The notes under the pieces were generated by a model. That model saw nothing but the letters and a program-made list of their open reading frames with translations, ran no database searches and was not told the DNA's origin. The position numbers and the translations under genes were made by a program. Positions 1 to 64,000 of a stretch of DNA of 64,000 nucleotides are shown here, one piece after another (the stretch's first letter is position 1; each line of letters opens with the position of its first letter). Source of the stretch: Blattabacterium cuenoti (GTDB taxonomy: Bacteria > Bacteroidota > Bacteroidia > Flavobacteriales > Blattabacteriaceae); assembly GCF_014252035.1 (NCBI RefSeq), contig NZ_CP059207.1:461578-525577 (forward strand), read 5' to 3'.

Positions 1-2787
1 TGAAAATTTTTTTTCGTATTCTATTTCCAAATTTTCTATTCTTGTTTTATCTAAAATTCTAGTTGTTTTATTTTTGATACTTCTAGTAAAAAGTTTTGTA
101 TCTACTACAATTCCAAATAAAGAAGGTTCTGCTCTTAATGAAGCATCTTTTACATTTCCAGCTTTATCACCAAAAATAGCTCTTAATAATTTTTCTTCTG
201 GAGTAGGATCAGATTCTCCTTTTGGAGTTATTTTACCTATAAGAATATCTCCTGGTTTCACTTCAGCACCTATTCTTATAATACCATTTTCATCCAAATC
301 TTTAGTTGCTTCTTCGCTGACATTTGGAATATCATTTGTCAATTCTTCCATTCCTAATTTTGTATCTCGAACTTCCAAAGAGTATTCATCTATATGAATA
401 GAAGTAAACCAATCTTCACTAACCACTTTTTCAGAAATTAAAACTGCATCTTCAAAATTATATCCATTACATGGAATAAAAGCAGCTTTTAAATTTCTAC
501 CCAAAGCTAAATCTCCTTTCTCTGTAGCATATCCTTCACATAAAATTTGTCCTTTGAATACTTGCATTCCTTTTTTTACAATAGGTTTCAAAGTAATACA
601 TGTATTTTGATTTGTTTTTCTGAATTTAATTAAATTATAAACTTTTCTTTCTGAATAAAAACTAACTAGAGATTCTCGATATGTTCTATTATAACAAATA
701 ATAATTTTTTTTGCATCTACATATTCCACTATCCCATTTTTTTCTGCATTAATTAGAATTCTAGAATCATTTGCTACTTGTTTTTCTAAACCTGTACCTA
801 CAATAGGAGATTCAGGTTTTAATAACGGTACTGCTTGACGCATCATATTGGATCCCATTAGTGCTCTATTCGCATCATCATGTTCCAAAAAAGGAATCAA
901 TGATGCAGATATCGAAGCAATTTGGTTGGGTGCTACATCAACATAATCCACTTGTTCTGGTTTAACTATTGGAAAATCTCCATCTTCACGAGCTATAATT
1001 CTATCTGAAAAAAAATTTCCTTTTTTATCAATAGCGTTTGCTTGTGCTATAATTTTTCCTTCTTCCTCTTCAGCACTTAAATATTGTACTTTAGATTTTA
1101 AATCAATTTTTCCATTTTTTACTTTTCGATATGGAGTTTCAACAAATCCCATATTATTAATTTTAGCAAATACAGACAAAGATGATATTAATCCTATATT
1201 AGGACCTTCTGGAGTTTCTATTGGACATAATCTTCCATAATGAGAATAATTAACATCTCTAACTTCAAATCCTGCTCTTTCTCTAGATAAACCACCAGGA
1301 CCCAATGCTGAAAGTCTTCTTTTATGAGTAATTTCTGATAATGGATTGGTTTGATCCATAAATTGAGATAATTGGTTAGTACCAAAAAAAGTATTAATAA
1401 CAGATGATAATGTTTTTGCATTGATAAGATCAACTGGCATAAATACTTCATTATCTCGTACGTTCATTCTTTCTCTTATAGTTCTTGCCATTCTAGCTAA
1501 ACCAATACTAAATTGTGTATATAATTGTTCTCCTACTGTTCTAACTCTTCTGTTAGATAAATGATCAATATCATCTACTTCTCTTTTAGAATTGAATAAG
1601 GCATTTAAATGTTCTACTATTGCAATAATATCTTTTTTAGTTAAGACTAAATGTTCTAAATCTATATTTAATCCTAAACGTTTATTTAAACGATATCTTC
1701 CTACAGGCCCTAAACTATATCTTGTATCAGAAAAAAACAATTTATCTATAACTCCCCTAGCAGTTTCTTCATCTGGTGGTTCTGTATTTCTAAGCTGTCT
1801 ATAAATATATTCTACAGCTTCTTTTTCAGAATTTGTAGGATCTTTTTGTAAAGTATTATATATTATAGAATAATCATTTTTTCTCCCCCCTCCTTTATGT
1901 AAAAGAATTATTTTTATTTCATGTTGAATAATTAAATCAATATGTTCTTCTTTTAGTAAAGTATCCCTATCTATAAGTATTTCATTTTTTTCTATAGAAA
2001 TTACTTCTCCAGTATCTTCATCTACAAAGTCCTCATGCCATATTTTCAAAACCCTAGCAGCTAGAGTTCTATTGATAATATGTGAATATTCTTTTTTTTC
2101 TTTTATTTCTACTTCTTCAGCTAAATCAAATATTTCTAATATATCTTTATCTCTTTCATATCCTATAGCACGTAATAAAGTAGTCATAGGCAATTTTTTC
2201 TTTCTATCTATATATGCATACATAACATTATTAATATCCGTTGCAAATTCTATCCATGAACCTTTAAATGGAATTATTCTTGCTGAATATAATTTTGTTC
2301 CATTAGCATGATGAGATTGACCGAAAAAAACACCTGGAGAACGATGTAGTTGAGAAACAATTACTCTTTCTGCACCATTAAATATAAATGAACCAGAAGG
2401 CGTCATATATGGACATGTACCCAAGTATACATCCTGATATACCGTTTCAAAATCTTCATGTTCCGGATCTGTACAATATAGTTTTAATTTAGCCTTTAAA
2501 GGAACGCTATAAGTTACACCTCTTTCAATGCATTCTTCTATAGAGTATCTAGGAGAATCAATAGAATATCCTTTAAATTCTAAAACAAAAGAATTTCTAG
2601 CATCAGATATAGGAAAATTTTCCATAAAAGCTTTGAATAAACCTTCATTTTTTCTATCTTCTGGTTTTGTTTCTAATTGAAAAAATTCTTTAAAAGATTT
2701 TATTTGTATATCCAAAAAATCAGGATACTCTACTTGCTTTGCTACTGAAGAGAAAGTAATTCTTTCTGATGTATTATCTGTATTCAC
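1..2787 (-). CDS. rpoB: RNA polymerase beta subunit, 3' end cut by window edge
   Basis: Catalytic beta subunit of RNA polymerase. About 929 codons lie in the window; the remaining C-terminal part runs off the left edge. The frame reads cleanly from a GTG at 2787 ([14 protein letters not shown]...), with an adjacent in-frame TTG at 2790 as the alternative; no ATG lies in frame just upstream. The protein shows the family N-terminus ([15 protein letters not shown]) and, near residues 465-495, the rifampicin-pocket segment [13 protein letters not shown] followed by [20 protein letters not shown], then [12 protein letters not shown]. It follows rplL by about 50 bp, the normal rplJL-rpoBC order. 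The GTG start and lack of a Shine-Dalgarno sequence fit Bacteroidota. Identity is certain; only the exact start is open. Confidence 0.97.
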
Positions 2788-2838
2788 CAATTTATTTAAT
2801 TGATATTTATTGTTTATTTTCAGTTTTAAAATGTATTT

Positions 2839-3219
2839 TTATTTCAATTCAATTTCTGCTCCTATTTGTTCAAATTTATTTTTGAAATCTTCTGCATCTT
2901 TCTTATTTACAGATTCTTTTATAACACTAGGTACATTATCTACTAAATCTTTAGACTCTTTAAGTCCTTTTCCAGTTACTTCTTTTACTAGTTTTACTAC
3001 AGATAGTTTAGAATTTCCAGTAGATTTTAAAATAATATTGAATATACTTTTTTCCTCTTTTTCTGATTTTTTTTCTACATTTTTAGAATTATTATCACCT
3101 GGGCTTAATAATGATAAACCAGATGGCTCTATACCATATTTTTTTTTTAGAATATTAGCTAAATCAGTAACTTGTTTTACTGTTAGATTAACTAATTGTT
3201 CTGCTAATTTTTCTATCAT
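2839..3219 (-). CDS. rplL: 50S ribosomal protein L7/L12
   Basis: Stalk protein of the large subunit, which recruits translation GTPases. It has 126 residues, the normal length. It has an N-terminal dimerisation helix region (MIEKLAEQLVNLTVKQVTDL), an unusually Ser/Asn/Lys/Glu-rich hinge around residues 37-58 in place of the usual Ala/Gly-rich linker, and the conserved C-terminal domain with VVKLVKEVTGKGLKESKDLV and an ending EQIGAEIELK. It sits between rplJ and rpoB as in most bacteria. The replacement of Ala/Gly by AT-rich codons in the hinge is what base-composition drift would produce. Confidence 0.97.
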   Translation of the reverse strand: MIEKLAEQLVNLTVKQVTDLANILKKKYGIEPSGLSLLSPGDNNSKNVEKKSEKEEKSIFNIILKSTGNSKLSVVKLVKEVTGKGLKESKDLVDNVPSVIKESVNKKDAEDFKNKFEQIGAEIELK

Positions 3220-3249
3220 TTTATTATTAATTATTTTTTTAATTATTAT

Positions 3250-3810
3250 CTATTTTTTCATCAAAATTTCCAAAATATTATATATGTTATCCTTCAATGA
3301 ATTTAAAGATAAAATCACATTCTTCATTGGAAATTGAAGTATATTTATAATTTCTATAATGATTTCTTCTTTGGATTTAATATTAATTAATAAATCCAAA
3401 TCTTTATTGCCAAAATAAAAAGAATCTTGAAAATAAGCACATTTCATGTACGGTTTTTCTGATTTTTCTTCAATATGAAAATTCTTTATTATTCTAGAAA
3501 TAATGTTTCCTTTACTTGGATTTGAATATAAAACAGTAGTATTTCCATTTAATACAGAGATAAATGTATTTAATTTATTATTTTTTTCCAAAGCTTTTTT
3601 TAAAAGAGTATTTTTTACTACTTTCATTTTGATATTTTCTTTATGAAAATTTTTTCTGATAGTAGATATTTGATTAGAATTTAAATTAGATATATCAACT
3701 AGATATATTGTATCATTATTATTATCATTCAATAATGAAATCAATTTTGATAATTCTTTTTTTTTTACTTCTTTATTATTATTTTTTTTACTCATTGATT
3801 TTTTAATCAA
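3250..3810 (-). CDS. rplJ: 50S ribosomal protein L10
   Basis: Base of the L7/L12 stalk, binding 23S rRNA and L12 dimers. As drawn it has 186 residues and overlaps the 3' end of rplA by 8 bp. A second ATG at 3795 (MSKKNNNKEVKKKEL) would give 181 residues without the overlap and is about equally plausible; no ribosome binding site decides between them. Family features are the segment YLVDISNLNSNQISTIRKNF, which matches the L10 RNA-binding domain, KVVKNTLLKKAL, and a long C-terminal helix that would carry L12. The C-terminal region is strongly diverged and rich in Ile, Asn and Lys. Placement between rplA and rplL supports the call. Confidence 0.93.
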   Translation of the reverse strand: MIKKSMSKKNNNKEVKKKELSKLISLLNDNNNDTIYLVDISNLNSNQISTIRKNFHKENIKMKVVKNTLLKKALEKNNKLNTFISVLNGNTTVLYSNPSKGNIISRIIKNFHIEEKSEKPYMKCAYFQDSFYFGNKDLDLLINIKSKEEIIIEIINILQFPMKNVILSLNSLKDNIYNILEILMKK

Positions 3811-4501
3811 AGTTTTTTATATCTAGTGATACGCTACCACTACCCATTGTAGATGATAAACATACATTTTTTATATATGAACCTTTAGAAGATGATGGCT
3901 TACTTTGAATAATTTTTCTCATAAATTCCTTTATATTTTCTAATAAATGTTGATTTGAAAAAGATATTCTTCCTACCGAAGAATGAATAATACCATAACG
4001 ATCAGATTTAAAAAATACTTTTCCATATTTAAATTCCTCTATAGATTTTTTTATATCTGTTGAAACAGTATCCATTTTAGGATTAGGCATTAATCCTTTT
4101 GGTCCTAGTATCTTTCCAAGAATACTTAATTTATTCATAACTGAAGGAGTAGCAACTATTACATCAATATTATCAGTCCATCCAGATTTTATTTTTTCAA
4201 TATAATCTAATCCAACATAATCTGCTCCAGATTCTTTAGCTTCTAATTCTCTTTCTTGATCAACTAAAGCTAATACAATAGTATTTTTTCCTATTCCATT
4301 AGGAAGTTTTATTGATCCTCTAACCATTTGATCTGGTAAACGAGGATCTATTCCAAGACAAATAGCAATATCTACAGAAGCATTAAATTTAACAAAATTT
4401 GTTTTTTTAATGATTTCTATAGCTTTTTCTAAAGAATATTTCTTATTATGAGAAATTTTATCTCTATATTTTTTTTTATTTTTAGTTAATTTTTTTGACA
4501 T
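3803..4501 (-). CDS. rplA: 50S ribosomal protein L1
   Basis: L1 stalk protein that contacts E-site tRNA and in many bacteria represses its own operon. It has 232 residues, the family length. Recognisable segments are FNASVDIAICLGIDPRLPDQ near residue 38, GSIKLPNGIGKNTIVLAL, ADYVGLDYIEKIKSGW, and the L1 signature around LGPKGLMPNPKMDTV. It lies 3 bp downstream of rplK and overlaps rplJ. The C-terminus (GSVSLDIKNFD) is as in other Bacteroidota. Confidence 0.97.
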   Translation of the reverse strand: MSKKLTKNKKKYRDKISHNKKYSLEKAIEIIKKTNFVKFNASVDIAICLGIDPRLPDQMVRGSIKLPNGIGKNTIVLALVDQERELEAKESGADYVGLDYIEKIKSGWTDNIDVIVATPSVMNKLSILGKILGPKGLMPNPKMDTVSTDIKKSIEEFKYGKVFFKSDRYGIIHSSVGRISFSNQHLLENIKEFMRKIIQSKPSSSKGSYIKNVCLSSTMGSGSVSLDIKNFD

Positions 4502-4504
4502 ATA

Positions 4505-4939
4505 TCAATCTATCACTTCAATTCCCATAGATCTTGCTGTACCAGATATCATGGATATAGCAGATTCTATTGAAAAACAATTTAAATCTTCCATTTTTTC
4601 TTCTGCTATTTTTTTTATTTCATCTAAACTAATTTTTCCAATTTTTTGTCTATTAGATTCTTTCGATCCTTTCTCTTTTTTTAAAAAAGATAATAATTGT
4701 ATCGATACTGGCGGTTTTTTTATTACAAAAGAAAAAGATTTATCTTCATATACTGTAATTAAAACAGGACATATTTTTCCTTGTTTTTCTTTAGTACGAA
4801 AATTATATTGTTTACAAAATTCCATAATATTCACTCCAACACTTCCTAAAATAGGACCTATTGGAGGTGCAGGAGTTGCCTTTCCTCCATTTATATTTTG
4901 AATTTTTATTTTTTTTATTACTTTTTTCATAAAATTCAA
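4505..4939 (-). CDS. rplK: 50S ribosomal protein L11
   Basis: L11 forms the GTPase-associated centre with the 1060 region of 23S rRNA. It has 144 residues. The N-terminal domain carries the proline-rich switch [20 protein letters not shown] near residues 19-38 and [16 protein letters not shown]. The C-terminal RNA-binding domain ends with [18 protein letters not shown]-type family sequence. The start at MNFMKK overlaps the last 4 bp of nusG; MKK three codons later is an alternative. The gene is part of the nusG-rplK-rplA-rplJ-rplL-rpoB run. Confidence 0.97.
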
Positions 4940-5487
4940 ATTTTTTCTATTTGAGTAAAATTCAATTCTAAAGGAGTCTTCCTTCCAAAAATTAAAACTG
5001 CTAATTCTAATTTTCTTTTTTCCTCATTAATTTTTTCAATTGTTCCATTAAATCCACTGAAAGGTCCATCAATGACTTTTATTGTTTCTCCTACAACAAA
5101 AGGAATATTTATATCATAACTTTCGTATAATTTATCTATAGTGCCTAACATTTTATTGACCTCATCTTTTCTCATTGGAATAGGAACGGCAGAATTTCCT
5201 TTCCCTTCACTCAAAAAGTTAATAACTCCAGGTACGTTTTTAATTGCATGAACTGCTTCTCCATCTAAATTAGCTTCTACCATAACATATCCAGGATAAT
5301 GAACTTTTTCTCTATGGACTTTTTTTCCTTTTCTCATTTGTATTACTTTTTCAATAGGAACTAATATTTTACCTATATATTTTTGAAATCCATTATCTCT
5401 AACTTCATTTTCAATATATGATTTTACTTTATTTTCTTGTCCACTAATGGTTTTAATAACATACCATTTTTTTTCTAAATCATTCAT
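4936..5487 (-). CDS. nusG: Transcription termination/antitermination protein NusG
   Basis: Elongation factor bridging RNA polymerase with Rho or the ribosome. It has 183 residues. The N-terminal NGN domain begins [20 protein letters not shown] and contains [20 protein letters not shown]; the C-terminal KOW domain is at about residues 130-160 ([20 protein letters not shown]). Its ATG overlaps the secE stop by one base (TAATG), which indicates translational coupling. Length and both domains are normal. Confidence 0.97.
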
Positions 5488-5690
5488 TATCCAATTTTTA
5501 TAGAAAATAATTTTTTAATTATAAAAATTAAAAAACCATCTACCCCATATAAAAATATGGAGAAAAATATAGAAAAAAAAGTAACAATTATAGTTGACGT
5601 TTTCAAATTTTTCCATTTTGGCCAAGTTATATAATAAAAAAATTCTTTATAAATTTCTGTAAAAAAACTATAAATTCTATTATTTATCAT
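5487..5690 (-). CDS. secE: Preprotein translocase subunit SecE
   Basis: Small essential membrane subunit of the SecYEG channel. I start it at the ATG at 5690 (MINNRIYSFFTEIYKEF), giving 67 residues. A longer open frame extends upstream, but it runs through the tRNA-Trp gene and is not coding. It shows the SecE hallmark: an amphipathic helix with YITWPKWKNLKTST, then one transmembrane helix (IIVTFFSIFFSIFLYGVDGFLIFII). It lies directly after tRNA-Trp and overlaps nusG by one base, the classic secE-nusG order. Confidence 0.95.
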   Translation of the reverse strand: MINNRIYSFFTEIYKEFFYYITWPKWKNLKTSTIIVTFFSIFFSIFLYGVDGFLIFIIKKLFSIKIG

Positions 5691-5710
5691 AAATCCTAAA
5701 AGTATATTTG

Positions 5711-5784
5711 CACGGATGGTAAGAATCGAACTTACGACCTTCGGTTTTGGAGACCGATGCTCTACCAAACTAAGCTACATCCGT
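5711..5784 (-). tRNA. trnW: tRNA-Trp (anticodon CCA)
   Basis: A 74-nt cloverleaf with acceptor ACGGATG paired to CATCCGT, discriminator G, and anticodon loop CTCCAAA flanked by the stem TCGGT/ACCGA. No 3' CCA is encoded. It sits between tuf and secE, 21 nt before the secE start, so it is probably cut from the same transcript. Confidence 0.97.
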
Positions 5785-5796
5785 AAAATAAATTAT

Positions 5797-6984
5797 TTAT
5801 ATGATAATATGAGTTACTTGTCCAGCTCCAACTGTTTTTCCACCTTCACGAATAGCAAAACGTAAATTTTCACTTAATGCAACAGGTTGATGTAAATCAA
5901 CTTCCATTGACACATTATCACCCGGCATTACCATTTCTACTCCATCTGGAAGATGGACTTCTCCTGTAACATCTGTTGTTCTCAAATAAAATTGAGGACG
6001 ATATTTATTATGAAAAGGAGTATGTCTACCACCTTCTTCTTTTGTAAGAACATAAACTTCTGCTTTAAATTTTTTATGTGGACTTATAGAACCTGGTTTT
6101 CCTATAACCATTCCTCTTCTAATATCTTTTTTTTCTATACCACGTAATAAAAGTCCAACATTATCTCCTGCTTGTCCTTTGTCTAATATTTTTCTAAACA
6201 TCTCAACTCCTGTTACTGTAGAAGTTAATTTATTATTTCCCATTCCTATAATATCTACTAAATCTCCTGTATTAACAATTCCACTTTCTATACGACCTGT
6301 AGCCACAGTACCTCTACCAGTTATAGTAAAAACATCTTCCACTGGCATTAAAAATGGTTTATCTATTTCACGTACAGGTTCTGGAATATATTCGTCTAAT
6401 ATATTCATAAGATCTTTAATTTTTTCAATCCACTTTTTTTCACCATTAAGAGCTCCTAATGCAGATCCTTGTATAACAGGAATATTTTCTCCGTCATATT
6501 CATATTTTGTAAGAAGTTCTCTAATTTCCATTTCTACTAATTCTAATAATTCTATATCATCTACTTGATCTACTTTATTCATAAAAACTACAATTTTAGG
6601 AACTCCTACTTGACGTGCTAATAATATATGTTCTCTAGTTTGAGGCATAGGGCCGTCTGTAGCAGCAACAACTAATATTGCTCCATCCATTTGCGCAGCG
6701 CCAGTTATCATATTTTTAATATAATCGGCATGTCCAGGACAATCAACATGAGCATAATGTCTTTTTACAGTTTCATATTCTACATGAGATGTATTAATCG
6801 TAATACCTCTAGCTTTTTCTTCTGGAGCATTATCTATGGCATCAAAACTTTTTTCTTCTGCTAAACCTACCTCTGATAATACTTTTGTTATTGCAGCAGT
6901 AAGTGTTGTTTTTCCATGATCTACGTGACCAGTAGTTCCTATATTTAAATGTGGTTTATTTCTTTTAAATTTTTCTTTTGCCAT
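5797..6984 (-). CDS. tuf: Elongation factor Tu
   Basis: GTPase that delivers aminoacyl-tRNA to the ribosome. It has 395 residues, full length. G1 is GHVDHGKT at residues 19-26, the switch I region has [10 protein letters not shown]3 is [12 protein letters not shown] near residue 81, and G4 is NKVD near residue 136. Domains II and III follow, with [13 protein letters not shown] and the C-terminal [14 protein letters not shown]. It lies downstream of four tRNA genes and upstream of tRNA-Trp and secE. Codon use is less AT-shifted and the protein far better conserved than its neighbours, as expected for a very highly expressed gene. This is the only tuf copy in the window. Confidence 0.99.
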
Positions 6985-7035
6985 GATAATAAATTAATAA
7001 TAATTAATTAGTTTCTAAATTTTTTTATAGAAAAA

Positions 7036-7107
7036 AGCCAATGGCGGGAATTGAACCCGTGACCTCTTCCTTACCAAGGAAGTACTCTTCCACTGAGCTA
7101 CATTGGC
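7036..7107 (-). tRNA. trnT: tRNA-Thr (anticodon GGT)
   Basis: A 72-nt cloverleaf with acceptor GCCAATG/CATTGGC and anticodon stem-loop CTTCC-TTGGTAA-GGAAG, anticodon GGT. The T arm contains GGTTCAATTCC. No CCA is encoded. It is the tRNA nearest upstream of tuf. Confidence 0.97.
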
Positions 7108-7133
7108 ACTATTTTTATTCACTCGTATAATAG

Positions 7134-7206
7134 AGCGGAAGACGGGATTCGAACCCGCGACATTCAACTTGGAAGGCTGAAGCTCTACCAACTGAGCTAC
7201 TTCCGC
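7134..7206 (-). tRNA. trnG: tRNA-Gly (anticodon TCC)
   Basis: A 73-nt cloverleaf with acceptor GCGGAAG/CTTCCGC and anticodon loop CTTCCAA closed by TCAGC/GTTGA, anticodon TCC. T arm GGTTCGAATCC. No CCA is encoded. Second of four tRNAs before tuf. Confidence 0.97.
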
Positions 7207-7214
7207 AAAAAAAA

Positions 7215-7298
7215 TGGGGAGAGCAGGATTCGAACCTGCGAAGGCATAGCCAACAGATTTACAGTCTGTCCTCGTTAACCAAACTTGAGTATCTCCCC
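7215..7298 (-). tRNA. trnY: tRNA-Tyr (anticodon GTA)
   Basis: An 84-nt class II tRNA with a long variable arm, acceptor GGGGAGA/TCTCCCC, discriminator A, and anticodon stem-loop CAGACTGTAAATCTG, anticodon GTA. No CCA is encoded. Part of the tRNA cluster upstream of tuf. Confidence 0.97.
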
Positions 7299-7308
7299 CC
7301 CATAAAGG

Positions 7309-7382
7309 AGCCGGCGGAGGGATTCGAACCCACGACCCCGAGATTACAAATCACGTGCTCTAACCAACTGAGCTACACCGGC
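7309..7382 (-). tRNA. trnT: tRNA-Thr (anticodon TGT)
   Basis: A 74-nt cloverleaf with acceptor GCCGGTG/CGCCGGC (one G-U pair) and anticodon loop TTTGTAA, anticodon TGT. The anticodon stem CGTGA/TCTCG has a central U-U mismatch at the third pair; all other stems pair well. It is the first gene of the tRNA-tuf-secE-nusG-rpl-rpoB run. No CCA is encoded. Confidence 0.95.
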
Positions 7383-7450
7383 AATAAAATTTGTTTAATT
7401 TTCGTTGATTAAAAAAATAATATTTCGTAACGATGAAAATCAGACGGATA

Positions 7451-7458
7451 CAAATCTA
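7451..7458 (-). promoter_or_regulatory. Candidate Bacteroidota -7 promoter box (TAGATTTG) for the tRNA-tuf-rpo run
   Basis: The minus strand reads TAGATTTG here, matching the Bacteroidota housekeeping -7 consensus TAnnTTTG. It lies about 69 bp before the first tRNA of the cluster. I see no clear TTG-type -33 element at the right spacing, so this is a candidate from motif and position only. Confidence 0.4.
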
Positions 7459-7491
7459 TAGAGATTTTTATAATTAAAAAAATAATAAATA

Positions 7492-8136
7492 TCACAAAAA
7501 TTTTATATTTTGAATTCTTTTTCTAAAGAATAACAATAAAACAACTCCTATAAATATAACCATATCAGATACATTAAAAACAGGTTTAAAAAATTGAAAA
7601 TTTTTACCTCCAAAAAACGGAATGTAATTAGGAAAAAAAATATCTATTATAGGAAGATGAAATATATCTACTACACATCCTTCCATAAAAGAAGCATAAC
7701 CATTATTAATACTATCGAAATTAATTTTTGATATTCCAGAATAAGGAATCCAATTTTTACATTCTTTACTATAAGTTGTTCCTGTATTAAATAAAAAACC
7801 ATATAATGCACTATCTAAAAAATTTCCTATAGCTCCTGAAAAAATAAACATCATTGGAATAACTAAATAATTAGAAGATTTATTTTTTACATTTTTATAA
7901 ATAAAAAATAATATGAAAGAAATTAAAAAAAATCGAAAAAAACTTAATAAAACTTTTCCAAAGTATCCAGGAGCAATATGAATTCCATAAGCCATTCCTG
8001 GGTTTTCAATCAATATAATGCAGAAAAAGGGAGATATACAAAAACCGTCTCCCAATCTAAAATGAGTTTTGATATAAATTTTTAAAAATTGGTCTATTAA
8101 TAAAATAGGAAAAGTAATAAAAAATATTTTTTTCAA
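7492..8136 (-). CDS. lspA: Lipoprotein signal peptidase (signal peptidase II)
   Basis: Inner-membrane aspartyl protease that removes lipoprotein signal peptides. It has 214 residues, longer than the roughly 160 of E. coli, because of a loop of about 40 residues between the third helix and the first catalytic motif; such loops are common in Bacteroidota. Visible family motifs are ENPGMAYG, SGAIGNFLDSALYG, GCVVDIFHLP with the first catalytic Asp, and FNVSDMVIFIGV with the second. Four hydrophobic segments are present. It lies downstream of ileS on the same strand with about 110 bp between; the traR/dksA-type gene found between these two in many free-living relatives is absent. Confidence 0.95.
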   Translation of the reverse strand: MKKIFFITFPILLIDQFLKIYIKTHFRLGDGFCISPFFCIILIENPGMAYGIHIAPGYFGKVLLSFFRFFLISFILFFIYKNVKNKSSNYLVIPMMFIFSGAIGNFLDSALYGFLFNTGTTYSKECKNWIPYSGISKINFDSINNGYASFMEGCVVDIFHLPIIDIFFPNYIPFFGGKNFQFFKPVFNVSDMVIFIGVVLLLFFRKRIQNIKFL

Positions 8137-8245
8137 AAAATAAAATTTATTGTTGTTATTTTCTAATATTCAATATTATAACATGTAAAACAATGAAAAA
8201 CATTATTTTCATATTTATTTCCTACTACTGACATATGTTTTATTT

Positions 8246-11200
8246 TTATATAGTTTCTTCTTTTACTTTACGAATTATCACATATAACCTATATTTTTTT
8301 TCAAAATTTATTTCGTATCCATTTTTTTTCTCTTGATGATCTTTTTTTATATCTAAAGCAAGTGTTTCTTGACAAATAAAATTTTTATATTTTTCTATGA
8401 CAAATTGTATATTTTTATTAGCATTTATTATATATATAAATATTTTTTCAATAACATTACAATTATTTTGTTTTCTTAAAATTTGAATATTTCGAATAAA
8501 TTCCCTAATAAATCCTTCTTCCCAAAGGGAATTTGTAATACGTAAATCTAATGCTATTGTTAATTGATTATCAGATAAAATATCCCAACCTTTTACAAAT
8601 TCTGTCGTAATTTTTACATCATCTAAAAAAATGGATATTTTTTCACCTTTATTGTGAAAGATATACTTTTTTTTTCTCTCTATTTCTTTAATAATTTTTT
8701 GGTCAAATTTTTCTATTATTTCAGATATTTCTTTGGTTTTTTCTCTAAATTTAGACCCAATAGACTTATAATTAGGTTTAATATGTTTTACTAATTCTAA
8801 ATTAGAATAAGAATTTGTAAATTTTATTTCTTTTACATTTGTTTCATTGATCAGGAGATTTTCCAATTTTTTCAATTGATCAACCATTTTTTTATCTGTA
8901 ATAATCATTAATTTTTTTAAAGGTTGACGTATTTTTATTTTATTTTTTTTCCTTACAGAAAAAACCATTGTTGTTATTTTCTGAACAAAAGTCATTTTAT
9001 CTTCTAATTTTTTGTTGATTAAATGTTTATCAACAATGGGAAAATTAGTAAAATGAATACTTTCAAAAAATTCCTTTTTTGTAACTGAATTTAGATCTAA
9101 ATATAATTTTTCAGAAAAAAACGGAGCTATTGGAGAAATTAGTTTTGCTACATTAATTAAACATTTATAAAGTATTTGATATGCAACAATTTTATTAACA
9201 GTGTATTTATCTTTCCAAAATCTTCTACGACATAATCTTACATACCAATTGCTTAACTTATCTAAAACAAAAGACGATATTACACGAACTACTTTAGTAG
9301 GATTATAATTAATATAATATTTATCTGATTTTTCAATAAGAGAATTTAATTCGGAAATAATCCATAAATCTAATTCTGTATAATTATCTGTAGATAATTC
9401 TTTTTCTTTATAAGAAAATCCATCAATATTAGCATATAATGCAAAAAAAGCATATATATTATATAATGTTCCAAAAAATTTATTAATTATAACATTAATT
9501 CCATCTACATTAAACTTCAAATTATCCCAAGGTTCTGAATTAAATATAATGTACCAACGTATAGCATCAGGGCCATATTTATCTATTAATTCAAAAGGAT
9601 TAATAGTATTTCCTTTACTTTTAGACATTTTTTGTCCATTTTTATCTAATACTAACCCAATAGATATTACATTTTTATATGCTATAGAATTGAATAAAAT
9701 ACTGCTAATTGTATGTAAAGTAAAAAACCACCCTCTTGTTTGATCGACTCCTTCTGCAATGAAATCAGCAGGAAATAGAAAATTTTTATCAATATTATCT
9801 TTATTTTCAAAAGGATAATGTAATTGAGCATATGGCATAGCTCCAGAATCGAACCAAACATCCACTAAATCTGGTTCTCTATTCATAGGTTCTCCTTGAG
9901 AAGAAACTAATATTACTTCATCTAAAATATGTTTATGTAAATCTATATTACTATAATTAGTATCACTCATATCGTCAATTACGAAATTATCAAATATATT
10001 ATGAGACATAAAACCATATTTAATAGATTTTTTAATCTCCAAAATTAATTCTTTAATTGAACCTATTACTATTTCTTCATCTCCTTTTTTTGTTCTCCAA
10101 ATAGGGAGTGGAGTTCCCCAATATCTAGAACGAGAAAAATTCCAATTTTTTGTGTTTTCTAACCAAGAAGAAAAACGTTTTTTACCAATAAAATTAGGAT
10201 ACCAGTTTATTTTTTCATTTAAAGAAATCATTTTATTTTTAACCTTTGTAGTTTTTATAAACCATGAATTTAAAGGGTAGTAAATAATAGGTTTATCTGT
10301 TCTCCAACAATGTGGATAAAAATGAAAATATTTTTCTACTCTTAATATTTTATTTTTTTTTTCTAAAAAAGAAATTATTTCCTTATCTACTAAAAATTTA
10401 TCAACATTGGATGTTGTAAAATCACTTTTGATATATTTTCCTCCAAATCCATGAGGAAAACTACTAATATATTTTCCTTGCATATCTACTAAAGGAATAG
10501 GAATACCTTCTTTATTCAAAACTAAAATTGGAGGAATATCATATTTTTTAGCTATTATAAAATCTTCCGATCCAAATGTAGGAGATATATGAACAATTCC
10601 AGATCCTTCTTTTGTATTTACAAAAGATCCATCTATGACTTGAAAAGCATTTTCTTTTTTATAATAAGGTTTGAACCAAGGCAATAGTTGTTCATATTTG
10701 CTATACATTAAATCAATTCCTTTGAATTGATATATTATATAATATGGAATTTTATTTTTACATCTCTTTAAGTTTATAGAATAAAATTCATTTTTATCAA
10801 ATATTTGATAATATTTTTCTTTGGGTAAAACATAGTCAATTAGTTTAGATGAAAAGATTATGATTTCTTTTTTGTAAGAAAAATTTTCAATATTATAAAT
10901 ACTGTAAATTTCAACTAAAACATAATCAATATTTTTTCCAATAGCTAAAGCTGTATTTGAAGGTAAAGTCCAAGGTGAAGTAGTCCATGATATAAAAAAT
11001 ACATCATCATTACCAAATATATTTCTTTTCAATTTATTTGATAAATAATCTTTTATAACTTTAAATTTAACAAAAGGAGAAATTTGTTCTACTTTTTTAT
11101 AACATCCCGGCATATTTAATTCATGATAGCTTAAACCTGTATTAGCAGCGGGAGAATAAGGTTGAATATCGTAATCTTTATAAATAAATTTATTATCATA

Positions 11201-11701
11201 TAGTTTTTTAATTAACCACCATACACTTTCTATGTATTTTGTATTATAAGTTATATAAGGTGATTTTAAATCTATCCAATACCCTATTTTTTTAGTGAAA
11301 AGAATCCATTTTTTCAATGCATTATGAACAAATTTTTTACAAATAGAATTATATTTTTTTATAGAAATTTTTTTACCTATATCATTTTTTTCAATTTTCA
11401 TATATTTTTCTACATTTAATTCTATGGGTAAACCATGAGCATCCCACCCAGATTTTCTAAAAACTTTGTTTCCTTTTAGAGTATAATATCTACAAAAAAT
11501 ATCCTTTATAATTCTAGAAACTACATGATGAACTCCGGGGTTCCCATTTAAAGATGGGGGTCCTTCATATAGGATATATTTTTTTTTATAGGAATTCGTA
11601 GTACATTGAAAACTTTTTTTTAAAATATCATGATTTTTCCAATATTGAAATATCTCTTTAGTTACCTGATTAAGGTCCAACTTTTTATATTCTATAAACA
11701 T
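8246..11701 (-). CDS. ileS: Isoleucyl-tRNA synthetase
   Basis: Class I synthetase charging tRNA-Ile. It has 1151 residues, the longer eukaryote-like form usual in Bacteroidota. The HIGH-type motif reads GNPGVHHVVSR near residue 54 and the KMSKS loop is KNGQKMSKSKGN. The editing (CP1) domain keeps its key elements: WTTSPWTLPSNTA for the threonine-rich peptide (third Thr replaced by Ser) and VHISPTFGSEDF with the conserved Asp. The C-terminal anticodon-binding part is diverged and Lys-rich. It is divergent from mutS. Compare leuS in this window, whose editing site looks destroyed. Confidence 0.97.
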   Translation of the reverse strand: MFIEYKKLDLNQVTKEIFQYWKNHDILKKSFQCTTNSYKKKYILYEGPPSLNGNPGVHHVVSRIIKDIFCRYYTLKGNKVFRKSGWDAHGLPIELNVEKYMKIEKNDIGKKISIKKYNSICKKFVHNALKKWILFTKKIGYWIDLKSPYITYNTKYIESVWWLIKKLYDNKFIYKDYDIQPYSPAANTGLSYHELNMPGCYKKVEQISPFVKFKVIKDYLSNKLKRNIFGNDDVFFISWTTSPWTLPSNTALAIGKNIDYVLVEIYSIYNIENFSYKKEIIIFSSKLIDYVLPKEKYYQIFDKNEFYSINLKRCKNKIPYYIIYQFKGIDLMYSKYEQLLPWFKPYYKKENAFQVIDGSFVNTKEGSGIVHISPTFGSEDFIIAKKYDIPPILVLNKEGIPIPLVDMQGKYISSFPHGFGGKYIKSDFTTSNVDKFLVDKEIISFLEKKNKILRVEKYFHFYPHCWRTDKPIIYYPLNSWFIKTTKVKNKMISLNEKINWYPNFIGKKRFSSWLENTKNWNFSRSRYWGTPLPIWRTKKGDEEIVIGSIKELILEIKKSIKYGFMSHNIFDNFVIDDMSDTNYSNIDLHKHILDEVILVSSQGEPMNREPDLVDVWFDSGAMPYAQLHYPFENKDNIDKNFLFPADFIAEGVDQTRGWFFTLHTISSILFNSIAYKNVISIGLVLDKNGQKMSKSKGNTINPFELIDKYGPDAIRWYIIFNSEPWDNLKFNVDGINVIINKFFGTLYNIYAFFALYANIDGFSYKEKELSTDNYTELDLWIISELNSLIEKSDKYYINYNPTKVVRVISSFVLDKLSNWYVRLCRRRFWKDKYTVNKIVAYQILYKCLINVAKLISPIAPFFSEKLYLDLNSVTKKEFFESIHFTNFPIVDKHLINKKLEDKMTFVQKITTMVFSVRKKNKIKIRQPLKKLMIITDKKMVDQLKKLENLLINETNVKEIKFTNSYSNLELVKHIKPNYKSIGSKFREKTKEISEIIEKFDQKIIKEIERKKKYIFHNKGEKISIFLDDVKITTEFVKGWDILSDNQLTIALDLRITNSLWEEGFIREFIRNIQILRKQNNCNVIEKIFIYIINANKNIQFVIEKYKNFICQETLALDIKKDHQEKKNGYEINFEKKYRLYVIIRKVKEETI

Positions 11702-11806
11702 TAATTTTATTTATGAATGATTCAATTTTAATTTAATAAATAAAAATCCTCTATTTTAATCAAAAAATTTCATTTTTTATTATGAATAAAGAAAAAATAT
11801 TTTCAA

Positions 11807-14320
11807 ATGAGAAAAAAAGAAGAAAAAGAAACACCGTTAATCAAGCAATATAATGATATAAAAAGTAAATATCCAGATACAATACTACTATTTCAAGTAG
11901 GAGATTTCTATGAAATTTTTGGTGAAGATGCAATAAAGTGTTCAGAAGTATTAAGTATTGTACTAACTAAAAGATCCAATATTTATTTAGCTGGATTTCC
12001 ATGTCATTCTATAGATTCTTATCTACCAAAATTAATCCAATATGGATTACGTGTTGCTATTTGTGATCAATTAGAAGAGCCAAAAAAAGTAGGTACCCTC
12101 GTTAAAAGAGGGGTGACAGAACTAGTAACTCCAGGTTTAGCCATAAATGATAATTTTTTAAAAATAAAATCAAACAATTTTTTAGCTTCTATTCATATAG
12201 AAAAAAATTATTTAGGATTGAGTTTTTTAGATATTTCTACAGGAGAATTTTTCATAGTAGAAGATGATAAAAATAAAATATTGCAATATTTAACACATTT
12301 CAATCCTAGTGAAGTTTTATTTCAAAAAAATAAAAAAAATTTTTTCGATAAACTAATAAAAAATAAATATTATACTTTCTTGATAGAAGATTGGATATTT
12401 GATTATTCATTTGCTTATGAAAAATTAACATCACATTTTAAAACAAATTCTTTAAAAGGATTTGGAATAGAAAATTTAAAATTGGGTATTATTGCTTCAG
12501 GTGTTATATTATCATATTTACATAATACACATCATGTAAAAATACAACATATATCCAGTATAAAAAAAATAAAAAAAGAAGGATATATGTGGATTGATCA
12601 TTTTACTTTCCGTAGTTTAGAGATATTTAATTCCATTAACAATGATGGAATTTCTTTAGTTGAAATCATGGATAAAACTATTACCCCAATGGGTGGTAGA
12701 TTATTAAAAAACTGGATTTCTTTTCCTTTAATAGATATAGATCATATAGAGAAACGGCATCAAATAGTACAAGAGATATGCTGTAATGATGAAATACGAA
12801 TTTTTATAAAGAAAAAACTGAAATACATTCAAGATATAGAAAGAGTAGTTTCTAAAATAGCTATTGGAAAAATAACTCCTCGTGAATTATTTATGTTACA
12901 TAAATCTTTAGAAATTATTACTGAAATAAAAAAAATTTTTTTAATACAAAAATCAAATATATTTATAAGTATTGGAAATTCTATTGAAAATTGTGATTTT
13001 ATATCTAATAAAATAACTAAAACTATTGAAAAAGATCCTCCAAATCAAATAGAGAAAGGAAAAGCGAATGTTATCGTTAAAGGAGTTTCCAAAGAATTAG
13101 ATGAAATGCGAATGTTATATTTTTCACAAAAAGAGTATTTAGATCAACTTCTTTTACACGAAAAATTGCAAACGCAAATATCAAATATTAAAATAGGTTA
13201 TAATAATATATTTGGATATTTTTTTGAAATAAAAAAAAATACAAAAAAATGTAATATTCCGTCTTATTGGATTCAAAAACAAACATTATCTAATTCAGAA
13301 AGATATATAACAGAAAAATTAAAAAATTTTGAATCAAAAATTTTTAATATTGAATCAAAAATATTTTTGCTAGAAAAAGAAATATTTTTTGAATTAATAA
13401 ATCAAATTCTAAAAAATATAAAAATTTTACAAAAAAACTCAAAAATTATAGCAAAAATTGATGTTTTATTTTCATTTTCAACTATTTCATTAGAAAATAA
13501 TTATGTCAAACCAACAATGAATAACTCCACAGAGTTATATATAAAAAGTGGAAGACATCCAGTTATTGAAAAAAAATTTCAATCTAAATCGTATTATATT
13601 CCTAATGATATTCTTTTAAATAAAAAGAATCAGCAAATTTTAATTATAACAGGACCTAATATGTCTGGTAAATCTGCTGTTTTACGTCAAACAGCTATTA
13701 TTATACTTATGGCACATGTAGGGTGTTTTATTCCTGCAAAAGAAGCAAAAATAGGATTAATAGATAAAATATTTAGCAGAGTTGGAGCTTCTGATAATAT
13801 TTCTTTAGGAGAATCTACATTCATGGTAGAAATGAATGAAACTGCCAATATATTAAATAATTTATCTGAAAGAAGTTTTTTAATTTTAGACGAAATAGGA
13901 AGAGGTACGAGTACGTATGATGGAGTTTCAATAGCAAAATCTGTTATTGAATTTTTACATAATCATCATTTACGTCCTATTACTATGTTTGCTACTCATT
14001 ATCATGAATTAAATAATATGAATATCTCTTTCCAAAGAATCAAAAATTTACATGTTCTCGTTAAAAAAATCAATGATAATATTGTTTTTATGAGAAAACT
14101 AGTTCCTGGTATAAGTGAACATAGTTTTGGAATTTATGTAGCAAAAATATCCGGTATGCCAAAAAAAGTGATTTGTAGAGCAAAAACCTTACTAAAAAAA
14201 AATATAAATGAAAAAAAAAAAAAAGAAAAACTTTATTTTTATTTAAAAGAGATAGAAAAAATTAAAACATATCAAGATGATTTAATAAAAAAAATCAAAA
14301 ATTTATTAAAAAATAAATGA
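11807..14320 (+). CDS. mutS: DNA mismatch repair protein MutS
   Basis: Mismatch-recognition ATPase. It has 837 residues, near the usual 850-870. The mismatch-reading Phe-X-Glu motif is in VGDFYEIFGEDA near residues 32-43. The ATPase has Walker A TGPNMSGKSAV near residue 617, a signature segment SLGESTFMVEM, Walker B LILDEIGRGTSTYDG, and ATHYHEL. The last 40 residues are lysine-rich, and the coding sequence carries a run of 14 A at 14211-14224, a slippage-prone site beyond the ATPase domain. The start ATG at 11807 is the first in frame. It is divergent from ileS and followed by two tRNAs. mutL is not in the window. Confidence 0.98.
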   Translation: MRKKEEKETPLIKQYNDIKSKYPDTILLFQVGDFYEIFGEDAIKCSEVLSIVLTKRSNIYLAGFPCHSIDSYLPKLIQYGLRVAICDQLEEPKKVGTLVKRGVTELVTPGLAINDNFLKIKSNNFLASIHIEKNYLGLSFLDISTGEFFIVEDDKNKILQYLTHFNPSEVLFQKNKKNFFDKLIKNKYYTFLIEDWIFDYSFAYEKLTSHFKTNSLKGFGIENLKLGIIASGVILSYLHNTHHVKIQHISSIKKIKKEGYMWIDHFTFRSLEIFNSINNDGISLVEIMDKTITPMGGRLLKNWISFPLIDIDHIEKRHQIVQEICCNDEIRIFIKKKLKYIQDIERVVSKIAIGKITPRELFMLHKSLEIITEIKKIFLIQKSNIFISIGNSIENCDFISNKITKTIEKDPPNQIEKGKANVIVKGVSKELDEMRMLYFSQKEYLDQLLLHEKLQTQISNIKIGYNNIFGYFFEIKKNTKKCNIPSYWIQKQTLSNSERYITEKLKNFESKIFNIESKIFLLEKEIFFELINQILKNIKILQKNSKIIAKIDVLFSFSTISLENNYVKPTMNNSTELYIKSGRHPVIEKKFQSKSYYIPNDILLNKKNQQILIITGPNMSGKSAVLRQTAIIILMAHVGCFIPAKEAKIGLIDKIFSRVGASDNISLGESTFMVEMNETANILNNLSERSFLILDEIGRGTSTYDGVSIAKSVIEFLHNHHLRPITMFATHYHELNNMNISFQRIKNLHVLVKKINDNIVFMRKLVPGISEHSFGIYVAKISGMPKKVICRAKTLLKKNINEKKKKEKLYFYLKEIEKIKTYQDDLIKKIKNLLKNK

Positions 14321-14367
14321 ATATATTATTCTTTATTTTATAAAAGTGTTTAGTTTTATATATTTTT

Positions 14368-14440
14368 GCGAGAATAGCTCAGTTGGTAGAGTACAACCTT
14401 GCCAAGGTTGGGGTCGCGGGTTCGAATCCCGTTTCTCGCT
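14368..14440 (+). tRNA. trnG: tRNA-Gly (anticodon GCC)
   Basis: A 73-nt cloverleaf with acceptor GCGAGAA/TTCTCGC and anticodon stem-loop CAACCTTGCCAAGGTTG, anticodon GCC. T arm GGGTTCGAATCCC. No CCA is encoded. Located 47 bp after mutS. Confidence 0.97.
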
Positions 14441-14457
14441 TGTTTTTTATTTTTTTA

Positions 14458-14542
14458 ACCCGGGTGGTGGAATAGGTAGACACACAGGACTTAAAATCCT
14501 GTGATCATTTTGATCGTACGGGTTCAAATCCCGTCCCGGGTA
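14458..14542 (+). tRNA. trnL: tRNA-Leu (anticodon TAA)
   Basis: An 85-nt class II tRNA with acceptor ACCCGGG/CCCGGGT and discriminator A, anticodon stem CAGGA/TCCTG around loop CTTAAAA, anticodon TAA, and a variable arm TGATCATTTTGATCG. It is 17 bp after tRNA-Gly and converges on guaB. Confidence 0.97.
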
Positions 14543-14551
14543 TTTTTTTTA

Positions 14552-16015
14552 TTATTTATTACTATAATAATTGGGTGTTTCTTTTGTGATATTGACACTA
14601 TGTGGATGATTTTCTCTCAACCCTGAATTTGTTATTCTAACAAATTTTGCATTTTTCATTAAATCCATGATATTAGATACTCCACAATATCCCATTCCAG
14701 AACGTATTCCTCCACAAATTTGATAAATCACATCTTTTATTCTTCCTTTGTAAGGAACCATAGCTTCTATTCCTTCTGGAACAGATTTTTCGTTAAATTG
14801 AAAATAACGATCTTTACTTCCTCTTTTCATAGCTATTAAAGATCCCATTCCTACATAAGTTTTAAATTTTCTTCCATGAAAAAGAACTTCTTCTCCTGGA
14901 GACTCATCTGTTCCAGCAAACAAACTTCCAATCATTACACAACATGCTCCAGATGCAATTGCTTTTACTACATCTCCAGAATATCTGATCCCTCCATCAG
15001 AAATCACACTGACATTTCTCTTTTTAGCATATTCACATACATCATTTATTGCAGTTATTTGCGGCATTCCTACACCAGATATAACTCTAGTCGTGCAAAT
15101 AGAACCAGAACCTATTCCAACCTTTAAAACAGTAGATCCAGCATTTATAAGATCTTTTGCTCCTTTTTCTGTTACTACATTTCCTGTAATCAATGGAATT
15201 TTTGGAAAAGAATGTCTAATTGATTTTATTACATTTAACACCTTTAATGAATGACCATGAGCTGAATCTATAGCTATAATATCTACTCCCACTTTAATCA
15301 AAGAATCTACTCTTTTTAAAGTAGTATGGTCTATACCTACAGCTGCTCCAACCCTTAATTTTCCTCTATAATCTTTACATGCATTAGGATGTTTAATTAA
15401 ATTATCAATATCTCTAATTGTAATTAATCCTATTAATATGTTATTGTTATCTACAATAGGTAGTTTTTCTATTCTTTCCTTCAAAAGAATATTTTTTGCT
15501 TTTTCTAAAGTTATATCTTTATTAGAAGTAATTAATTTTTCTTTTGTCATGACATCTTTTACTAAAGTGTCTAAGTCTGTACGGTATTTTATGTCTCTTC
15601 TAGTTATTATTCCTACTAATACATGATTTTCACTAATTACAGGAAAACCTGATATTTTATATTTCTTCATAAGTAATTGTGCATCTCTTAGAGTAGAATT
15701 TATAAAAAGAGTAATAGGTTCATCTATCATTCCACTTTCACTTCTTTTTACTTTATAAACTTCTTCTGATTGATTTTTTATATTCATATTTTTATGAATA
15801 ATTCCCATACCACCTTCTCTAGCAATAGAAATTGCTAGAGAAGACTCAGTTACTGTATCCATAGCTGCGCTTAATATGGGAATATTCAGTGCAATATCAA
15901 ATGTTAAATAAGTTTTCAAAGAAACTTCTGATGGTAGAATTTCTGAATAAGATGGAACTAATAAAACGTCATCAAAGGTTAAAGCTTCCTTTAAAATCTT
16001 TTTATTTAAAGACAT
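14552..16015 (-). CDS. guaB: Inosine-5'-monophosphate dehydrogenase
   Basis: Oxidises IMP to XMP, the committed step to GMP. It has 487 residues, full length. It begins LKEALTFDDVLLVPSYSEIL and has two CBS modules at about residues 95-205 inserted in the TIM barrel. The catalytic Cys loop is GIGSGSICTTR near residue 300, followed by SDGGIRYSGD and the flap region MKRGSKDRYFQ, then the C-terminal EGIEAMVPYKG. It stands alone between convergent tRNA-Leu and the divergent lipoprotein gene. Confidence 0.98.
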   Translation of the reverse strand: MSLNKKILKEALTFDDVLLVPSYSEILPSEVSLKTYLTFDIALNIPILSAAMDTVTESSLAISIAREGGMGIIHKNMNIKNQSEEVYKVKRSESGMIDEPITLFINSTLRDAQLLMKKYKISGFPVISENHVLVGIITRRDIKYRTDLDTLVKDVMTKEKLITSNKDITLEKAKNILLKERIEKLPIVDNNNILIGLITIRDIDNLIKHPNACKDYRGKLRVGAAVGIDHTTLKRVDSLIKVGVDIIAIDSAHGHSLKVLNVIKSIRHSFPKIPLITGNVVTEKGAKDLINAGSTVLKVGIGSGSICTTRVISGVGMPQITAINDVCEYAKKRNVSVISDGGIRYSGDVVKAIASGACCVMIGSLFAGTDESPGEEVLFHGRKFKTYVGMGSLIAMKRGSKDRYFQFNEKSVPEGIEAMVPYKGRIKDVIYQICGGIRSGMGYCGVSNIMDLMKNAKFVRITNSGLRENHPHSVNITKETPNYYSNK

Positions 16016-16181
16016 AATTTTTTTTATTAGAAAGATAAAATTTTATTCTATAATTTTAATATAATTATGATAGTTTGTAATTATCTTATTTTCAAACTGA
16101 AAAATAAATAATCCAAGTATATTTTTTTTACAAAAAAAAAAATAGAGACAATGATATATTTTTTCATTCCAAATTTTTATA

Positions 16182-16189
16182 TAAATTTG
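16182..16189 (+). promoter_or_regulatory. Candidate Bacteroidota -7 promoter box (TAAATTTG)
   Basis: TAAATTTG matches the Bacteroidota TAnnTTTG element and lies about 35 bp before the lipoprotein start codon, so the transcript would have a short leader. No convincing -33 TTG box is seen. Called on motif and position. Confidence 0.4.
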
Positions 16190-16224
16190 CCCAGAATATG
16201 TAATAACTGAAATATTTATCGACT

Positions 16225-16524
16225 ATGATGAAAAAACTAAGAATTGCTGTTACTACATTACTTTTAGTAATGTTTTTATTTTCTGTAAGTTGTAACAATA
16301 AAAATAAAAACGATAATACTTCTTCTAATAATAATACAACAGAAGAAGATAAAGCAGCTAATAATAACAACAATAATAATAACAATGATCAAACAGATTC
16401 TAACTCTGCAACAACAAATAACCCTACTACAAATTCTAATGAAGAACCATCATCAAAAAGTAGTGAAGAGTCTTCTTCTGTAGAAAAAGGAAAAGATAAA
16501 GTTGAAGATAACGAAAAAAAGTAA
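16225..16524 (+). CDS. Asn/Ser/Thr-rich low-complexity protein with signal peptide, putative lipoprotein
   Basis: I do not recognise a family. The 99-residue product starts MMKKLRIAVTTLLLVMFLFSVSC, a short basic N-region, a hydrophobic core and then a Cys at residue 23 that would be the lipidated residue if SVSC serves as an imperfect lipobox. The rest is almost wholly low complexity: Asn runs (AAT/AAC repeats near 16360-16385), then Ser/Thr/Asn, then a charged Lys/Glu/Asp tail. No folded domain is visible. ATG at 16228 is an equally good start. It is monocistronic, with a candidate promoter before it and a strong hairpin after it, which supports expression. Likely an envelope-anchored disordered protein; function unknown. 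Confidence 0.65.
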   Translation: MMKKLRIAVTTLLLVMFLFSVSCNNKNKNDNTSSNNNTTEEDKAANNNNNNNNNDQTDSNSATTNNPTTNSNEEPSSKSSEESSSVEKGKDKVEDNEKK

Positions 16525-16570
16525 AATAGTACCAGTTAATAAATAAGTAATAATAGAAGAAATAAGAGAA

Positions 16571-16608
16571 GAAGAAAAAGAGAGTTATTGATTACTCTCT
16601 TTCTTTTC
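16571..16608. terminator. Bidirectional hairpin terminator
   Basis: AAAGAGAGT (16577-16585) and ACTCTCTTT (16594-16602) pair perfectly around an 8-nt loop. The stem extends outward to 16571/16608 with one mismatch and one G-T pair. T-rich sequence follows on both strands. It lies between the convergent lipoprotein gene and rplS, overlapping the rplS stop codon by 2 bp. Confidence 0.7.
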
Positions 16609-16951
16609 AACTTTTTATTTTCGCTTTTTTTCCTTTTAGTTTTCTAAAATAATATATCCTAGATCTTCTTACTTTTCCTTTTTTATTTATTTCTATTTTT
16701 TTTATGTTTGGCTGACTGATAATAAATATTCGCTCTACTCCTATTCCTAGGCTTGTTTTTCTTATGGTGAAATTTTTCGTCAGTCCTATACCTTGTTTTT
16801 TAATAACTACTCCTTTAAAAGATTGTATTCTCTTTTTTTCTCCTTCTTTAATTTCAAAAAAAACAGTTATTGTATCTCCAGAATTAAATAATGGAAAATC
16901 ATTTTTAACATAATATTTATCTTCTATATATTTTATCGTATTTTTTAACAT
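16607..16951 (-). CDS. rplS: 50S ribosomal protein L19
   Basis: Large-subunit protein at the 30S/50S interface. It has 114 residues. Family features are FNSGDTITVFFEIKEGEKKR, IQSFKGVVIKKQGIGL, FTIRKTSLGIGVERIF and the ending KVRRSRIYYFRKLKGKKAKI. It overlaps the 3' end of glmM by 7 bp and ends the long minus-strand run from sdhC. Confidence 0.97.
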   Translation of the reverse strand: MLKNTIKYIEDKYYVKNDFPLFNSGDTITVFFEIKEGEKKRIQSFKGVVIKKQGIGLTKNFTIRKTSLGIGVERIFIISQPNIKKIEINKKGKVRRSRIYYFRKLKGKKAKIKS

Positions 16952-18330
16952 ATTTTATCGATATCTTTTAATATTTTTTTTACTAAAAACTCAGATTTTT
17001 TTCTTGAAGTACTTTCTGTATGTATTCTAACAACATTTTCTGTATTAGATTTTCTTATATGAATCCATTCATTATTTAATAAATAAATTTTAATTCCATC
17101 TTTAAAATCCATTTTATTTCCTTTATACTTTTTTTTTATTTTGCTTAATAAAATTTTATTATCATAAGAAAATTTTATTTTTCTTTTAGATATATAATAC
17201 TTGGAGTATTTCTTTTTTAAAATAGATAATGGAATTTTATTTAGTTTAGCAATATGAGTTAAAAATAATGCTATTCCAACTAATGCATCTCTTCCATAAC
17301 GAAGGTTTGGATAAATAACTCCTCCATTTCCTTCTCCACCTATAATAGCATTAACTTCTTTCATTTTTTTTACAACGTGTACTTCACCAACAGGTGTTGA
17401 ATAATAAGGTGCTCCTATTTTTTCAGATAAGTCTTTTAAAGCTTGCGAAGAAGATAGTGTAGAAACTACAGGTCCAATTTTATTTTTTAGTATGAAATCT
17501 GCAATAGAAACTATTGTATATTCTTCTCCAAAAAAATTTCCATTTTCACAGATAAATACTACTCGATCTACATCAGGATCTACAGATATACCCATGTCTG
17601 CTTTATATTTAGGAACTTTTTTACATATTTCTATTAAATTTTTTTTAATAGGTTCAGGTTTATGAACAAAATCCCCATTAGGATTGCAATACATTTCTAT
17701 TACAGAAACTCCTAAATTTTTTAAAAGAAGAGGAACAGCTATACCTCCAGCAGAATTTATTCCATCTACTACTATTTTAAATCTTGATTTTTTAATAATA
17801 TTTTTATCTATAATTGGCAATGAAATAATTTTATCTACGTGTTTTTTTATACAATTTTTTTTTTGAAAAATATTTCCTATTCTTTTATAAGATACGAAAT
17901 GAAAACGTTTTTTATTTACAATATTAAATAACATTTTATAATCGTTTTCTGATAAAAATTCTCCATTATGATTAAACATTTTTAAACCATTCCAATTCTT
18001 TGGATTATGACTAGCAGTTAACATTATTCCACCATCAGCCTTTTCATTAATAATGGAAATACCAACAGTAGGAGTCGTAGATAATCCAATGTAAATAACA
18101 TTAATTCCTAAATTGATTAAACTGATAGACAGTAATTCTTGAAAAAATGTAGAAGTAATACGACCATCTCTTCCTAAAACAATGACATATTTTTTATGCT
18201 TTTTATATTTTTTTTTAATCCAAGAAATGTATGCATAAGATAATTCTATGATATCAATAGGCGAAAAACTATATCCATTTCTTCCACCTAATGTTCCTCT
18301 AATTCCAGATGAAGATTTTATAAGTATCAA
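16945..18330 (-). CDS. glmM: Phosphoglucosamine mutase (phosphohexomutase family)
   Basis: Converts glucosamine-6-phosphate to glucosamine-1-phosphate for UDP-GlcNAc. It has 461 residues. The phosphoserine loop is TASHNPKNWNG near residue 103, the metal-binding loop is DPDVDRV, the sugar-specificity loop is GEGNGGVIYP, and the phosphate-binding loop is RIHTESTSRKKSE. The GEGNGG form rather than GEESGG, and the wall-precursor genes elsewhere in the window, favour GlmM over a general phosphomannomutase. Related Bacteroidota enzymes are often annotated as either, so substrate specificity is inferred. Confidence 0.88.
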   Translation of the reverse strand: MILIKSSSGIRGTLGGRNGYSFSPIDIIELSYAYISWIKKKYKKHKKYVIVLGRDGRITSTFFQELLSISLINLGINVIYIGLSTTPTVGISIINEKADGGIMLTASHNPKNWNGLKMFNHNGEFLSENDYKMLFNIVNKKRFHFVSYKRIGNIFQKKNCIKKHVDKIISLPIIDKNIIKKSRFKIVVDGINSAGGIAVPLLLKNLGVSVIEMYCNPNGDFVHKPEPIKKNLIEICKKVPKYKADMGISVDPDVDRVVFICENGNFFGEEYTIVSIADFILKNKIGPVVSTLSSSQALKDLSEKIGAPYYSTPVGEVHVVKKMKEVNAIIGGEGNGGVIYPNLRYGRDALVGIALFLTHIAKLNKIPLSILKKKYSKYYISKRKIKFSYDNKILLSKIKKKYKGNKMDFKDGIKIYLLNNEWIHIRKSNTENVVRIHTESTSRKKSEFLVKKILKDIDKIC

Positions 18331-18384
18331 AATAAAAATTTACCAATTTTTATTAACAAAAATACAAAAATAAATTTCTGAATA

Positions 18385-19626
18385 CTATTCAAAATTTAAT
18401 ACTCTTTTTGGATAAATTTTATTAATAAAAAACAAAAAAATAAAAATAACCGTAAAAAAGCAAATAAAAATAATAGACAAATTAATCATAATAATATGAA
18501 AAAAGTTCAAGTCTACAGGAACGTAATCAATAAAATATTGTGTTTTATTTAATGATAAAATATGGAATATCTTTTGTATTTTTAATAAAGAAATACTAAT
18601 TATATCACCTAAAATTAATGGAAAAACGAATAATCGTATTATATAAAATATAAATATGTTATATATGATTTTGTTTTTTGATCCTATAGTTTTTAAAATT
18701 CCTATAGTTTTTCTTCTTTCCAAAAGAAGTATTAAAAAAAACGTGATCATATTGATGATTAAAGTTATAAGAATAATAAAAACAATTATATTAATATTAG
18801 TACTAAATACGTTTATCCATGTAATAAAACTATTATAACATTGATAATTAGTATATTTTAATAAAAAATTGCTGGATTCTTTTTTCATAATAATATCTGA
18901 TTGAAAAAAATCAGACATGAATATTTCACAACCTTCTGAAAATCCTTTCTTCCATCCATAAATAGATTGTATATATTTTATATTTCCAATAATATATAAA
19001 TCATCAAATTCTGAAATACCTGTTTCGTATAATCCATTTACTCTAAAAATTTTAGAAACAATGATAGGAGCAGATAATTTTTTATGGAAAAAAATAAAAT
19101 TAATTTTTACATTTGATCCAATATTTAATCCTAATAATAAAGAATTTTTACTAGATAAAATAATGTTATTATCAGATAATAAGTTATTCTTAATTTTACC
19201 AATTAAGAAATAGTGAAAAAAAATAGGATTATAATCTTCATATACACCTTTAAATATAAATCTTTCCGAAAGATGATCTTTTCCAATGATTATATCATTT
19301 TCAGCAAATGGATAAACATTCTTTATTTTTTTTTTTACATGATCATAATCATACAAAAAAAATTCTTTCAATAAAGAATTACTTTTTTCACAAATATTAA
19401 TAGGAAACTTTTTTTTTGAAATTTTATTTACTACAGTAATTTGCCCTTTAATATTTAATAATTTATCTCGTATAATATTTTTAAATCCAAATCCTATGGA
19501 AAAAGTAAAAATTGTTATCAATAAACTAATAAATATTGTTATTTGTGTTACAAAAATTATTGTTTGAAAAGTTTTATTGCTACTTTTACAAACTGTTTTT
19601 CTAGAAAAAACCCATTCAAAATTCAA
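18385..19626 (-). CDS. ABC transporter permease, LolC/LolE (FtsX-like) family
   Basis: Inner-membrane permease likely to extract lipoproteins for transport to the outer membrane. It has 413 residues. The layout is typical: an N-terminal cytoplasmic stretch and one helix (TIIFVTQITIFISLLITIF), a periplasmic MacB-like domain of about 220 residues, then three helices in an FtsX domain (INIIVFIILITLIINMITFF, the segment with ERRKTIGILKTIGSKNKII, and the C-terminal helix). The ERRKTIGILKTIG motif is diagnostic. Only one permease gene is present here and the ATPase partner is outside the window, so a homodimeric Lol-type complex is likely. It lies 10 bp after dnaB. Confidence 0.85.
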   Translation of the reverse strand: MNFEWVFSRKTVCKSSNKTFQTIIFVTQITIFISLLITIFTFSIGFGFKNIIRDKLLNIKGQITVVNKISKKKFPINICEKSNSLLKEFFLYDYDHVKKKIKNVYPFAENDIIIGKDHLSERFIFKGVYEDYNPIFFHYFLIGKIKNNLLSDNNIILSSKNSLLLGLNIGSNVKINFIFFHKKLSAPIIVSKIFRVNGLYETGISEFDDLYIIGNIKYIQSIYGWKKGFSEGCEIFMSDFFQSDIIMKKESSNFLLKYTNYQCYNSFITWINVFSTNINIIVFIILITLIINMITFFLILLLERRKTIGILKTIGSKNKIIYNIFIFYIIRLFVFPLILGDIISISLLKIQKIFHILSLNKTQYFIDYVPVDLNFFHIIMINLSIIFICFFTVIFIFLFFINKIYPKRVLNFE

Positions 19627-19636
19627 TATTTTTTTA

Positions 19637-21193
19637 TTATTTTTCTATTTTCAAATAATCTTCATCTAAAGAATTATTATTTTCATAATTACCATCATGA
19701 TTAGTGTCATTATCTTCGATAAGACTATTATCTTCTTTATCCAGTATATTTTTTTTATAATCTTCCTCCCAAGCTAATAAAGGTTTTTTCGTTTCCTCTA
19801 AATTTGCAAATTTAGATTGATCACTAATAAATTTTAAACGGAATTTATCTAATACTCCATTTCTATGTTTAGCTATTATAATTTCTGCTTGACCTGCACA
19901 ATAATCATTTCCCTCATCTGTATCCCATGTTTTAAAACCATAATATTCAGGTCTATAAATAAATAATACAATATCAGCATCTTGCTCTATAGCTCCTGAT
20001 TCTCGTAAATCGGACAATAGTGGTCGTTTATTACCTCCTCTTGTTTCAACAGCTCTTGATAATTGTGATAAAGCTATTATAGGTATATCTAATTCTTTAG
20101 CAATGGATTTTAAATTCCGAGATATTACTGATATTTCTTGTTCTCTATTTTGAAATCTAAATCCATTGTTATTATTTATAGCCATTAATTGCATATAATC
20201 TATCAATACTAATTTAACATTATGTTGAGATATTAATCTACGACATTTTGTTCGTAAGTTAAATACAGATAAAGAAGGAGTATCATCTATGAATAGTGGA
20301 GCATTCATTAAATTTTTTGTTTTTTGATTTAAAGATTTCCAATCTGAATCAGATAAAGAAGCTCTTCTTATCTGATTTGAAGAAAGACCTGTTTCTGACG
20401 AAATTAATCTTGTTATTAATTGAATAGAAGACATCTCTAATGAAAAAATTAAAACAGGAATTTTCTTTTTTACAACAATATTTCTAACCATAGATAACAT
20501 AAAAGTAGTTTTTCCCATACCAGGTCTAGATGCTAGAATAATTAAATCAGAATTTTGCCAACCAGAAGTTATATAATCCATTTTTTTAAAACCAGAAGGA
20601 ATTCCACTTAATCCATCTATTGCAGTTTTTTTTATTTTATCTATAGCTTTTTTTATTAGAGATTGAGTATCTTCATATTTTTTTGTGATTAGATATTTTT
20701 TACTAATATCGAAAAGATTAGATTCTGCTTGATCTAAAAGATCAAAAACATCTGTTGTACTTTCATAACATTTTTTGATGATGTTTGAAGATATACTTAT
20801 TAATTTTCTTAAAATAAATTTTTGTAAAATAATGCGACTATGATATTCTATATGAGCAGATGAAATAACTTTTTGAGTCAATTCTATTAAATAAACTTCT
20901 CCTCCCACTGAATCTAATTTTTCTAACTTTCTAAGTTCATTTGAAACTGTATATAAATCTATAGGTTCAGAACTATGATATAGTTTTTGAATGACACTAA
21001 ATATGTCTTGGTGTTTTTTTTGATAAAAAACTTCAGGATAAAGAATATCAATGACTTCATCCAAACCTTTTTTATCTATCATCATAGCACCTATAACAGC
21101 TTGTTCTAAATCTAAAGATTGAGGAGGAATATTTGCTTTTTTTGAAAAATTTAAGTAATTAAAATAACCTCCTTCCTTGATATGATAATCCAT
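19637..21193 (-). CDS. dnaB: Replicative DNA helicase DnaB
   Basis: Hexameric helicase at the replication fork. It has 518 residues. The N-terminal domain begins NIPPQSLDLEQAVIGAMMID. The RecA-like domain has Walker A ASRPGMGKTTF near residue 222, LIFSLEMSSIQLITRLI, Walker B KLVLIDYMQLM, and SQLSRAVETRGGNKRPLLSD. The C-terminal tail is acidic and Asn-rich. No intein is present. It lies between accA and the Lol-type permease in one strand run. Confidence 0.97.
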   Translation of the reverse strand: MDYHIKEGGYFNYLNFSKKANIPPQSLDLEQAVIGAMMIDKKGLDEVIDILYPEVFYQKKHQDIFSVIQKLYHSSEPIDLYTVSNELRKLEKLDSVGGEVYLIELTQKVISSAHIEYHSRIILQKFILRKLISISSNIIKKCYESTTDVFDLLDQAESNLFDISKKYLITKKYEDTQSLIKKAIDKIKKTAIDGLSGIPSGFKKMDYITSGWQNSDLIILASRPGMGKTTFMLSMVRNIVVKKKIPVLIFSLEMSSIQLITRLISSETGLSSNQIRRASLSDSDWKSLNQKTKNLMNAPLFIDDTPSLSVFNLRTKCRRLISQHNVKLVLIDYMQLMAINNNNGFRFQNREQEISVISRNLKSIAKELDIPIIALSQLSRAVETRGGNKRPLLSDLRESGAIEQDADIVLFIYRPEYYGFKTWDTDEGNDYCAGQAEIIIAKHRNGVLDKFRLKFISDQSKFANLEETKKPLLAWEEDYKKNILDKEDNSLIEDNDTNHDGNYENNNSLDEDYLKIEK

Positions 21194-21213
21194 AAAGTGG
21201 AATTTTAAATATT

Positions 21214-22170
21214 TTATTCATCAAAAAAACCTATAGAAATATACTTATTTTTTCTTTCTCTGATGAGAGAAACAATATCAATTTTTGATAATTTATTATA
21301 ATATTTTATAATTTGTTTTTTTATAACTTTATAAGTTTTTTCCGGATAAAAATGAGCTCCTCCTAATGGTTCTTTAATAATATCATCTATAAGATTTAAT
21401 TTATACATATCTTCCGCAGTTAGTTTTAATGCTTCCGCAGATTTTTCTTTTTTATCCCAATTTCCCCAAAGTATCGTAGAACAGCTCTCAGGAGATATAA
21501 CAGAAAACCAAGAATTTTCCATCATAGAAACCATATCTCCTATTCCAATACCTAAAGCTCCTCCACTAGCTCCTTCTCCTATTATTAAAACAATAATAGG
21601 TACTTTTAAACACATCATTTCATAAATATTTCTACCAATAGCTTCTCCTTGTCCCCTTTCTTCTGCTTCTATTCCAGGAAATGCACCTGGCGTATCAACA
21701 AAAGTTACAACAGGTTTTTTAAATTTCTCCGCTAATTTCATTAAACGTAACGCTTTTCTATATCCTTCTGGATTAGGCATACCAAATCTTCTATATTGTC
21801 TATCCTTAGTATTTCTACCTTTTTGAGTTCCTATGAACATAAAAGTAACATCATCTATTTTTCCAAAACCTCCAACAATTGCTTTATCATCTCCAAAATT
21901 TCTATCTCCATGTAATTCTATAAAAGAATTTTTTTTTGTTATTGATTGAATATAATCTAAAGTATAAGGTCTATTCGGATGTCTAGACAATTGTATTCTT
22001 TGCCAAGGAGTTAAATTACTATGTATCTTTTTAATAGTTTCTTCCAACTTAAATTGTAATTTATCACAAACATCTTTCATATCAACTCCACTTTTTTTTT
22101 CTATAAGAATACAATTTAAATATTGGTCTTGAATTTCTTGTATCGGCTTTTCAAAATCTAAATACTCCAT
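21214..22170 (-). CDS. accA: Acetyl-CoA carboxylase carboxyltransferase subunit alpha
   Basis: Alpha subunit of the carboxyltransferase that makes malonyl-CoA for fatty acid synthesis. I start at the ATG at 22170 ([18 protein letters not shown]), which fits the family; an upstream in-frame ATG at 22221 lies inside sdhB and is unlikely. This gives 318 residues. Characteristic segments are [52 protein letters not shown] and [17 protein letters not shown]. It follows sdhB by 13 bp. accD is not in the window. Confidence 0.97.
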
Positions 22171-22183
22171 ATAAATAAAAAAA

Positions 22184-22939
22184 TTATGTAAATGAACTAC
22201 TAATATATTCTTTGTTAACAAAAGAAATATATTCTGTAGATATTCCTTTTGGACACTCTATTTCACATGCTTTAGTGTTTGAACAACTTCCAAACCCTTC
22301 TTCGTCCATTTTATTAATCATATTTAATACTCTTTTTTTTCTTTCTATTGCTCCTTGAGGTAATAATGAAAATTGCGATATTTTTGCTGAAACAAATAAC
22401 ATTGCAGATCTATTCTTACATGCTGCTACACATGCTCCACAACCAATGCAAGTAGCTGCATCAAATGCTTTATCTGCTTTTTCTTTTGGAATAGGAATTA
22501 TATTTCCGTCAATTGTTTTTCCAAATGTATCTACAGATATAAAACCTCCAGACATAATAATTCTATCAAAAGAAGACCGATCGACAATAAGATCTTTAAT
22601 AATAGGAAATGATCTTGCTCTCCAAGGTTCAACATATATAGTTTCTCCATTACAAAAATTACGCATATACAATTGGCAAGTAGTAACTAAATTATCTGGA
22701 CCATGTGCCCTACCATTTATGTAAAGAGAACACGTCCCACAAATTCCCTCTCTACAGTCATGATCAAATGATATAGTTTCTTCTTTTTCAAAAAGAATTT
22801 GGTTGTTCAAAACATCCAACATTTCCAAGAAGGAACTGTTTGGAGAGATATTATTAACTATATAAGTTTGAAAATATCCTTTATCATGGTTATTTTTTTG
22901 TCTCCAAATTTTTAATTTGAAACTCATAAGTTCTTTCAT
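22184..22939 (-). CDS. sdhB: Succinate dehydrogenase / fumarate reductase iron-sulfur subunit
   Basis: Electron-transfer subunit of complex II. It has 251 residues. The 2Fe-2S ligands are in [19 protein letters not shown] with a later Cys in LVTTCQ; the second cluster domain has [13 protein letters not shown], and the remaining ligands lie in [14 protein letters not shown]. An alternative start, [10 protein letters not shown], lies four codons in. It belongs to the sdhC-sdhA-sdhB order on the minus strand, with 13 bp to sdhA. Confidence 0.96.
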
Positions 22940-22952
22940 AAAATTTATATTA

Positions 22953-24980
22953 TTATTTGTAAGAACGGGATTCTAGTTTCGCAAAACGAAAATCTAAATT
23001 TTCTTTATACATAATTTCATTACTGATATTATCTGTATTATATTTCCATGCAGAAACATGTTTATAATAAACATCATCACGAACGGCTTCACCTTCTTTT
23101 GTTTGATATTCTTCTCTAAAATGACTTCCACAAGATTCTTTTCTATGTAAAGCATCCATGGCCATTAATTCTCCTAATTCTAGAAAATCAGCAACACGTA
23201 TAGCTTTTTCTAACTCTGAGTTTAATGCAACGTTTTTTGGAACAAAAACATCATTCCAAAAATAATCACGTAATTTTTGTATGTCATTTATTGCTTTTAA
23301 TAATCCTGCATGATTTCTACTCATTCCAACATATTTCCACATTATATGTCCAAGCTTCTTATGAAAAAAATCTACAGATTTTTTACCATTATTTTTAATT
23401 ATTCTATTTATTACATTTTTTATATGGTACTCTGATTTATCAAATTCCATATGATATGTGGTTAAATCCTTTTTTTTAGATGATGTTACATACTTAGATA
23501 AATAATCTGCCATAGTATATGGTAGTATAAAATATCCATCTGCTAATCCCTGCATGAGAGCAGAAGCACCTAGTCTGTTCGATCCATGATCAGAAAAATT
23601 TGCTTCTCCTATTACAAAACATCCAGGAATCGATGACATTAAATTATAGTCTACCCATAACCCCCCCATTGTATAATGAACCGCTGGATAAATTTTCATA
23701 GGAGTTTCATAAGGATTTTCTTCAGTTATTTTTTCATACATATGAAACAAATTTCCATATTTAGATTCTATTACTTTTTTTCCTAATTGTTTTTTCTTTT
23801 CTATAGAAGGATTTTTTATACCCAATTCATTTGCTTTTTCTTCTCCATATTTTTCTATAGAATAAGAAAAATCCAAAAATACTCCTTCTTTATTTTCATT
23901 ATTTTCTATTCCAAATCCTCTATCACATCGTTCCTTTGCTGCTCTAGATGCTACATCTCTTGGGACAAGGTTCCCAAACGAAGGATAACGTCTTTCCAAA
24001 TAATAATCTCTTTCGTTTTCATTTATATCCTCTGGTTTTTTAACAGAATCACGGATCATCTTTGCATCTTCCAATTTTTTTGGTACCCATATTCTACCAT
24101 CATTTCTTAACGATTCGGACATTAATGTTAATTTAGATTGATATTCTCCATGTATCGGTATACATGTAGGATGTATTTGTGTATAACAAGGATTAGAAAA
24201 TAATGCACCTTTTCTATGAACTTTCCATATAGCACTAGCGTTGGATCCCATAGCATTAGTAGATAGAAAAAAAACATTACCATATCCACCTGAGGCTATT
24301 ACTACGGAATGTGCACTATGTCTTTCTAATTTTCCCGAAACTAAATCTCTAGCTATAATTCCTCTAGCAATACCATTTATTAAAACCAAATCCAACATTT
24401 CGTGACGATTATACATTTTGATTCTTCCTTTTCCAATTTGTCTACACAGTGCTGAATAACAACCCAACAACAATTGTTGTCCAGTTTGTCCTTTAGCATA
24501 AAATGTTCTAGAAACTTTTGTACCTCCAAAAGATCTTGTCTCTAAATATCCTGCATAATCTCTGGCAAATGGAACTCCCTGAGCTACACATTGATCAATA
24601 ATATTAGAAGAAATTTCAGATAGACGATAAACATTAGCTTCTCTAGATCTATAGTCTCCTCCTTTTATTGTATCGTAAAAAAGCTGATATACAGAATCAT
24701 TATCACATTTATAATTTTTAGAAGCATTAATACCACCTTGCGCTGCTACGGAATGTGCTCTTCTAGGTGAATCTTGATAACAGAAAATTTTTACTTTATA
24801 GCCTAATTCTGATAAAGAAGCTGCAGCAGAAGCTCCAGCAAGACCAGATCCTACAACAATAATACTAAAATAAGATCTATTATTAGGTGATATAAGTTTT
24901 AAAGTTGATTTATGATTATTCCATTTTTCATGTATTTCCCCTTTTGGAACTTTATTATTTAATTCTAAATTATATTTCAT
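22953..24980 (-). CDS. sdhA: Succinate dehydrogenase / fumarate reductase flavoprotein subunit
   Basis: FAD-containing catalytic subunit of complex II. It has 675 residues, the long form shared by Bacteroidota and Wolinella-type enzymes. The FAD-binding motif is [15 protein letters not shown] near residue 43, the flavin-linking His lies in [13 protein letters not shown], and the active-site region has [14 protein letters not shown] and [12 protein letters not shown]. It is flanked by sdhC (9 bp) and sdhB (12 bp). In an aerobic symbiont it would feed electrons from succinate to menaquinone; direction is inferred. Confidence 0.97.
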
Positions 24981-24989
24981 TTTAAAAAA

Positions 24990-25643
24990 TTAATTTCTAC
25001 TATTGAAAAAAAACCATATAGCAATAATAGAAAATCCAGAACAAATGATCCAAAAATAAAGAAAACCGAATCTCTTTATCCAAATAATTCTTTTTTTATT
25101 AGATAATCCTAATGATTGAAAAGAAGACTGAAATCCATGATGCAAATGAATCCCAAGAATAAAAAAAGATAAAACATATACAAATGTATATATTGGATTT
25201 TTAAATAAAGTAACAACTATGTTATAATCAGAAATTATATTACGATTATATTTCATAGGAATCATAAAATTCATCAAATGTAATACAATGAAACATAAAA
25301 CTAAAATACCACTATATATCATGGTTCTGCTACTAAATGACGAAGTTACATAAGTACTTATAATATAATTTATCTCTCCTTTCGCATTACTATTTTTAAA
25401 ATGTAATAAAATTCCAAGTAAAATATGAGTAATAAAACCAATAGCTAGCACATATTCTAAAATATGAATTAGAATATTATTTCTCATAAAATGAACAGCA
25501 TTATTAAATTCTTTCTCTCCTATAAAAAGAAATAAATTAATACTTAAATGCAAGGATAAAAATATCATAAGAAATATACCAGTAATGGCCATTACCATTT
25601 TTTTCCCAACAGATAATTGAAAAAAACTACAGTTATTTCCCAA
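24990..25643 (-). CDS. sdhC: Succinate dehydrogenase cytochrome b subunit
   Basis: Membrane anchor of complex II, of the single-subunit, five-helix di-heme type found in Bacteroidota and epsilonproteobacteria. It has 217 residues with five hydrophobic segments. Candidate heme-ligand histidines lie in LSLHLSINLFLF, THILLGILLHF, FIVLHLMNFM and GIHLHHGFQSS. It is the first gene of sdhCAB and begins a same-strand run extending to rplS. Confidence 0.94.
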   Translation of the reverse strand: MGNNCSFFQLSVGKKMVMAITGIFLMIFLSLHLSINLFLFIGEKEFNNAVHFMRNNILIHILEYVLAIGFITHILLGILLHFKNSNAKGEINYIISTYVTSSFSSRTMIYSGILVLCFIVLHLMNFMIPMKYNRNIISDYNIVVTLFKNPIYTFVYVLSFFILGIHLHHGFQSSFQSLGLSNKKRIIWIKRFGFLYFWIICSGFSIIAIWFFFNSRN

Positions 25644-25736
25644 AATTTAAAAATATTGAATAAAATAAAAAAATAAACTAATAATCTCCACCAAAATATT
25701 ATGGAAATATTTCTTGATATTTACTATCAAAGATAA

Positions 25737-26915
25737 TTAATTTTTAGAAAAGTTTTTTACTTTATTGATATTATGTAAAGCTTCTATAAGTAAATCTATA
25801 TCTTTTTTTTCATTAAAAACTCCAAAAGATATTCTTATTGGCATCATTTTTTTTAATAAGTATTCATTTGTAATAGACTGAATAACATGAGAAATATTTT
25901 TAATATTACTACTGTCACAAGAACTTCCTCTGGAAACAGAAACTCCCATCAAATCTAAATGAAAATATAACAAATGATCTTTTTTTGTTGGATATAAAAA
26001 ATTTAGTATAGTTGGAGCACTTCTTTCAAAAGAAGAAGATAATCCATTAAAAATAATGTTTGGGATTATTTTCTCTAATTCTGAAATGCAATATGATTTT
26101 AACTTCTTCATTTTATTAAAATGATTTTCAAAATTACAAGATGCTAATTTTAAAGCTTTTGAAAGACCTATTATTCCATGAACATTTTCTGTACCAGAAC
26201 GTAAACCATGTTCCTGTAATCCACCAGTAATGAAAGGTTTCATATTTTTAATAATTTTTTTTCTTGCAAAAAAAAAACCTACTCCTTTTGGTCCATAAAA
26301 TTTATGAGCGCTAGCAGTAGCAAAATCAAACCCACTTTTTTTCATATCAATAGGAAAATTTCCAATAAATTGAATTGTATCTGAATGAAAATATGCGTTA
26401 TATTTTTTACATAAAAAAAAAACATTTTCTACATTTAACAAATTACCAATTTCATTATTAACATACATTAAACTTACAAGTGTTTTTAAAGAAGAATTTT
26501 TTTTCAGTAATTCTTCCATATTATTAAAATCTATTTCTCCTTTTTCTTTTAATCGAATGTAATTGACTTTTATTTTAAACTTATAAGATAAGTACAATAC
26601 TGTTTGTAAAACAGAAGAATGTTCTAATGGAGAAGTCAGAATGTGTTTTATTTTTAAATCTAATACAGAAGATCTGAGTATAATATTGTTAGCTTCTGTA
26701 CCACCTGAAGTAAAAACTATTTCTGAAGGTTTAGCATTAATATTTTTTGCTATACTTATTCTAGATTCCTCTATTATAGAACGTGCTTGTCTACCATAAC
26801 TATGATGTGTTGATGAAGGATTACCAAATGAATACTTTAATGTATTTACCATAACTTTTATTACTTCACTCCTTACTGGAGTTGTAGCTGCATTATCTAA
26901 ATAAGATCGTACCAT
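25737..26915 (-). CDS. iscS: Cysteine desulfurase (IscS/NifS group)
   Basis: PLP enzyme that takes sulfur from cysteine for Fe-S clusters and tRNA thiolation. I start at the ATG at 26915 (MVRSYLDNAATTPVRSEV), giving 392 residues. The open frame continues to 26966, but that extension would overlap the candidate promoter. Motifs are YLDNAATTP at the N-terminus, the PLP lysine in SAHKFYGPKGVGFF, and the catalytic Cys in VSRGSSCDSSN. Its C-terminal 'SSC' loop is of the IscS/NifS rather than SufS type, though sufE is also in this window. The exact in vivo partner is unknown, so the symbol is provisional. Confidence 0.88.
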   Translation of the reverse strand: MVRSYLDNAATTPVRSEVIKVMVNTLKYSFGNPSSTHHSYGRQARSIIEESRISIAKNINAKPSEIVFTSGGTEANNIILRSSVLDLKIKHILTSPLEHSSVLQTVLYLSYKFKIKVNYIRLKEKGEIDFNNMEELLKKNSSLKTLVSLMYVNNEIGNLLNVENVFFLCKKYNAYFHSDTIQFIGNFPIDMKKSGFDFATASAHKFYGPKGVGFFFARKKIIKNMKPFITGGLQEHGLRSGTENVHGIIGLSKALKLASCNFENHFNKMKKLKSYCISELEKIIPNIIFNGLSSSFERSAPTILNFLYPTKKDHLLYFHLDLMGVSVSRGSSCDSSNIKNISHVIQSITNEYLLKKMMPIRISFGVFNEKKDIDLLIEALHNINKVKNFSKN

Positions 26916-26946
26916 TGAATTTGAAAATAAATAAAATAATTTATTA

Positions 26947-26954
26947 CAAATATA
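26947..26954 (-). promoter_or_regulatory. Candidate Bacteroidota -7 promoter box (TATATTTG) for the cysteine desulfurase gene
   Basis: The minus strand reads TATATTTG, matching TAnnTTTG, 31 bp before the ATG at 26915. If used, it excludes the longer upstream start at 26966. No clear -33 element is seen. Confidence 0.4.
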
Positions 26955-27138
26955 TAATCTATTCAAATTCTGTTATTTAATACTATAACTACCCTTTAAT
27001 TTTATATATTTATTATTATTTATCTTTCTTTGATAGAAGTCTTTATAACATAAAACTTTATAAAAACTTTTGATTCTTTTTTGGTTTTAAAAATGTTATT
27101 AAAATGTCTATTTTATTTTATATTTAAATTGAGTGAAT

Positions 27139-28710
27139 ATGAAAATAAATGTTGGGATTTCGGTATTAATGGGGTTTTTGATAGGAATTATTACATGTTA
27201 TTTTTTTGGAAGAAAAACTATATTAAAAAAATATATTCAATTATTAGAACAAGCTAATGTTCAAGCAAAAAAAATCATAAGAAATGCAGAAAAAGAAGGG
27301 GAAAATTTAAAGAAAAAAAAAGTTTTACAAGCTAAAGAAAAATTTATAGAATTAAAATCTAAACATGATAAAAACATATATTTTAGAGAAAAAAATATAA
27401 TTGATATAGAAAATAGAACAAAAGAAAAAGAAAGTAAATTATCCAAAGAAATAGAATTTTATTTGAAGAGTAATAATCTTTTAGAAATTAAAATGCATGA
27501 TTATGAAAAAAAGTATAAAATTCTTCAGAATAAAGAAGAAGAATTTAAAAACATGCATAAAAAACAAGTAAAATTACTTGAAAAAATAAGCAACTATTCT
27601 TCTGAAATAGCTAAAAATGAATTAATTAAATTACTGAAAAACGAAGCAAAAATAAAAGTAAAATCATATATAAGAAATATTATAGAAGAATCACAATTAA
27701 CTGCAAAAATGAAAGCTAAAAAAATAGTAATTCAGGCAATTCAAAGGATTGGTGCAGAACAATCTGCAGAAAATGCTGTATCTATTTTCAATATAGAATC
27801 AGACGATGTAAAAGGACGTATTATAGGAAAAGAAGGAAGAAATATAAGAGCTCTAGAAAGAGCGACAGGTGTCGATATCATTGTAGATGATACACCGGAA
27901 TCTATTCTTTTATCTTGTTTTAATCCTGTTAGAAGAGAAATTGCTAGAATATCTCTCCAAAAATTAGTGGTCGACGGACGTATTCATCCAGCAAAAATAG
28001 AAGAAATAGTATTAAAAACAGAACAAAAAATAGAAGAAGAAATAATTGAAATAGGAAAAAAAAATCTAATTGATTTAGGAATTAACGGAGTTCACCCAGA
28101 ATTAATTAAAATGATAGGAAGAATGAAATATAGATCATCTTATGGTCAAAATTTATTACAACACTCTCGTGAAGTTTCTCATTTATCAGGAATATTAGCT
28201 TCTGAATTAGGATTAAATGTAAAACTAGCAAAACGTGCAGGATTATTACATGATATTGGTAAAATTCCTGAAACAGAATCAGAATTACCTCATGCTATTT
28301 TAGGAATGCAATGGGCAGAAAAATATGGAGAAAATATTGATATATGTAACGCTATTGGATCTCATCATGACGAAATAGAAATGAAAACATTAATATCTCC
28401 TATTGTGCAAATATCAGATTCAATTAGTGGATCTCGTCCAGGAGTAAGAAAAAATTATTTCGAATCTTACTCAAAAAGGTTAAAAAATTTAGAAGATATA
28501 GCAATTAGTTTTGAAGGTGTGAATAAAGCGTTTGCTATACAAGCAGGAAGAGAATTACGTGTTTTAGTAAAAAGTGATAAAATAGATGATAAAAAAGCTT
28601 TTCAATTATCTTGCGATATTACAGAAAAAATAAAAAATGAAATAACATATCCTGGTCAAATAAAAGTAACAGTTATTAGAGAAACAAGAGCAGTACAAAT
28701 AGCTAAATAA
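27139..28710 (+). CDS. rny: Ribonuclease Y
   Basis: Membrane-anchored endoribonuclease that starts mRNA decay. I start at the ATG at 27139 ([22 protein letters not shown]), two codons inside an in-frame GTG at 27133, giving 523 residues. Layout: one N-terminal transmembrane helix; a Lys/Glu-rich coiled coil to about residue 200; a KH domain ([19 protein letters not shown]); and an HD domain with [10 protein letters not shown] and [12 protein letters not shown]. It is divergent from the cysteine desulfurase gene and heads a plus-strand run with the DHS-like gene 14 bp on. Confidence 0.96.
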
Positions 28711-28724
28711 AAAAATATGAAAAT

Positions 28725-29699
28725 ATGAAAGAATCTCCCATTACTTCTTTTATCAAAAAATACTTCCTTCACTTTAACGCTTTGTCTTTATCAGAAGCAG
28801 CTAAATCATATAAATCTCATATTCAGAAAAATGGAAAAATGATGATAACTATAGCAGGCGCAATGAGTACTTCAGAATTGGGAAAAATATTAGCTGAAAT
28901 GATAAGAAAAGATCAAGTGCATATTATTTCTTGTACAGGAGCTAATTTAGAAGAAGATATATTAAACCTAATAGCCAATTCTCATTATAAAATAATCCCT
29001 AATTATAGAGATCTTACACCGGATCAAGAAAAAAATATTCTAAAAGAAGGTTATTCTAGAGTAACAGATACTTGTATTCCAGAAGAACAAGCTTTTAAAA
29101 AGCTTCAAAAACATATTTTAAATATATGGAAAATTGCTCATCAAAAAAAAGAACGTTATTTTCCTCATGAATATATTTATCAATTATTATTAAAAGATAT
29201 TTTAAAACCATACTATAATATAGATCCAAAAAATAGTTGGGTATTAGCTGCTGCAAAAAAGAACCTACCGATAATAGTTCCGGGATGGGAAGATAGTACA
29301 ATAGGTAATATATATGCTTCATGTTGTATAAAAAAAATGTTCTCCCCTTCTCTAGTTAAAAGTGGTATTGAATACATGATATACTTAGCAAAATGGTATC
29401 AAAAAGAATCTAATAAACATAAAATAGGTTTTTTTCAAATTGGTGGAGGAATATCAGGAGATTTTCCTATTTGCGTAGTACCTATGTTATCTCAAGATAT
29501 AGGTTATAAATCTATTCCTCATTGGTCTTATTTCTGTCAAATATCAGATTCTACCACAAGTTATGGATCTTATTCTGGAGCAATTCCCAATGAAAAAATA
29601 ACATGGGGAAAATTAGAAAAAGATACTCCAAAATTTGTTATTGAATCAGATGCAACTATTGTTGCACCATTAATTTTTGCATATGTATTAAATATGTAA
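28725..29699 (+). CDS. Deoxyhypusine-synthase-like protein
   Basis: Member of the deoxyhypusine synthase family, which in eukaryotes and archaea transfers a 4-aminobutyl group from spermidine to a lysine of eIF5A. Bacteria lack eIF5A; some bacterial homologues use small amines, so the substrate here is unknown. It has 324 residues. Family traits are ITIAGAMSTSELGKIL near the N-terminus, IISCTGANLEEDIL, IIVPGWEDSTIGN, IGFFQIGGGISGDFP, and SDSTTSYGSYSGAIPNEKI followed by TWGKL. Lys296 in WGK aligns with the catalytic lysine of the human enzyme (AVSWGK). All core motifs look intact, so it is probably active. It lies 14 bp after rny and 34 bp before lpd. Confidence 0.88.
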   Translation: MKESPITSFIKKYFLHFNALSLSEAAKSYKSHIQKNGKMMITIAGAMSTSELGKILAEMIRKDQVHIISCTGANLEEDILNLIANSHYKIIPNYRDLTPDQEKNILKEGYSRVTDTCIPEEQAFKKLQKHILNIWKIAHQKKERYFPHEYIYQLLLKDILKPYYNIDPKNSWVLAAAKKNLPIIVPGWEDSTIGNIYASCCIKKMFSPSLVKSGIEYMIYLAKWYQKESNKHKIGFFQIGGGISGDFPICVVPMLSQDIGYKSIPHWSYFCQISDSTTSYGSYSGAIPNEKITWGKLEKDTPKFVIESDATIVAPLIFAYVLNM

Positions 29700-29733
29700 T
29701 TATGTAACTTTATTATTATAAATAAAAATTAAC

Positions 29734-31152
29734 ATGAGTAATCATCATTATGATATTGTAGTTATTGGTGCTGGTCCAGGAGGATATATATCTGCCATTA
29801 GATCAAGTCAATTAGGATTTAAAACAGCAATTGTAGAAAAGTACGAAAATTTAGGAGGTACATGTTTAAATGTAGGTTGTATACCATCTAAATCTCTTTT
29901 AGATTCTTCTAAATATTTTTCATTAGCGAAAAAAGATTTCAATTTACACGGAATTTTTTTTAAAGAAATATATCTAGATTTTGAGAAAATGATGTATAGA
30001 AAAAATAATATAGTTAAAACTATAAATAATGGAATTAGATATTTATTGAATAAAAATAAGATCGATTTTTATCAAGGAATTGCATCATTTATAAATAGTA
30101 ATACCATATCAATTAAATCTTTATCTAAAAAAAATAAACTTTATTTTAAATTTTGTATAATATCTACTGGATCTAAACCAGCATGTATACCAAATTTAAA
30201 TTTTAGTAAAAAGAATAGAATCATTTCTTCTACAGAAGCTTTATCGTTAAAAGAAATACCAAAAAAACTAATAATAGTTGGAGGTGGAATTATTGGATTA
30301 GAAATAGGTTCCATATTTAATAGAATAGGTAGCGAAGTCATAATCATAGAAGGTATGAGTAGAATAATACCTGGTATGGATATATCTTTAAGTGAAGAAA
30401 TGAAAAAAATACTAAAAAAATCCTACATAAAAATAGAAACTTCTTTAGTTATTAATAATATAGTTACAGAAAATAATAATAAAGTATCTATTTTTGCTCA
30501 ACATAAAAAAAAAGGTGATAAAATAAAATTCACAGGAGATTACTGTCTTTTATCCATAGGGAGAATTCCAAATACATATAGCTTAAATTTGGAAAATATA
30601 GGAATAAAAAAAGATAAAAAAGGATTTATTGTAGTTAATACTCATCTACAAAGTAGTATAAAAAATATTTATGCTATTGGAGATGTTATAGGTGGAAAAA
30701 TGTTAGCCCACAAAGCAGAAGATGAAGGATTATATGTAGCAGAACATATAGCAGGACAAAAACCTAATACTATCAATTATAATTTGATCCCTTCAATAAT
30801 TTATACTCATCCAGAGGTCGCTAGTGTTGGAAAAACAGAGTGTGAAATAAAAAATGATAAAATAGAATATAATATTGGTTTATTTCCAATGAAAATATTA
30901 GGTAGGGCTAGAACCAGTGGATGTACAGAAGGTTTTTTGAAAATGATTACTGATAAAAAAACAGATAAAATATTAGGAATTCATATAATAGGAGATCATG
31001 CATCAGATATGATTATGGAAGCAACTGTTGCCATGGAATTTCACTCTTCTTCTGAAGATATATACAGAATATGTCATCCTCATCCTACTTATAGCGAATC
31101 TTTTAAAGAAGCAGCATTATTAAGTTTTGAAAATAGATCTATACATATGTAA
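29734..31152 (+). CDS. lpd: Dihydrolipoamide dehydrogenase (E3)
   Basis: Flavoenzyme that reoxidises lipoamide in the pyruvate and 2-oxoglutarate dehydrogenase complexes. It has 472 residues. The N-terminal FAD motif is VIGAGPGGYISAI, the redox disulfide is GGTCLNVGCIPSK near residues 42-54, the NAD domain has VGGGIIGLEIGSIF, a second FAD segment is IYAIGDVIGGKMLAHKA, and the catalytic His-Glu pair lies in HPHPTYSESF. E1 and E2 genes are not adjacent; this is a stand-alone copy after the DHS-like gene. Confidence 0.96.
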   Translation: MSNHHYDIVVIGAGPGGYISAIRSSQLGFKTAIVEKYENLGGTCLNVGCIPSKSLLDSSKYFSLAKKDFNLHGIFFKEIYLDFEKMMYRKNNIVKTINNGIRYLLNKNKIDFYQGIASFINSNTISIKSLSKKNKLYFKFCIISTGSKPACIPNLNFSKKNRIISSTEALSLKEIPKKLIIVGGGIIGLEIGSIFNRIGSEVIIIEGMSRIIPGMDISLSEEMKKILKKSYIKIETSLVINNIVTENNNKVSIFAQHKKKGDKIKFTGDYCLLSIGRIPNTYSLNLENIGIKKDKKGFIVVNTHLQSSIKNIYAIGDVIGGKMLAHKAEDEGLYVAEHIAGQKPNTINYNLIPSIIYTHPEVASVGKTECEIKNDKIEYNIGLFPMKILGRARTSGCTEGFLKMITDKKTDKILGIHIIGDHASDMIMEATVAMEFHSSSEDIYRICHPHPTYSESFKEAALLSFENRSIHM

Positions 31153-31472
31153 TATTTATTATTCGTGTTGTTATATTATATCAATTATTATTGGTTGGTT
31201 AATAATAATTTATGTTCCTATGTATGATGATGATGGGTAGGTAGTTTTCCTTTTTTATATAAAAAATTGGTCTTGATAAAGTAAGTTAAGTGTTTAGAAC
31301 CGATAATCCTATGATGATATGCAGAAAGTGGATCAGGGTGCGATATTTGTTTCTAAAATATAGTAAATAATATTGATGAATGCGGATTTCATTCTTGTAT
31401 TCTTTCCCCATAAAAAAAATACAATATTTTTTTTATATTATTTTTTTAAAAAAATTATAGTTTAATTCCATA
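31153..31472. other. 320-bp gap without recognisable gene; possible ncRNA or gene relic
   Basis: Between the lpd stop and the ferredoxin stop (convergent genes) lies sequence visibly richer in G than other gaps here, especially 31270-31345 (for example GTGGATCAGGGTGCG). TTTAGAA (31293-31299) can pair with TTCTAAA (31351-31357), closing a roughly 65-nt segment; TTTTTTATATAAAAAA near 31251-31266 is a palindrome. I found no match to RNase P RNA, tmRNA, SRP RNA or tRNA core motifs. The minus strand has an open stretch of over 40 codons without a start codon, not credible as a gene on its own. The right end holds a terminator-like hairpin. Confidence 0.5.
31410..31436. terminator. Perfect inverted repeat, likely bidirectional terminator
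   Basis: A 12-bp perfect inverted repeat (31410-31421 against 31425-31436) has a 3-nt loop; its arms are almost pure A and T tracts (ATAAAAAAAATA / TATTTTTTTTAT). It ends 36 bp before the ferredoxin stop codon and lies between convergent genes, so it could stop transcription in both directions. A/T-only stems are weak, hence the moderate confidence. Confidence 0.5.
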
Positions 31473-31787
31473 TTAATTATATAAAAAATTCTTTTTTTTA
31501 ATAAGTTCTTCTTTAGTTTCAGATATATTTATCACACAACAATTCACTGGACATACCATAATACATTGTGGTTCCTCATAAAAACCAATACATTCAGTAC
31601 ATTTTTCTGGAACAATAAAATATGTATTTTTTTTTATTGGTTCTTGTAAATTATTAAAAATTTCATTATTTTTTTTATTTCCATCTGACATTCTCCATTT
31701 TTTACCTCCTTCATAAATTGCATGATTAGGACATTCTAGTTCACAAGCTCCACAATTAATGCATTCTTCTGTTATCTTTATAGACAT
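31473..31787 (-). CDS. Dicluster 4Fe-4S ferredoxin
   Basis: Small soluble electron carrier. It has 104 residues. The first cluster motif is CINCGACELECPNHAI at residues 11-26. The second is spaced differently: CTECIGFYEEPQC, then VCPVNCC, the insertion-bearing form known in Bacteroidota and Allochromatium-type 2[4Fe-4S] ferredoxins. It is divergent from the acyl-CoA reductase gene, starting only 28 bp away; in Bacteroidota these two often neighbour each other, which suggests a shared role, but the redox partner cannot be seen from sequence. Confidence 0.92.
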   Translation of the reverse strand: MSIKITEECINCGACELECPNHAIYEGGKKWRMSDGNKKNNEIFNNLQEPIKKNTYFIVPEKCTECIGFYEEPQCIMVCPVNCCVINISETKEELIKKKNFLYN

Positions 31788-31815
31788 ATGTTGTTGTTAT
31801 TAAAATAAATAAAAA

Positions 31816-32871
31816 ATGATTGATACTTTTGACAAATTAGGCCAAATTTTAAGAGAATTTAAAAAATTTTACATAAATAAAAAATTTGAATATTTATTTC
31901 TGAATAGGAAATTTTTTTATTCTATGAAAAAAGTAATTCAAAAAACTATTATAAAAAATAACTGGTTCCAAATAGAAGACTTACTTCTAAGCATAGAACA
32001 ATGGGGTTTAACACTAACAAAAGAAAATCTAGAATATTGGATAAATAAAGAATATTTAAAAAAAAATAAAAAAATAAAAAATGTTCTCGTAATTATGCCG
32101 GGAAATATTCCAATAGCAGGATTTCATGATTTTTTATGTGTTCTTATATCTGGTCATAATATAATAATAAAATTATCTCAAAAAGATAATGTGATGCTTC
32201 CTTTTTTATGTAACATTATAAAACAAGAAAATATAACATTAAAATATAGAATTAAATTCACTAAAAATATTTTCAAGGAAAAATATGATTGTGTTATAGC
32301 TACTGGAAATAATAATACAGCTCGTTATTTTGAATATTATTTTCGAAATAAACATCTTTTGTTACGTAAGAATAGAACTTCAATAGGAGTTTTGAGAGGT
32401 AATGAAAATGATGAAGATTTAATTTCTTTGAATAAAGATATACTTTCTTATTCTGGAAGAGGATGCAGAAATGTAGGAAAAATATTTATACCTTATAAAT
32501 ACAATATCAATTCTATTTTTGAAAAATCATTTTTATATCAAAATATTCTTAAAAAGAATAAAAAATATATGGACAATTACAAATACTATTTATCTATATA
32601 TAATATGAATAGAGTAAATATAAAAAATAATTCCTTTATGATTTTTTTAGAAAAAAAAAATCACTATTATAGTCCTATATCAGTTATTTATTATGAATAT
32701 TATAAAGATTTAAAAAAACTTAGAGATAATATCATGAATGACAAAAAAGAATATATACAATGCATTGTATCTAAAAATTTTTTAAAAGGAGAAACATCAT
32801 TTGGTAAAACACAATATCCGAAATTAGATGATTATGCAGATGGAATGAATACAATTAAATTCTTATCTTAA
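31816..32871 (+). CDS. Acyl-CoA reductase, LuxC family
   Basis: LuxC-type enzymes of the aldehyde dehydrogenase superfamily reduce acyl-CoA to aldehyde. It has 351 residues, the size of the Bacteroidota group. Recognisable features are VIMPGNIPIAGFHDFLCVL (nucleotide-binding region), KLSQKDNVMLPFL, VIATGNNNTARYFEYYF, RKNRTSIGVLRGNE, and the likely catalytic Cys in SYSGRGCRNVGKIF. The last 17 bp overlap the 3' end of ribD on the other strand. The physiological substrate in this lineage is unknown; no luciferase genes are present. Confidence 0.82.
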   Translation: MIDTFDKLGQILREFKKFYINKKFEYLFLNRKFFYSMKKVIQKTIIKNNWFQIEDLLLSIEQWGLTLTKENLEYWINKEYLKKNKKIKNVLVIMPGNIPIAGFHDFLCVLISGHNIIIKLSQKDNVMLPFLCNIIKQENITLKYRIKFTKNIFKEKYDCVIATGNNNTARYFEYYFRNKHLLLRKNRTSIGVLRGNENDEDLISLNKDILSYSGRGCRNVGKIFIPYKYNINSIFEKSFLYQNILKKNKKYMDNYKYYLSIYNMNRVNIKNNSFMIFLEKKNHYYSPISVIYYEYYKDLKKLRDNIMNDKKEYIQCIVSKNFLKGETSFGKTQYPKLDDYADGMNTIKFLS

Positions 32872-33820
32872 AAAATAACATATTTTGATCAATATTTAAA
32901 CATTTTAATGTTTTCCCTTTGATTTTAGGTGCTTCTATCCCATTTTTTAATATGATATTATTAGATACAAATATTCTACATTCATCCCATATATCTTTTT
33001 TTATGAAATTTTCCAATGTATTCCTATCACCTTCTACAATTAAAGATTGTATGCATTTTTTATATAAATGATTTAATATATTTTTTTTTTCTGTAAAAAT
33101 AATACTTTCTTGATTACCATTTTCTATATAAAAATTTGGGATGTTTAATTTTTTATCAATAAAAATTTTAATTGGATTTTTTCCATACCATTTTCTAACA
33201 TTTAATTTTGTATTTTCATTGAATACAGTTTTTTTTTTTATTAAAATGCTATCTTCCTCAGATCTCCATTTATGATTTAATTGACTAGAAATAATTCCAC
33301 ATTTATTATTCGAAGAGTACATAATAAATCCATCATTACTTTGAACCCATTTTAATATTACATAAGGTCTTTTTTTTTCATGAAAAGTAAAAAAACGTTT
33401 ATTTAAAATTAAGCACTGATCACTTAAAAAATTTTCTATTACTTTTACTCCATTTTTTACTAGTTTTTTTATTCCTATGCCATTTAACTTTTTATTTGGA
33501 TTTTTCATACCTATTACAACTCTTGGTATTTTTTTTTTAATGATTAAATCTATAACGCAATGAGTTGTTTTTCTGAAATGAACACATGGTTCTAATGTGA
33601 CATAAAGTGTAGAGTCTACAAATATATTTTTATTTTTAATTTGATTGATAGCTATTTTTTCTGCATGATTTTTCCTATTCCATGCTTCCGATATTACTAA
33701 TCCATTTTTCACTATAACACATCCTACCATAGGATTGGGAGAAACTATACCTAGTCCATTTTTTGCCAATTGTATAGCCCTTTTCATAAAAATTTCTTCT
33801 TTTTTTTCAATTAATAACAT
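32855..33820 (-). CDS. ribD: Bifunctional riboflavin biosynthesis protein RibD
   Basis: Deaminase plus reductase acting on the second and third steps of riboflavin synthesis. It has 321 residues. The N-terminal deaminase (to about residue 145) has NPMVGCVIVKNG, zinc-ligand His in NHAEKIAI, and LEPCVHFRKTTHC carrying the two zinc cysteines; the usual G-K/R-T-P-P between them has drifted to RKTTH. The C-terminal reductase starts at RPYVILKWVQSNDGF and includes SLIVEGDRNTLENF in place of the usual VEGG. These substitutions are mild. It follows aroE by 12 bp and overlaps the acyl-CoA reductase gene convergently. Confidence 0.93.
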   Translation of the reverse strand: MLLIEKKEEIFMKRAIQLAKNGLGIVSPNPMVGCVIVKNGLVISEAWNRKNHAEKIAINQIKNKNIFVDSTLYVTLEPCVHFRKTTHCVIDLIIKKKIPRVVIGMKNPNKKLNGIGIKKLVKNGVKVIENFLSDQCLILNKRFFTFHEKKRPYVILKWVQSNDGFIMYSSNNKCGIISSQLNHKWRSEEDSILIKKKTVFNENTKLNVRKWYGKNPIKIFIDKKLNIPNFYIENGNQESIIFTEKKNILNHLYKKCIQSLIVEGDRNTLENFIKKDIWDECRIFVSNNIILKNGIEAPKIKGKTLKCLNIDQNMLFFKIRI

Positions 33821-33832
33821 TTGTTATTATTG

Positions 33833-34588
33833 TTATGACTGATTCCATATTTTCCATGATTCATTTGCTTGAATGTATAACATTTTTAGTCCATTTCTGA
33901 TAATAGCACCTTTTTTTTCTGCTTTTTTTAAAAATAAACTTTTACTTGGATTATATACTAAATCATAAAAATAATGTTTTTTAGAAACAAACTGATAAGG
34001 AATAGGTGGACAAAAATTGGTATTGGGATATGTACCAACTGGTGTACAGTTTATGATAATTTTATAATATTCTAGGATATCTTGATTTAAATCATCATAG
34101 GATAAAAAACATTTTTTTTTATTTCTAGATACGAATTTATATGAAAAATTTAAGTTTTTTAAAACAAAGGACACTGCTTTTGCAGCTCCTCCAGTTCCTA
34201 AAATCAAAACTTTGGTACTTTTTTCACGAATAAATTGAATATCTTTTTTAAAAGATAATTCAAATCCAATAACATCAGTATTATATCCAATAATATTTTT
34301 CTTATCAAGAATTTTTATTACATTTACAGATCCTACTTTTTTTGCTTTTTCATCGACTTTTGTTAAAAATTTAATTATGTTAGTTTTATAAGGAATAGTC
34401 ACATTACATCCTTTTAAATAAGGAATTTTAAAAATATGTGAAACTTTATCTATTTGGTTAATATCAAAAATTTTATAATCCACATTATATAATGATTCTT
34501 TTTTAAATTTTTCCAAAAAAAAATTTCTTGAAAAAGAATAAACTATATTTTTACCAATTAATCCAAATAAAATTTGATTATTTATCAT
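33833..34588 (-). CDS. aroE: Shikimate dehydrogenase
   Basis: Reduces 3-dehydroshikimate to shikimate on the aromatic amino acid pathway. It has 251 residues. It begins FGLIGKNIVYSFSRNFF (shikimate-binding Ser positions), then GCNVTIPYKTNIIKFL with the catalytic Lys, GYNTDVIGFELS with the catalytic Asp, LILGTGGAAKAVSFVL for NADP, and GLKMLYIQANESWKIW at the C-terminus. It lies between rpsU and ribD on the minus strand. Its retention points to the symbiont making aromatic amino acids. Confidence 0.95.
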   Translation of the reverse strand: MINNQILFGLIGKNIVYSFSRNFFLEKFKKESLYNVDYKIFDINQIDKVSHIFKIPYLKGCNVTIPYKTNIIKFLTKVDEKAKKVGSVNVIKILDKKNIIGYNTDVIGFELSFKKDIQFIREKSTKVLILGTGGAAKAVSFVLKNLNFSYKFVSRNKKKCFLSYDDLNQDILEYYKIIINCTPVGTYPNTNFCPPIPYQFVSKKHYFYDLVYNPSKSLFLKKAEKKGAIIRNGLKMLYIQANESWKIWNQS

Positions 34589-34602
34589 AAAGTAATATTG
34601 TA

Positions 34603-34800
34603 TTATTCATCTTTTTTTGATTTCATACGTTCTCTATACTTAGCTCTTAAAATTTCATTCCTCCTACCTTCAGAAGGTTTTATATATTGTTGTTTTTCTC
34701 TAAATTCTTTTAAAACACGAGTTTTATCAAATTTTTTTTTACACTTTTTTAAAGCTTTATCAATAGATTCTCCTTCTCTAACTATAGTGATTAAGATCAT
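34603..34800 (-). CDS. rpsU: 30S ribosomal protein S21
   Basis: Small-subunit protein near the 3' end of 16S rRNA. It has 65 residues with the family core EGESIDKALKKCKKKFDKT and EFREKQQYIKPSEGRRNEILRAKYR (in two parts). In Bacteroidota S21 helps to hide the anti-Shine-Dalgarno sequence. The region just before the ATG (AATAAAATAACAAC) has no Shine-Dalgarno-like motif. It is 63 bp downstream of tRNA-Val on the same strand and 14 bp before aroE. Confidence 0.95.
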   Translation of the reverse strand: MILITIVREGESIDKALKKCKKKFDKTRVLKEFREKQQYIKPSEGRRNEILRAKYRERMKSKKDE

Positions 34801-34863
34801 GTTGTTATTTTATTTAAAAGTAAAATTAAAATAATTGAAAATATATTATTTATTTAAATGAAA

Positions 34864-34938
34864 TGGACATTATCGGATTTGAACCGATGACCTCTACTCT
34901 GTCAAAGTAGTGCTCTAAACCAACTGAGCTAAATGTCC
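34864..34938 (-). tRNA. trnV: tRNA-Val (anticodon GAC)
   Basis: A 75-nt cloverleaf with acceptor GGACATT/AATGTCC, discriminator A, and anticodon stem-loop CTACTTTGACAGAGTAG, anticodon GAC. T arm GGTTCAAATCC. No CCA is encoded. Upstream of rpsU on the same strand. Confidence 0.96.
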
Positions 34939-35006
34939 TAGTTTTTTTATATTATCAATTAACAAAATTAAGTATTTTCTAAAAAAAACTATTTATTTCT
35001 AGTAAT

Positions 35007-37097
35007 ATGTTCTATAATGTTTTAAAAAAGTCCATAAAAGATTTAAATATATTAAGTTCAAAAAAAATTTCTTTACTGAATTCGGAATTAAATATCTATA
35101 CATATGAAGATTTACTATTCTATTTTCCAAAAAAATATATTCAATTACCTAAATCAAAAAATATATCAGAATTGTTGATAAATAATACAAAAAATTTCAA
35201 CAATTTTGTAAAAATATTAGGAAAGATTACCAGCTTCAAAGAAGTAAAAACTAAAAAAAAAAAGAAAGTATTAATCGCTCGTTTTGAAGATAATACAGGA
35301 TACGTCGAATTAATATGGTTTCATAAGATTAACTTTTATAAAAAAATAAGAATAAATACTACAATCATAGTTTGTGGAAAAATGAATTTTTTCCAAAAAA
35401 AAATACAAATTATTCATCCAAATATTGAATATGAAAATTTTTCTTTAAAAAAAGAGTATTCCATATATCCCATATATCTTATTCCAAAAAAATTAAAAAA
35501 TGTAGGATTTAGTAATTTATTATTAATTAATATATTAAAAAATTTAATTAAAGAATCAAAAGATTATATAGAAGATTTTTTTTTTCAAAAATTTTTAAAA
35601 AAAAAATTGACGACAAAAAAAGAAGCTTTAACACAAATTCACTTTCCAAAATCTTTTAAAAAAGTATTGGAAGCAAAATATTCTTTAAAATTTGAAGAAC
35701 TTTTTTTTATGAAACTATTTCTTTTATCAAAAAAAAGTATTACATGCAGTAATGCGTTTATAAAAATAGGAGAAAATTTTCAAAATTTTTATAAAAACTT
35801 TCTTCCTTTTTCCTTAACAGAAGAACAAAAAAAAGTATTTAAAGAAATATGGAACGATTTAAAAAAACCTATTAGAATGAATAGATTATTACAAGGAGAA
35901 GTAGGTTCTGGTAAAACCATAATAGCTTTATTAGCTATTTTAGCTGCTATAGATAATGGATTTCAATCATGTATAATGGCACCTACAGAGGTTTTAGCTA
36001 TTCAACATTATCAATATATAATGAAAATGTTTTCAAAAATTGGAGTAAAAGTTTCTTTGCTAACTAGATCAACTTCTATTTCTGTTAGAAAAAAAATTTA
36101 TAATGATATATTAAAGGGAATAATCCATGTGATAATTGGAACACATACATTAATTCAAAAAAAAGTTCAATTCAATAATTTAGGATTAGCTATTATAGAT
36201 GAACAACAACGTTTTGGAGTTAGGCAAAGATCTTATCTTTGTGATAAAAATGATAAAAAATTACTTCCTCATACTCTAATCATGACTGCAACACCTATTC
36301 CTAGAACATTAGCTAAAATCATATATCATGATTTGAATATATCTATAATAAAAAAAACACCCTCAGGGAGGAAACCTATCAAAACAATTCATTTTCTAGA
36401 TAAAAATAGGAAAAATGCTTTTGAAATAATAAGAAATCAAATATTAAAAGGAAGACAAATATATATTGTTTATCCATGTATTACAAATGGATATAAATGT
36501 AAAAGCCTCATAGAGGGATATAAAGAAATAAAAAATATATTTCGATCCTTTGAATATCAAATAGGAATTTTACATGGTCAAATGAATTCTCAAGAAAAAA
36601 AAACACAAATTAATCTTTTTTTTCATGGAAAAACAAAAATAATGATATGTACTTCTGTGATAGAAGTTGGAATAAATGTTCCAAACGCAACAGTTATTTT
36701 AATAGAAAATGCAAACTTTTTTGGATTATCTCAACTTCATCAGTTAAGAGGAAGGGTAGGAAGAGGAATACATCAAAGTTATTGCATACTTACTACAAAT
36801 GAAAATATTGGATTAAAAGGAAAATCTAAAATAGAAATAATGTGCAAAACAAATAATGGATTAGAAATAGCGAAAAAAGACCTTCAACAAAGAGGATGTG
36901 GAGATATAATAGGAACAAAACAAAGTGGAAAAAATTATTTTCATATTGTTAATCCTATAAAAGATTATGAAATATTAAAAGAAGTTTTTCCTATTGCTGA
37001 AAAATTTTTTCAGAAAAATCCAAATTTTATAAAAGAAAAAAAAAATCTTTGGAATTATCAGTGGATGAAAAATAGATTTAAAAGTCTATGTCTCTAA
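35007..37097 (+). CDS. recG: ATP-dependent DNA helicase RecG
   Basis: Branch-migration helicase acting on stalled forks and Holliday junctions. It has 696 residues. An N-terminal OB-fold wedge domain (around VKILGKITSFKEVKTK and YVELIWFHKINFY) is followed by the helicase core: LQGEVGSGKTIIALLA near residue 297 (motif I), APTEVLAIQHY, DEQQRFGVRQR (motif II), MTATPIPRTLA (motif III), TSVIEVGINVPNAT and HQLRGRVGRG. The 3' end overlaps uvrD by 10 bp. Retention of recG beside uvrD and mutS shows a moderately complete repair set. Confidence 0.96.
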   Translation: MFYNVLKKSIKDLNILSSKKISLLNSELNIYTYEDLLFYFPKKYIQLPKSKNISELLINNTKNFNNFVKILGKITSFKEVKTKKKKKVLIARFEDNTGYVELIWFHKINFYKKIRINTTIIVCGKMNFFQKKIQIIHPNIEYENFSLKKEYSIYPIYLIPKKLKNVGFSNLLLINILKNLIKESKDYIEDFFFQKFLKKKLTTKKEALTQIHFPKSFKKVLEAKYSLKFEELFFMKLFLLSKKSITCSNAFIKIGENFQNFYKNFLPFSLTEEQKKVFKEIWNDLKKPIRMNRLLQGEVGSGKTIIALLAILAAIDNGFQSCIMAPTEVLAIQHYQYIMKMFSKIGVKVSLLTRSTSISVRKKIYNDILKGIIHVIIGTHTLIQKKVQFNNLGLAIIDEQQRFGVRQRSYLCDKNDKKLLPHTLIMTATPIPRTLAKIIYHDLNISIIKKTPSGRKPIKTIHFLDKNRKNAFEIIRNQILKGRQIYIVYPCITNGYKCKSLIEGYKEIKNIFRSFEYQIGILHGQMNSQEKKTQINLFFHGKTKIMICTSVIEVGINVPNATVILIENANFFGLSQLHQLRGRVGRGIHQSYCILTTNENIGLKGKSKIEIMCKTNNGLEIAKKDLQQRGCGDIIGTKQSGKNYFHIVNPIKDYEILKEVFPIAEKFFQKNPNFIKEKKNLWNYQWMKNRFKSLCL

Positions 37098-39196
37098 ATA
37101 GAGATCAAGAAAATATAATAAAAAATATTAATGGACCTATACTAGTTATTGCTGGTGCAGGTTCCGGAAAAACTCGTGTTATTACATATCGTATTGCTCA
37201 CATGATTAAAGAAATAGGAATAGATCCATCTAAAATATTGGCTTTAACCTTTACTAAAAAAGCAGCTAGAGAAATGAAAGAAAGAATATCTAAAATGATT
37301 TCTATCGATGAACTTGAAAAAATAACATTAGGTACTTTTCATTCAACATTTTCTAGAATTTTAAGAAAGGAATCTCACTGGTTAGGTTACAATCCTAATT
37401 ATACTATTTATGATCAACAAGATTCAGAGAATGTTATAAAAAAAATACTAAAAGATATCAATGTAGATATTAATAAAACTCCTAGAGAAATCATAAGAGA
37501 AATATCAGAATGTAAAAATAATTTGTACAGTAAATCGTTAATTAAAAAAAAAAAATCAGATTCTTTTGCAAAAATTTATGAAATTTATACGAAGCGTTGT
37601 TTTCAATCAAATGCTTTAGATTTTGATGATATATTACTTTACACTAATCATTTATTTTTAAATTTTCCTAATATTTTAAAAAAATATCAAGAAAAATTTC
37701 AATATATATTAATAGATGAATATCAGGATACCAATTTCGCTCAAAATGTTATAATAAAGAATCTATCTTCCAAAAATAAAAATGTTTTTGTAGTTGGAGA
37801 TGATGCTCAAAGCATTTATGCTTTTCGTGGTGCAAATATAAAAAATATATTAAATTTTCATGTTGATTATAGTGAAGCAAAAATATTTCGTCTTGAGCAA
37901 AATTACCGTTCTACTAATCATATAGTACAAGCATCTAATAATATTATTTCTTTCAATAAAAATCAAATAACAAAAAAAATATGGACTAAAAATGAAAATG
38001 GAGAAATAATAAAAATATATTCTGCCTTATCTGATAAAGATGAGGCAGAATATATTGCTAATTATATATTTTCAGTAATAAAAAAAAATAAATCTTTTCA
38101 ATATAAAAACATTGCTATTCTTTACAGAACAAATAAACAATCATATATAATCGAATATTATCTAAAAAAAAAGAATATACCATATAAGATTTATGGATCA
38201 ATTTCATTTTTTAAAAGAAAAGAAATCAGACATTTATTATATTATTTTAGAGTCATAATAAATCCAAATGATGAAGAATCTATTTTATATATTACCAATA
38301 AAATAATAAAAAATAAAAATACTGTAAAACAGTTAATAAAACTTTCAAATAAAAAAAATATATATGATGTAATAAAAAAAATAGATAATTATGAAATTTT
38401 TACGAAAAAAACAAAAGAAAAACTGAAAAAAAATTTTCTAGAAATAGAAAAATTCAGAATAAAATCAAAAATACTAGATGCTTATACAATAGCAAAACAT
38501 ATTGTTTATTTTTTACTAGAATTAGAAAAAAACTATCATTATACGGATTTTCAATATATACTACGTAATATATTTTATTATACAGAAGAACAAAAAAAAC
38601 TAAAAAAAAGTGAAGACAATAGTTTATCAGGTTTTGTACAATATTTGTATGTAGAAAAAGATATTGATGAATTTAATAATGAAAATTATGAAGATAAAGT
38701 TTCTTTAATGACTGTTCATTTATCTAAAGGATTAGAATTTTCTATTGTTTTCATTACAGGATTAGAAGAAAATCTATTTCCATCAAGATCTAGTATTAGC
38801 TATCAGTATAAAATAGAAGAAGAAAGAAGATTATTTTATGTTGCTTTAACTAGAGCACAAAAAATAGCTATATTAACTTATACGAAATACAGATTTTTAT
38901 GGGGAAAAAAAACAAAAAATATTCCTAGCCGTTTTATTAATGAACTACATAAAAAATTCATTCATATAGAAAATGAAAAAGTTAAACATATTTCTACTCT
39001 ATTAGAAAATAAAAAATTTTTACCTGAAAATTCAGGGGTTATCAAAAAAGGAATAATTGTATTTCACAAAAATTTTGGAATTGGAACCGTTATAAAGTTA
39101 GAAAATTTTAATAAAATTGCTATAGTAAATTTTATGAAAGTTGGAAAGAAAAGAATTTTATTGCAACTAAATAAACTTATTATTTATCGAAAATAA
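37088..39196 (+). CDS. uvrD: UvrD/PcrA-type superfamily 1 DNA helicase
   Basis: 3'-5' helicase in nucleotide-excision and mismatch repair. It has 702 residues, somewhat shorter than free-living homologues. Motifs: VIAGAGSGKTRVITYRI (Q/Walker A) near residue 20, LTFTKKAAREMKERI (Ia), YILIDEYQDTN (II), VGDDAQSIYAFRGA (III), RLEQNYRST (IV), VSLMTVHLSKGLEF (V) and EEERRLFYVALTRAQ (VI). A short C-terminal tail follows (FHKNFGIGTVIKLE). The start overlaps recG, so the two are translationally linked. Confidence 0.95.
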   Translation: MSLNRDQENIIKNINGPILVIAGAGSGKTRVITYRIAHMIKEIGIDPSKILALTFTKKAAREMKERISKMISIDELEKITLGTFHSTFSRILRKESHWLGYNPNYTIYDQQDSENVIKKILKDINVDINKTPREIIREISECKNNLYSKSLIKKKKSDSFAKIYEIYTKRCFQSNALDFDDILLYTNHLFLNFPNILKKYQEKFQYILIDEYQDTNFAQNVIIKNLSSKNKNVFVVGDDAQSIYAFRGANIKNILNFHVDYSEAKIFRLEQNYRSTNHIVQASNNIISFNKNQITKKIWTKNENGEIIKIYSALSDKDEAEYIANYIFSVIKKNKSFQYKNIAILYRTNKQSYIIEYYLKKKNIPYKIYGSISFFKRKEIRHLLYYFRVIINPNDEESILYITNKIIKNKNTVKQLIKLSNKKNIYDVIKKIDNYEIFTKKTKEKLKKNFLEIEKFRIKSKILDAYTIAKHIVYFLLELEKNYHYTDFQYILRNIFYYTEEQKKLKKSEDNSLSGFVQYLYVEKDIDEFNNENYEDKVSLMTVHLSKGLEFSIVFITGLEENLFPSRSSISYQYKIEEERRLFYVALTRAQKIAILTYTKYRFLWGKKTKNIPSRFINELHKKFIHIENEKVKHISTLLENKKFLPENSGVIKKGIIVFHKNFGIGTVIKLENFNKIAIVNFMKVGKKRILLQLNKLIIYRK

Positions 39197-39295
39197 TATT
39201 ATTATTTATGTATGATGAATAATTCAACAAAATAAGTAAAATTAAATTTTAATATACAAAAAATAATATGTATTTCGTCTATTATTATTTTTTTT

Positions 39296-40091
39296 ATGAA
39301 ATTGATTAGTTGGTGTATGATTCTTGCACTTTCTATATTTAACGATTGCATGTACAGTTTAGTTAATATTATTATAATAATAAGTGGGGTCATTGCTTTA
39401 ATCAGTATATTATTATTAATATTATTATATTCTTCTTTACCTAATAAAGATTATAATCATCCATATGGTGGTCATAAAATAGAATTTATATCTACTGCAA
39501 TAAAAGTGCTTATAACAGCTTTTGTTAATTATTTTTTAGGATTTTTATTCTGTAAAATTGTAAAAAAAAATAAATATTTAATTTTAATAGCTAGTGGTAA
39601 ACATCTTCAAATAGATACATATTCGGTATTATTATTATAGGATTATTTTTTTTAAATAAAACAAAATTTATATGGATGCAATTATTTCTATTATTTTTTC
39701 ATTTATGTATACAGGTTTGTAATTATTGAGGAATGCAACAGTAGGAATTATGGATGAATATGATAAAAATCTTTTGAAGAATTTATTTTATTATTTTAAT
39801 AAAAAAAGAAATATCTATTGGATAGATATTCATCATTTGAAAATTATTAAATATGGTAAAGATCTACATGTAGATTGTCACTTAACTATTCCATGGTATT
39901 TTATTACTATAAAAAAAGCTAATGAAGAAGTAAATAATTTAACTAAACTCACCAAAAAAAACTTTGGTTCTAAAGTAGAATTGTATGTACATGTAGATAC
40001 ATGTTCTAAAAATCATTGTATATTTTGTTTTAATAAATTATGTCAAGTAATACATAATATTTTTCAAAAAAAATCTTTTGGAATTTATTAG
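39296..40091 (+). pseudogene. Decayed cation diffusion facilitator (CDF family metal efflux)
   Basis: Pieces of one CDF transporter lie in three frames. Frame 1 (39296-39640) gives the helix segment up to NHPYGGHKIEF and ASGKHLQIDTYS, then TAG at 39638. A second frame continues with IGLFFLNKTKFIW to about 39675. A third gives DAIISIIFSFMYTGL, an in-frame TAA at 39720-39722, then RNATVGIMDEYDKN and the C-terminal cytoplasmic domain IDIHHLKIIKYGKDLHVDCHL, ending with the Bacteroidota Cys cluster (DTCSKNHCIFCFNKLC). At least two frameshifts plus one nonsense codon make a full product implausible. The N-terminus is also poorly defined; stops lie just upstream in its frame. Confidence 0.8.
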
Positions 40092-40122
40092 ATAGTACAT
40101 AAAAAATAAAAAATATATTAAT

Positions 40123-40755
40123 ATGGAATATAATACTAATCGTTTTAAATTAATTATCCCAGAATATGGAAGAAATATTCATAAAATGATATACTATGCT
40201 ATAAAAATAAAAAATAGAAAAAAAAGAAATCGTTGTGCATTAAGTATTATAAAACTGATGATATATTATACTTCGATCAATGATATCGGTATTAAAAAAA
40301 AATTGAATAAATCAATTTTTCAACACAAATTAATATGGAATCAATTATTCATAATATCTAAATACCAATTAGATATTGATACTCCATTTCCTAAACCAAA
40401 CCCAAATAAAATGGATTTTATATCATCATATAAAAAAGTGATTTATCCAAAATCATTAACTAATTTTCGATATTATGGAAAAATTATAAGGAATATGATT
40501 CATGTAGCAATTCATTGTAAAGATGAACAAAAAAAAGAAGGATTATCTTATGCTATAGCAAATACAATGAAAAAAAATTATTTAAGATGGAATAAAAATG
40601 TAGTAGAAGACGATATTATTTTTAAGGATTTAAAGAAACTTTCTAACGGAAAAATTTGTTTAACGGAAAAAACAGATACATTATTACAATGTTCTCATAT
40701 TTTAAATCCAAATAAAATATTAAAAAAAAATAAAGGGAAGAGAGTCAAAGAATAA
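40123..40755 (+). CDS. DUF4290 family protein
   Basis: Bacteroidota-specific protein of unknown function. It has 210 residues. The start MEYNTNRFKLIIPEYGRNIH is the hallmark of the family, followed by RNRCALSIIKLMIYY, HKLIWNQLFIISKYQLDIDT, PFPKPNPNK and RYYGKIIRNMIHVAIHC. It looks helical and soluble. Its stop overlaps the murA ATG by one base (TAATG), the same arrangement as in free-living relatives, so co-translation with murA is likely; a link to envelope synthesis is only inference. Confidence 0.9.
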   Translation: MEYNTNRFKLIIPEYGRNIHKMIYYAIKIKNRKKRNRCALSIIKLMIYYTSINDIGIKKKLNKSIFQHKLIWNQLFIISKYQLDIDTPFPKPNPNKMDFISSYKKVIYPKSLTNFRYYGKIIRNMIHVAIHCKDEQKKEGLSYAIANTMKKNYLRWNKNVVEDDIIFKDLKKLSNGKICLTEKTDTLLQCSHILNPNKILKKNKGKRVKE

Positions 40756-42068
40756 TGGAAAGTTTTAAAATAAAAGGAGGCAATATTTTAAAAGGAGAAA
40801 TAACTCCTCAAGGAGCGAAAAACGAAGCTTTACAGGTTTTATGTGCAGTTTTATTAACATCTGAAAAATTAAGAATCAAGAATATACCAGAAATAGGAGA
40901 TATTAAGTGTTTGATGAAAATACTTGTGAATCTCGGAGTAAAAATAGAAAAAAATGGAATTGGAGATTATAGTTTTCAAGCTAATGATATAAATATTGAA
41001 TATCTCAATACCAGTCAATTTCTTAAATATGGGAAGTCTATCAGAGGTTCTATTATGATTGCTGGCCCTTTATTAACAAGATTTGGAAAAGTAAAAATAC
41101 CAGTACCTGGAGGTGATAGAATTGGAAGAAGACGTTTAGATGCTCATTTAATGGGGTTAAATTCGTTAGGAAGCTCGATTGATTATCATGCTGAACAAAA
41201 GTATTTTCATTTACATTTAAATAAAAAAAAATGTTTAATTGGAAATTATATTCTTATGGAAGAAGCTTCTATTACTGGAACAGCTAATATCATCATGGCA
41301 GCTACCTTAGCAAAAGGGAAAACTGTTATTTATAATGCTGCATGTGAACCATATATTCAGCAACTATGTAAACTATTGAATAAAATGGGTGCGAAAATAA
41401 AAGGTATCGGATCTAATTTAATAGAAATCATTGGAGTTTCTGATTTAGGAGGATGCGTTCATATTATATTACCTGATATGATAGAAATAGGTAGTTGGAT
41501 TGGGTTATCAGCAATTACTTGTTCTGAGATAAAAATTAAAAATGTAAGTTGGAAAAATTTGGGGATAATACCAAAAGTATTCCAAAAAATGGGAATAAAA
41601 CTAGAAAAACGACAAGATGATATATATATACCATCGCAAAAATATTACAAAATTAATAAATTATTAAATAACGCAATATTAACAATATCTGATGCCCCAT
41701 GGCCAGGTTTAACACCAGATTTATTGAGTATTTTAACTGTTGTAGCAACTCAAGCGGAAGGTAGTGTTTTAATTCATCAAAAAATGTTTGAAAGTAGACT
41801 ATTTTTTGTAGATAAACTCATTGAAATGGGGGCACAAATAATATTATGTGATCCACATAGAGCAACAGTAATTGGGTTGAATCATAAATCATTTCTTAGA
41901 GGTTCTGTATTAAATTCTCCAGATATTAGAGCTGGAATATCGCTTCTTATAGCGGCTCTTTCTGCAAAAGGAACCAGCATCATTAACAATATAGAGCAAA
42001 TAGATAGAGGATACGAAAATATAGATCATAGATTACGTATTTTAGGAGCAGATATTACAAGAGTATAA
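40755..42068 (+). CDS. murA: UDP-N-acetylglucosamine 1-carboxyvinyltransferase
   Basis: First committed step of peptidoglycan synthesis. It has 437 residues. It opens with FKIKGGNILKGEITPQGAKN carrying the catalytic Lys/Asn, then IRGSIMIAGPLLTRFGKV. The active-site loop reads PVPGGDRIGRRRLDAHLMG: Asp121 stands where E. coli has Cys115, the residue alkylated by fosfomycin. Further segments are EEASITGTANIIMAA, SDAPWPGLTPDLLS and GYENIDHRLRILGADI. The remaining catalytic framework is intact, so activity is expected. Confidence 0.97.
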   Translation: MESFKIKGGNILKGEITPQGAKNEALQVLCAVLLTSEKLRIKNIPEIGDIKCLMKILVNLGVKIEKNGIGDYSFQANDINIEYLNTSQFLKYGKSIRGSIMIAGPLLTRFGKVKIPVPGGDRIGRRRLDAHLMGLNSLGSSIDYHAEQKYFHLHLNKKKCLIGNYILMEEASITGTANIIMAATLAKGKTVIYNAACEPYIQQLCKLLNKMGAKIKGIGSNLIEIIGVSDLGGCVHIILPDMIEIGSWIGLSAITCSEIKIKNVSWKNLGIIPKVFQKMGIKLEKRQDDIYIPSQKYYKINKLLNNAILTISDAPWPGLTPDLLSILTVVATQAEGSVLIHQKMFESRLFFVDKLIEMGAQIILCDPHRATVIGLNHKSFLRGSVLNSPDIRAGISLLIAALSAKGTSIINNIEQIDRGYENIDHRLRILGADITRV

Positions 42069-42162
42069 TTATCATCTTTTTAAGAAAAATAGATTTTAAA
42101 AAAATGATTTTCTATAATTATTTTTATTATGTATGATATAAATTAATTAATAAAGAAAAACT

Positions 42163-42645
42163 ATGGTAAAATTTGAGTATATAACTAAAAAAGGATTAAA
42201 AAAATTACAAAAAGAAATAGAAAGGTTAGAAAACGTAGAACGTCCAAAAATATCTATGCAAATAGCAGAAGCTAGAGATAAAGGAGATTTATCAGAAAAC
42301 GCAGAATATGATGCGATAAAGGAAGCACAGGGTTTTTTAGAAATGAATATATCTAAACTAAAAAAAAAATTGTATAACGCTCGTATTATAGATGGTTCAC
42401 AAATAAATAGAACAAGAGTTTCTATATTATCTACAGTTAGAGTAAAAAATTTAACCTATGGAGGAGAGCAAATATATACTCTAGTCCCAGAAGGTGAGGC
42501 TGATTTAAAATCAGGAAAAATATCTATTAATACTCCTATATCTACAGGATTACTTGGAAAACAAGTAGGACAAATAGCTCATATTAAACTTCCTAATAAA
42601 ATGGTTCTTGATTATGAAATTTTAGAAATAGCATTTAGTGAATAA
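42163..42645 (+). CDS. greA: Transcription elongation factor GreA
   Basis: Rescues backtracked RNA polymerase by stimulating RNA cleavage. It has 160 residues. The N-terminal coiled coil has the acidic tip in ARDKGDLSENAEYDAIKEAQ; the C-terminal FKBP-like domain contains YTLVPEGEADLKSGKISINT and ISTGLLGKQVGQIAHIKLPN. The reading frame of the HIT protein starts inside its last codons (8-bp overlap). Confidence 0.97.
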   Translation: MVKFEYITKKGLKKLQKEIERLENVERPKISMQIAEARDKGDLSENAEYDAIKEAQGFLEMNISKLKKKLYNARIIDGSQINRTRVSILSTVRVKNLTYGGEQIYTLVPEGEADLKSGKISINTPISTGLLGKQVGQIAHIKLPNKMVLDYEILEIAFSE

Positions 42646-43048
42646 AAAAGATCATAATATATTCAAAGATATAATTGAAAATAAAACTTTTGCTTATAAA
42701 ATTGCGGAAGATTTTCATCATTTAGCTTTTTTAGATATTTATCCAATGAAAATAGGACACACTTTAGTAATTCCTAAAAAAAGCATAAATAATATTTTTT
42801 CTATGACAGAAAAGCGTTTTCTTTCTATTATGTCTTTTTGTAGAAAAGTAGGTATAGCATTAGAAAAAACAGTTCCTTGCAATCGAATTGGAATATTTGT
42901 ATTGGGTTTCGAAGTTCCTCATGTTCATATTCATTTAATTCCTATGGATACAGAAAATGATGGTAATTTTTCTAAGAAAAGAATTTTTTTATCGAAAAAA
43001 AATTTCGTAATTCTATCAAAGAAAATAAAAGAACATATTATTGATTGA
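42638..43048 (+). CDS. HIT-family nucleotide hydrolase/transferase
   Basis: Histidine-triad protein of the Hint type. It has 136 residues. The catalytic triad reads HVHIHLIP near residue 105; other conserved parts are DHHLAFLDIYPMKIGHTLVIP-like sequence (read as FHHLAFLDIYPMKIGHTLVI, 20 residues) and CNRIGIFVLGFEVPH. Targets of Hint proteins include AMP-lysine and other phosphoramidates; the substrate here is unknown. It overlaps greA by 8 bp and ends 38 bp before convergent coaX. Confidence 0.92.
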   Translation: MNKKDHNIFKDIIENKTFAYKIAEDFHHLAFLDIYPMKIGHTLVIPKKSINNIFSMTEKRFLSIMSFCRKVGIALEKTVPCNRIGIFVLGFEVPHVHIHLIPMDTENDGNFSKKRIFLSKKNFVILSKKIKEHIID

Positions 43049-43068
43049 TTACCTATTATAATTTGAAG

Positions 43069-43086
43069 CGTAAATAATTTTTTACG
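43069..43086. terminator. Short hairpin terminator between HIT gene and coaX
   Basis: CGTAAA (43069-43074) pairs with TTTACG (43081-43086) around a TAATTT loop, followed by T-rich sequence on the plus strand. It abuts the coaX stop codon and lies between convergent genes. The stem is only 6 bp. Confidence 0.45.
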
Positions 43087-43863
43087 TTATTTATTATTCC
43101 AATGAAATAATATTTTTAATCCTTTTATTGTGTGCAATTTATCTTTAATATGAATTTCCTTTGTTAAAGGTGCATATATATGAGATAAACCTCCTGTTGC
43201 TACAACAAAACAATTTGTTCTTAATTCTTTATTAATGCGACTAATTAATCCTTCAACCATTCCTAAATATCCATATATTATTCCACTTTGTATACAGGAT
43301 TCTGTTGTATACTTTCCAAGTATTTGAGAAGGTTTTTTTAATTCAATTTGTGATAATTGGGCTGTATTTTCAATTAATGCAGATAAAGAACTGTTAATTC
43401 CTGGTGCAATAATAATACCTTTAATAAATCCATATTCGTCAACACATGTTAAACTTAAAGCAGTTCCAAAATCTACCACTAATATGGTGTGTTTTTTTTT
43501 ATATAAGGTATATGCAGCTATAGCATTGGCATATAAATCTGTTCCTAATTGATGAGAATAGTGTTTTACAGGAGAATATGAATATCCATCCACTATAATT
43601 GGTTTTATCTTATGTATTTCATATAAAGATTGTTCTATAATATCTGTTAAAGTAGGAACAACAGATCCAATGACAATATTTTTTACTAATTTTGAAATAA
43701 CTCCATATTGCTGATATATATTTTTAAATAAAATAATATATTCATCCAATGATCTATGTGGATTGCTATTAATAATCCAAGAGGAATTACATTTTAAACT
43801 ATAATTATTATTAAATAGTCCAAAATGAATACTTGAATTTCCAATATTTATAGTTAATAACAT
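43087..43863 (-). CDS. coaX: Type III pantothenate kinase
   Basis: Phosphorylates pantothenate in the first step of CoA synthesis. It has 258 residues. The ASKHA-fold motifs are LLTINIGNSSIHFGLF (P-loop), the pantothenate-binding segment HQLGTDLYANAIAAY, the catalytic/metal motif VVDFGTALSLTCVD, and the C-terminal ATGGLSHIY. It is on the minus strand between convergent HIT and a divergent hydrolase gene. Confidence 0.95.
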   Translation of the reverse strand: MLLTINIGNSSIHFGLFNNNYSLKCNSSWIINSNPHRSLDEYIILFKNIYQQYGVISKLVKNIVIGSVVPTLTDIIEQSLYEIHKIKPIIVDGYSYSPVKHYSHQLGTDLYANAIAAYTLYKKKHTILVVDFGTALSLTCVDEYGFIKGIIIAPGINSSLSALIENTAQLSQIELKKPSQILGKYTTESCIQSGIIYGYLGMVEGLISRINKELRTNCFVVATGGLSHIYAPLTKEIHIKDKLHTIKGLKILFHWNNK

Positions 43864-43990
43864 TATTATTTTAGTATTTATTTAATAATAATGAAGAATC
43901 TAATTATTAAAGAAATATGACTATTTTTTAAATAAAAAAAATTATTTATTTACTGATTTGTGCTATACTAATAAATAACAGAATAATAAT

Positions 43991-44800
43991 ATGACATTAA
44001 TAGATGATTTTTATCAAAAAATAAATTATAAAATAGAAGGAGAAGGTATTCCTATAGTATTATTACATGGGTTTATGGAAAGTTTAGAAGTATGGAATCT
44101 TATTCTTCCTTACTTTCGTAACAAAAAAAAATATAAAATTATTTTAATTGATCTTCCTGGTCATGGAAAAAGCTTTTTTCCAAATAGAATGGATATAATA
44201 ACCTCTATGGAAAAAACATCTGTTATTGTATTAAAAATATTAGAAAAAGAATATATTAACAAAGCAATTTTTATAGGTCATTCTATGGGTGGTTACATAT
44301 CATTATCTATTGCTGAAAAAAATCCCAATCTTTTTCTAGGTTTATGTTTACTTCATTCTACTGCATATTCTGATTCGTATCAAAAGAAAAAAATACGTAT
44401 AAAATCCATAAAACTAGTAAAAAACAATTTTCCACTATTTGTTGATAATAATATCAATAAATTATTTGATCCAAGAAAATTAAATATATTACAAAAACAA
44501 ATATTTTTCGTAAAACGGATAGCTTTATCTACATCTATTTATAGTGTTATTTCTTTTTTAAAGGGAATGTCTATAAGAAAAAATAAAATACATATAATAA
44601 AAAATACAAGTTTTCCAAAATTATATATTATAGGGTTACATGATTTAATTCTACCTCCAAAAAAAATGAAAAAAGAAGTAAAATATATCAATTCAATAAC
44701 AACAAAATATTTTGACCTTAATGTAGGTCATATGGCTCATGTAGAAGATCCAAATGGATTAATAAAAATTCTTTCTAATTTTGATAGAATCATCAGTTAA
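43991..44800 (+). CDS. Alpha/beta hydrolase
   Basis: Serine hydrolase of the alpha/beta fold. It has 269 residues. The oxyanion segment is VLLHGFMESLEVW, the nucleophile elbow is GHSMGGYISL near residue 97, the likely acid is Asp in GLHDLILP and the base is His in VGHMAHVEDP. Bacteroidota have many such enzymes and no substrate can be assigned. It is followed after 24 bp by the 5-formyl-THF cyclo-ligase gene. Confidence 0.85.
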   Translation: MTLIDDFYQKINYKIEGEGIPIVLLHGFMESLEVWNLILPYFRNKKKYKIILIDLPGHGKSFFPNRMDIITSMEKTSVIVLKILEKEYINKAIFIGHSMGGYISLSIAEKNPNLFLGLCLLHSTAYSDSYQKKKIRIKSIKLVKNNFPLFVDNNINKLFDPRKLNILQKQIFFVKRIALSTSIYSVISFLKGMSIRKNKIHIIKNTSFPKLYIIGLHDLILPPKKMKKEVKYINSITTKYFDLNVGHMAHVEDPNGLIKILSNFDRIIS

Positions 44801-44824
44801 GGTTAAACAAAATAATTTGAATAA

Positions 44825-45439
44825 ATGAATAAAAAAGAATTACGCAAAAAATATCTTTCGTATAGAAAAAGAATATCTCAAGAAAAATTAATTGTAAAGA
44901 GTCATGAAATTTTATCTAAAATGAAAAAAGTATTTTTTTCTTATAAAATATTTCAAAAAAAATATTACCATATATTTTTACCTATACAAAAAAATAATGA
45001 AATTAATACATTTATTATTATTGATTTTCTTTTAAGTCAAAAAAAATACATTACTGTTCCATATTCAAATTTTAATCAATTATCGATTGTTAATTGTTGC
45101 TTTGATAAAAATACTTTACTAAAAGTAAACAGATATGGAATTTATGAACCTATATATAAACATATAGTTTCTATATCACTTATTGATGTCATATTCATTC
45201 CATTATTCATATTTGATATGAGAGGTTATCGTGTAGGATATGGAAAAGGTTTTTATGATAGATTTATAAATTTATGTAAGAAAGATATCATAAAAATAGG
45301 AATGAGTTTTTTTCATCCTATAAAAAAAATTATAGATATACATGATCATGATTTATTAATTGACATTGGAATTACTACAAATAAAATATTTATTTTCAAT
45401 AAAAAAATATTGAATCATTTTAATACAATAAAACTTTGA
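44825..45439 (+). CDS. 5-formyltetrahydrofolate cyclo-ligase family protein
   Basis: ATP-dependent enzyme that recycles 5-formyl-THF to 5,10-methenyl-THF. It has 204 residues. The N-terminal KKELRKKYLSYRKRIS and the diagnostic motif RVGYGKGFYDRFINL near residue 139 are both present, as is VIFIPLFIFDMRG before it. The C-terminal region is Asn/Ile/Lys-rich and drifted. Its last 20 bp overlap rseP on the opposite strand. Confidence 0.9.
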   Translation: MNKKELRKKYLSYRKRISQEKLIVKSHEILSKMKKVFFSYKIFQKKYYHIFLPIQKNNEINTFIIIDFLLSQKKYITVPYSNFNQLSIVNCCFDKNTLLKVNRYGIYEPIYKHIVSISLIDVIFIPLFIFDMRGYRVGYGKGFYDRFINLCKKDIIKIGMSFFHPIKKIIDIHDHDLLIDIGITTNKIFIFNKKILNHFNTIKL

Positions 45440-46754
45440 AAATATCCCAAATAATAATGAAAATCATAATTACACTAATTATTAAAAAACCTAACACCGT
45501 ACATTTTTCAGTAATGCTTTCATTGATTCTTTTTTTTGTTATCATTTCTATGATAATGAATAAAATATATCCACCATCTAATGATGGTATTGGAAATAAA
45601 TTTAAAAAAGCTAACCAAATTGATAAAGTAGCAGTAAAAGTCCAAAAAATGTTCCAATTCCATGTAGAAGGAAATTCTTTAGCCATAGAAAACAAACTTC
45701 CTATTTGTTTGTAAGCCTTAGTTTGTATATGAAAAACATTTTTAAAAAAAAATATTTGATTTTTTAAAACATTCCAAGATTTTTTTGTTCCATGAAAAAA
45801 ACTTTCAATCAACGAATATTTCTTTTTTTCGAATAAAAAAATGTTATCCATATCCATGAAACTTTTTAGATTTATACTACCTAATAAACCTTTATTATCT
45901 ACATATACATTTTTATGTATAATGGTTCCTTCTCTATTTATAGTAATTAGTATATTCTCATTTTTATATTTCGATACAAAATTTTTTAATTGATCTGAAA
46001 ATAAAACAAATTTTGAATTTATTGCCAATATTTCATCATTCTTTTTTAATCCATCAACGCCTGTTGATGAACTATTATAATCATCTATAATGATAGGAAT
46101 ACGAGGTCTAATGAAAAAACTAAATTTTTTTCTATCAAAAAGATACCTTTTTTTATTATTATCTAATGACAAATGAACAATTTTACCCATACGATCTATA
46201 GTAATAGAATCACCTAGAATAATAGCTTTTGGAATTTCATTAAAATACTGAATATATTGACCGTTAACAAATAAAATTTTATCTCCATTTTTTAATCCTA
46301 TATTTTTTCCTAAATCATCTACTTCAATACCATATGGTATATTTTTTGTTGGAAGATAAATCTCTCCATACTGAAACAGTAAACAAGTAAAAATGATAAT
46401 TGATAATAATATATTTGATATTATACCTCCTGATATAATTAATAGTTTTTTTATAGATGATTTTGAACGGAATTCCCAATCATTTTTTTTTGTATTATTA
46501 TGATGATTTACATCCTCTGTTGTTATTATTCCAGATATTTTTACATAACCACCTAAAGGTAACCAGCCTAATCCATATATAGTATCACCTATTTTTTTAC
46601 TGAAAATAGAAAACCAAGGATTAAAAAATAAGAAAAATTTTTCAACTCTTACTTTGAATATTTTAGCTAAAATAAAATGACCTAGTTCATGAACTATGAT
46701 TAGTGTAGAAATACTAAGAAGTAATTGTATAGATCTAATAATAGTAGATGTCAT
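45420..46754 (-). CDS. rseP: RIP metalloprotease RseP (site-2 protease family)
   Basis: Intramembrane zinc protease. It has 444 residues. The zinc motif IVHELGHFILAKIF is in the first helix, followed by GDTIYGLGWLPLGGYVKI. The central part holds PDZ-like domains (DDLGKNIGLKNGDKILFVNG, and the second with GVDGLKKNDEILAIN). The C-terminal third zinc-ligand motif is NLFPIPSLDGG, with two further helices. In E. coli it cleaves RseA and signal-peptide remnants; no anti-sigma factor is visible here, so signal-peptide clean-up is a reasonable guess. Confidence 0.95.
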   Translation of the reverse strand: MTSTIIRSIQLLLSISTLIIVHELGHFILAKIFKVRVEKFFLFFNPWFSIFSKKIGDTIYGLGWLPLGGYVKISGIITTEDVNHHNNTKKNDWEFRSKSSIKKLLIISGGIISNILLSIIIFTCLLFQYGEIYLPTKNIPYGIEVDDLGKNIGLKNGDKILFVNGQYIQYFNEIPKAIILGDSITIDRMGKIVHLSLDNNKKRYLFDRKKFSFFIRPRIPIIIDDYNSSSTGVDGLKKNDEILAINSKFVLFSDQLKNFVSKYKNENILITINREGTIIHKNVYVDNKGLLGSINLKSFMDMDNIFLFEKKKYSLIESFFHGTKKSWNVLKNQIFFFKNVFHIQTKAYKQIGSLFSMAKEFPSTWNWNIFWTFTATLSIWLAFLNLFPIPSLDGGYILFIIIEMITKKRINESITEKCTVLGFLIISVIMIFIIIWDIFKVLLY

Positions 46755-46838
46755 TATTAATATTTGAGATAAAAAAGATAAATTTAAACCTTTATTTCAT
46801 TTTTTCATTATTTTACATCTTATGAAAAAAATATAATT

Positions 46839-47069
46839 TTGTACTTATCTAATCTTAAAAAAGGAGACAAAGGTATTATAAAAGGATATAAAAATGAAGA
46901 TTATCCAATAAAATTACTAGAATTAGGAATCCTACCGGGAGTTCAATTTGAAGTTGTTTTTGTTTCTATTTTCTATGATCCATTATGTATAAGTTATGAT
47001 AAATCTTTTTTAGCTTTACGTAGAAAAGAAGCAGAAAATATTATAGTAGAACCTATTATTAATGAATAA
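46839..47069 (+). CDS. feoA: Ferrous iron transport protein FeoA
   Basis: Small SH3-like cytosolic partner of FeoB. The 76-residue product contains LSNLKKGDKGIIKGYKNEDY, LLELGILPGVQFEVV and a C-terminal LALRRKEAENIIVEPI. The start is uncertain: an ATG at 46822 meets TAA after four codons, so I use the TTG at 46839. It overlaps feoB by 8 bp. FeoA length and motifs otherwise fit the family. Confidence 0.88.
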   Translation: MYLSNLKKGDKGIIKGYKNEDYPIKLLELGILPGVQFEVVFVSIFYDPLCISYDKSFLALRRKEAENIIVEPIINE

Positions 47070-49125
47070 TAAAATAAGATTTGTTAAACTAGCACTTATC
47101 GGAAATCCAAATGTAGGAAAGACTTGTTTATTTAATAATTTAACTGGATTAAATCAAAAAGTTGGAAATTATTCAGGGGTTACAGTAGAAAAAAAAGTAG
47201 GATATTTTTCCTTTGAAAAAGTTCAATATCAAGTAATTGATTTACCAGGGACATATAGTATCTATCCTTCATCTGAAGATGAAGAAATTGTATGTCATTT
47301 ATTAAATGATGAAAAGAACCATGTTGATTCTCCCGATAAAATAATTGTAGTAGCAGATTCTTCTAACATAAGAAAAAGCATTTTTCTTTTCAGTCAAATA
47401 CAAGATTTAGGATTTCCTGTATTATTCATATTAAACATGATGGATCAAGCGAAAAAAAAGGGGGTTTATATTAACGTAAAAAAACTTAAAAATATTCTAT
47501 CATCGGAAATTATTTGTATTGATGCGAGAAAAAGAATTGGATTAGAAAAATTAAAAAATAAAATAAAAAATTTAAAAAAAAAAGAAAGTACATCTTTATT
47601 TTTTTGTCCAAGAAAAATTTACTATGATCCAATTCATGAAGTAAAAAATATTTACAATATAAATAATACATATAAAGCTTGGCTTTATTTATCAAATAAT
47701 AAAATTATTTTAAATAATAATATTCATCATTTAAAAGAAATAAAAAAAAAGTACAATATTTCTTCTAGAAAATTACAAATAAAAGAAACATTAGATAGAT
47801 ATGAAAAAATAGGAGAAATATTATCAAAATCAGTTTTAAATATTGTATCAAATCATAAAAAAAATATATTAGAATTTTCTAAAAAATTAGATAATTATGT
47901 AATTTTACATCCATTTTGGGGTTATTTTATTTTTTTATTTATTTTGTTTTTTATTTTCCAATGTATTTTTTTTTGGTCAGATCATCCGAAAATACTTATA
48001 GAATATTATTTTTCTATTATTAGAAAAAAATTGGAGAATATATATCCAGGACCTTTAAATGATTTCTTATTACAAGGAATATTACCTGGAATTAGTGCTG
48101 TAATTTCTTTTATTCCACAAATATTCATTCTTTTATTTTTTTTACTTATTATGGAAGAAAGTGGATATATCAGTAGAGTTATTTTTTTAATGGATAGAAT
48201 TATGCGTCCATTTGGACTTAATGGAAAAAGTATAGTTCCACTCATTTCCAGCATAGCTTGTGCTATACCCGCAATAATGTCTGCTAGACATATTGAAAAT
48301 TCAAGAGATCGTTTAATTACTATTTTAGCAACTCCTTTTATAACGTGTTCAGCTAGATTGCCTGTTTACACATTAATTATATCTCTAATCATTCCGAATA
48401 AAAAATGGTATTTTATTCAATTGAAAGGAATAGTTCTAATGGGAATGTATCTTATAGGAATTTTATCTGCATTGACGGTCTCTATGTTACTACATAAATT
48501 ATTAAGAAAAAATTATAGAAGTCATCTCATTATGGAAATGCCTACATATAAAATTCCAATATTTAGAAATATATGGATACCAATATGGATAAATCTTAAA
48601 TCATTTATTATAAATGTAGGAAAAATGATATTGTTAGTTAATATAATAATTTGGGTTTTAGGAAATTTTGGTCCTTCTAATAATAATGTTGTAAATAATA
48701 ATAATAAATGGATAATCATACAAAAAAGCAATCTACCCAATTCTTATTTGGGCATATTAGGAAAAAATATAGAACCTTTACTTCATCCGTTGGGATATAA
48801 TTGGAAAATAGGAATAGGAATATTATCTTCTCTTGTAGCAAGAGAGGTATTTGTTAGCACTATGACTTCTGTTTATAATATAGAGAAAAAAGAAAATGTT
48901 TCTTTAAATGAAAAGATGAAAAATGATTCTTTTTCGGAAACAAAAAAACCTATAGCTACAGGATTATCTATATTGTCTTTTTATGCATTTTCTATGCAAT
49001 GTATGAGTACTTTATCTATAATAAAAAAAGAAACAAAATCTTGGAAATGGCCTGTAATACAATTCGTATTTATGACTATATTAGCATATGTTACTTCTTT
49101 TATTATATACCAAACATTAAAATAA
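47062..49125 (+). CDS. feoB: Ferrous iron transporter FeoB
   Basis: Inner-membrane Fe(II) transporter with an N-terminal G domain. It has 687 residues. G1 is GNPNVGKTCLFNNLTG near residue 14, G2 area NYSGVTVEKKVG, G3 DLPGTYSIYPSS, and G4 NMMDQAKKKG. A Lys/Asn-rich linker leads to the membrane domain with LPGISAVISFIPQI, the gate motif CAIPAIMSARHIE, and TCSARLPVYTLII. It forms feoA-feoB-microprotein. The G domain is slightly drifted (NMMD in place of NxxD with normal flanks) but intact. Confidence 0.96.
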   Translation: MNNKIRFVKLALIGNPNVGKTCLFNNLTGLNQKVGNYSGVTVEKKVGYFSFEKVQYQVIDLPGTYSIYPSSEDEEIVCHLLNDEKNHVDSPDKIIVVADSSNIRKSIFLFSQIQDLGFPVLFILNMMDQAKKKGVYINVKKLKNILSSEIICIDARKRIGLEKLKNKIKNLKKKESTSLFFCPRKIYYDPIHEVKNIYNINNTYKAWLYLSNNKIILNNNIHHLKEIKKKYNISSRKLQIKETLDRYEKIGEILSKSVLNIVSNHKKNILEFSKKLDNYVILHPFWGYFIFLFILFFIFQCIFFWSDHPKILIEYYFSIIRKKLENIYPGPLNDFLLQGILPGISAVISFIPQIFILLFFLLIMEESGYISRVIFLMDRIMRPFGLNGKSIVPLISSIACAIPAIMSARHIENSRDRLITILATPFITCSARLPVYTLIISLIIPNKKWYFIQLKGIVLMGMYLIGILSALTVSMLLHKLLRKNYRSHLIMEMPTYKIPIFRNIWIPIWINLKSFIINVGKMILLVNIIIWVLGNFGPSNNNVVNNNNKWIIIQKSNLPNSYLGILGKNIEPLLHPLGYNWKIGIGILSSLVAREVFVSTMTSVYNIEKKENVSLNEKMKNDSFSETKKPIATGLSILSFYAFSMQCMSTLSIIKKETKSWKWPVIQFVFMTILAYVTSFIIYQTLK

Positions 49126-49129
49126 TATT

Positions 49130-49255
49130 ATGTGGTGGCAATACTTAATAATTGGAATATTTTTCTTTGTTTCTATTTTTTTTTTGTTAAAAAAATTAGT
49201 TTCTTTTTTTTATCAAAAAAATTTTTGTAAAAAAAAGTGTAATTGCAAAATATAA
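49130..49255 (+). CDS. FeoB-associated Cys-rich membrane microprotein
   Basis: A 41-codon frame starting 5 bp after the feoB stop. It reads as an N-terminal WWQ, one hydrophobic helix (YLIIGIFFFVSIFFLL), a basic stretch and a short Cys-rich tail with three cysteines (FCKKKCNCK). This matches in size, layout and position the FeoB-associated Cys-rich proteins found after feoB in many Bacteroidota. It ends exactly where the convergent ddl gene ends. Its role in iron transport is not established. Confidence 0.75.
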   Translation: MWWQYLIIGIFFFVSIFFLLKKLVSFFYQKNFCKKKCNCKI

Positions 49256-50233
49256 TTATTCTTCTATTGAAGAATATATCATTTTTCTAAAAAAAGAAGA
49301 TAAAGATATACCAGCAGATTCTAACTGTTTTGGGAAAATACTATCTTTTGATAAACCTGGTATCGTATTTATTTCTAAAAAGTACGGTTCACCATTGACT
49401 ATTATATATTCTGATCTTGACATTCCAGATAAATTGAAAATTTCATATACTTTTTTGGCAATATCATGTACTTTTTTTTCTATATCAGGTAGTAATTTTG
49501 CTGGTGTTATTTCTTTAGATTTACCAGAATATTTTGATTCAAAATCAAAGAAATCATTCTGACTGATTATTTCTGTTATAGGTAAAACAAAAATTTCCCC
49601 TTTATAGGAAAAAACACCTACAGAAATCTCTTTTCCATCAAGAAAAGATTCTACAATAATTTCTTCATCTTCCTGAAAAGCTTTTTCTATTGCAAATAAT
49701 AATTCATTTTCTTTATAAACTTTACTTATACCTATACTAGATCCAGATCTATTAGGTTTGATAAAACATGGAAGACCTATTTTTTTTATAATTTTTTTTT
49801 TATCAAAAATTTTTTTCTTATTTATAAATAAAAACTTTGCTGTATGAATATCAAAATTTTTCAAAAAAGTTAGACAATATTTTTTGTTGAAAGTTACATT
49901 AGAATGATGAAAAATAGATCCAGTGCAAGGAATTTTTAATAATTTAAAATAAGCTTGTAATATTCCATCTTCTCCTGGAGTTCCATGAATGACATTAAAT
50001 ACACAATCAAATTTAATAGTTTTATTTCCTATTTTTACTGAAAAATCATGTTTATTAATATGATATTCCTTGTTATTATCATCTTTTAATAACCATTTAT
50101 TATCATTAAAAATATAAACCCGATAAGGTTCAAATTCCGATCTACTTAAATGATTGTAAACAGCTGTCCCGCTTTTAATAGAAATAAGACATTCTTTTGT
50201 ATAACCCCCCATCACAACAGCTATTTTTTTCAT
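49256..50233 (-). CDS. ddl: D-alanine--D-alanine ligase
   Basis: ATP-grasp enzyme making D-Ala-D-Ala for peptidoglycan. I start at the ATG at 50233 (MKKIAVVMGGYTKECLIS), the family N-terminus, giving 325 residues; an in-frame ATG at 50263 would add ten residues without homology. Motifs include FNVIHGTPGEDGILQAYF, PCFIKPNRSGSSIGISKV, VESFLDGKEISVGVF and FLEINTIPGLSKDSIFP. GGY replaces the more usual GGxSxE glutamate region (GGYTKE still has Glu). It is divergent from the PASTA gene. Confidence 0.95.
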   Translation of the reverse strand: MKKIAVVMGGYTKECLISIKSGTAVYNHLSRSEFEPYRVYIFNDNKWLLKDDNNKEYHINKHDFSVKIGNKTIKFDCVFNVIHGTPGEDGILQAYFKLLKIPCTGSIFHHSNVTFNKKYCLTFLKNFDIHTAKFLFINKKKIFDKKKIIKKIGLPCFIKPNRSGSSIGISKVYKENELLFAIEKAFQEDEEIIVESFLDGKEISVGVFSYKGEIFVLPITEIISQNDFFDFESKYSGKSKEITPAKLLPDIEKKVHDIAKKVYEIFNLSGMSRSEYIIVNGEPYFLEINTIPGLSKDSIFPKQLESAGISLSSFFRKMIYSSIEE

Positions 50234-50298
50234 TATTTTTATATTTGAATAAATAATATACATATGAATTCTGTAAAAAAAAACATAAAAAGTTTTTT

Positions 50299-51195
50299 AT
50301 GAACTATTCAAAATATATATTAATATTCATTTTCAATTTATTAGCTGCAATATTTATATTATATAAAATTACTCAATTTGCATTAAAATGGGTCGATGTC
50401 TATACAAAACATGGATCTCATGTTGAGGTTCCAGAATTACGGTATATGACATTAACAGAATCTATATTAATTTTAAAGAAGTTAGGATTGAAATATAATA
50501 TAGATAAATCATATTACGATCCATCATTAGATAATGATAAAATTATTTCTTTTTTTCCAAAAGTTGGATCTCATGTCAAACAAGGAAGATTTATATACAT
50601 GAAAATAAATTCAAAACCAAATAAATATTGTAATGTTTTGCCGGATATTTTTAATAAAAAAAAAAATATAGCTATAAAATTATTACATAAAAATAATCTA
50701 TTTATTAAAGAAATAAGATATATAGAAGATGATGATATTTATAAAGATAAGATTATAAAAGTATTTTATAATAATCAATCTATTACATCAGGATATGTAT
50801 TTTGTAAAAAAAACGATGGAATTACTCTACTGATAGGAAAAAGTTTTCATAATAATCATAATATAGTTCCAAATGTTACTGGAATGCCGATAAAAATAGC
50901 TATTTCTATTTTAAAAAATAAATTTTTTAATACTGTTAATTTTTACTATGATTATCAAAATACGAATGATCATAATGCAAAAGTATATCGTCAAAAACCT
51001 GATCCTGGTACAATTTATGATAAAAATAAACCTATTGATTTATGGTTATCATTAGAAGAACCTACTACTCCTCCATTACCAATTGGAAATAATAATCCCG
51101 TCATTAATACTCCTTTAGATAAAAAACCTGTAAAAACAACTATTCTAAAAAAAAAATCAAAAAATGAAAGAAACAAAAATAAAAATCATAGTTGA
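50299..51195 (+). CDS. PASTA-domain membrane protein
   Basis: A single-pass protein with extracytoplasmic PASTA repeats, which bind peptidoglycan or its precursors in other proteins. It has 298 residues. One N-terminal helix (YILIFIFNLLAAIFILYKI) is followed by three PASTA-like modules starting at HVEVPELRYMTLTES, NVLPDIFNKKKNIAIKLL and NIVPNVTGMPIKIAISIL, each ending in a typical Lys/Pro-rich strand. There is no kinase domain. The C-terminal tail is Pro/Lys-rich. It lies between ddl and rluD, a conserved Bacteroidota neighbourhood, and overlaps the rluD-type gene by 32 bp. Confidence 0.85.
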   Translation: MNYSKYILIFIFNLLAAIFILYKITQFALKWVDVYTKHGSHVEVPELRYMTLTESILILKKLGLKYNIDKSYYDPSLDNDKIISFFPKVGSHVKQGRFIYMKINSKPNKYCNVLPDIFNKKKNIAIKLLHKNNLFIKEIRYIEDDDIYKDKIIKVFYNNQSITSGYVFCKKNDGITLLIGKSFHNNHNIVPNVTGMPIKIAISILKNKFFNTVNFYYDYQNTNDHNAKVYRQKPDPGTIYDKNKPIDLWLSLEEPTTPPLPIGNNNPVINTPLDKKPVKTTILKKKSKNERNKNKNHS

Positions 51196-52206
51196 TAAAA
51201 ATGAAAAAAAAATACGTATTGATACATTTTTAGCAAATAGAATACAAAATATTAGTAGAAATCAAATTCAAAAAGCTATGAATTCAAGTCAAGTATTAAT
51301 CAATAAAAAAACTATTAAAAAAAAAACCACAAAATTAAACCTCTAGATTCTATTGAATTATCAATTGATTCATTATTATACAATAATAATAATATCGATA
51401 ATTTAGAGTATGATAATATCATAAAAGAAAAAATGAATCTTAATATTGTTCATGAAGATGAAGATGTTATCGTAATTAATAAACCATCAGGTATTGTTGT
51501 ACATCCTGGTTACGGAAATAAAAAAGGTACATTAATTAATGGAGTAAAATATCACTTAGAAAAATATTCTAACTATAATGAAAATTTATATAGATGTGGT
51601 TTGATTCATAGACTAGATAAATATACATCAGGTTTATTGATTTTTGCAAAAAATGAATTATCTCAAAAATATTTATTAAAACAATTCCACAAAAAAATTA
51701 TCAAAAGAAAATATATAGCTTTAGCATGGGGCGATATCAATGAAAAAAAAGGAATTATAAATGGATTTATAGGAAGAGATTTGAATAATAGGAAAAGAAT
51801 GATGATATTAAAAGAAAATAAACAAAAAGGAAAGTTTTCTGTTACTCATTATAAAGTAATAAAAAGATTTCAATATATAACATATATATCTTGTGAATTA
51901 GAAACTGGAAGAACACATCAGATAAGAGCTCATTTAAAATATATAGGACATCCATTATTTAATGATTCAACATATGGAGGCAATAGAATTTTTTTCAAAA
52001 AAAAATTATCCAAAAATAATATAGATTTTTTTCATAAATGTTTAAAAATATTACAAGGACAAGCATTACATGCCATATCTATTTCTTTTATTCATCCAAA
52101 AAAAGGAAGTTGTAACTTCTATAGTCCTATTCCTAAAGATTTTGAAACAGTATTAAATAAATGTAAAAACCAATTTTATAATAATGTTCCATGTAATAAT
52201 ATATAA
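51164..52206 (+). CDS. rluD: RluD-type 23S rRNA pseudouridine synthase, interrupted by one frameshift at a 10-A run
   Basis: Large-subunit pseudouridine synthase. The S4 RNA-binding domain (IRIDTFLANRIQNISRNQIQ) is read from ATG 51164 until TAG at 51344. Removing one A from the 10-A run at 51317-51326 restores the frame: TIKKNHKIKPLDSIELSID, then the catalytic domain, also open from 51433. That domain is intact: INKPSGIVVHPGYG, HRLDKYTSGLLIFAK with the catalytic Asp, RKYIALAWG, and ELETGRTHQIRAHLKYIG. No other lesion is seen. Expression may depend on transcriptional slippage, or the catalytic domain may be made alone. RluD is favoured over RluA/C by gene order. Confidence 0.8.
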
Positions 52207-53507
52207 GAAATAGAAAAATATATCATTAATCCAATAACATCAACCAATGTTGCTACGAAAGGAGCTGATGAACTAGCTGGATCTCCATTGAATTTTTTTA
52301 TTATAAAAGGTAACATAGATCCGCTAAATGTACCCCATAAAACTACTCCTATCAATGATAAAAATACTGTTAAACCCACTAATATCCAATGTGGACCATA
52401 GTTAAAAAAATTAATTTTATGCCATGCAATAACACGTATAAAACCCGTTATACCCAAAATACTCCCTAAGAAAAAACCACAAATAATCTCTCTTTGCATA
52501 ACGGTCCACCAATCTTTTATTTTAACTTCTCCTAAAGCCATTGCTTGAATAATTAAACTTGCTGCTTGAGATCCACTATTCCCTCCACTTGAAACAACTA
52601 AAGGAATAAACAAAGCGAGAACTATAGCTTTTTCCATAAATCCTGAAAATTGTTGCATAACTGTAGTTGTCATCATTTCTCCAATAAATAACAAAATTAA
52701 CCAACCTGCTCTTTTCTTTATTAATTGATATAAAGAAATTTTCATATAGGATTGATTTGAAGTATTTTTTTTAGAATTATTGATAGACCATACTATATCT
52801 TCTATAGTTACTATACCTAATAAAAATTTTTTATCATCTATTACAGGAAATGACGCCCTATTACTATTTAGAGAAAATAGTTGAAAAGCTTCTTTTTCTG
52901 TATCAGTAAGATTTAAAGCTGCAGTATATTTACCATCCATTAAATCATATAACTTTGTATTTGGATCAACAAGTAAAAAATCTCGTATTTTGAGATCATC
53001 TATTAATTTTCCTTCTTCATTGACTATATAAATAATTTCTATAATGTCGCTATTTTTTACTTTTTTTCGAATATAGTCTAATACATCCTGTATTTTCCAA
53101 TTTTTTTGAACTGCAATATAATATGGAATCATTAGACATCCTACACTATTTTTAGGATATCCTAAATATACTAAGGTATTACGCTTATCTTCTTTTTTTT
53201 TTAAATATTTAATTAAACATTTTAAATCATTTTTAGATAAATTTTTAAAAAAAGAAATACGATCATTTACAGATAGATGATTCAATAGTTCTATTTTTTT
53301 TTTAATAGGTAGTTTTTCTACAATTTTTTTTTTTGTATAAAAGTCTAAAAAATTAAAAATAGAAACAACCTTATTTATTTTTAGCAGATTCAATATTGTA
53401 ATAATATCATTTGGATGACTTTGTATTATTTTTATTAATACACTAGTAGTTTGATTATTTAAAAATTCCTTATTATTTATCAAATAATCTTGATGATCAT
53501 TAAACAT
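52176..53507 (-). CDS. mgtE: Magnesium transporter MgtE
   Basis: Mg2+-gated Mg2+ channel. It has 443 residues. The N-terminal superhelical domain spans about residues 30-130, two CBS domains about 135-250 (including ASFPVIDDKKFLLGIVTIED), then a connecting helix and five transmembrane helices starting at RAGWLILLFIGEMMTTTVM, with VVSSGGNSGSQAASLIIQAMA in two parts forming the pore-lining family motif and FVATLVDVIGLMIYFSI at the C-terminus. It is divergent from leuS; its 3' end overlaps rluD by 31 bp. Confidence 0.95.
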   Translation of the reverse strand: MFNDHQDYLINNKEFLNNQTTSVLIKIIQSHPNDIITILNLLKINKVVSIFNFLDFYTKKKIVEKLPIKKKIELLNHLSVNDRISFFKNLSKNDLKCLIKYLKKKEDKRNTLVYLGYPKNSVGCLMIPYYIAVQKNWKIQDVLDYIRKKVKNSDIIEIIYIVNEEGKLIDDLKIRDFLLVDPNTKLYDLMDGKYTAALNLTDTEKEAFQLFSLNSNRASFPVIDDKKFLLGIVTIEDIVWSINNSKKNTSNQSYMKISLYQLIKKRAGWLILLFIGEMMTTTVMQQFSGFMEKAIVLALFIPLVVSSGGNSGSQAASLIIQAMALGEVKIKDWWTVMQREIICGFFLGSILGITGFIRVIAWHKINFFNYGPHWILVGLTVFLSLIGVVLWGTFSGSMLPFIIKKFNGDPASSSAPFVATLVDVIGLMIYFSISYILLHGTLL

Positions 53508-53561
53508 TTTATCTTGTTTTTAGAAAAACTTTTTATTTTTTTGCATTACTATGTAGTTATT

Positions 53562-53582
53562 AAAATTACATAATGTAATTTT
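53562..53582. repeat. Perfect 10-bp inverted repeat in the mgtE/leuS divergent region
   Basis: AAAATTACAT (53562-53571) is repeated in inverted form as ATGTAATTTT (53573-53582), with one central base. It lies 24 bp before the leuS ATG and 54 bp before the mgtE start. Its symmetry suits an operator, but A/T-rich palindromes also arise by chance in this genome. Confidence 0.45.
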
Positions 53583-53606
53583 CTTATAAAATTTATGAAA
53601 ATATAA

Positions 53607-56405
53607 ATGGAATATAATTATCAAGAAATAGAAAAACGTTGGCAAATATATTGGAAAAAAAACAATATTTTTAGAACTAAAGAGAAAAAAAAATTAAAAT
53701 ATTATATTTTAAATATGTTTCCATATCCATCTGGAGCAGGTTTACATATAGGACATTGTTTAGGATACATTACATCAGATATTTATGCAAGATATAAAAG
53801 ATCTCAAGGATATAACGTCCTAAATCCTATAGGATTTGATTCGTTTGGATTACCTGCAGAACAATATGCTATACAAACAAATAAACATCCTTTTGAAACT
53901 ACTTCTCAAAATATAAAAAAATACAAAAATCAAATAAATAATCTTGGGATATCGTTTGATTGGAGTAGAAAAATATGCACTAGTGATCCAAATTATTATC
54001 ATTGGACTCAATGGATGTTTATTCAAATTTATAATTCTTGGTATGATAAAGATAGTGAAAAAGCAAAATCTATTAATCTATTAATTAAAGAATTCCAAAA
54101 GAATGGAAATTTTTATGTAAATGCAAGTACTTCATTTGAAAAAAAATTCAGTTCTAATATATGGAATCAATTAAGTGTTTTAGAAAAAGAATCCATTTTA
54201 TTAAAGTATAGATTAGCTTACTTAAGTAAATCTGTAGTTAATTGGTGCCCAGATTTAGGTACTGTGTTAGCTAACGATGAAATAGAAAATGGAAGAAGTC
54301 AAAGAGGTGGGTTCCCAGTACAAAGAAAAAAAATGAAACAATGGCATTTAAGAATTTCTGCTTATGCAAACAGACTTTTAAAAGGTTTAAAATATATTGA
54401 ATGCTCAGACTCTTTAAAAAATTTGCAATCTAATTGGATAGGAGAGTTAACAGGAGCTTTTGTTGTATTTGATATAGTTTATCCTATTTATTCAAAAAAT
54501 AATAAGATAATAAAAAAAATTAAGTCATTTATACATCATCCAGAATATATTTTTGGAATGTCTTTTGTCGTTTTATCTTCAGAACACCCACTTTCAAAGG
54601 AAATAGCTATTCCTTCTGATCAAAAAAAAGTTTTAAACTTTATTCAAAAAACAAAAAATAAAAATATTTCTGGTATTTTTACAGGAAATTATGTTTTTCA
54701 TCCTTTTATTACAGATCAAAAAATTCCTATTTTCATTAGTGATTATTTTTCCTTTGATAATCAAATTGAATCTATAATAGGAATCCCCTGTAATGATAAA
54801 AAAAGTGAAAAATTTGCTAATGAGTTTGGAATAAACTTTATTCAAGTTAATTTTTGTAAAAAAAGTCAAAAAATATTTTTCAATTCAGGATTCTTGAATG
54901 GATTAAATAGTAATAAAGAAGCAAAAAAAAAAGTAATTGCAAAATTAATTGAAAAAAAAATAGGAAATAAAATTACAACCTATAAAATACGTGATGCTAT
55001 TTTTTCTAGACAAAGATATTGGGGGGAACCGATCCCTATTTACTTTAAAAATAAAATTCCTTATGCAATACCAATTGAAAAATTACCCATTATTCTTCCT
55101 AAAATAGAAAATTTTCATCCATCGGATGGTAAATCTCCATTAATTAGAGCAAAAAAATGGGCATGGGACGAAAAAAATATGAAAATAGTATCAAGCATTA
55201 ATATTGATGATAAAAAAAACATATTTCCAATAGAAACTGATACTATGCCTAGCTGGGCAGGATCTAGTTGGTATTATCTTAGATACATGGATCCTCATAA
55301 TACAAAGTTTTTTTTGTCTAAAGAAAAAGAAAATTTTTGGAAAAAAGTTGATTTATATATTGGTGGATATGAACATGGTACAGGACATTTAATTTATTCA
55401 AGATTTTGGCACAAATTCTTGAAAGATAGAGGATGGATAAATACAGAAGAACCTTTCAAGAAAGTATTAAATCAAGGAATGATATTAAATTATTCATATA
55501 AAATATTAAAAGTTATAGATAAAAATATTTTCATATCCTATGGATTAAAAAATAAAGAAATATTTCGATCTTATTCATACCAAGAAATATATGTTAAAAC
55601 AAATTTAATAAATAAAAAAAATGAATTAGATATTAATCTATTTAAAAAGACTTATCCCTCATTTTATGATTCTTATTTTTATCTAGAAAATGGAGTATTT
55701 ATTTGTAAAAATAAATTAGAAAAAATGTCAAAATCTAAATATAACGTTGTCAATCCAGATCATATTTCAAAGAAATATGGAGTAGATATATTTAGATTAT
55801 ATGAAATTTTTTTAGGACCCGTTACACAATCTAAATGTTGGGATGATAAAAAAATTAATGGAATTAAAAATTTTATAAATAAATTTTGGAATTTATTTCA
55901 TAAAAATGGAGTTTTTCAAGTTAGTGAAATATATCCTTCATCAAAAGAATATTATATATTACATCATACTATAAATAGTATTCACGAAAAAATGAAATAT
56001 TTTTCTTTGAATACAATTATTAGTTCCTTTATGATTATTGTTAATCAACTAACAATAATGAAATGTAACAAAAGAAAAATATTAGAACCTTTGGTAAAAT
56101 TAATAGCACCATTTGCTCCTCATATAACAGAAGAAATATGGAATAAATTAGGTAAAAAAAAATCTATTATATACTCAAAAATTCCAATGTCAAATATAAA
56201 ATATCTTAATAAAAAAGATAAGGTAAAATATCCAATTATGTTTAATAATAAATTAAAATTTGTAGAATCATTTGATAAAAATATTTCCATTAAAGAAATA
56301 AAAAATTATATTTTTAATCATTACAAAACAAAACTTTTTTTGAAAAAAAAAACTATAAAAAAGTTTATTATAATACCAAATAAAATAATAAATATTCTAT
56401 TTTAA
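53607..56405 (+). CDS. leuS: Leucyl-tRNA synthetase with degenerate editing site
   Basis: Class I synthetase charging tRNA-Leu. It has 932 residues. The catalytic core is sound: YPSGAGLHIGHCLGYI (HIGH) near residue 45, RYWGEPIPIYF, and EKMSKSKYNVVNP (KMSKS). The CP1 editing domain is present in length but its active site is not: the threonine-rich peptide TTRPDT reads IHHPEY (residues 309-314), so the E. coli Thr252 position is Tyr314, and the HDxRD motif reads NDKKS, putting Ser400 at the universally conserved Asp345 position. Charging activity is expected; editing is probably lost. Divergent from mgtE. Confidence 0.96.
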   Translation: MEYNYQEIEKRWQIYWKKNNIFRTKEKKKLKYYILNMFPYPSGAGLHIGHCLGYITSDIYARYKRSQGYNVLNPIGFDSFGLPAEQYAIQTNKHPFETTSQNIKKYKNQINNLGISFDWSRKICTSDPNYYHWTQWMFIQIYNSWYDKDSEKAKSINLLIKEFQKNGNFYVNASTSFEKKFSSNIWNQLSVLEKESILLKYRLAYLSKSVVNWCPDLGTVLANDEIENGRSQRGGFPVQRKKMKQWHLRISAYANRLLKGLKYIECSDSLKNLQSNWIGELTGAFVVFDIVYPIYSKNNKIIKKIKSFIHHPEYIFGMSFVVLSSEHPLSKEIAIPSDQKKVLNFIQKTKNKNISGIFTGNYVFHPFITDQKIPIFISDYFSFDNQIESIIGIPCNDKKSEKFANEFGINFIQVNFCKKSQKIFFNSGFLNGLNSNKEAKKKVIAKLIEKKIGNKITTYKIRDAIFSRQRYWGEPIPIYFKNKIPYAIPIEKLPIILPKIENFHPSDGKSPLIRAKKWAWDEKNMKIVSSINIDDKKNIFPIETDTMPSWAGSSWYYLRYMDPHNTKFFLSKEKENFWKKVDLYIGGYEHGTGHLIYSRFWHKFLKDRGWINTEEPFKKVLNQGMILNYSYKILKVIDKNIFISYGLKNKEIFRSYSYQEIYVKTNLINKKNELDINLFKKTYPSFYDSYFYLENGVFICKNKLEKMSKSKYNVVNPDHISKKYGVDIFRLYEIFLGPVTQSKCWDDKKINGIKNFINKFWNLFHKNGVFQVSEIYPSSKEYYILHHTINSIHEKMKYFSLNTIISSFMIIVNQLTIMKCNKRKILEPLVKLIAPFAPHITEEIWNKLGKKKSIIYSKIPMSNIKYLNKKDKVKYPIMFNNKLKFVESFDKNISIKEIKNYIFNHYKTKLFLKKKTIKKFIIIPNKIINILF

Positions 56406-56444
56406 AAAGAATAAAATATATCACTTTTTACACATAAAATGTTG

Positions 56445-56452
56445 TAAATTTG
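56445..56452 (+). promoter_or_regulatory. Candidate Bacteroidota -7 promoter box (TAAATTTG) for glutamate dehydrogenase
   Basis: TAAATTTG matches TAnnTTTG and lies 46 bp before the glutamate dehydrogenase ATG, in the only gap between leuS and that gene. No clear -33 TTG at the usual spacing. Confidence 0.45.
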
Positions 56453-56498
56453 TATTTAATAAAAATATTAGCTTATTTTTTGAGTAAATGCTCTTTAT

Positions 56499-57938
56499 AT
56501 GTTAAAAAAACACCAAAAAAAAACTGGTACATCATCATATAGTAGTTTTTTCAATTGTATAGAAAAAAATTTTGATAAAGCAACTAAATTTATTTCTATA
56601 GAAAAAGGATTATTAGAACAAATAAAAGCCTGTAACGCTGTGTATAGGGTTCATTTTCCTATAAAATTAGGGAAAGAAATCAAGGTTATTGAATCTTATA
56701 GAGTTCAGCATTCCCATCATAAATTACCTTGTAAGGGTGGAATACGATATAGTACAAAAGTGAATCAAGATGAGATTATGACATTAGCAGCTCTGATGAC
56801 TTATAAATGTGCAATAGTAGATGTTCCTTTTGGAGGAGCTAAAGGTGGAATAAAAATAGATCCCCAAACTATTTCTATAGAAGAAATAGAAAAAATAACT
56901 CGTCGTTATACTTCAGAGTTAATCAAAAAAAATTTTATTGGACCAGGAATAGATGTTCCAGCTCCAGATTATGGAACTGGAGAAAGAGAAATGAGTTGGA
57001 TTCTTGATACTTTTTTATCTATTAAACCTGAAGATGTGGATGCTTTAGCGTGTGTTACTGGAAAACCTATATCTCAAGGAGGAGTAAGAGGTAGAAAAGA
57101 AGCAACTGGATTAGGAGTATTTTATGGAATTAGAGAATTATGTAAAATGAAGAAAGATATGTCTTCTATAGGGTTGAACGTAGGATTAGTAGGAAAAAAA
57201 ATTATAATACAAGGACTAGGAAATGTAGGATATTATGCCGCCAGTTTTTTTTATCAAGCAGGAGCTATTATTGTTGCTTTAGCTGAAAGGGAAGGTGCAA
57301 TTTATAATGAAAAAGGTTTAGATGTATCAGAAGTAATTTTACATTTAAAAAATACTGGATCTATATTAAATTTTCCAAAAGCAAAAAATATCGAAAATAC
57401 TGAAAAAGCTTTAGAATTAGAATGTGATATATTAATACCCGCAGCACTAGAAAATGTAATCAATAAAAATAACGCAGATAAAATTAAAGCAAAAATTATT
57501 GGAGAAGCTGCTAATGGACCTATAACACCTGAAGCAGATGAAATTTTAGAAAAAAAAGGGGTTATTATAATTCCAGATATTTATTTAAATGCAGGAGGAG
57601 TAACAGTATCTTACTTTGAATGGTTAAAAAATTTGAGCCATGTTCGTCATGGTAGAATGGAAAAACGATTTAATGAAAATATGAATTCAGAATTATTACA
57701 AGTTATGGAAACTACTTGCAAAAAAAAAATATCACCAGATGATAAAAAAATTATTCTAAGAGGACCAAGAGAAATTGATTTAGTTCGTAGTGGGTTAGAA
57801 GATACCATGATTAGTGGATTTCATACAATTCGTGATTTAAAAATATCATTAAAAATACAAAATATGCGAACTGCAGCATTTGTTCTTGCTATTAATAAAA
57901 TTGTAGATTCATATGAAAAACTAGGTATTTTCCCATAG
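56499..57938 (+). CDS. gdhA: Glutamate dehydrogenase
   Basis: Interconverts 2-oxoglutarate plus ammonia and glutamate; in a urea-recycling symbiont it would run toward assimilation. It has 479 residues. Conserved segments: HHKLPCKGGIRYSTKVNQDE (substrate Lys), AALMTYKCAIVDVPFGGAKG with the catalytic Lys region, GIDVPAPDYGTGEREMSWI, the NAD(P) motif IQGLGNVGYYAASFF, and NAGGVTVSYFEWLKN. The sequence belongs to the hexameric small-subunit class. Cofactor cannot be assigned with certainty. It has a candidate promoter and begins the gdh-pyrH-frr-asnS-rpoN run. Confidence 0.93.
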   Translation: MLKKHQKKTGTSSYSSFFNCIEKNFDKATKFISIEKGLLEQIKACNAVYRVHFPIKLGKEIKVIESYRVQHSHHKLPCKGGIRYSTKVNQDEIMTLAALMTYKCAIVDVPFGGAKGGIKIDPQTISIEEIEKITRRYTSELIKKNFIGPGIDVPAPDYGTGEREMSWILDTFLSIKPEDVDALACVTGKPISQGGVRGRKEATGLGVFYGIRELCKMKKDMSSIGLNVGLVGKKIIIQGLGNVGYYAASFFYQAGAIIVALAEREGAIYNEKGLDVSEVILHLKNTGSILNFPKAKNIENTEKALELECDILIPAALENVINKNNADKIKAKIIGEAANGPITPEADEILEKKGVIIIPDIYLNAGGVTVSYFEWLKNLSHVRHGRMEKRFNENMNSELLQVMETTCKKKISPDDKKIILRGPREIDLVRSGLEDTMISGFHTIRDLKISLKIQNMRTAAFVLAINKIVDSYEKLGIFP

Positions 57939-57983
57939 TATTTATGTTAGAAAAAAATTTATTTTTGAACAAATATCTTTTTC

Positions 57984-58703
57984 ATGAAGTATAAAAGATC
58001 ATTATTGAAATTGAGTGGTGAGGCTCTTATGGGAAGTAATGGGTTTGGACTTCATTCTACTCGTCTTCAACAGTATGCAGAAGAAGTAAAAAAAGTAGTA
58101 GATATGGGAGGACAAGTTGCTATAGTTATTGGGGGAGGAAATATATTCAGAGGGTTCTCTAAAATAGGAGTAGATAAAATAAATAGAATAGAAGGAGATT
58201 ATATGGGAATGTTAGCCACTGTAATAAATGGTATAGCTTTCCAATCATATCTGGAAAATGTAGGGATATGTACATATATTCAAACTGCTATCAGAATGGA
58301 TCAAATAGCAGAACCTTTTGTTAAAGATAGAGCAATACGTCATCTAGAAAAAGGAAGAGTCGTAATATTCGTTGCTGGATTAGGAAATCCATATTTTACT
58401 ACAGATACTGCCGCTGTTTTACGTGCTATAGAAATAAAGGCTGATGTTTTGTTAAAAGGTACTAGAGTAGATGGAATTTATACCAATGATCCCGAAAAGG
58501 ATAAAGATGCCAAAAAATTAAAAAATATATCTTTTGATATGGCATATAAAATGGGAATAAAAGTTATGGATCAAACAGCATTTATTTTAGGAAATGAAAA
58601 TAACCTTCCAATTATTATTTTTGATATAAATAGAAAAGGTAATTTTAAAAAAGTAATTTCAGGAGAAAAAATAGGAACATTAGTATTTAAAAAAAATAAA
58701 TAA
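57984..58703 (+). CDS. pyrH: UMP kinase
   Basis: Phosphorylates UMP to UDP. It has 239 residues. Features are KRSLLKLSGEALMGSNGFG at the N-terminus, VAIVIGGGNIFRGFS, GDYMGMLATVINGIAFQSYL, and GLGNPYFTTDTAAVLRAIEI with TRVDGIYTNDPEKDKDAKKL. It is 4 bp upstream of frr, the common pyrH-frr pair. Confidence 0.97.
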   Translation: MKYKRSLLKLSGEALMGSNGFGLHSTRLQQYAEEVKKVVDMGGQVAIVIGGGNIFRGFSKIGVDKINRIEGDYMGMLATVINGIAFQSYLENVGICTYIQTAIRMDQIAEPFVKDRAIRHLEKGRVVIFVAGLGNPYFTTDTAAVLRAIEIKADVLLKGTRVDGIYTNDPEKDKDAKKLKNISFDMAYKMGIKVMDQTAFILGNENNLPIIIFDINRKGNFKKVISGEKIGTLVFKKNK

Positions 58704-58706
58704 ATA

Positions 58707-59261
58707 ATGGAAGAATTAAAAAATATTTTCTCTTCCTGTAAGGAAAAGATGGAAAAAACTTTAAAAAAACTAAAAAAAGAAATTCATCATTTACGATTAG
58801 GCGGAAAATATATAGCTGATTTTCTTAGTAAAATGAATGTAAAATGTTATGGATCAACTATATCTATGATGGAAGTCGCTAATATTACAGTAATAGATAA
58901 TATGAATATAAATATCCAACCATGGGATCATTCTATTATTCCACAAATAGATAAAACCATCATAGATGCAAATCTAGGTTTTATGCCTACTAATAAGGGA
59001 GATTACATTCATATCCGTATTCCTATTATCACAGAGGAAGAAAGGAAAAACTTAATGAAAAAAATTAAAGTGGAAACAGAACATGCAAAAGTACTTATAA
59101 GGAATATAAGAAAAAAAAGCAATCAAAATATAAAAAAATTAACAGTATCTGAGGATTTATCAAAATCTGGAGAAAATTACATACAAAAAATAACAAGTGA
59201 ATATATCAAGAAAATAGATGATTTTTTCATCATTAAAGAAAAAGAAATATTGAAAATATAA
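58707..59261 (+). CDS. frr: Ribosome recycling factor
   Basis: Splits post-termination ribosomes with EF-G. It has 184 residues. Family sequence includes LKKEIHHLRLGGKYIADFL, VKCYGSTISMMEVANITV, IQPWDHSIIPQIDKTIIDAN, GFMPTNKGDYIHIRIPIITE, EERKNLMKKIKVETEHAKV and NIRKKSN. The usual R-[TS]-G-R-A-[ST]-P at the N-terminus has drifted to RLGGKYIAD. Its stop overlaps the asnS start by one base. Confidence 0.96.
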   Translation: MEELKNIFSSCKEKMEKTLKKLKKEIHHLRLGGKYIADFLSKMNVKCYGSTISMMEVANITVIDNMNINIQPWDHSIIPQIDKTIIDANLGFMPTNKGDYIHIRIPIITEEERKNLMKKIKVETEHAKVLIRNIRKKSNQNIKKLTVSEDLSKSGENYIQKITSEYIKKIDDFFIIKEKEILKI

Positions 59262-60676
59262 TGATGATAAAAAAACATTCAATTAAAGAATTACTAGATA
59301 AATGGGGTTTTTTTTTGAATAAAAAAGTTTTAGTTGAAGGATGGGTTCGTTCTTTTCGTTATTCTATTTTCATTACTTTAAATGATGGATCCACAATTAA
59401 AGATTTACAAATTGTTTTATCAAAGAAAATAGATATAAAAATTATAAAGAAAATAACTATTGGTACTTCAATTAGAGTGATAGGAAAGATCGAAAAAAGT
59501 ATTGGTGATCAACAAATTATAGAACTAAAATCTTCAAATATTATTATATATGGATTTGCAAATCCAGAGAACATTCAAAAATCTATTTTACAGCCTAAAA
59601 AACATAGTTTAGAAAAACTAAGGGAACAATATCATTTGCGTTTTAGAACTAGAATTTTCAGTTGTATCATGCGAATTCGTAATCACATAGCTTTTTCTAT
59701 TCATAAATATTTTCAAAAAAATGAATTTTTCTATTTGCACACTCCAATTATTACTACTTCAAACTGTGAAGGTAGTGGAAAAATGTTTCAAATTTCTACT
59801 TTAGAAAAAACAATACATACAGATAAAGATTATCTAAAAGATTTTTTTAAATGTAAAACTTATCTAAGTGTTTCAGGACAATTAGAAGCAGAAACAGCAT
59901 GTATAGGGTTGGGAAAAGTTTATACTTTTGGACCTGTTTTTCGTGCAGAAAATTCAAATACTTCACGTCATTTATCTGAATTTTGGATGATAGAACCAGA
60001 AATAGCTTTTTATAGGTTAAAAGAAAATATGAATCTAGCTGAAGATTTATTAAAATATATAATAGAATATATTCTTAAACATAGTATAGAAGATTTATCA
60101 TTTTTAAACGAATATTCAAAAAAATATAACAAAAAATCAAAAATATATCTTTTAGATAAACTAGAAAATATACTAAAATCTGAATTTAAAAGAATAAGTT
60201 ATACCGAAGTCATAACTATTCTTAATAATGAAGAAAATAAGAAAAATATCAAATTTTCTTATCCAATTATTTGGGGAATGGATTTACAATCAGAACATGA
60301 ACAATATTTAGTAAATGATTATTTCAAAATTCCAATAATAGTATTTGATTATCCATCTTCCATTAAAGCTTTTTATATGCGAATAAATGAAGATAAAAAA
60401 ACGGTGAGAGCAATGGATGTTTTATTTCCTGGAATAGGAGAAATTATTGGTGGATCTGAAAGGGAAGAACGATATGAAATACTATTAAAAAGAATGAAAG
60501 AAACAAAAACAGATAAAAAAAGATTATGGTGGTATATAGAAACACGTATTTTTGGTTCTGTTCCTCATAGTGGATTTGGTTTAGGTTTTGATCGGTTAGT
60601 GCAATTTATTACAGGAATGAATAATATTCGTGATGTAATTCCTTATCCAAGAACTCCAAGTAATGCAGAATTTTAA
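59261..60676 (+). CDS. asnS: Asparaginyl-tRNA synthetase
   Basis: Class IIb synthetase charging tRNA-Asn. It has 471 residues. The N-terminal OB fold (VLVEGWVRSFRYSIFITLND) binds the anticodon. Class II motifs: the motif 1 region with HKYFQKNEFFYLHTPIITTS, motif 2 VYTFGPVFRAENSNTSRHLS, FWMIEPEIAF, and motif 3 HSGFGLGFDRLVQFITG. 'GSVPHSG' and the AsnRS-type motif 2 separate it from AspRS. Presence of AsnRS means direct charging of tRNA-Asn rather than an amidation route. Confidence 0.96.
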   Translation: MMIKKHSIKELLDKWGFFLNKKVLVEGWVRSFRYSIFITLNDGSTIKDLQIVLSKKIDIKIIKKITIGTSIRVIGKIEKSIGDQQIIELKSSNIIIYGFANPENIQKSILQPKKHSLEKLREQYHLRFRTRIFSCIMRIRNHIAFSIHKYFQKNEFFYLHTPIITTSNCEGSGKMFQISTLEKTIHTDKDYLKDFFKCKTYLSVSGQLEAETACIGLGKVYTFGPVFRAENSNTSRHLSEFWMIEPEIAFYRLKENMNLAEDLLKYIIEYILKHSIEDLSFLNEYSKKYNKKSKIYLLDKLENILKSEFKRISYTEVITILNNEENKKNIKFSYPIIWGMDLQSEHEQYLVNDYFKIPIIVFDYPSSIKAFYMRINEDKKTVRAMDVLFPGIGEIIGGSEREERYEILLKRMKETKTDKKRLWWYIETRIFGSVPHSGFGLGFDRLVQFITGMNNIRDVIPYPRTPSNAEF

Positions 60677-60679
60677 AAT

Positions 60680-62194
60680 ATGTTAAAACAACAGTTATTA
60701 CAAAAAGTACAGCATAAACTTTCTCCTCAACAAATTAAACTATTGAAATTAATTCAATTATCCACTTTAGATTTTGAACAAAAAGTTAAACAAGAATTAG
60801 AAGAAAATCCAGCTTTGGAAGAAACAGAATCAGAAAATTTTTTATCAGAAGAATCTTTGAAACAAGAAAATGATATTGATATCATAGAAAATGATAAAAA
60901 TAACTCATCTATTTCTGAAATAGATGAGTATGAGTATTCAAATGATAATAAAATTACAGATATCAATAATTATTATAATAATCGGCAAAATGATATTGTT
61001 ATTAATAATAGTAGTAACAATAATTGTTATGCTAGTAAAAACGTATATATTCCGACAATTATTTCTGGAACATCTTTTCAAGATTATTTAAAAAGTCAAT
61101 TATATACATTTCGATTTTTAAAAAAAGAAGATTTATTAATTTCAGACTTCATATTAGGAAGCATAGATGATGATGGATATATAAGAAGAAAAGTTACATC
61201 TATATCAGATGATATTCATTTAATACTTGGAATTTCAGTAAATGAAAAAAAAATAGAAGACATTATCATAAATTATATACAAAAGTTAGATCCAACTGGA
61301 GTTGGAGCTAGAAATTTACAGGAATGTTTACTTATTCAATTAGAAAGAAAAAAATCAAGCAAAGAAATTTTAATTGCAAAAAAAATTATCAAAAATTATT
61401 TTGATAATTTTTTGAAAAAACATTACCAAAAATTGCAAAACAAATTACAATTAACAAAAAAAAATTTACGTAATGTTATTTCTAAAATAGAAAAACTAAA
61501 TCCAAAACCAGGAAAAATTTATTCTGGAAACACCAACAATACTAATAATTTTAATGAAATTATACCAGATTTTACTATTTCTATAATAAATGGACAATTA
61601 GAGTTATCTTTAAATCAAATAAACACACCAGAACTTAAAATATCACCTTATTATTTAAAAATGTTAGATTTTCATAAAAATATAAAAAAATATGAAAAAA
61701 ATGATATTATATTTATAAAACAGAAAATTGATTCTGCTAAATGGTTTGTAGAGGCTATAAAACAACGTAAAAATACATTAATAATAACAATGAATGCTAT
61801 CATGAATTATCAAAAGGAATATTTTTTAACTGGAGATCCATATAAAATAAAACCTATGATTTTAAAAAATATTTCTGAAAAAATTGGCGTTGGAATATCT
61901 ACAGTTTCACGTGTTGCAAATAGTAAATATGTAAACACTCCATATGGTACTTTTCTAGTTAAAAGTTTTTTTTCTGAAAAAATGATTAACAAAGAAGGAG
62001 AAGAAATTTCTTCTATAGAAATAAAAAAACTTTTAGGAGAATCAATAGCTAAAGAAAATAAAAAAAAACCATTAACTGACGAAAAATTATCTAAAATTTT
62101 ACAAAAAAAAGGTTATATGGTTGCTAGAAGAACAGTTTCTAAATATAGAGATCAAATGCATATACCAATTGCCAGAATGAGAAAAACTTTATAA
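60680..62194 (+). CDS. rpoN: RNA polymerase sigma-54 factor
   Basis: Alternative sigma factor that needs AAA+ activators. It has 504 residues. Region I is Gln/Leu-rich (KVQHKLSPQQIKLLKLIQLS), region II is acidic and Asn-rich (about residues 45-110), the core-binding part contains DDDGYIRRKVTSI and LDPTGVGARNLQECLLIQL, the HTH includes GVGISTVSRVANSKYVNTPY, and the C-terminal RpoN box is ARRTVSKYRDQ. All regions are present, so the protein is probably functional. No enhancer-binding protein gene is in this window. It follows asnS by 3 bp and overlaps the aldehyde dehydrogenase gene convergently. Confidence 0.95.
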   Translation: MLKQQLLQKVQHKLSPQQIKLLKLIQLSTLDFEQKVKQELEENPALEETESENFLSEESLKQENDIDIIENDKNNSSISEIDEYEYSNDNKITDINNYYNNRQNDIVINNSSNNNCYASKNVYIPTIISGTSFQDYLKSQLYTFRFLKKEDLLISDFILGSIDDDGYIRRKVTSISDDIHLILGISVNEKKIEDIIINYIQKLDPTGVGARNLQECLLIQLERKKSSKEILIAKKIIKNYFDNFLKKHYQKLQNKLQLTKKNLRNVISKIEKLNPKPGKIYSGNTNNTNNFNEIIPDFTISIINGQLELSLNQINTPELKISPYYLKMLDFHKNIKKYEKNDIIFIKQKIDSAKWFVEAIKQRKNTLIITMNAIMNYQKEYFLTGDPYKIKPMILKNISEKIGVGISTVSRVANSKYVNTPYGTFLVKSFFSEKMINKEGEEISSIEIKKLLGESIAKENKKKPLTDEKLSKILQKKGYMVARRTVSKYRDQMHIPIARMRKTL

Positions 62195-63553
62195 GTTATT
62201 CATTATAATTGTTTTACAGTTTGTAAATTCTGTTATGGATAGAATAGATAACTCTCTTCCATATCCAGATTTTTTTATTCCTCCAAAAGGAAAACGTGGA
62301 TCAGAACTAACTAATTCATTGATAAATACCATTCCCGTTTTTATTTTTTTGGATAATATTTCTGCTTTATCCAAATCTTTTGTCCAAATAGAACTACCTA
62401 AACCATATAATGTATTATTAACAATATCAGGAATTTGTTCTTCTTTAGAAAAAGAAATAACTAAACCTATTGGACCAAATATTTCTTCTTCTCTTAAAAA
62501 AGAGGTATTATTCTGTTTTATTTTTAATAAAGATGGAGAAAAAAAATTATCATCTCTTTCAAGATTTAAGCATATTTCTCCTCCATTTGAGATAATATTT
62601 AAATATTGTTGATTTAATTTATCTGATAAATCACTTCTAGAAATATAACCTATTTTTGTAGAATCTTTATATAAATCTCCTCTACAATATTTTTTCATTT
62701 CTTCAATTACTATGTGTATAAAATCATCCATAATAGATTCGTCCACAATAAATCTTTTTGCTGATATACATGCTTGTCCCGTATTATTTAATCTAGATTT
62801 TGTAGCTAATTTTGCAACTTTTTTTATGTTATCTATATCTTTCATTACAATAAAAGCATCATTTCCTCCCAATTCTAAAATTGATTTTTTAATATATTTC
62901 CCTGATAAACTTCCTATTATACTTCCAGCATAACAACTACCTGTAAAAGTAACTCCTTGTATAACATCATTTTTAATAACATGCTCTATTTTATTATTAT
63001 CTATCAATAAAATTTGAAAAACTCCTTTAGGGAAACCAGATTCTAAAAACATTTTTTCTAAAAAAAGAGAACATTCAGTAGTATTTATGGCTGGTTTAAT
63101 AAGAATAACATTTCCTATTAACAAATTAGGAACAGCAGATCTAATAGGTTGCCATATAGGATAATTCCAAGGAGTAATTCCTAGTATAGATCCTATAGGT
63201 TCATACATAACATATGATTTCTTATATGAACTAGATATTTCTTTAAAAAGAATAGATTTATCTATGTTATTAGAGTAATATTTACATAAACTAATACTCT
63301 TATTGATTTCTAAACGAGATTGATTGATAGGTTTACCCATTTCTTTTGTTATAAAACAAGATATGATATCTCTTGCATTATATAAACAATTGGATAAATG
63401 CAATAAACATTGAATTCTTTCTGAAAAAGAAATATTTTTCCATTTTTTGAATGCTATATCAGCTATAGATAACTTTTTTTCTATTTCTTTATCAGACAAA
63501 TAATAATATGTTTTTATAACATTATTATTTACAGGATTAAAAGTTCTATACAT
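62189..63553 (-). CDS. NAD(P)-dependent aldehyde dehydrogenase (succinate-semialdehyde type)
   Basis: Aldehyde dehydrogenase superfamily. It has 454 residues. The N-terminal FNPVNNNVIKTYYYLSD, cofactor segment GITPWNYPIWQPIRSAVPNL, GVTFTGSCYAGSIIG, catalytic Glu in ILELGGNDAFIVM, catalytic Cys in NTGQACISAKRFI, and C-terminal FPFGGIKKSGYGRELS are all there. The length and the PWNYPxWQ / GKxINQS pattern match enzymes annotated as succinate-semialdehyde dehydrogenases in Bacteroidota; the true substrate is unproven. It follows sufE by 2 bp and overlaps rpoN by 6 bp at the 3' end. Confidence 0.85.
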   Translation of the reverse strand: MYRTFNPVNNNVIKTYYYLSDKEIEKKLSIADIAFKKWKNISFSERIQCLLHLSNCLYNARDIISCFITKEMGKPINQSRLEINKSISLCKYYSNNIDKSILFKEISSSYKKSYVMYEPIGSILGITPWNYPIWQPIRSAVPNLLIGNVILIKPAINTTECSLFLEKMFLESGFPKGVFQILLIDNNKIEHVIKNDVIQGVTFTGSCYAGSIIGSLSGKYIKKSILELGGNDAFIVMKDIDNIKKVAKLATKSRLNNTGQACISAKRFIVDESIMDDFIHIVIEEMKKYCRGDLYKDSTKIGYISRSDLSDKLNQQYLNIISNGGEICLNLERDDNFFSPSLLKIKQNNTSFLREEEIFGPIGLVISFSKEEQIPDIVNNTLYGLGSSIWTKDLDKAEILSKKIKTGMVFINELVSSDPRFPFGGIKKSGYGRELSILSITEFTNCKTIIMNNL

Positions 63554-63555
63554 TA

Positions 63556-64000
63556 TTAGTATGTATTTTTTTTAATTTTATCATTATTTAAACCAACAGA
63601 AATTTTTGCATTGAAAGCAATAGCATAAAATTTTATTTTTTTTATAAAAAGTAATATACCATTAGCTCTAATAGGTGATAAAAAAGTTTGAAATCCTATT
63701 TGAGAAATCAAATTTGTATTTGAATAAATAATTTCAAAAGGAAAAAGTTCTGAATATAAACGGATAATAATAGCCACCATACCTCTAGGTAATAAAGCAT
63801 CACTATCTGCATCAAAAGAAATGCGAAAATCATTTTTTAACTTAGCTTCCAACCAAACTTTAGATTGACATCCATTAATTAGTTTATCATCAGTTCTAAA
63901 TTCTTTTGGTTTTTTTGGTAATTTTCTTCCTAAATCAATTAAATATTCATATTTCTCTTCCCAATTATTTAGGACTTCAAATTCTTTTTTTATTATTTCT
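63556..64000 (-). CDS. sufE: SufE family sulfur-acceptor protein, 5' end cut by window edge
   Basis: SufE accepts sulfane sulfur from a cysteine desulfurase and passes it to the SufBCD scaffold. About 148 codons are visible; the first codons lie beyond the right edge. The visible part begins EIIKKEFEVLNNWEEKYEYL, continues LIDLGRKLPKKPKEFRTD, and has the acceptor Cys in LINGCQSKVWLEAKL, followed by FDADSDALLPRGMVAIIIRL. These are diagnostic of SufE. The stop lies just before the aldehyde dehydrogenase ATG. Confidence 0.92.
   Translation of the reverse strand, partial: EIIKKEFEVLNNWEEKYEYLIDLGRKLPKKPKEFRTDDKLINGCQSKVWLEAKLKNDFRISFDADSDALLPRGMVAIIIRLYSELFPFEIIYSNTNLISQIGFQTFLSPIRANGILLFIKKIKFYAIAFNAKISVGLNNDKIKKNTY

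Follow-up and report, generated by a model that had tools for sequence, protein, structure and literature searches.

Frameshifts at long poly(A) tracts, and their correction by transcriptional slippage, are known from Buchnera and Blochmannia (Tamas 2008, as cited in the review PMC5009743; Williams and Wernegreen 2010, PMC3017870), the kind of precedent that the preliminary description of the locus considered here invoked. That review, in its summary of the known genes, puts corrected transcripts at 12-50%. At homopolymers, the Buchnera RNA polymerase errs chiefly by inserting single bases: such tracts account for 151 of 157 insertions but 16 of 57 deletions (PMC5574713). The same transcriptome study reports no frame-restoring transcript error. 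For the E. coli RNA polymerase, poly(A) rescue is almost nil in reporters with short runs (PMC6260861). A search of the open literature found no papers on poly-A frameshifts in Blattabacterium. Judged from its sequence, the rluD gene described below is an added Blattabacterium candidate for this kind of rescue.

The two frames of rluD

The window, that is, the whole 64,000-nucleotide stretch of DNA that was analysed, comes from the 621,526-base genome (G000) of a Blattabacterium, an endosymbiont of cockroaches; this genome was compared with 48 congeners. At window positions 51164-52206 lies the gene of an RluA-family pseudouridine synthase, with RluD as its best equivalog, in two frames that switch exactly at a run of ten A's (Table 1). 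As the preliminary description had it, the S4 and catalytic domains are in different frames and the other conserved motifs are intact. All 11 reference orthologues place the switch (from frame 2 to frame 1) at the A10 run; the single indel is confined to this long A tract and the remainder of rluD is intact. The catalytic frame, whose sole in-frame ATG is at 51433, keeps the motifs NKPSG and HRLDKYTSG and scores above the curated cut-offs for the RluA-subfamily catalytic domain (TIGR00005, 245.7 bits, cut-off 192.7; PF00849, 118 bits, cut-off 26.8). The match to the RluD equivalog, the best of its kind, reaches 205 bits, below the strict cut-off of 351, with only the catalytic part scored. The S4 domain (PF01479, 25.9 bits) is present in the other frame and hence not in the same polypeptide. 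An open frame of 295 codons at 24% GC with every motif kept is not random.

Table 1. Features at and around the split rluD gene (window coordinates)
Feature	Position	Strand	Basis
PASTA-domain gene, upstream; overlaps the rluD start	50299..51195	+	
rluD upstream frame: S4 RNA-binding domain, 60 aa, ending at the frameshift stop	51164..51346	+	ATG 51164; Pfam S4 E=8e-6
A10 tract, site of the frame change; in-frame A_AAA_AAA heptamer inside	51317..51326	+	Sequence, orthologue alignment
rluD downstream frame: junction and whole catalytic domain, RluA/RluD-type	51319..52206	+	PseudoU_synth_2 4e-34, TIGR00005
Possible RNA hairpin, 14 nt 3' of the A10 run	51341..51408	+	z=-2.7

Rejoining the two frames requires one additional A (11), two fewer (8) or a -1 ribosomal shift. 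Deleting a single A, said in the preliminary description to join them perfectly, leads instead into the third frame, which reads KKKPQN and then stops; the proposal that 9 A's on resequencing would mark a simple error goes wrong with it, since the direction of the correction was wrong. With an 11-A tract, the junction aligns residue for residue with that of the sister genome G019 (KKVINRKNHKVKPLDSIEL vs KKTIKKKNHKIKPLDSIEL), which is intact at this site; in most other species the junction is one codon shorter than this 11-A length. A -1 ribosomal shift at the in-frame A_AAA_AAA would give a product identical to that made with one extra A.

The A10 shift site looks accidental and not programmed. 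The conservation among relatives that marks the slippery site of a programmed -1 ribosomal frameshift is absent, and the 25 nt upstream of the A10 run contain no Shine-Dalgarno-like sequence. The hairpin is probably not a frameshift stimulator: among 43 z scores its own comes fifth, the rest coming from relatives with an intact frame at the A10 site, whose values are similar, and a programmed frameshift with a hairpin stimulator was rejected. Runs of at least 10 A's or T's are common, 23 of them lying in frame within conserved intact ORFs of the window.

In G016, the PASTA-domain gene just upstream runs on into rluD in a single open frame of about 750-790 codons, which looks like a gene fusion. 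The PASTA gene of G019 ends in long Lys/Glu-rich tandem repeats, as do that of G009 and the one upstream of rluD in G002, and these repeats differ greatly among species.

The sister break, selection and function

A single uninterrupted S4-catalytic frame of rluD is found in 47 of the 48 congeners. The exception is G019, the sister lineage of G000 (clade support 100/98), whose rluD loses its frame at an A12 run within the catalytic domain, requires one more A and is otherwise intact. An ancestral break common to the two genomes is ruled out, the tracts being different; because they lie at different A tracts, the two breaks are independent. The A10 break itself occurs only in G000 among the 49 genomes and is not kept in related strains or species. 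Since rluD is broken in the sister too, at another A run, the frameshift is probably a real and tolerated mutation, and that this otherwise intact poly-A frameshift is real is the most likely case. The gene itself is found in all 49 genomes, the smallest of which is 511 kb.

In a six-genome tree, the share of tree length contributed by rluD stands at the 62nd percentile of 42 neighbouring genes on the G000 branch and at the 64th on the G019 branch; accelerated protein evolution of rluD is seen on neither. Between close relatives, its omega is about 0.1-0.2 (YN00), with some pairs higher by NG86. These comparisons exclude long neutral decay of rluD, but are compatible with a recent break or with rescue.

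The gene at stake is this genome's sole pseudouridine synthase gene of the RluA family. The second PF00849 gene is of RsuA/RluF type and no substitute for rluD, and the helix 69 (H69) target of 23S rRNA, CGTAACTATAACGG, is intact. Of the E. coli pseudouridine synthases, RluD alone causes a strong growth defect when deleted (PMC1190176). Because rluD is the sole gene of its family, H69 is intact and the growth effect in E. coli is strong, partial rescue is modestly favoured over clean loss. As a stand-in for function at pseudouridine 1915 we had considered rlmH, which proved uninformative: none of the 49 genomes has a match to it. Ribosomes with H69 mutations are known to show more frameshifting and read-through (O'Connor and Dahlberg, as cited in PMC1190176). 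If loss of the H69 pseudouridines acts likewise, a self-correcting loop can be imagined, in which too little RluD would raise the rate of -1 shifting at the gene's own A_AAA_AAA and so restore RluD, leaving a broken gene autoregulated and stable; we regard this as highly speculative and most improbable.

Poly-A frameshifts across Blattabacterium

The census of such breaks covered matched 60-64 kb stretches of 36 genomes, and 200 kb more each of G000 and G029. It counted A runs of 10 or longer in the sense orientation within mapped genes, the final 8% of every gene being left out; gene names other than rluD were read from the sequences and not by family search. The 36 genomes hold 589 such runs, of which 14 break an otherwise intact gene. 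Ten of these 14 breaks fall on the mere 29 runs of ung, fthC and rluD, with 4 on the 560 runs elsewhere; leuS, with 55 runs, has none. Clustering by gene is significant (p 0.004 by permutation; Fisher 1e-11, the genes having been picked after the fact), which speaks against sequencing errors scattered evenly among the runs. This distribution says that poly-A breaks persist where loss of the gene is tolerated or rescue is sufficient.

The ung gene, for uracil-DNA glycosylase, is frameshifted at one poly-A site in G007, G008 and G047 (26.6-26.9 kb of their respective stretches) and in G026 (about 25.0 kb), one more A being needed in all four; in G036 it is broken at a second poly-A tract, also of the +1-needing class. 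It is absent from seven other genomes of the 36, G000 among them; rluD and fthC are absent from none. The additional 200 kb stretches yielded breaks in ftsK, topA, an lptF/G-like and a cysJ-like gene (the latter two in G029), all +1-needing. The ftsK-like DNA translocase gene of G000 is split at an A11 run (C1:321136-321146); in G029, topA (DNA topoisomerase I) is frameshifted at A12 (C1:364226-364237) and the lptF/G-like permease gene at A11/A10 (C1:334228). All three are otherwise intact. The window also contains, at 39200-40300, a pseudogene of another kind: a decayed CDF-type cation transporter gene, intact in relatives, with internal deletions and a frameshift away from poly-A.

At runs of at least 10 A's, the frame would be restored by an extra A in 17 breaks and by the removal of one in 2 (p = 0.0007), or the split is 17 vs 3 with the decayed feoB added (p = 0.003); both p values are somewhat optimistic, since the four ung breaks at one site are perhaps not independent. 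Because Buchnera homopolymer errors are mostly insertions, the +1 class is the one open to rescue by polymerase slippage or a -1 ribosomal shift. The excess fits insertion-biased slippage of RNA polymerase; replication contraction or sequencing undercalls would yield an equal one.

Explanations and known systems

Our preferred explanation, held tentatively and at just short of an even chance, is a real contraction of the tract, tolerated by way of some full-length enzyme that arises through RNA polymerase slippage, with or without ribosomal shifting. The poly-A tract of rluD would have shortened from its 11-A length to 10 A's; RNA polymerase would add one A in a fraction of rluD transcripts, -1 ribosomal slippage at the in-frame A_AAA_AAA might contribute, and enough full-length RluD would still be made for the break to be tolerated. 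Transcript slippage, sufficiency of the product and modification of helix 69 are candidate steps. The preliminary description's choice of rluD as a slippage candidate was reasonable in all but its direction, and is supported by the independent sister break, the intact frames of the other congeners, the lack of acceleration and the need for an added A. Against the preferred explanation stand the lack of frame-restoring transcript errors in Buchnera, the near absence of poly(A) rescue in the short-run E. coli reporters, the other possible sources of the direction bias, and the distribution of poly-A breaks, which are enriched in ung, a gene that relatives have lost outright, yet do not occur in leuS. 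The same enrichment in ung, fthC and rluD, and the absence of ung from a fifth or so of the genomes, would be expected of an early pseudogene: constraint would have relaxed in the G000/G019 lineage, each genome would have fixed its own recent poly-A indel, and slippage would yield no useful enzyme. Two independent rluD breaks in sister lineages with none in 47 others, and a genuine decayed transporter pseudogene nearby in G000, speak for this reading, which we find doubtful though deserving of weight; neither rluD gene has a second lesion or faster protein evolution on its branch, none of the 49 genomes has lost rluD, and like breaks are found in genes that are usually essential (G000 ftsK; topA and the lptF/G-like gene of G029).

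An error of assembly or sequencing, the true tract being frame-keeping with 11 A's or 8, is unlikely. Homopolymer undercalls give exactly the +1-needing class that makes up 17 of the 19-20 cases, but the 23 other long A or T runs of the window are in frame within intact genes, breaks are distributed non-randomly over runs, and rluD is also broken in the sister genome. Least probable of these rivals, and very improbable to our minds, is a split gene whose catalytic domain is translated alone from the ATG at 51433 and suffices without S4. RluA and TruC function without an S4 domain, and an in-frame ATG does open the catalytic domain; however, S4 is still fused in 47 of 47 intact relatives and the G019 break, being inside the catalytic domain, would go unexplained.

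The count of endosymbiont genes as alive or dead hinges on poly-A frameshifts. The rluD gene, its sister and about 20 such Blattabacterium genes, ftsK and topA included, are a testable set from a third symbiont lineage, in another phylum. Real rescue would mean that pseudogene counts and gene-loss histories drawn from such genomes carry a bias; should there be no rescue, RluD is on its way out even though its effect on E. coli fitness is strong.

Three known systems offer themselves for comparison with the split rluD. Like the programmed frameshifts of dnaX and IS elements, the site has A_AAA_AAA and a long A tract, allowing both RNA polymerase slippage and -1 shifting; unlike them it is unconserved and lacks a Shine-Dalgarno-like sequence just upstream, and its hairpin is unexceptional. 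With E. coli RluD, the 23S rRNA pseudouridine 1911/1915/1917 synthase, the gene shares the S4 and RluA-type catalytic domains, its best equivalog match and an intact H69 target; it differs in the frame broken at A10 and in the score of its catalytic part, below the strict cut-off. Buchnera and Blochmannia frameshifts at poly(A) tracts resemble it in that an AT-rich insect endosymbiont carries one indel in a long run of A's, in a gene that is otherwise intact and not accelerated. Frequencies are similar: 4-8 genes per Buchnera or Blochmannia genome, and 2 in the approximately 264 kb covered of G000, which scales to roughly 5 per genome. Independent breakage of one gene in a sister lineage also has its parallel, ytfM showing the same pattern (PMC3017870). 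The Blattabacterium case differs in its phylum, Bacteroidota, and in the gene concerned, rluD.
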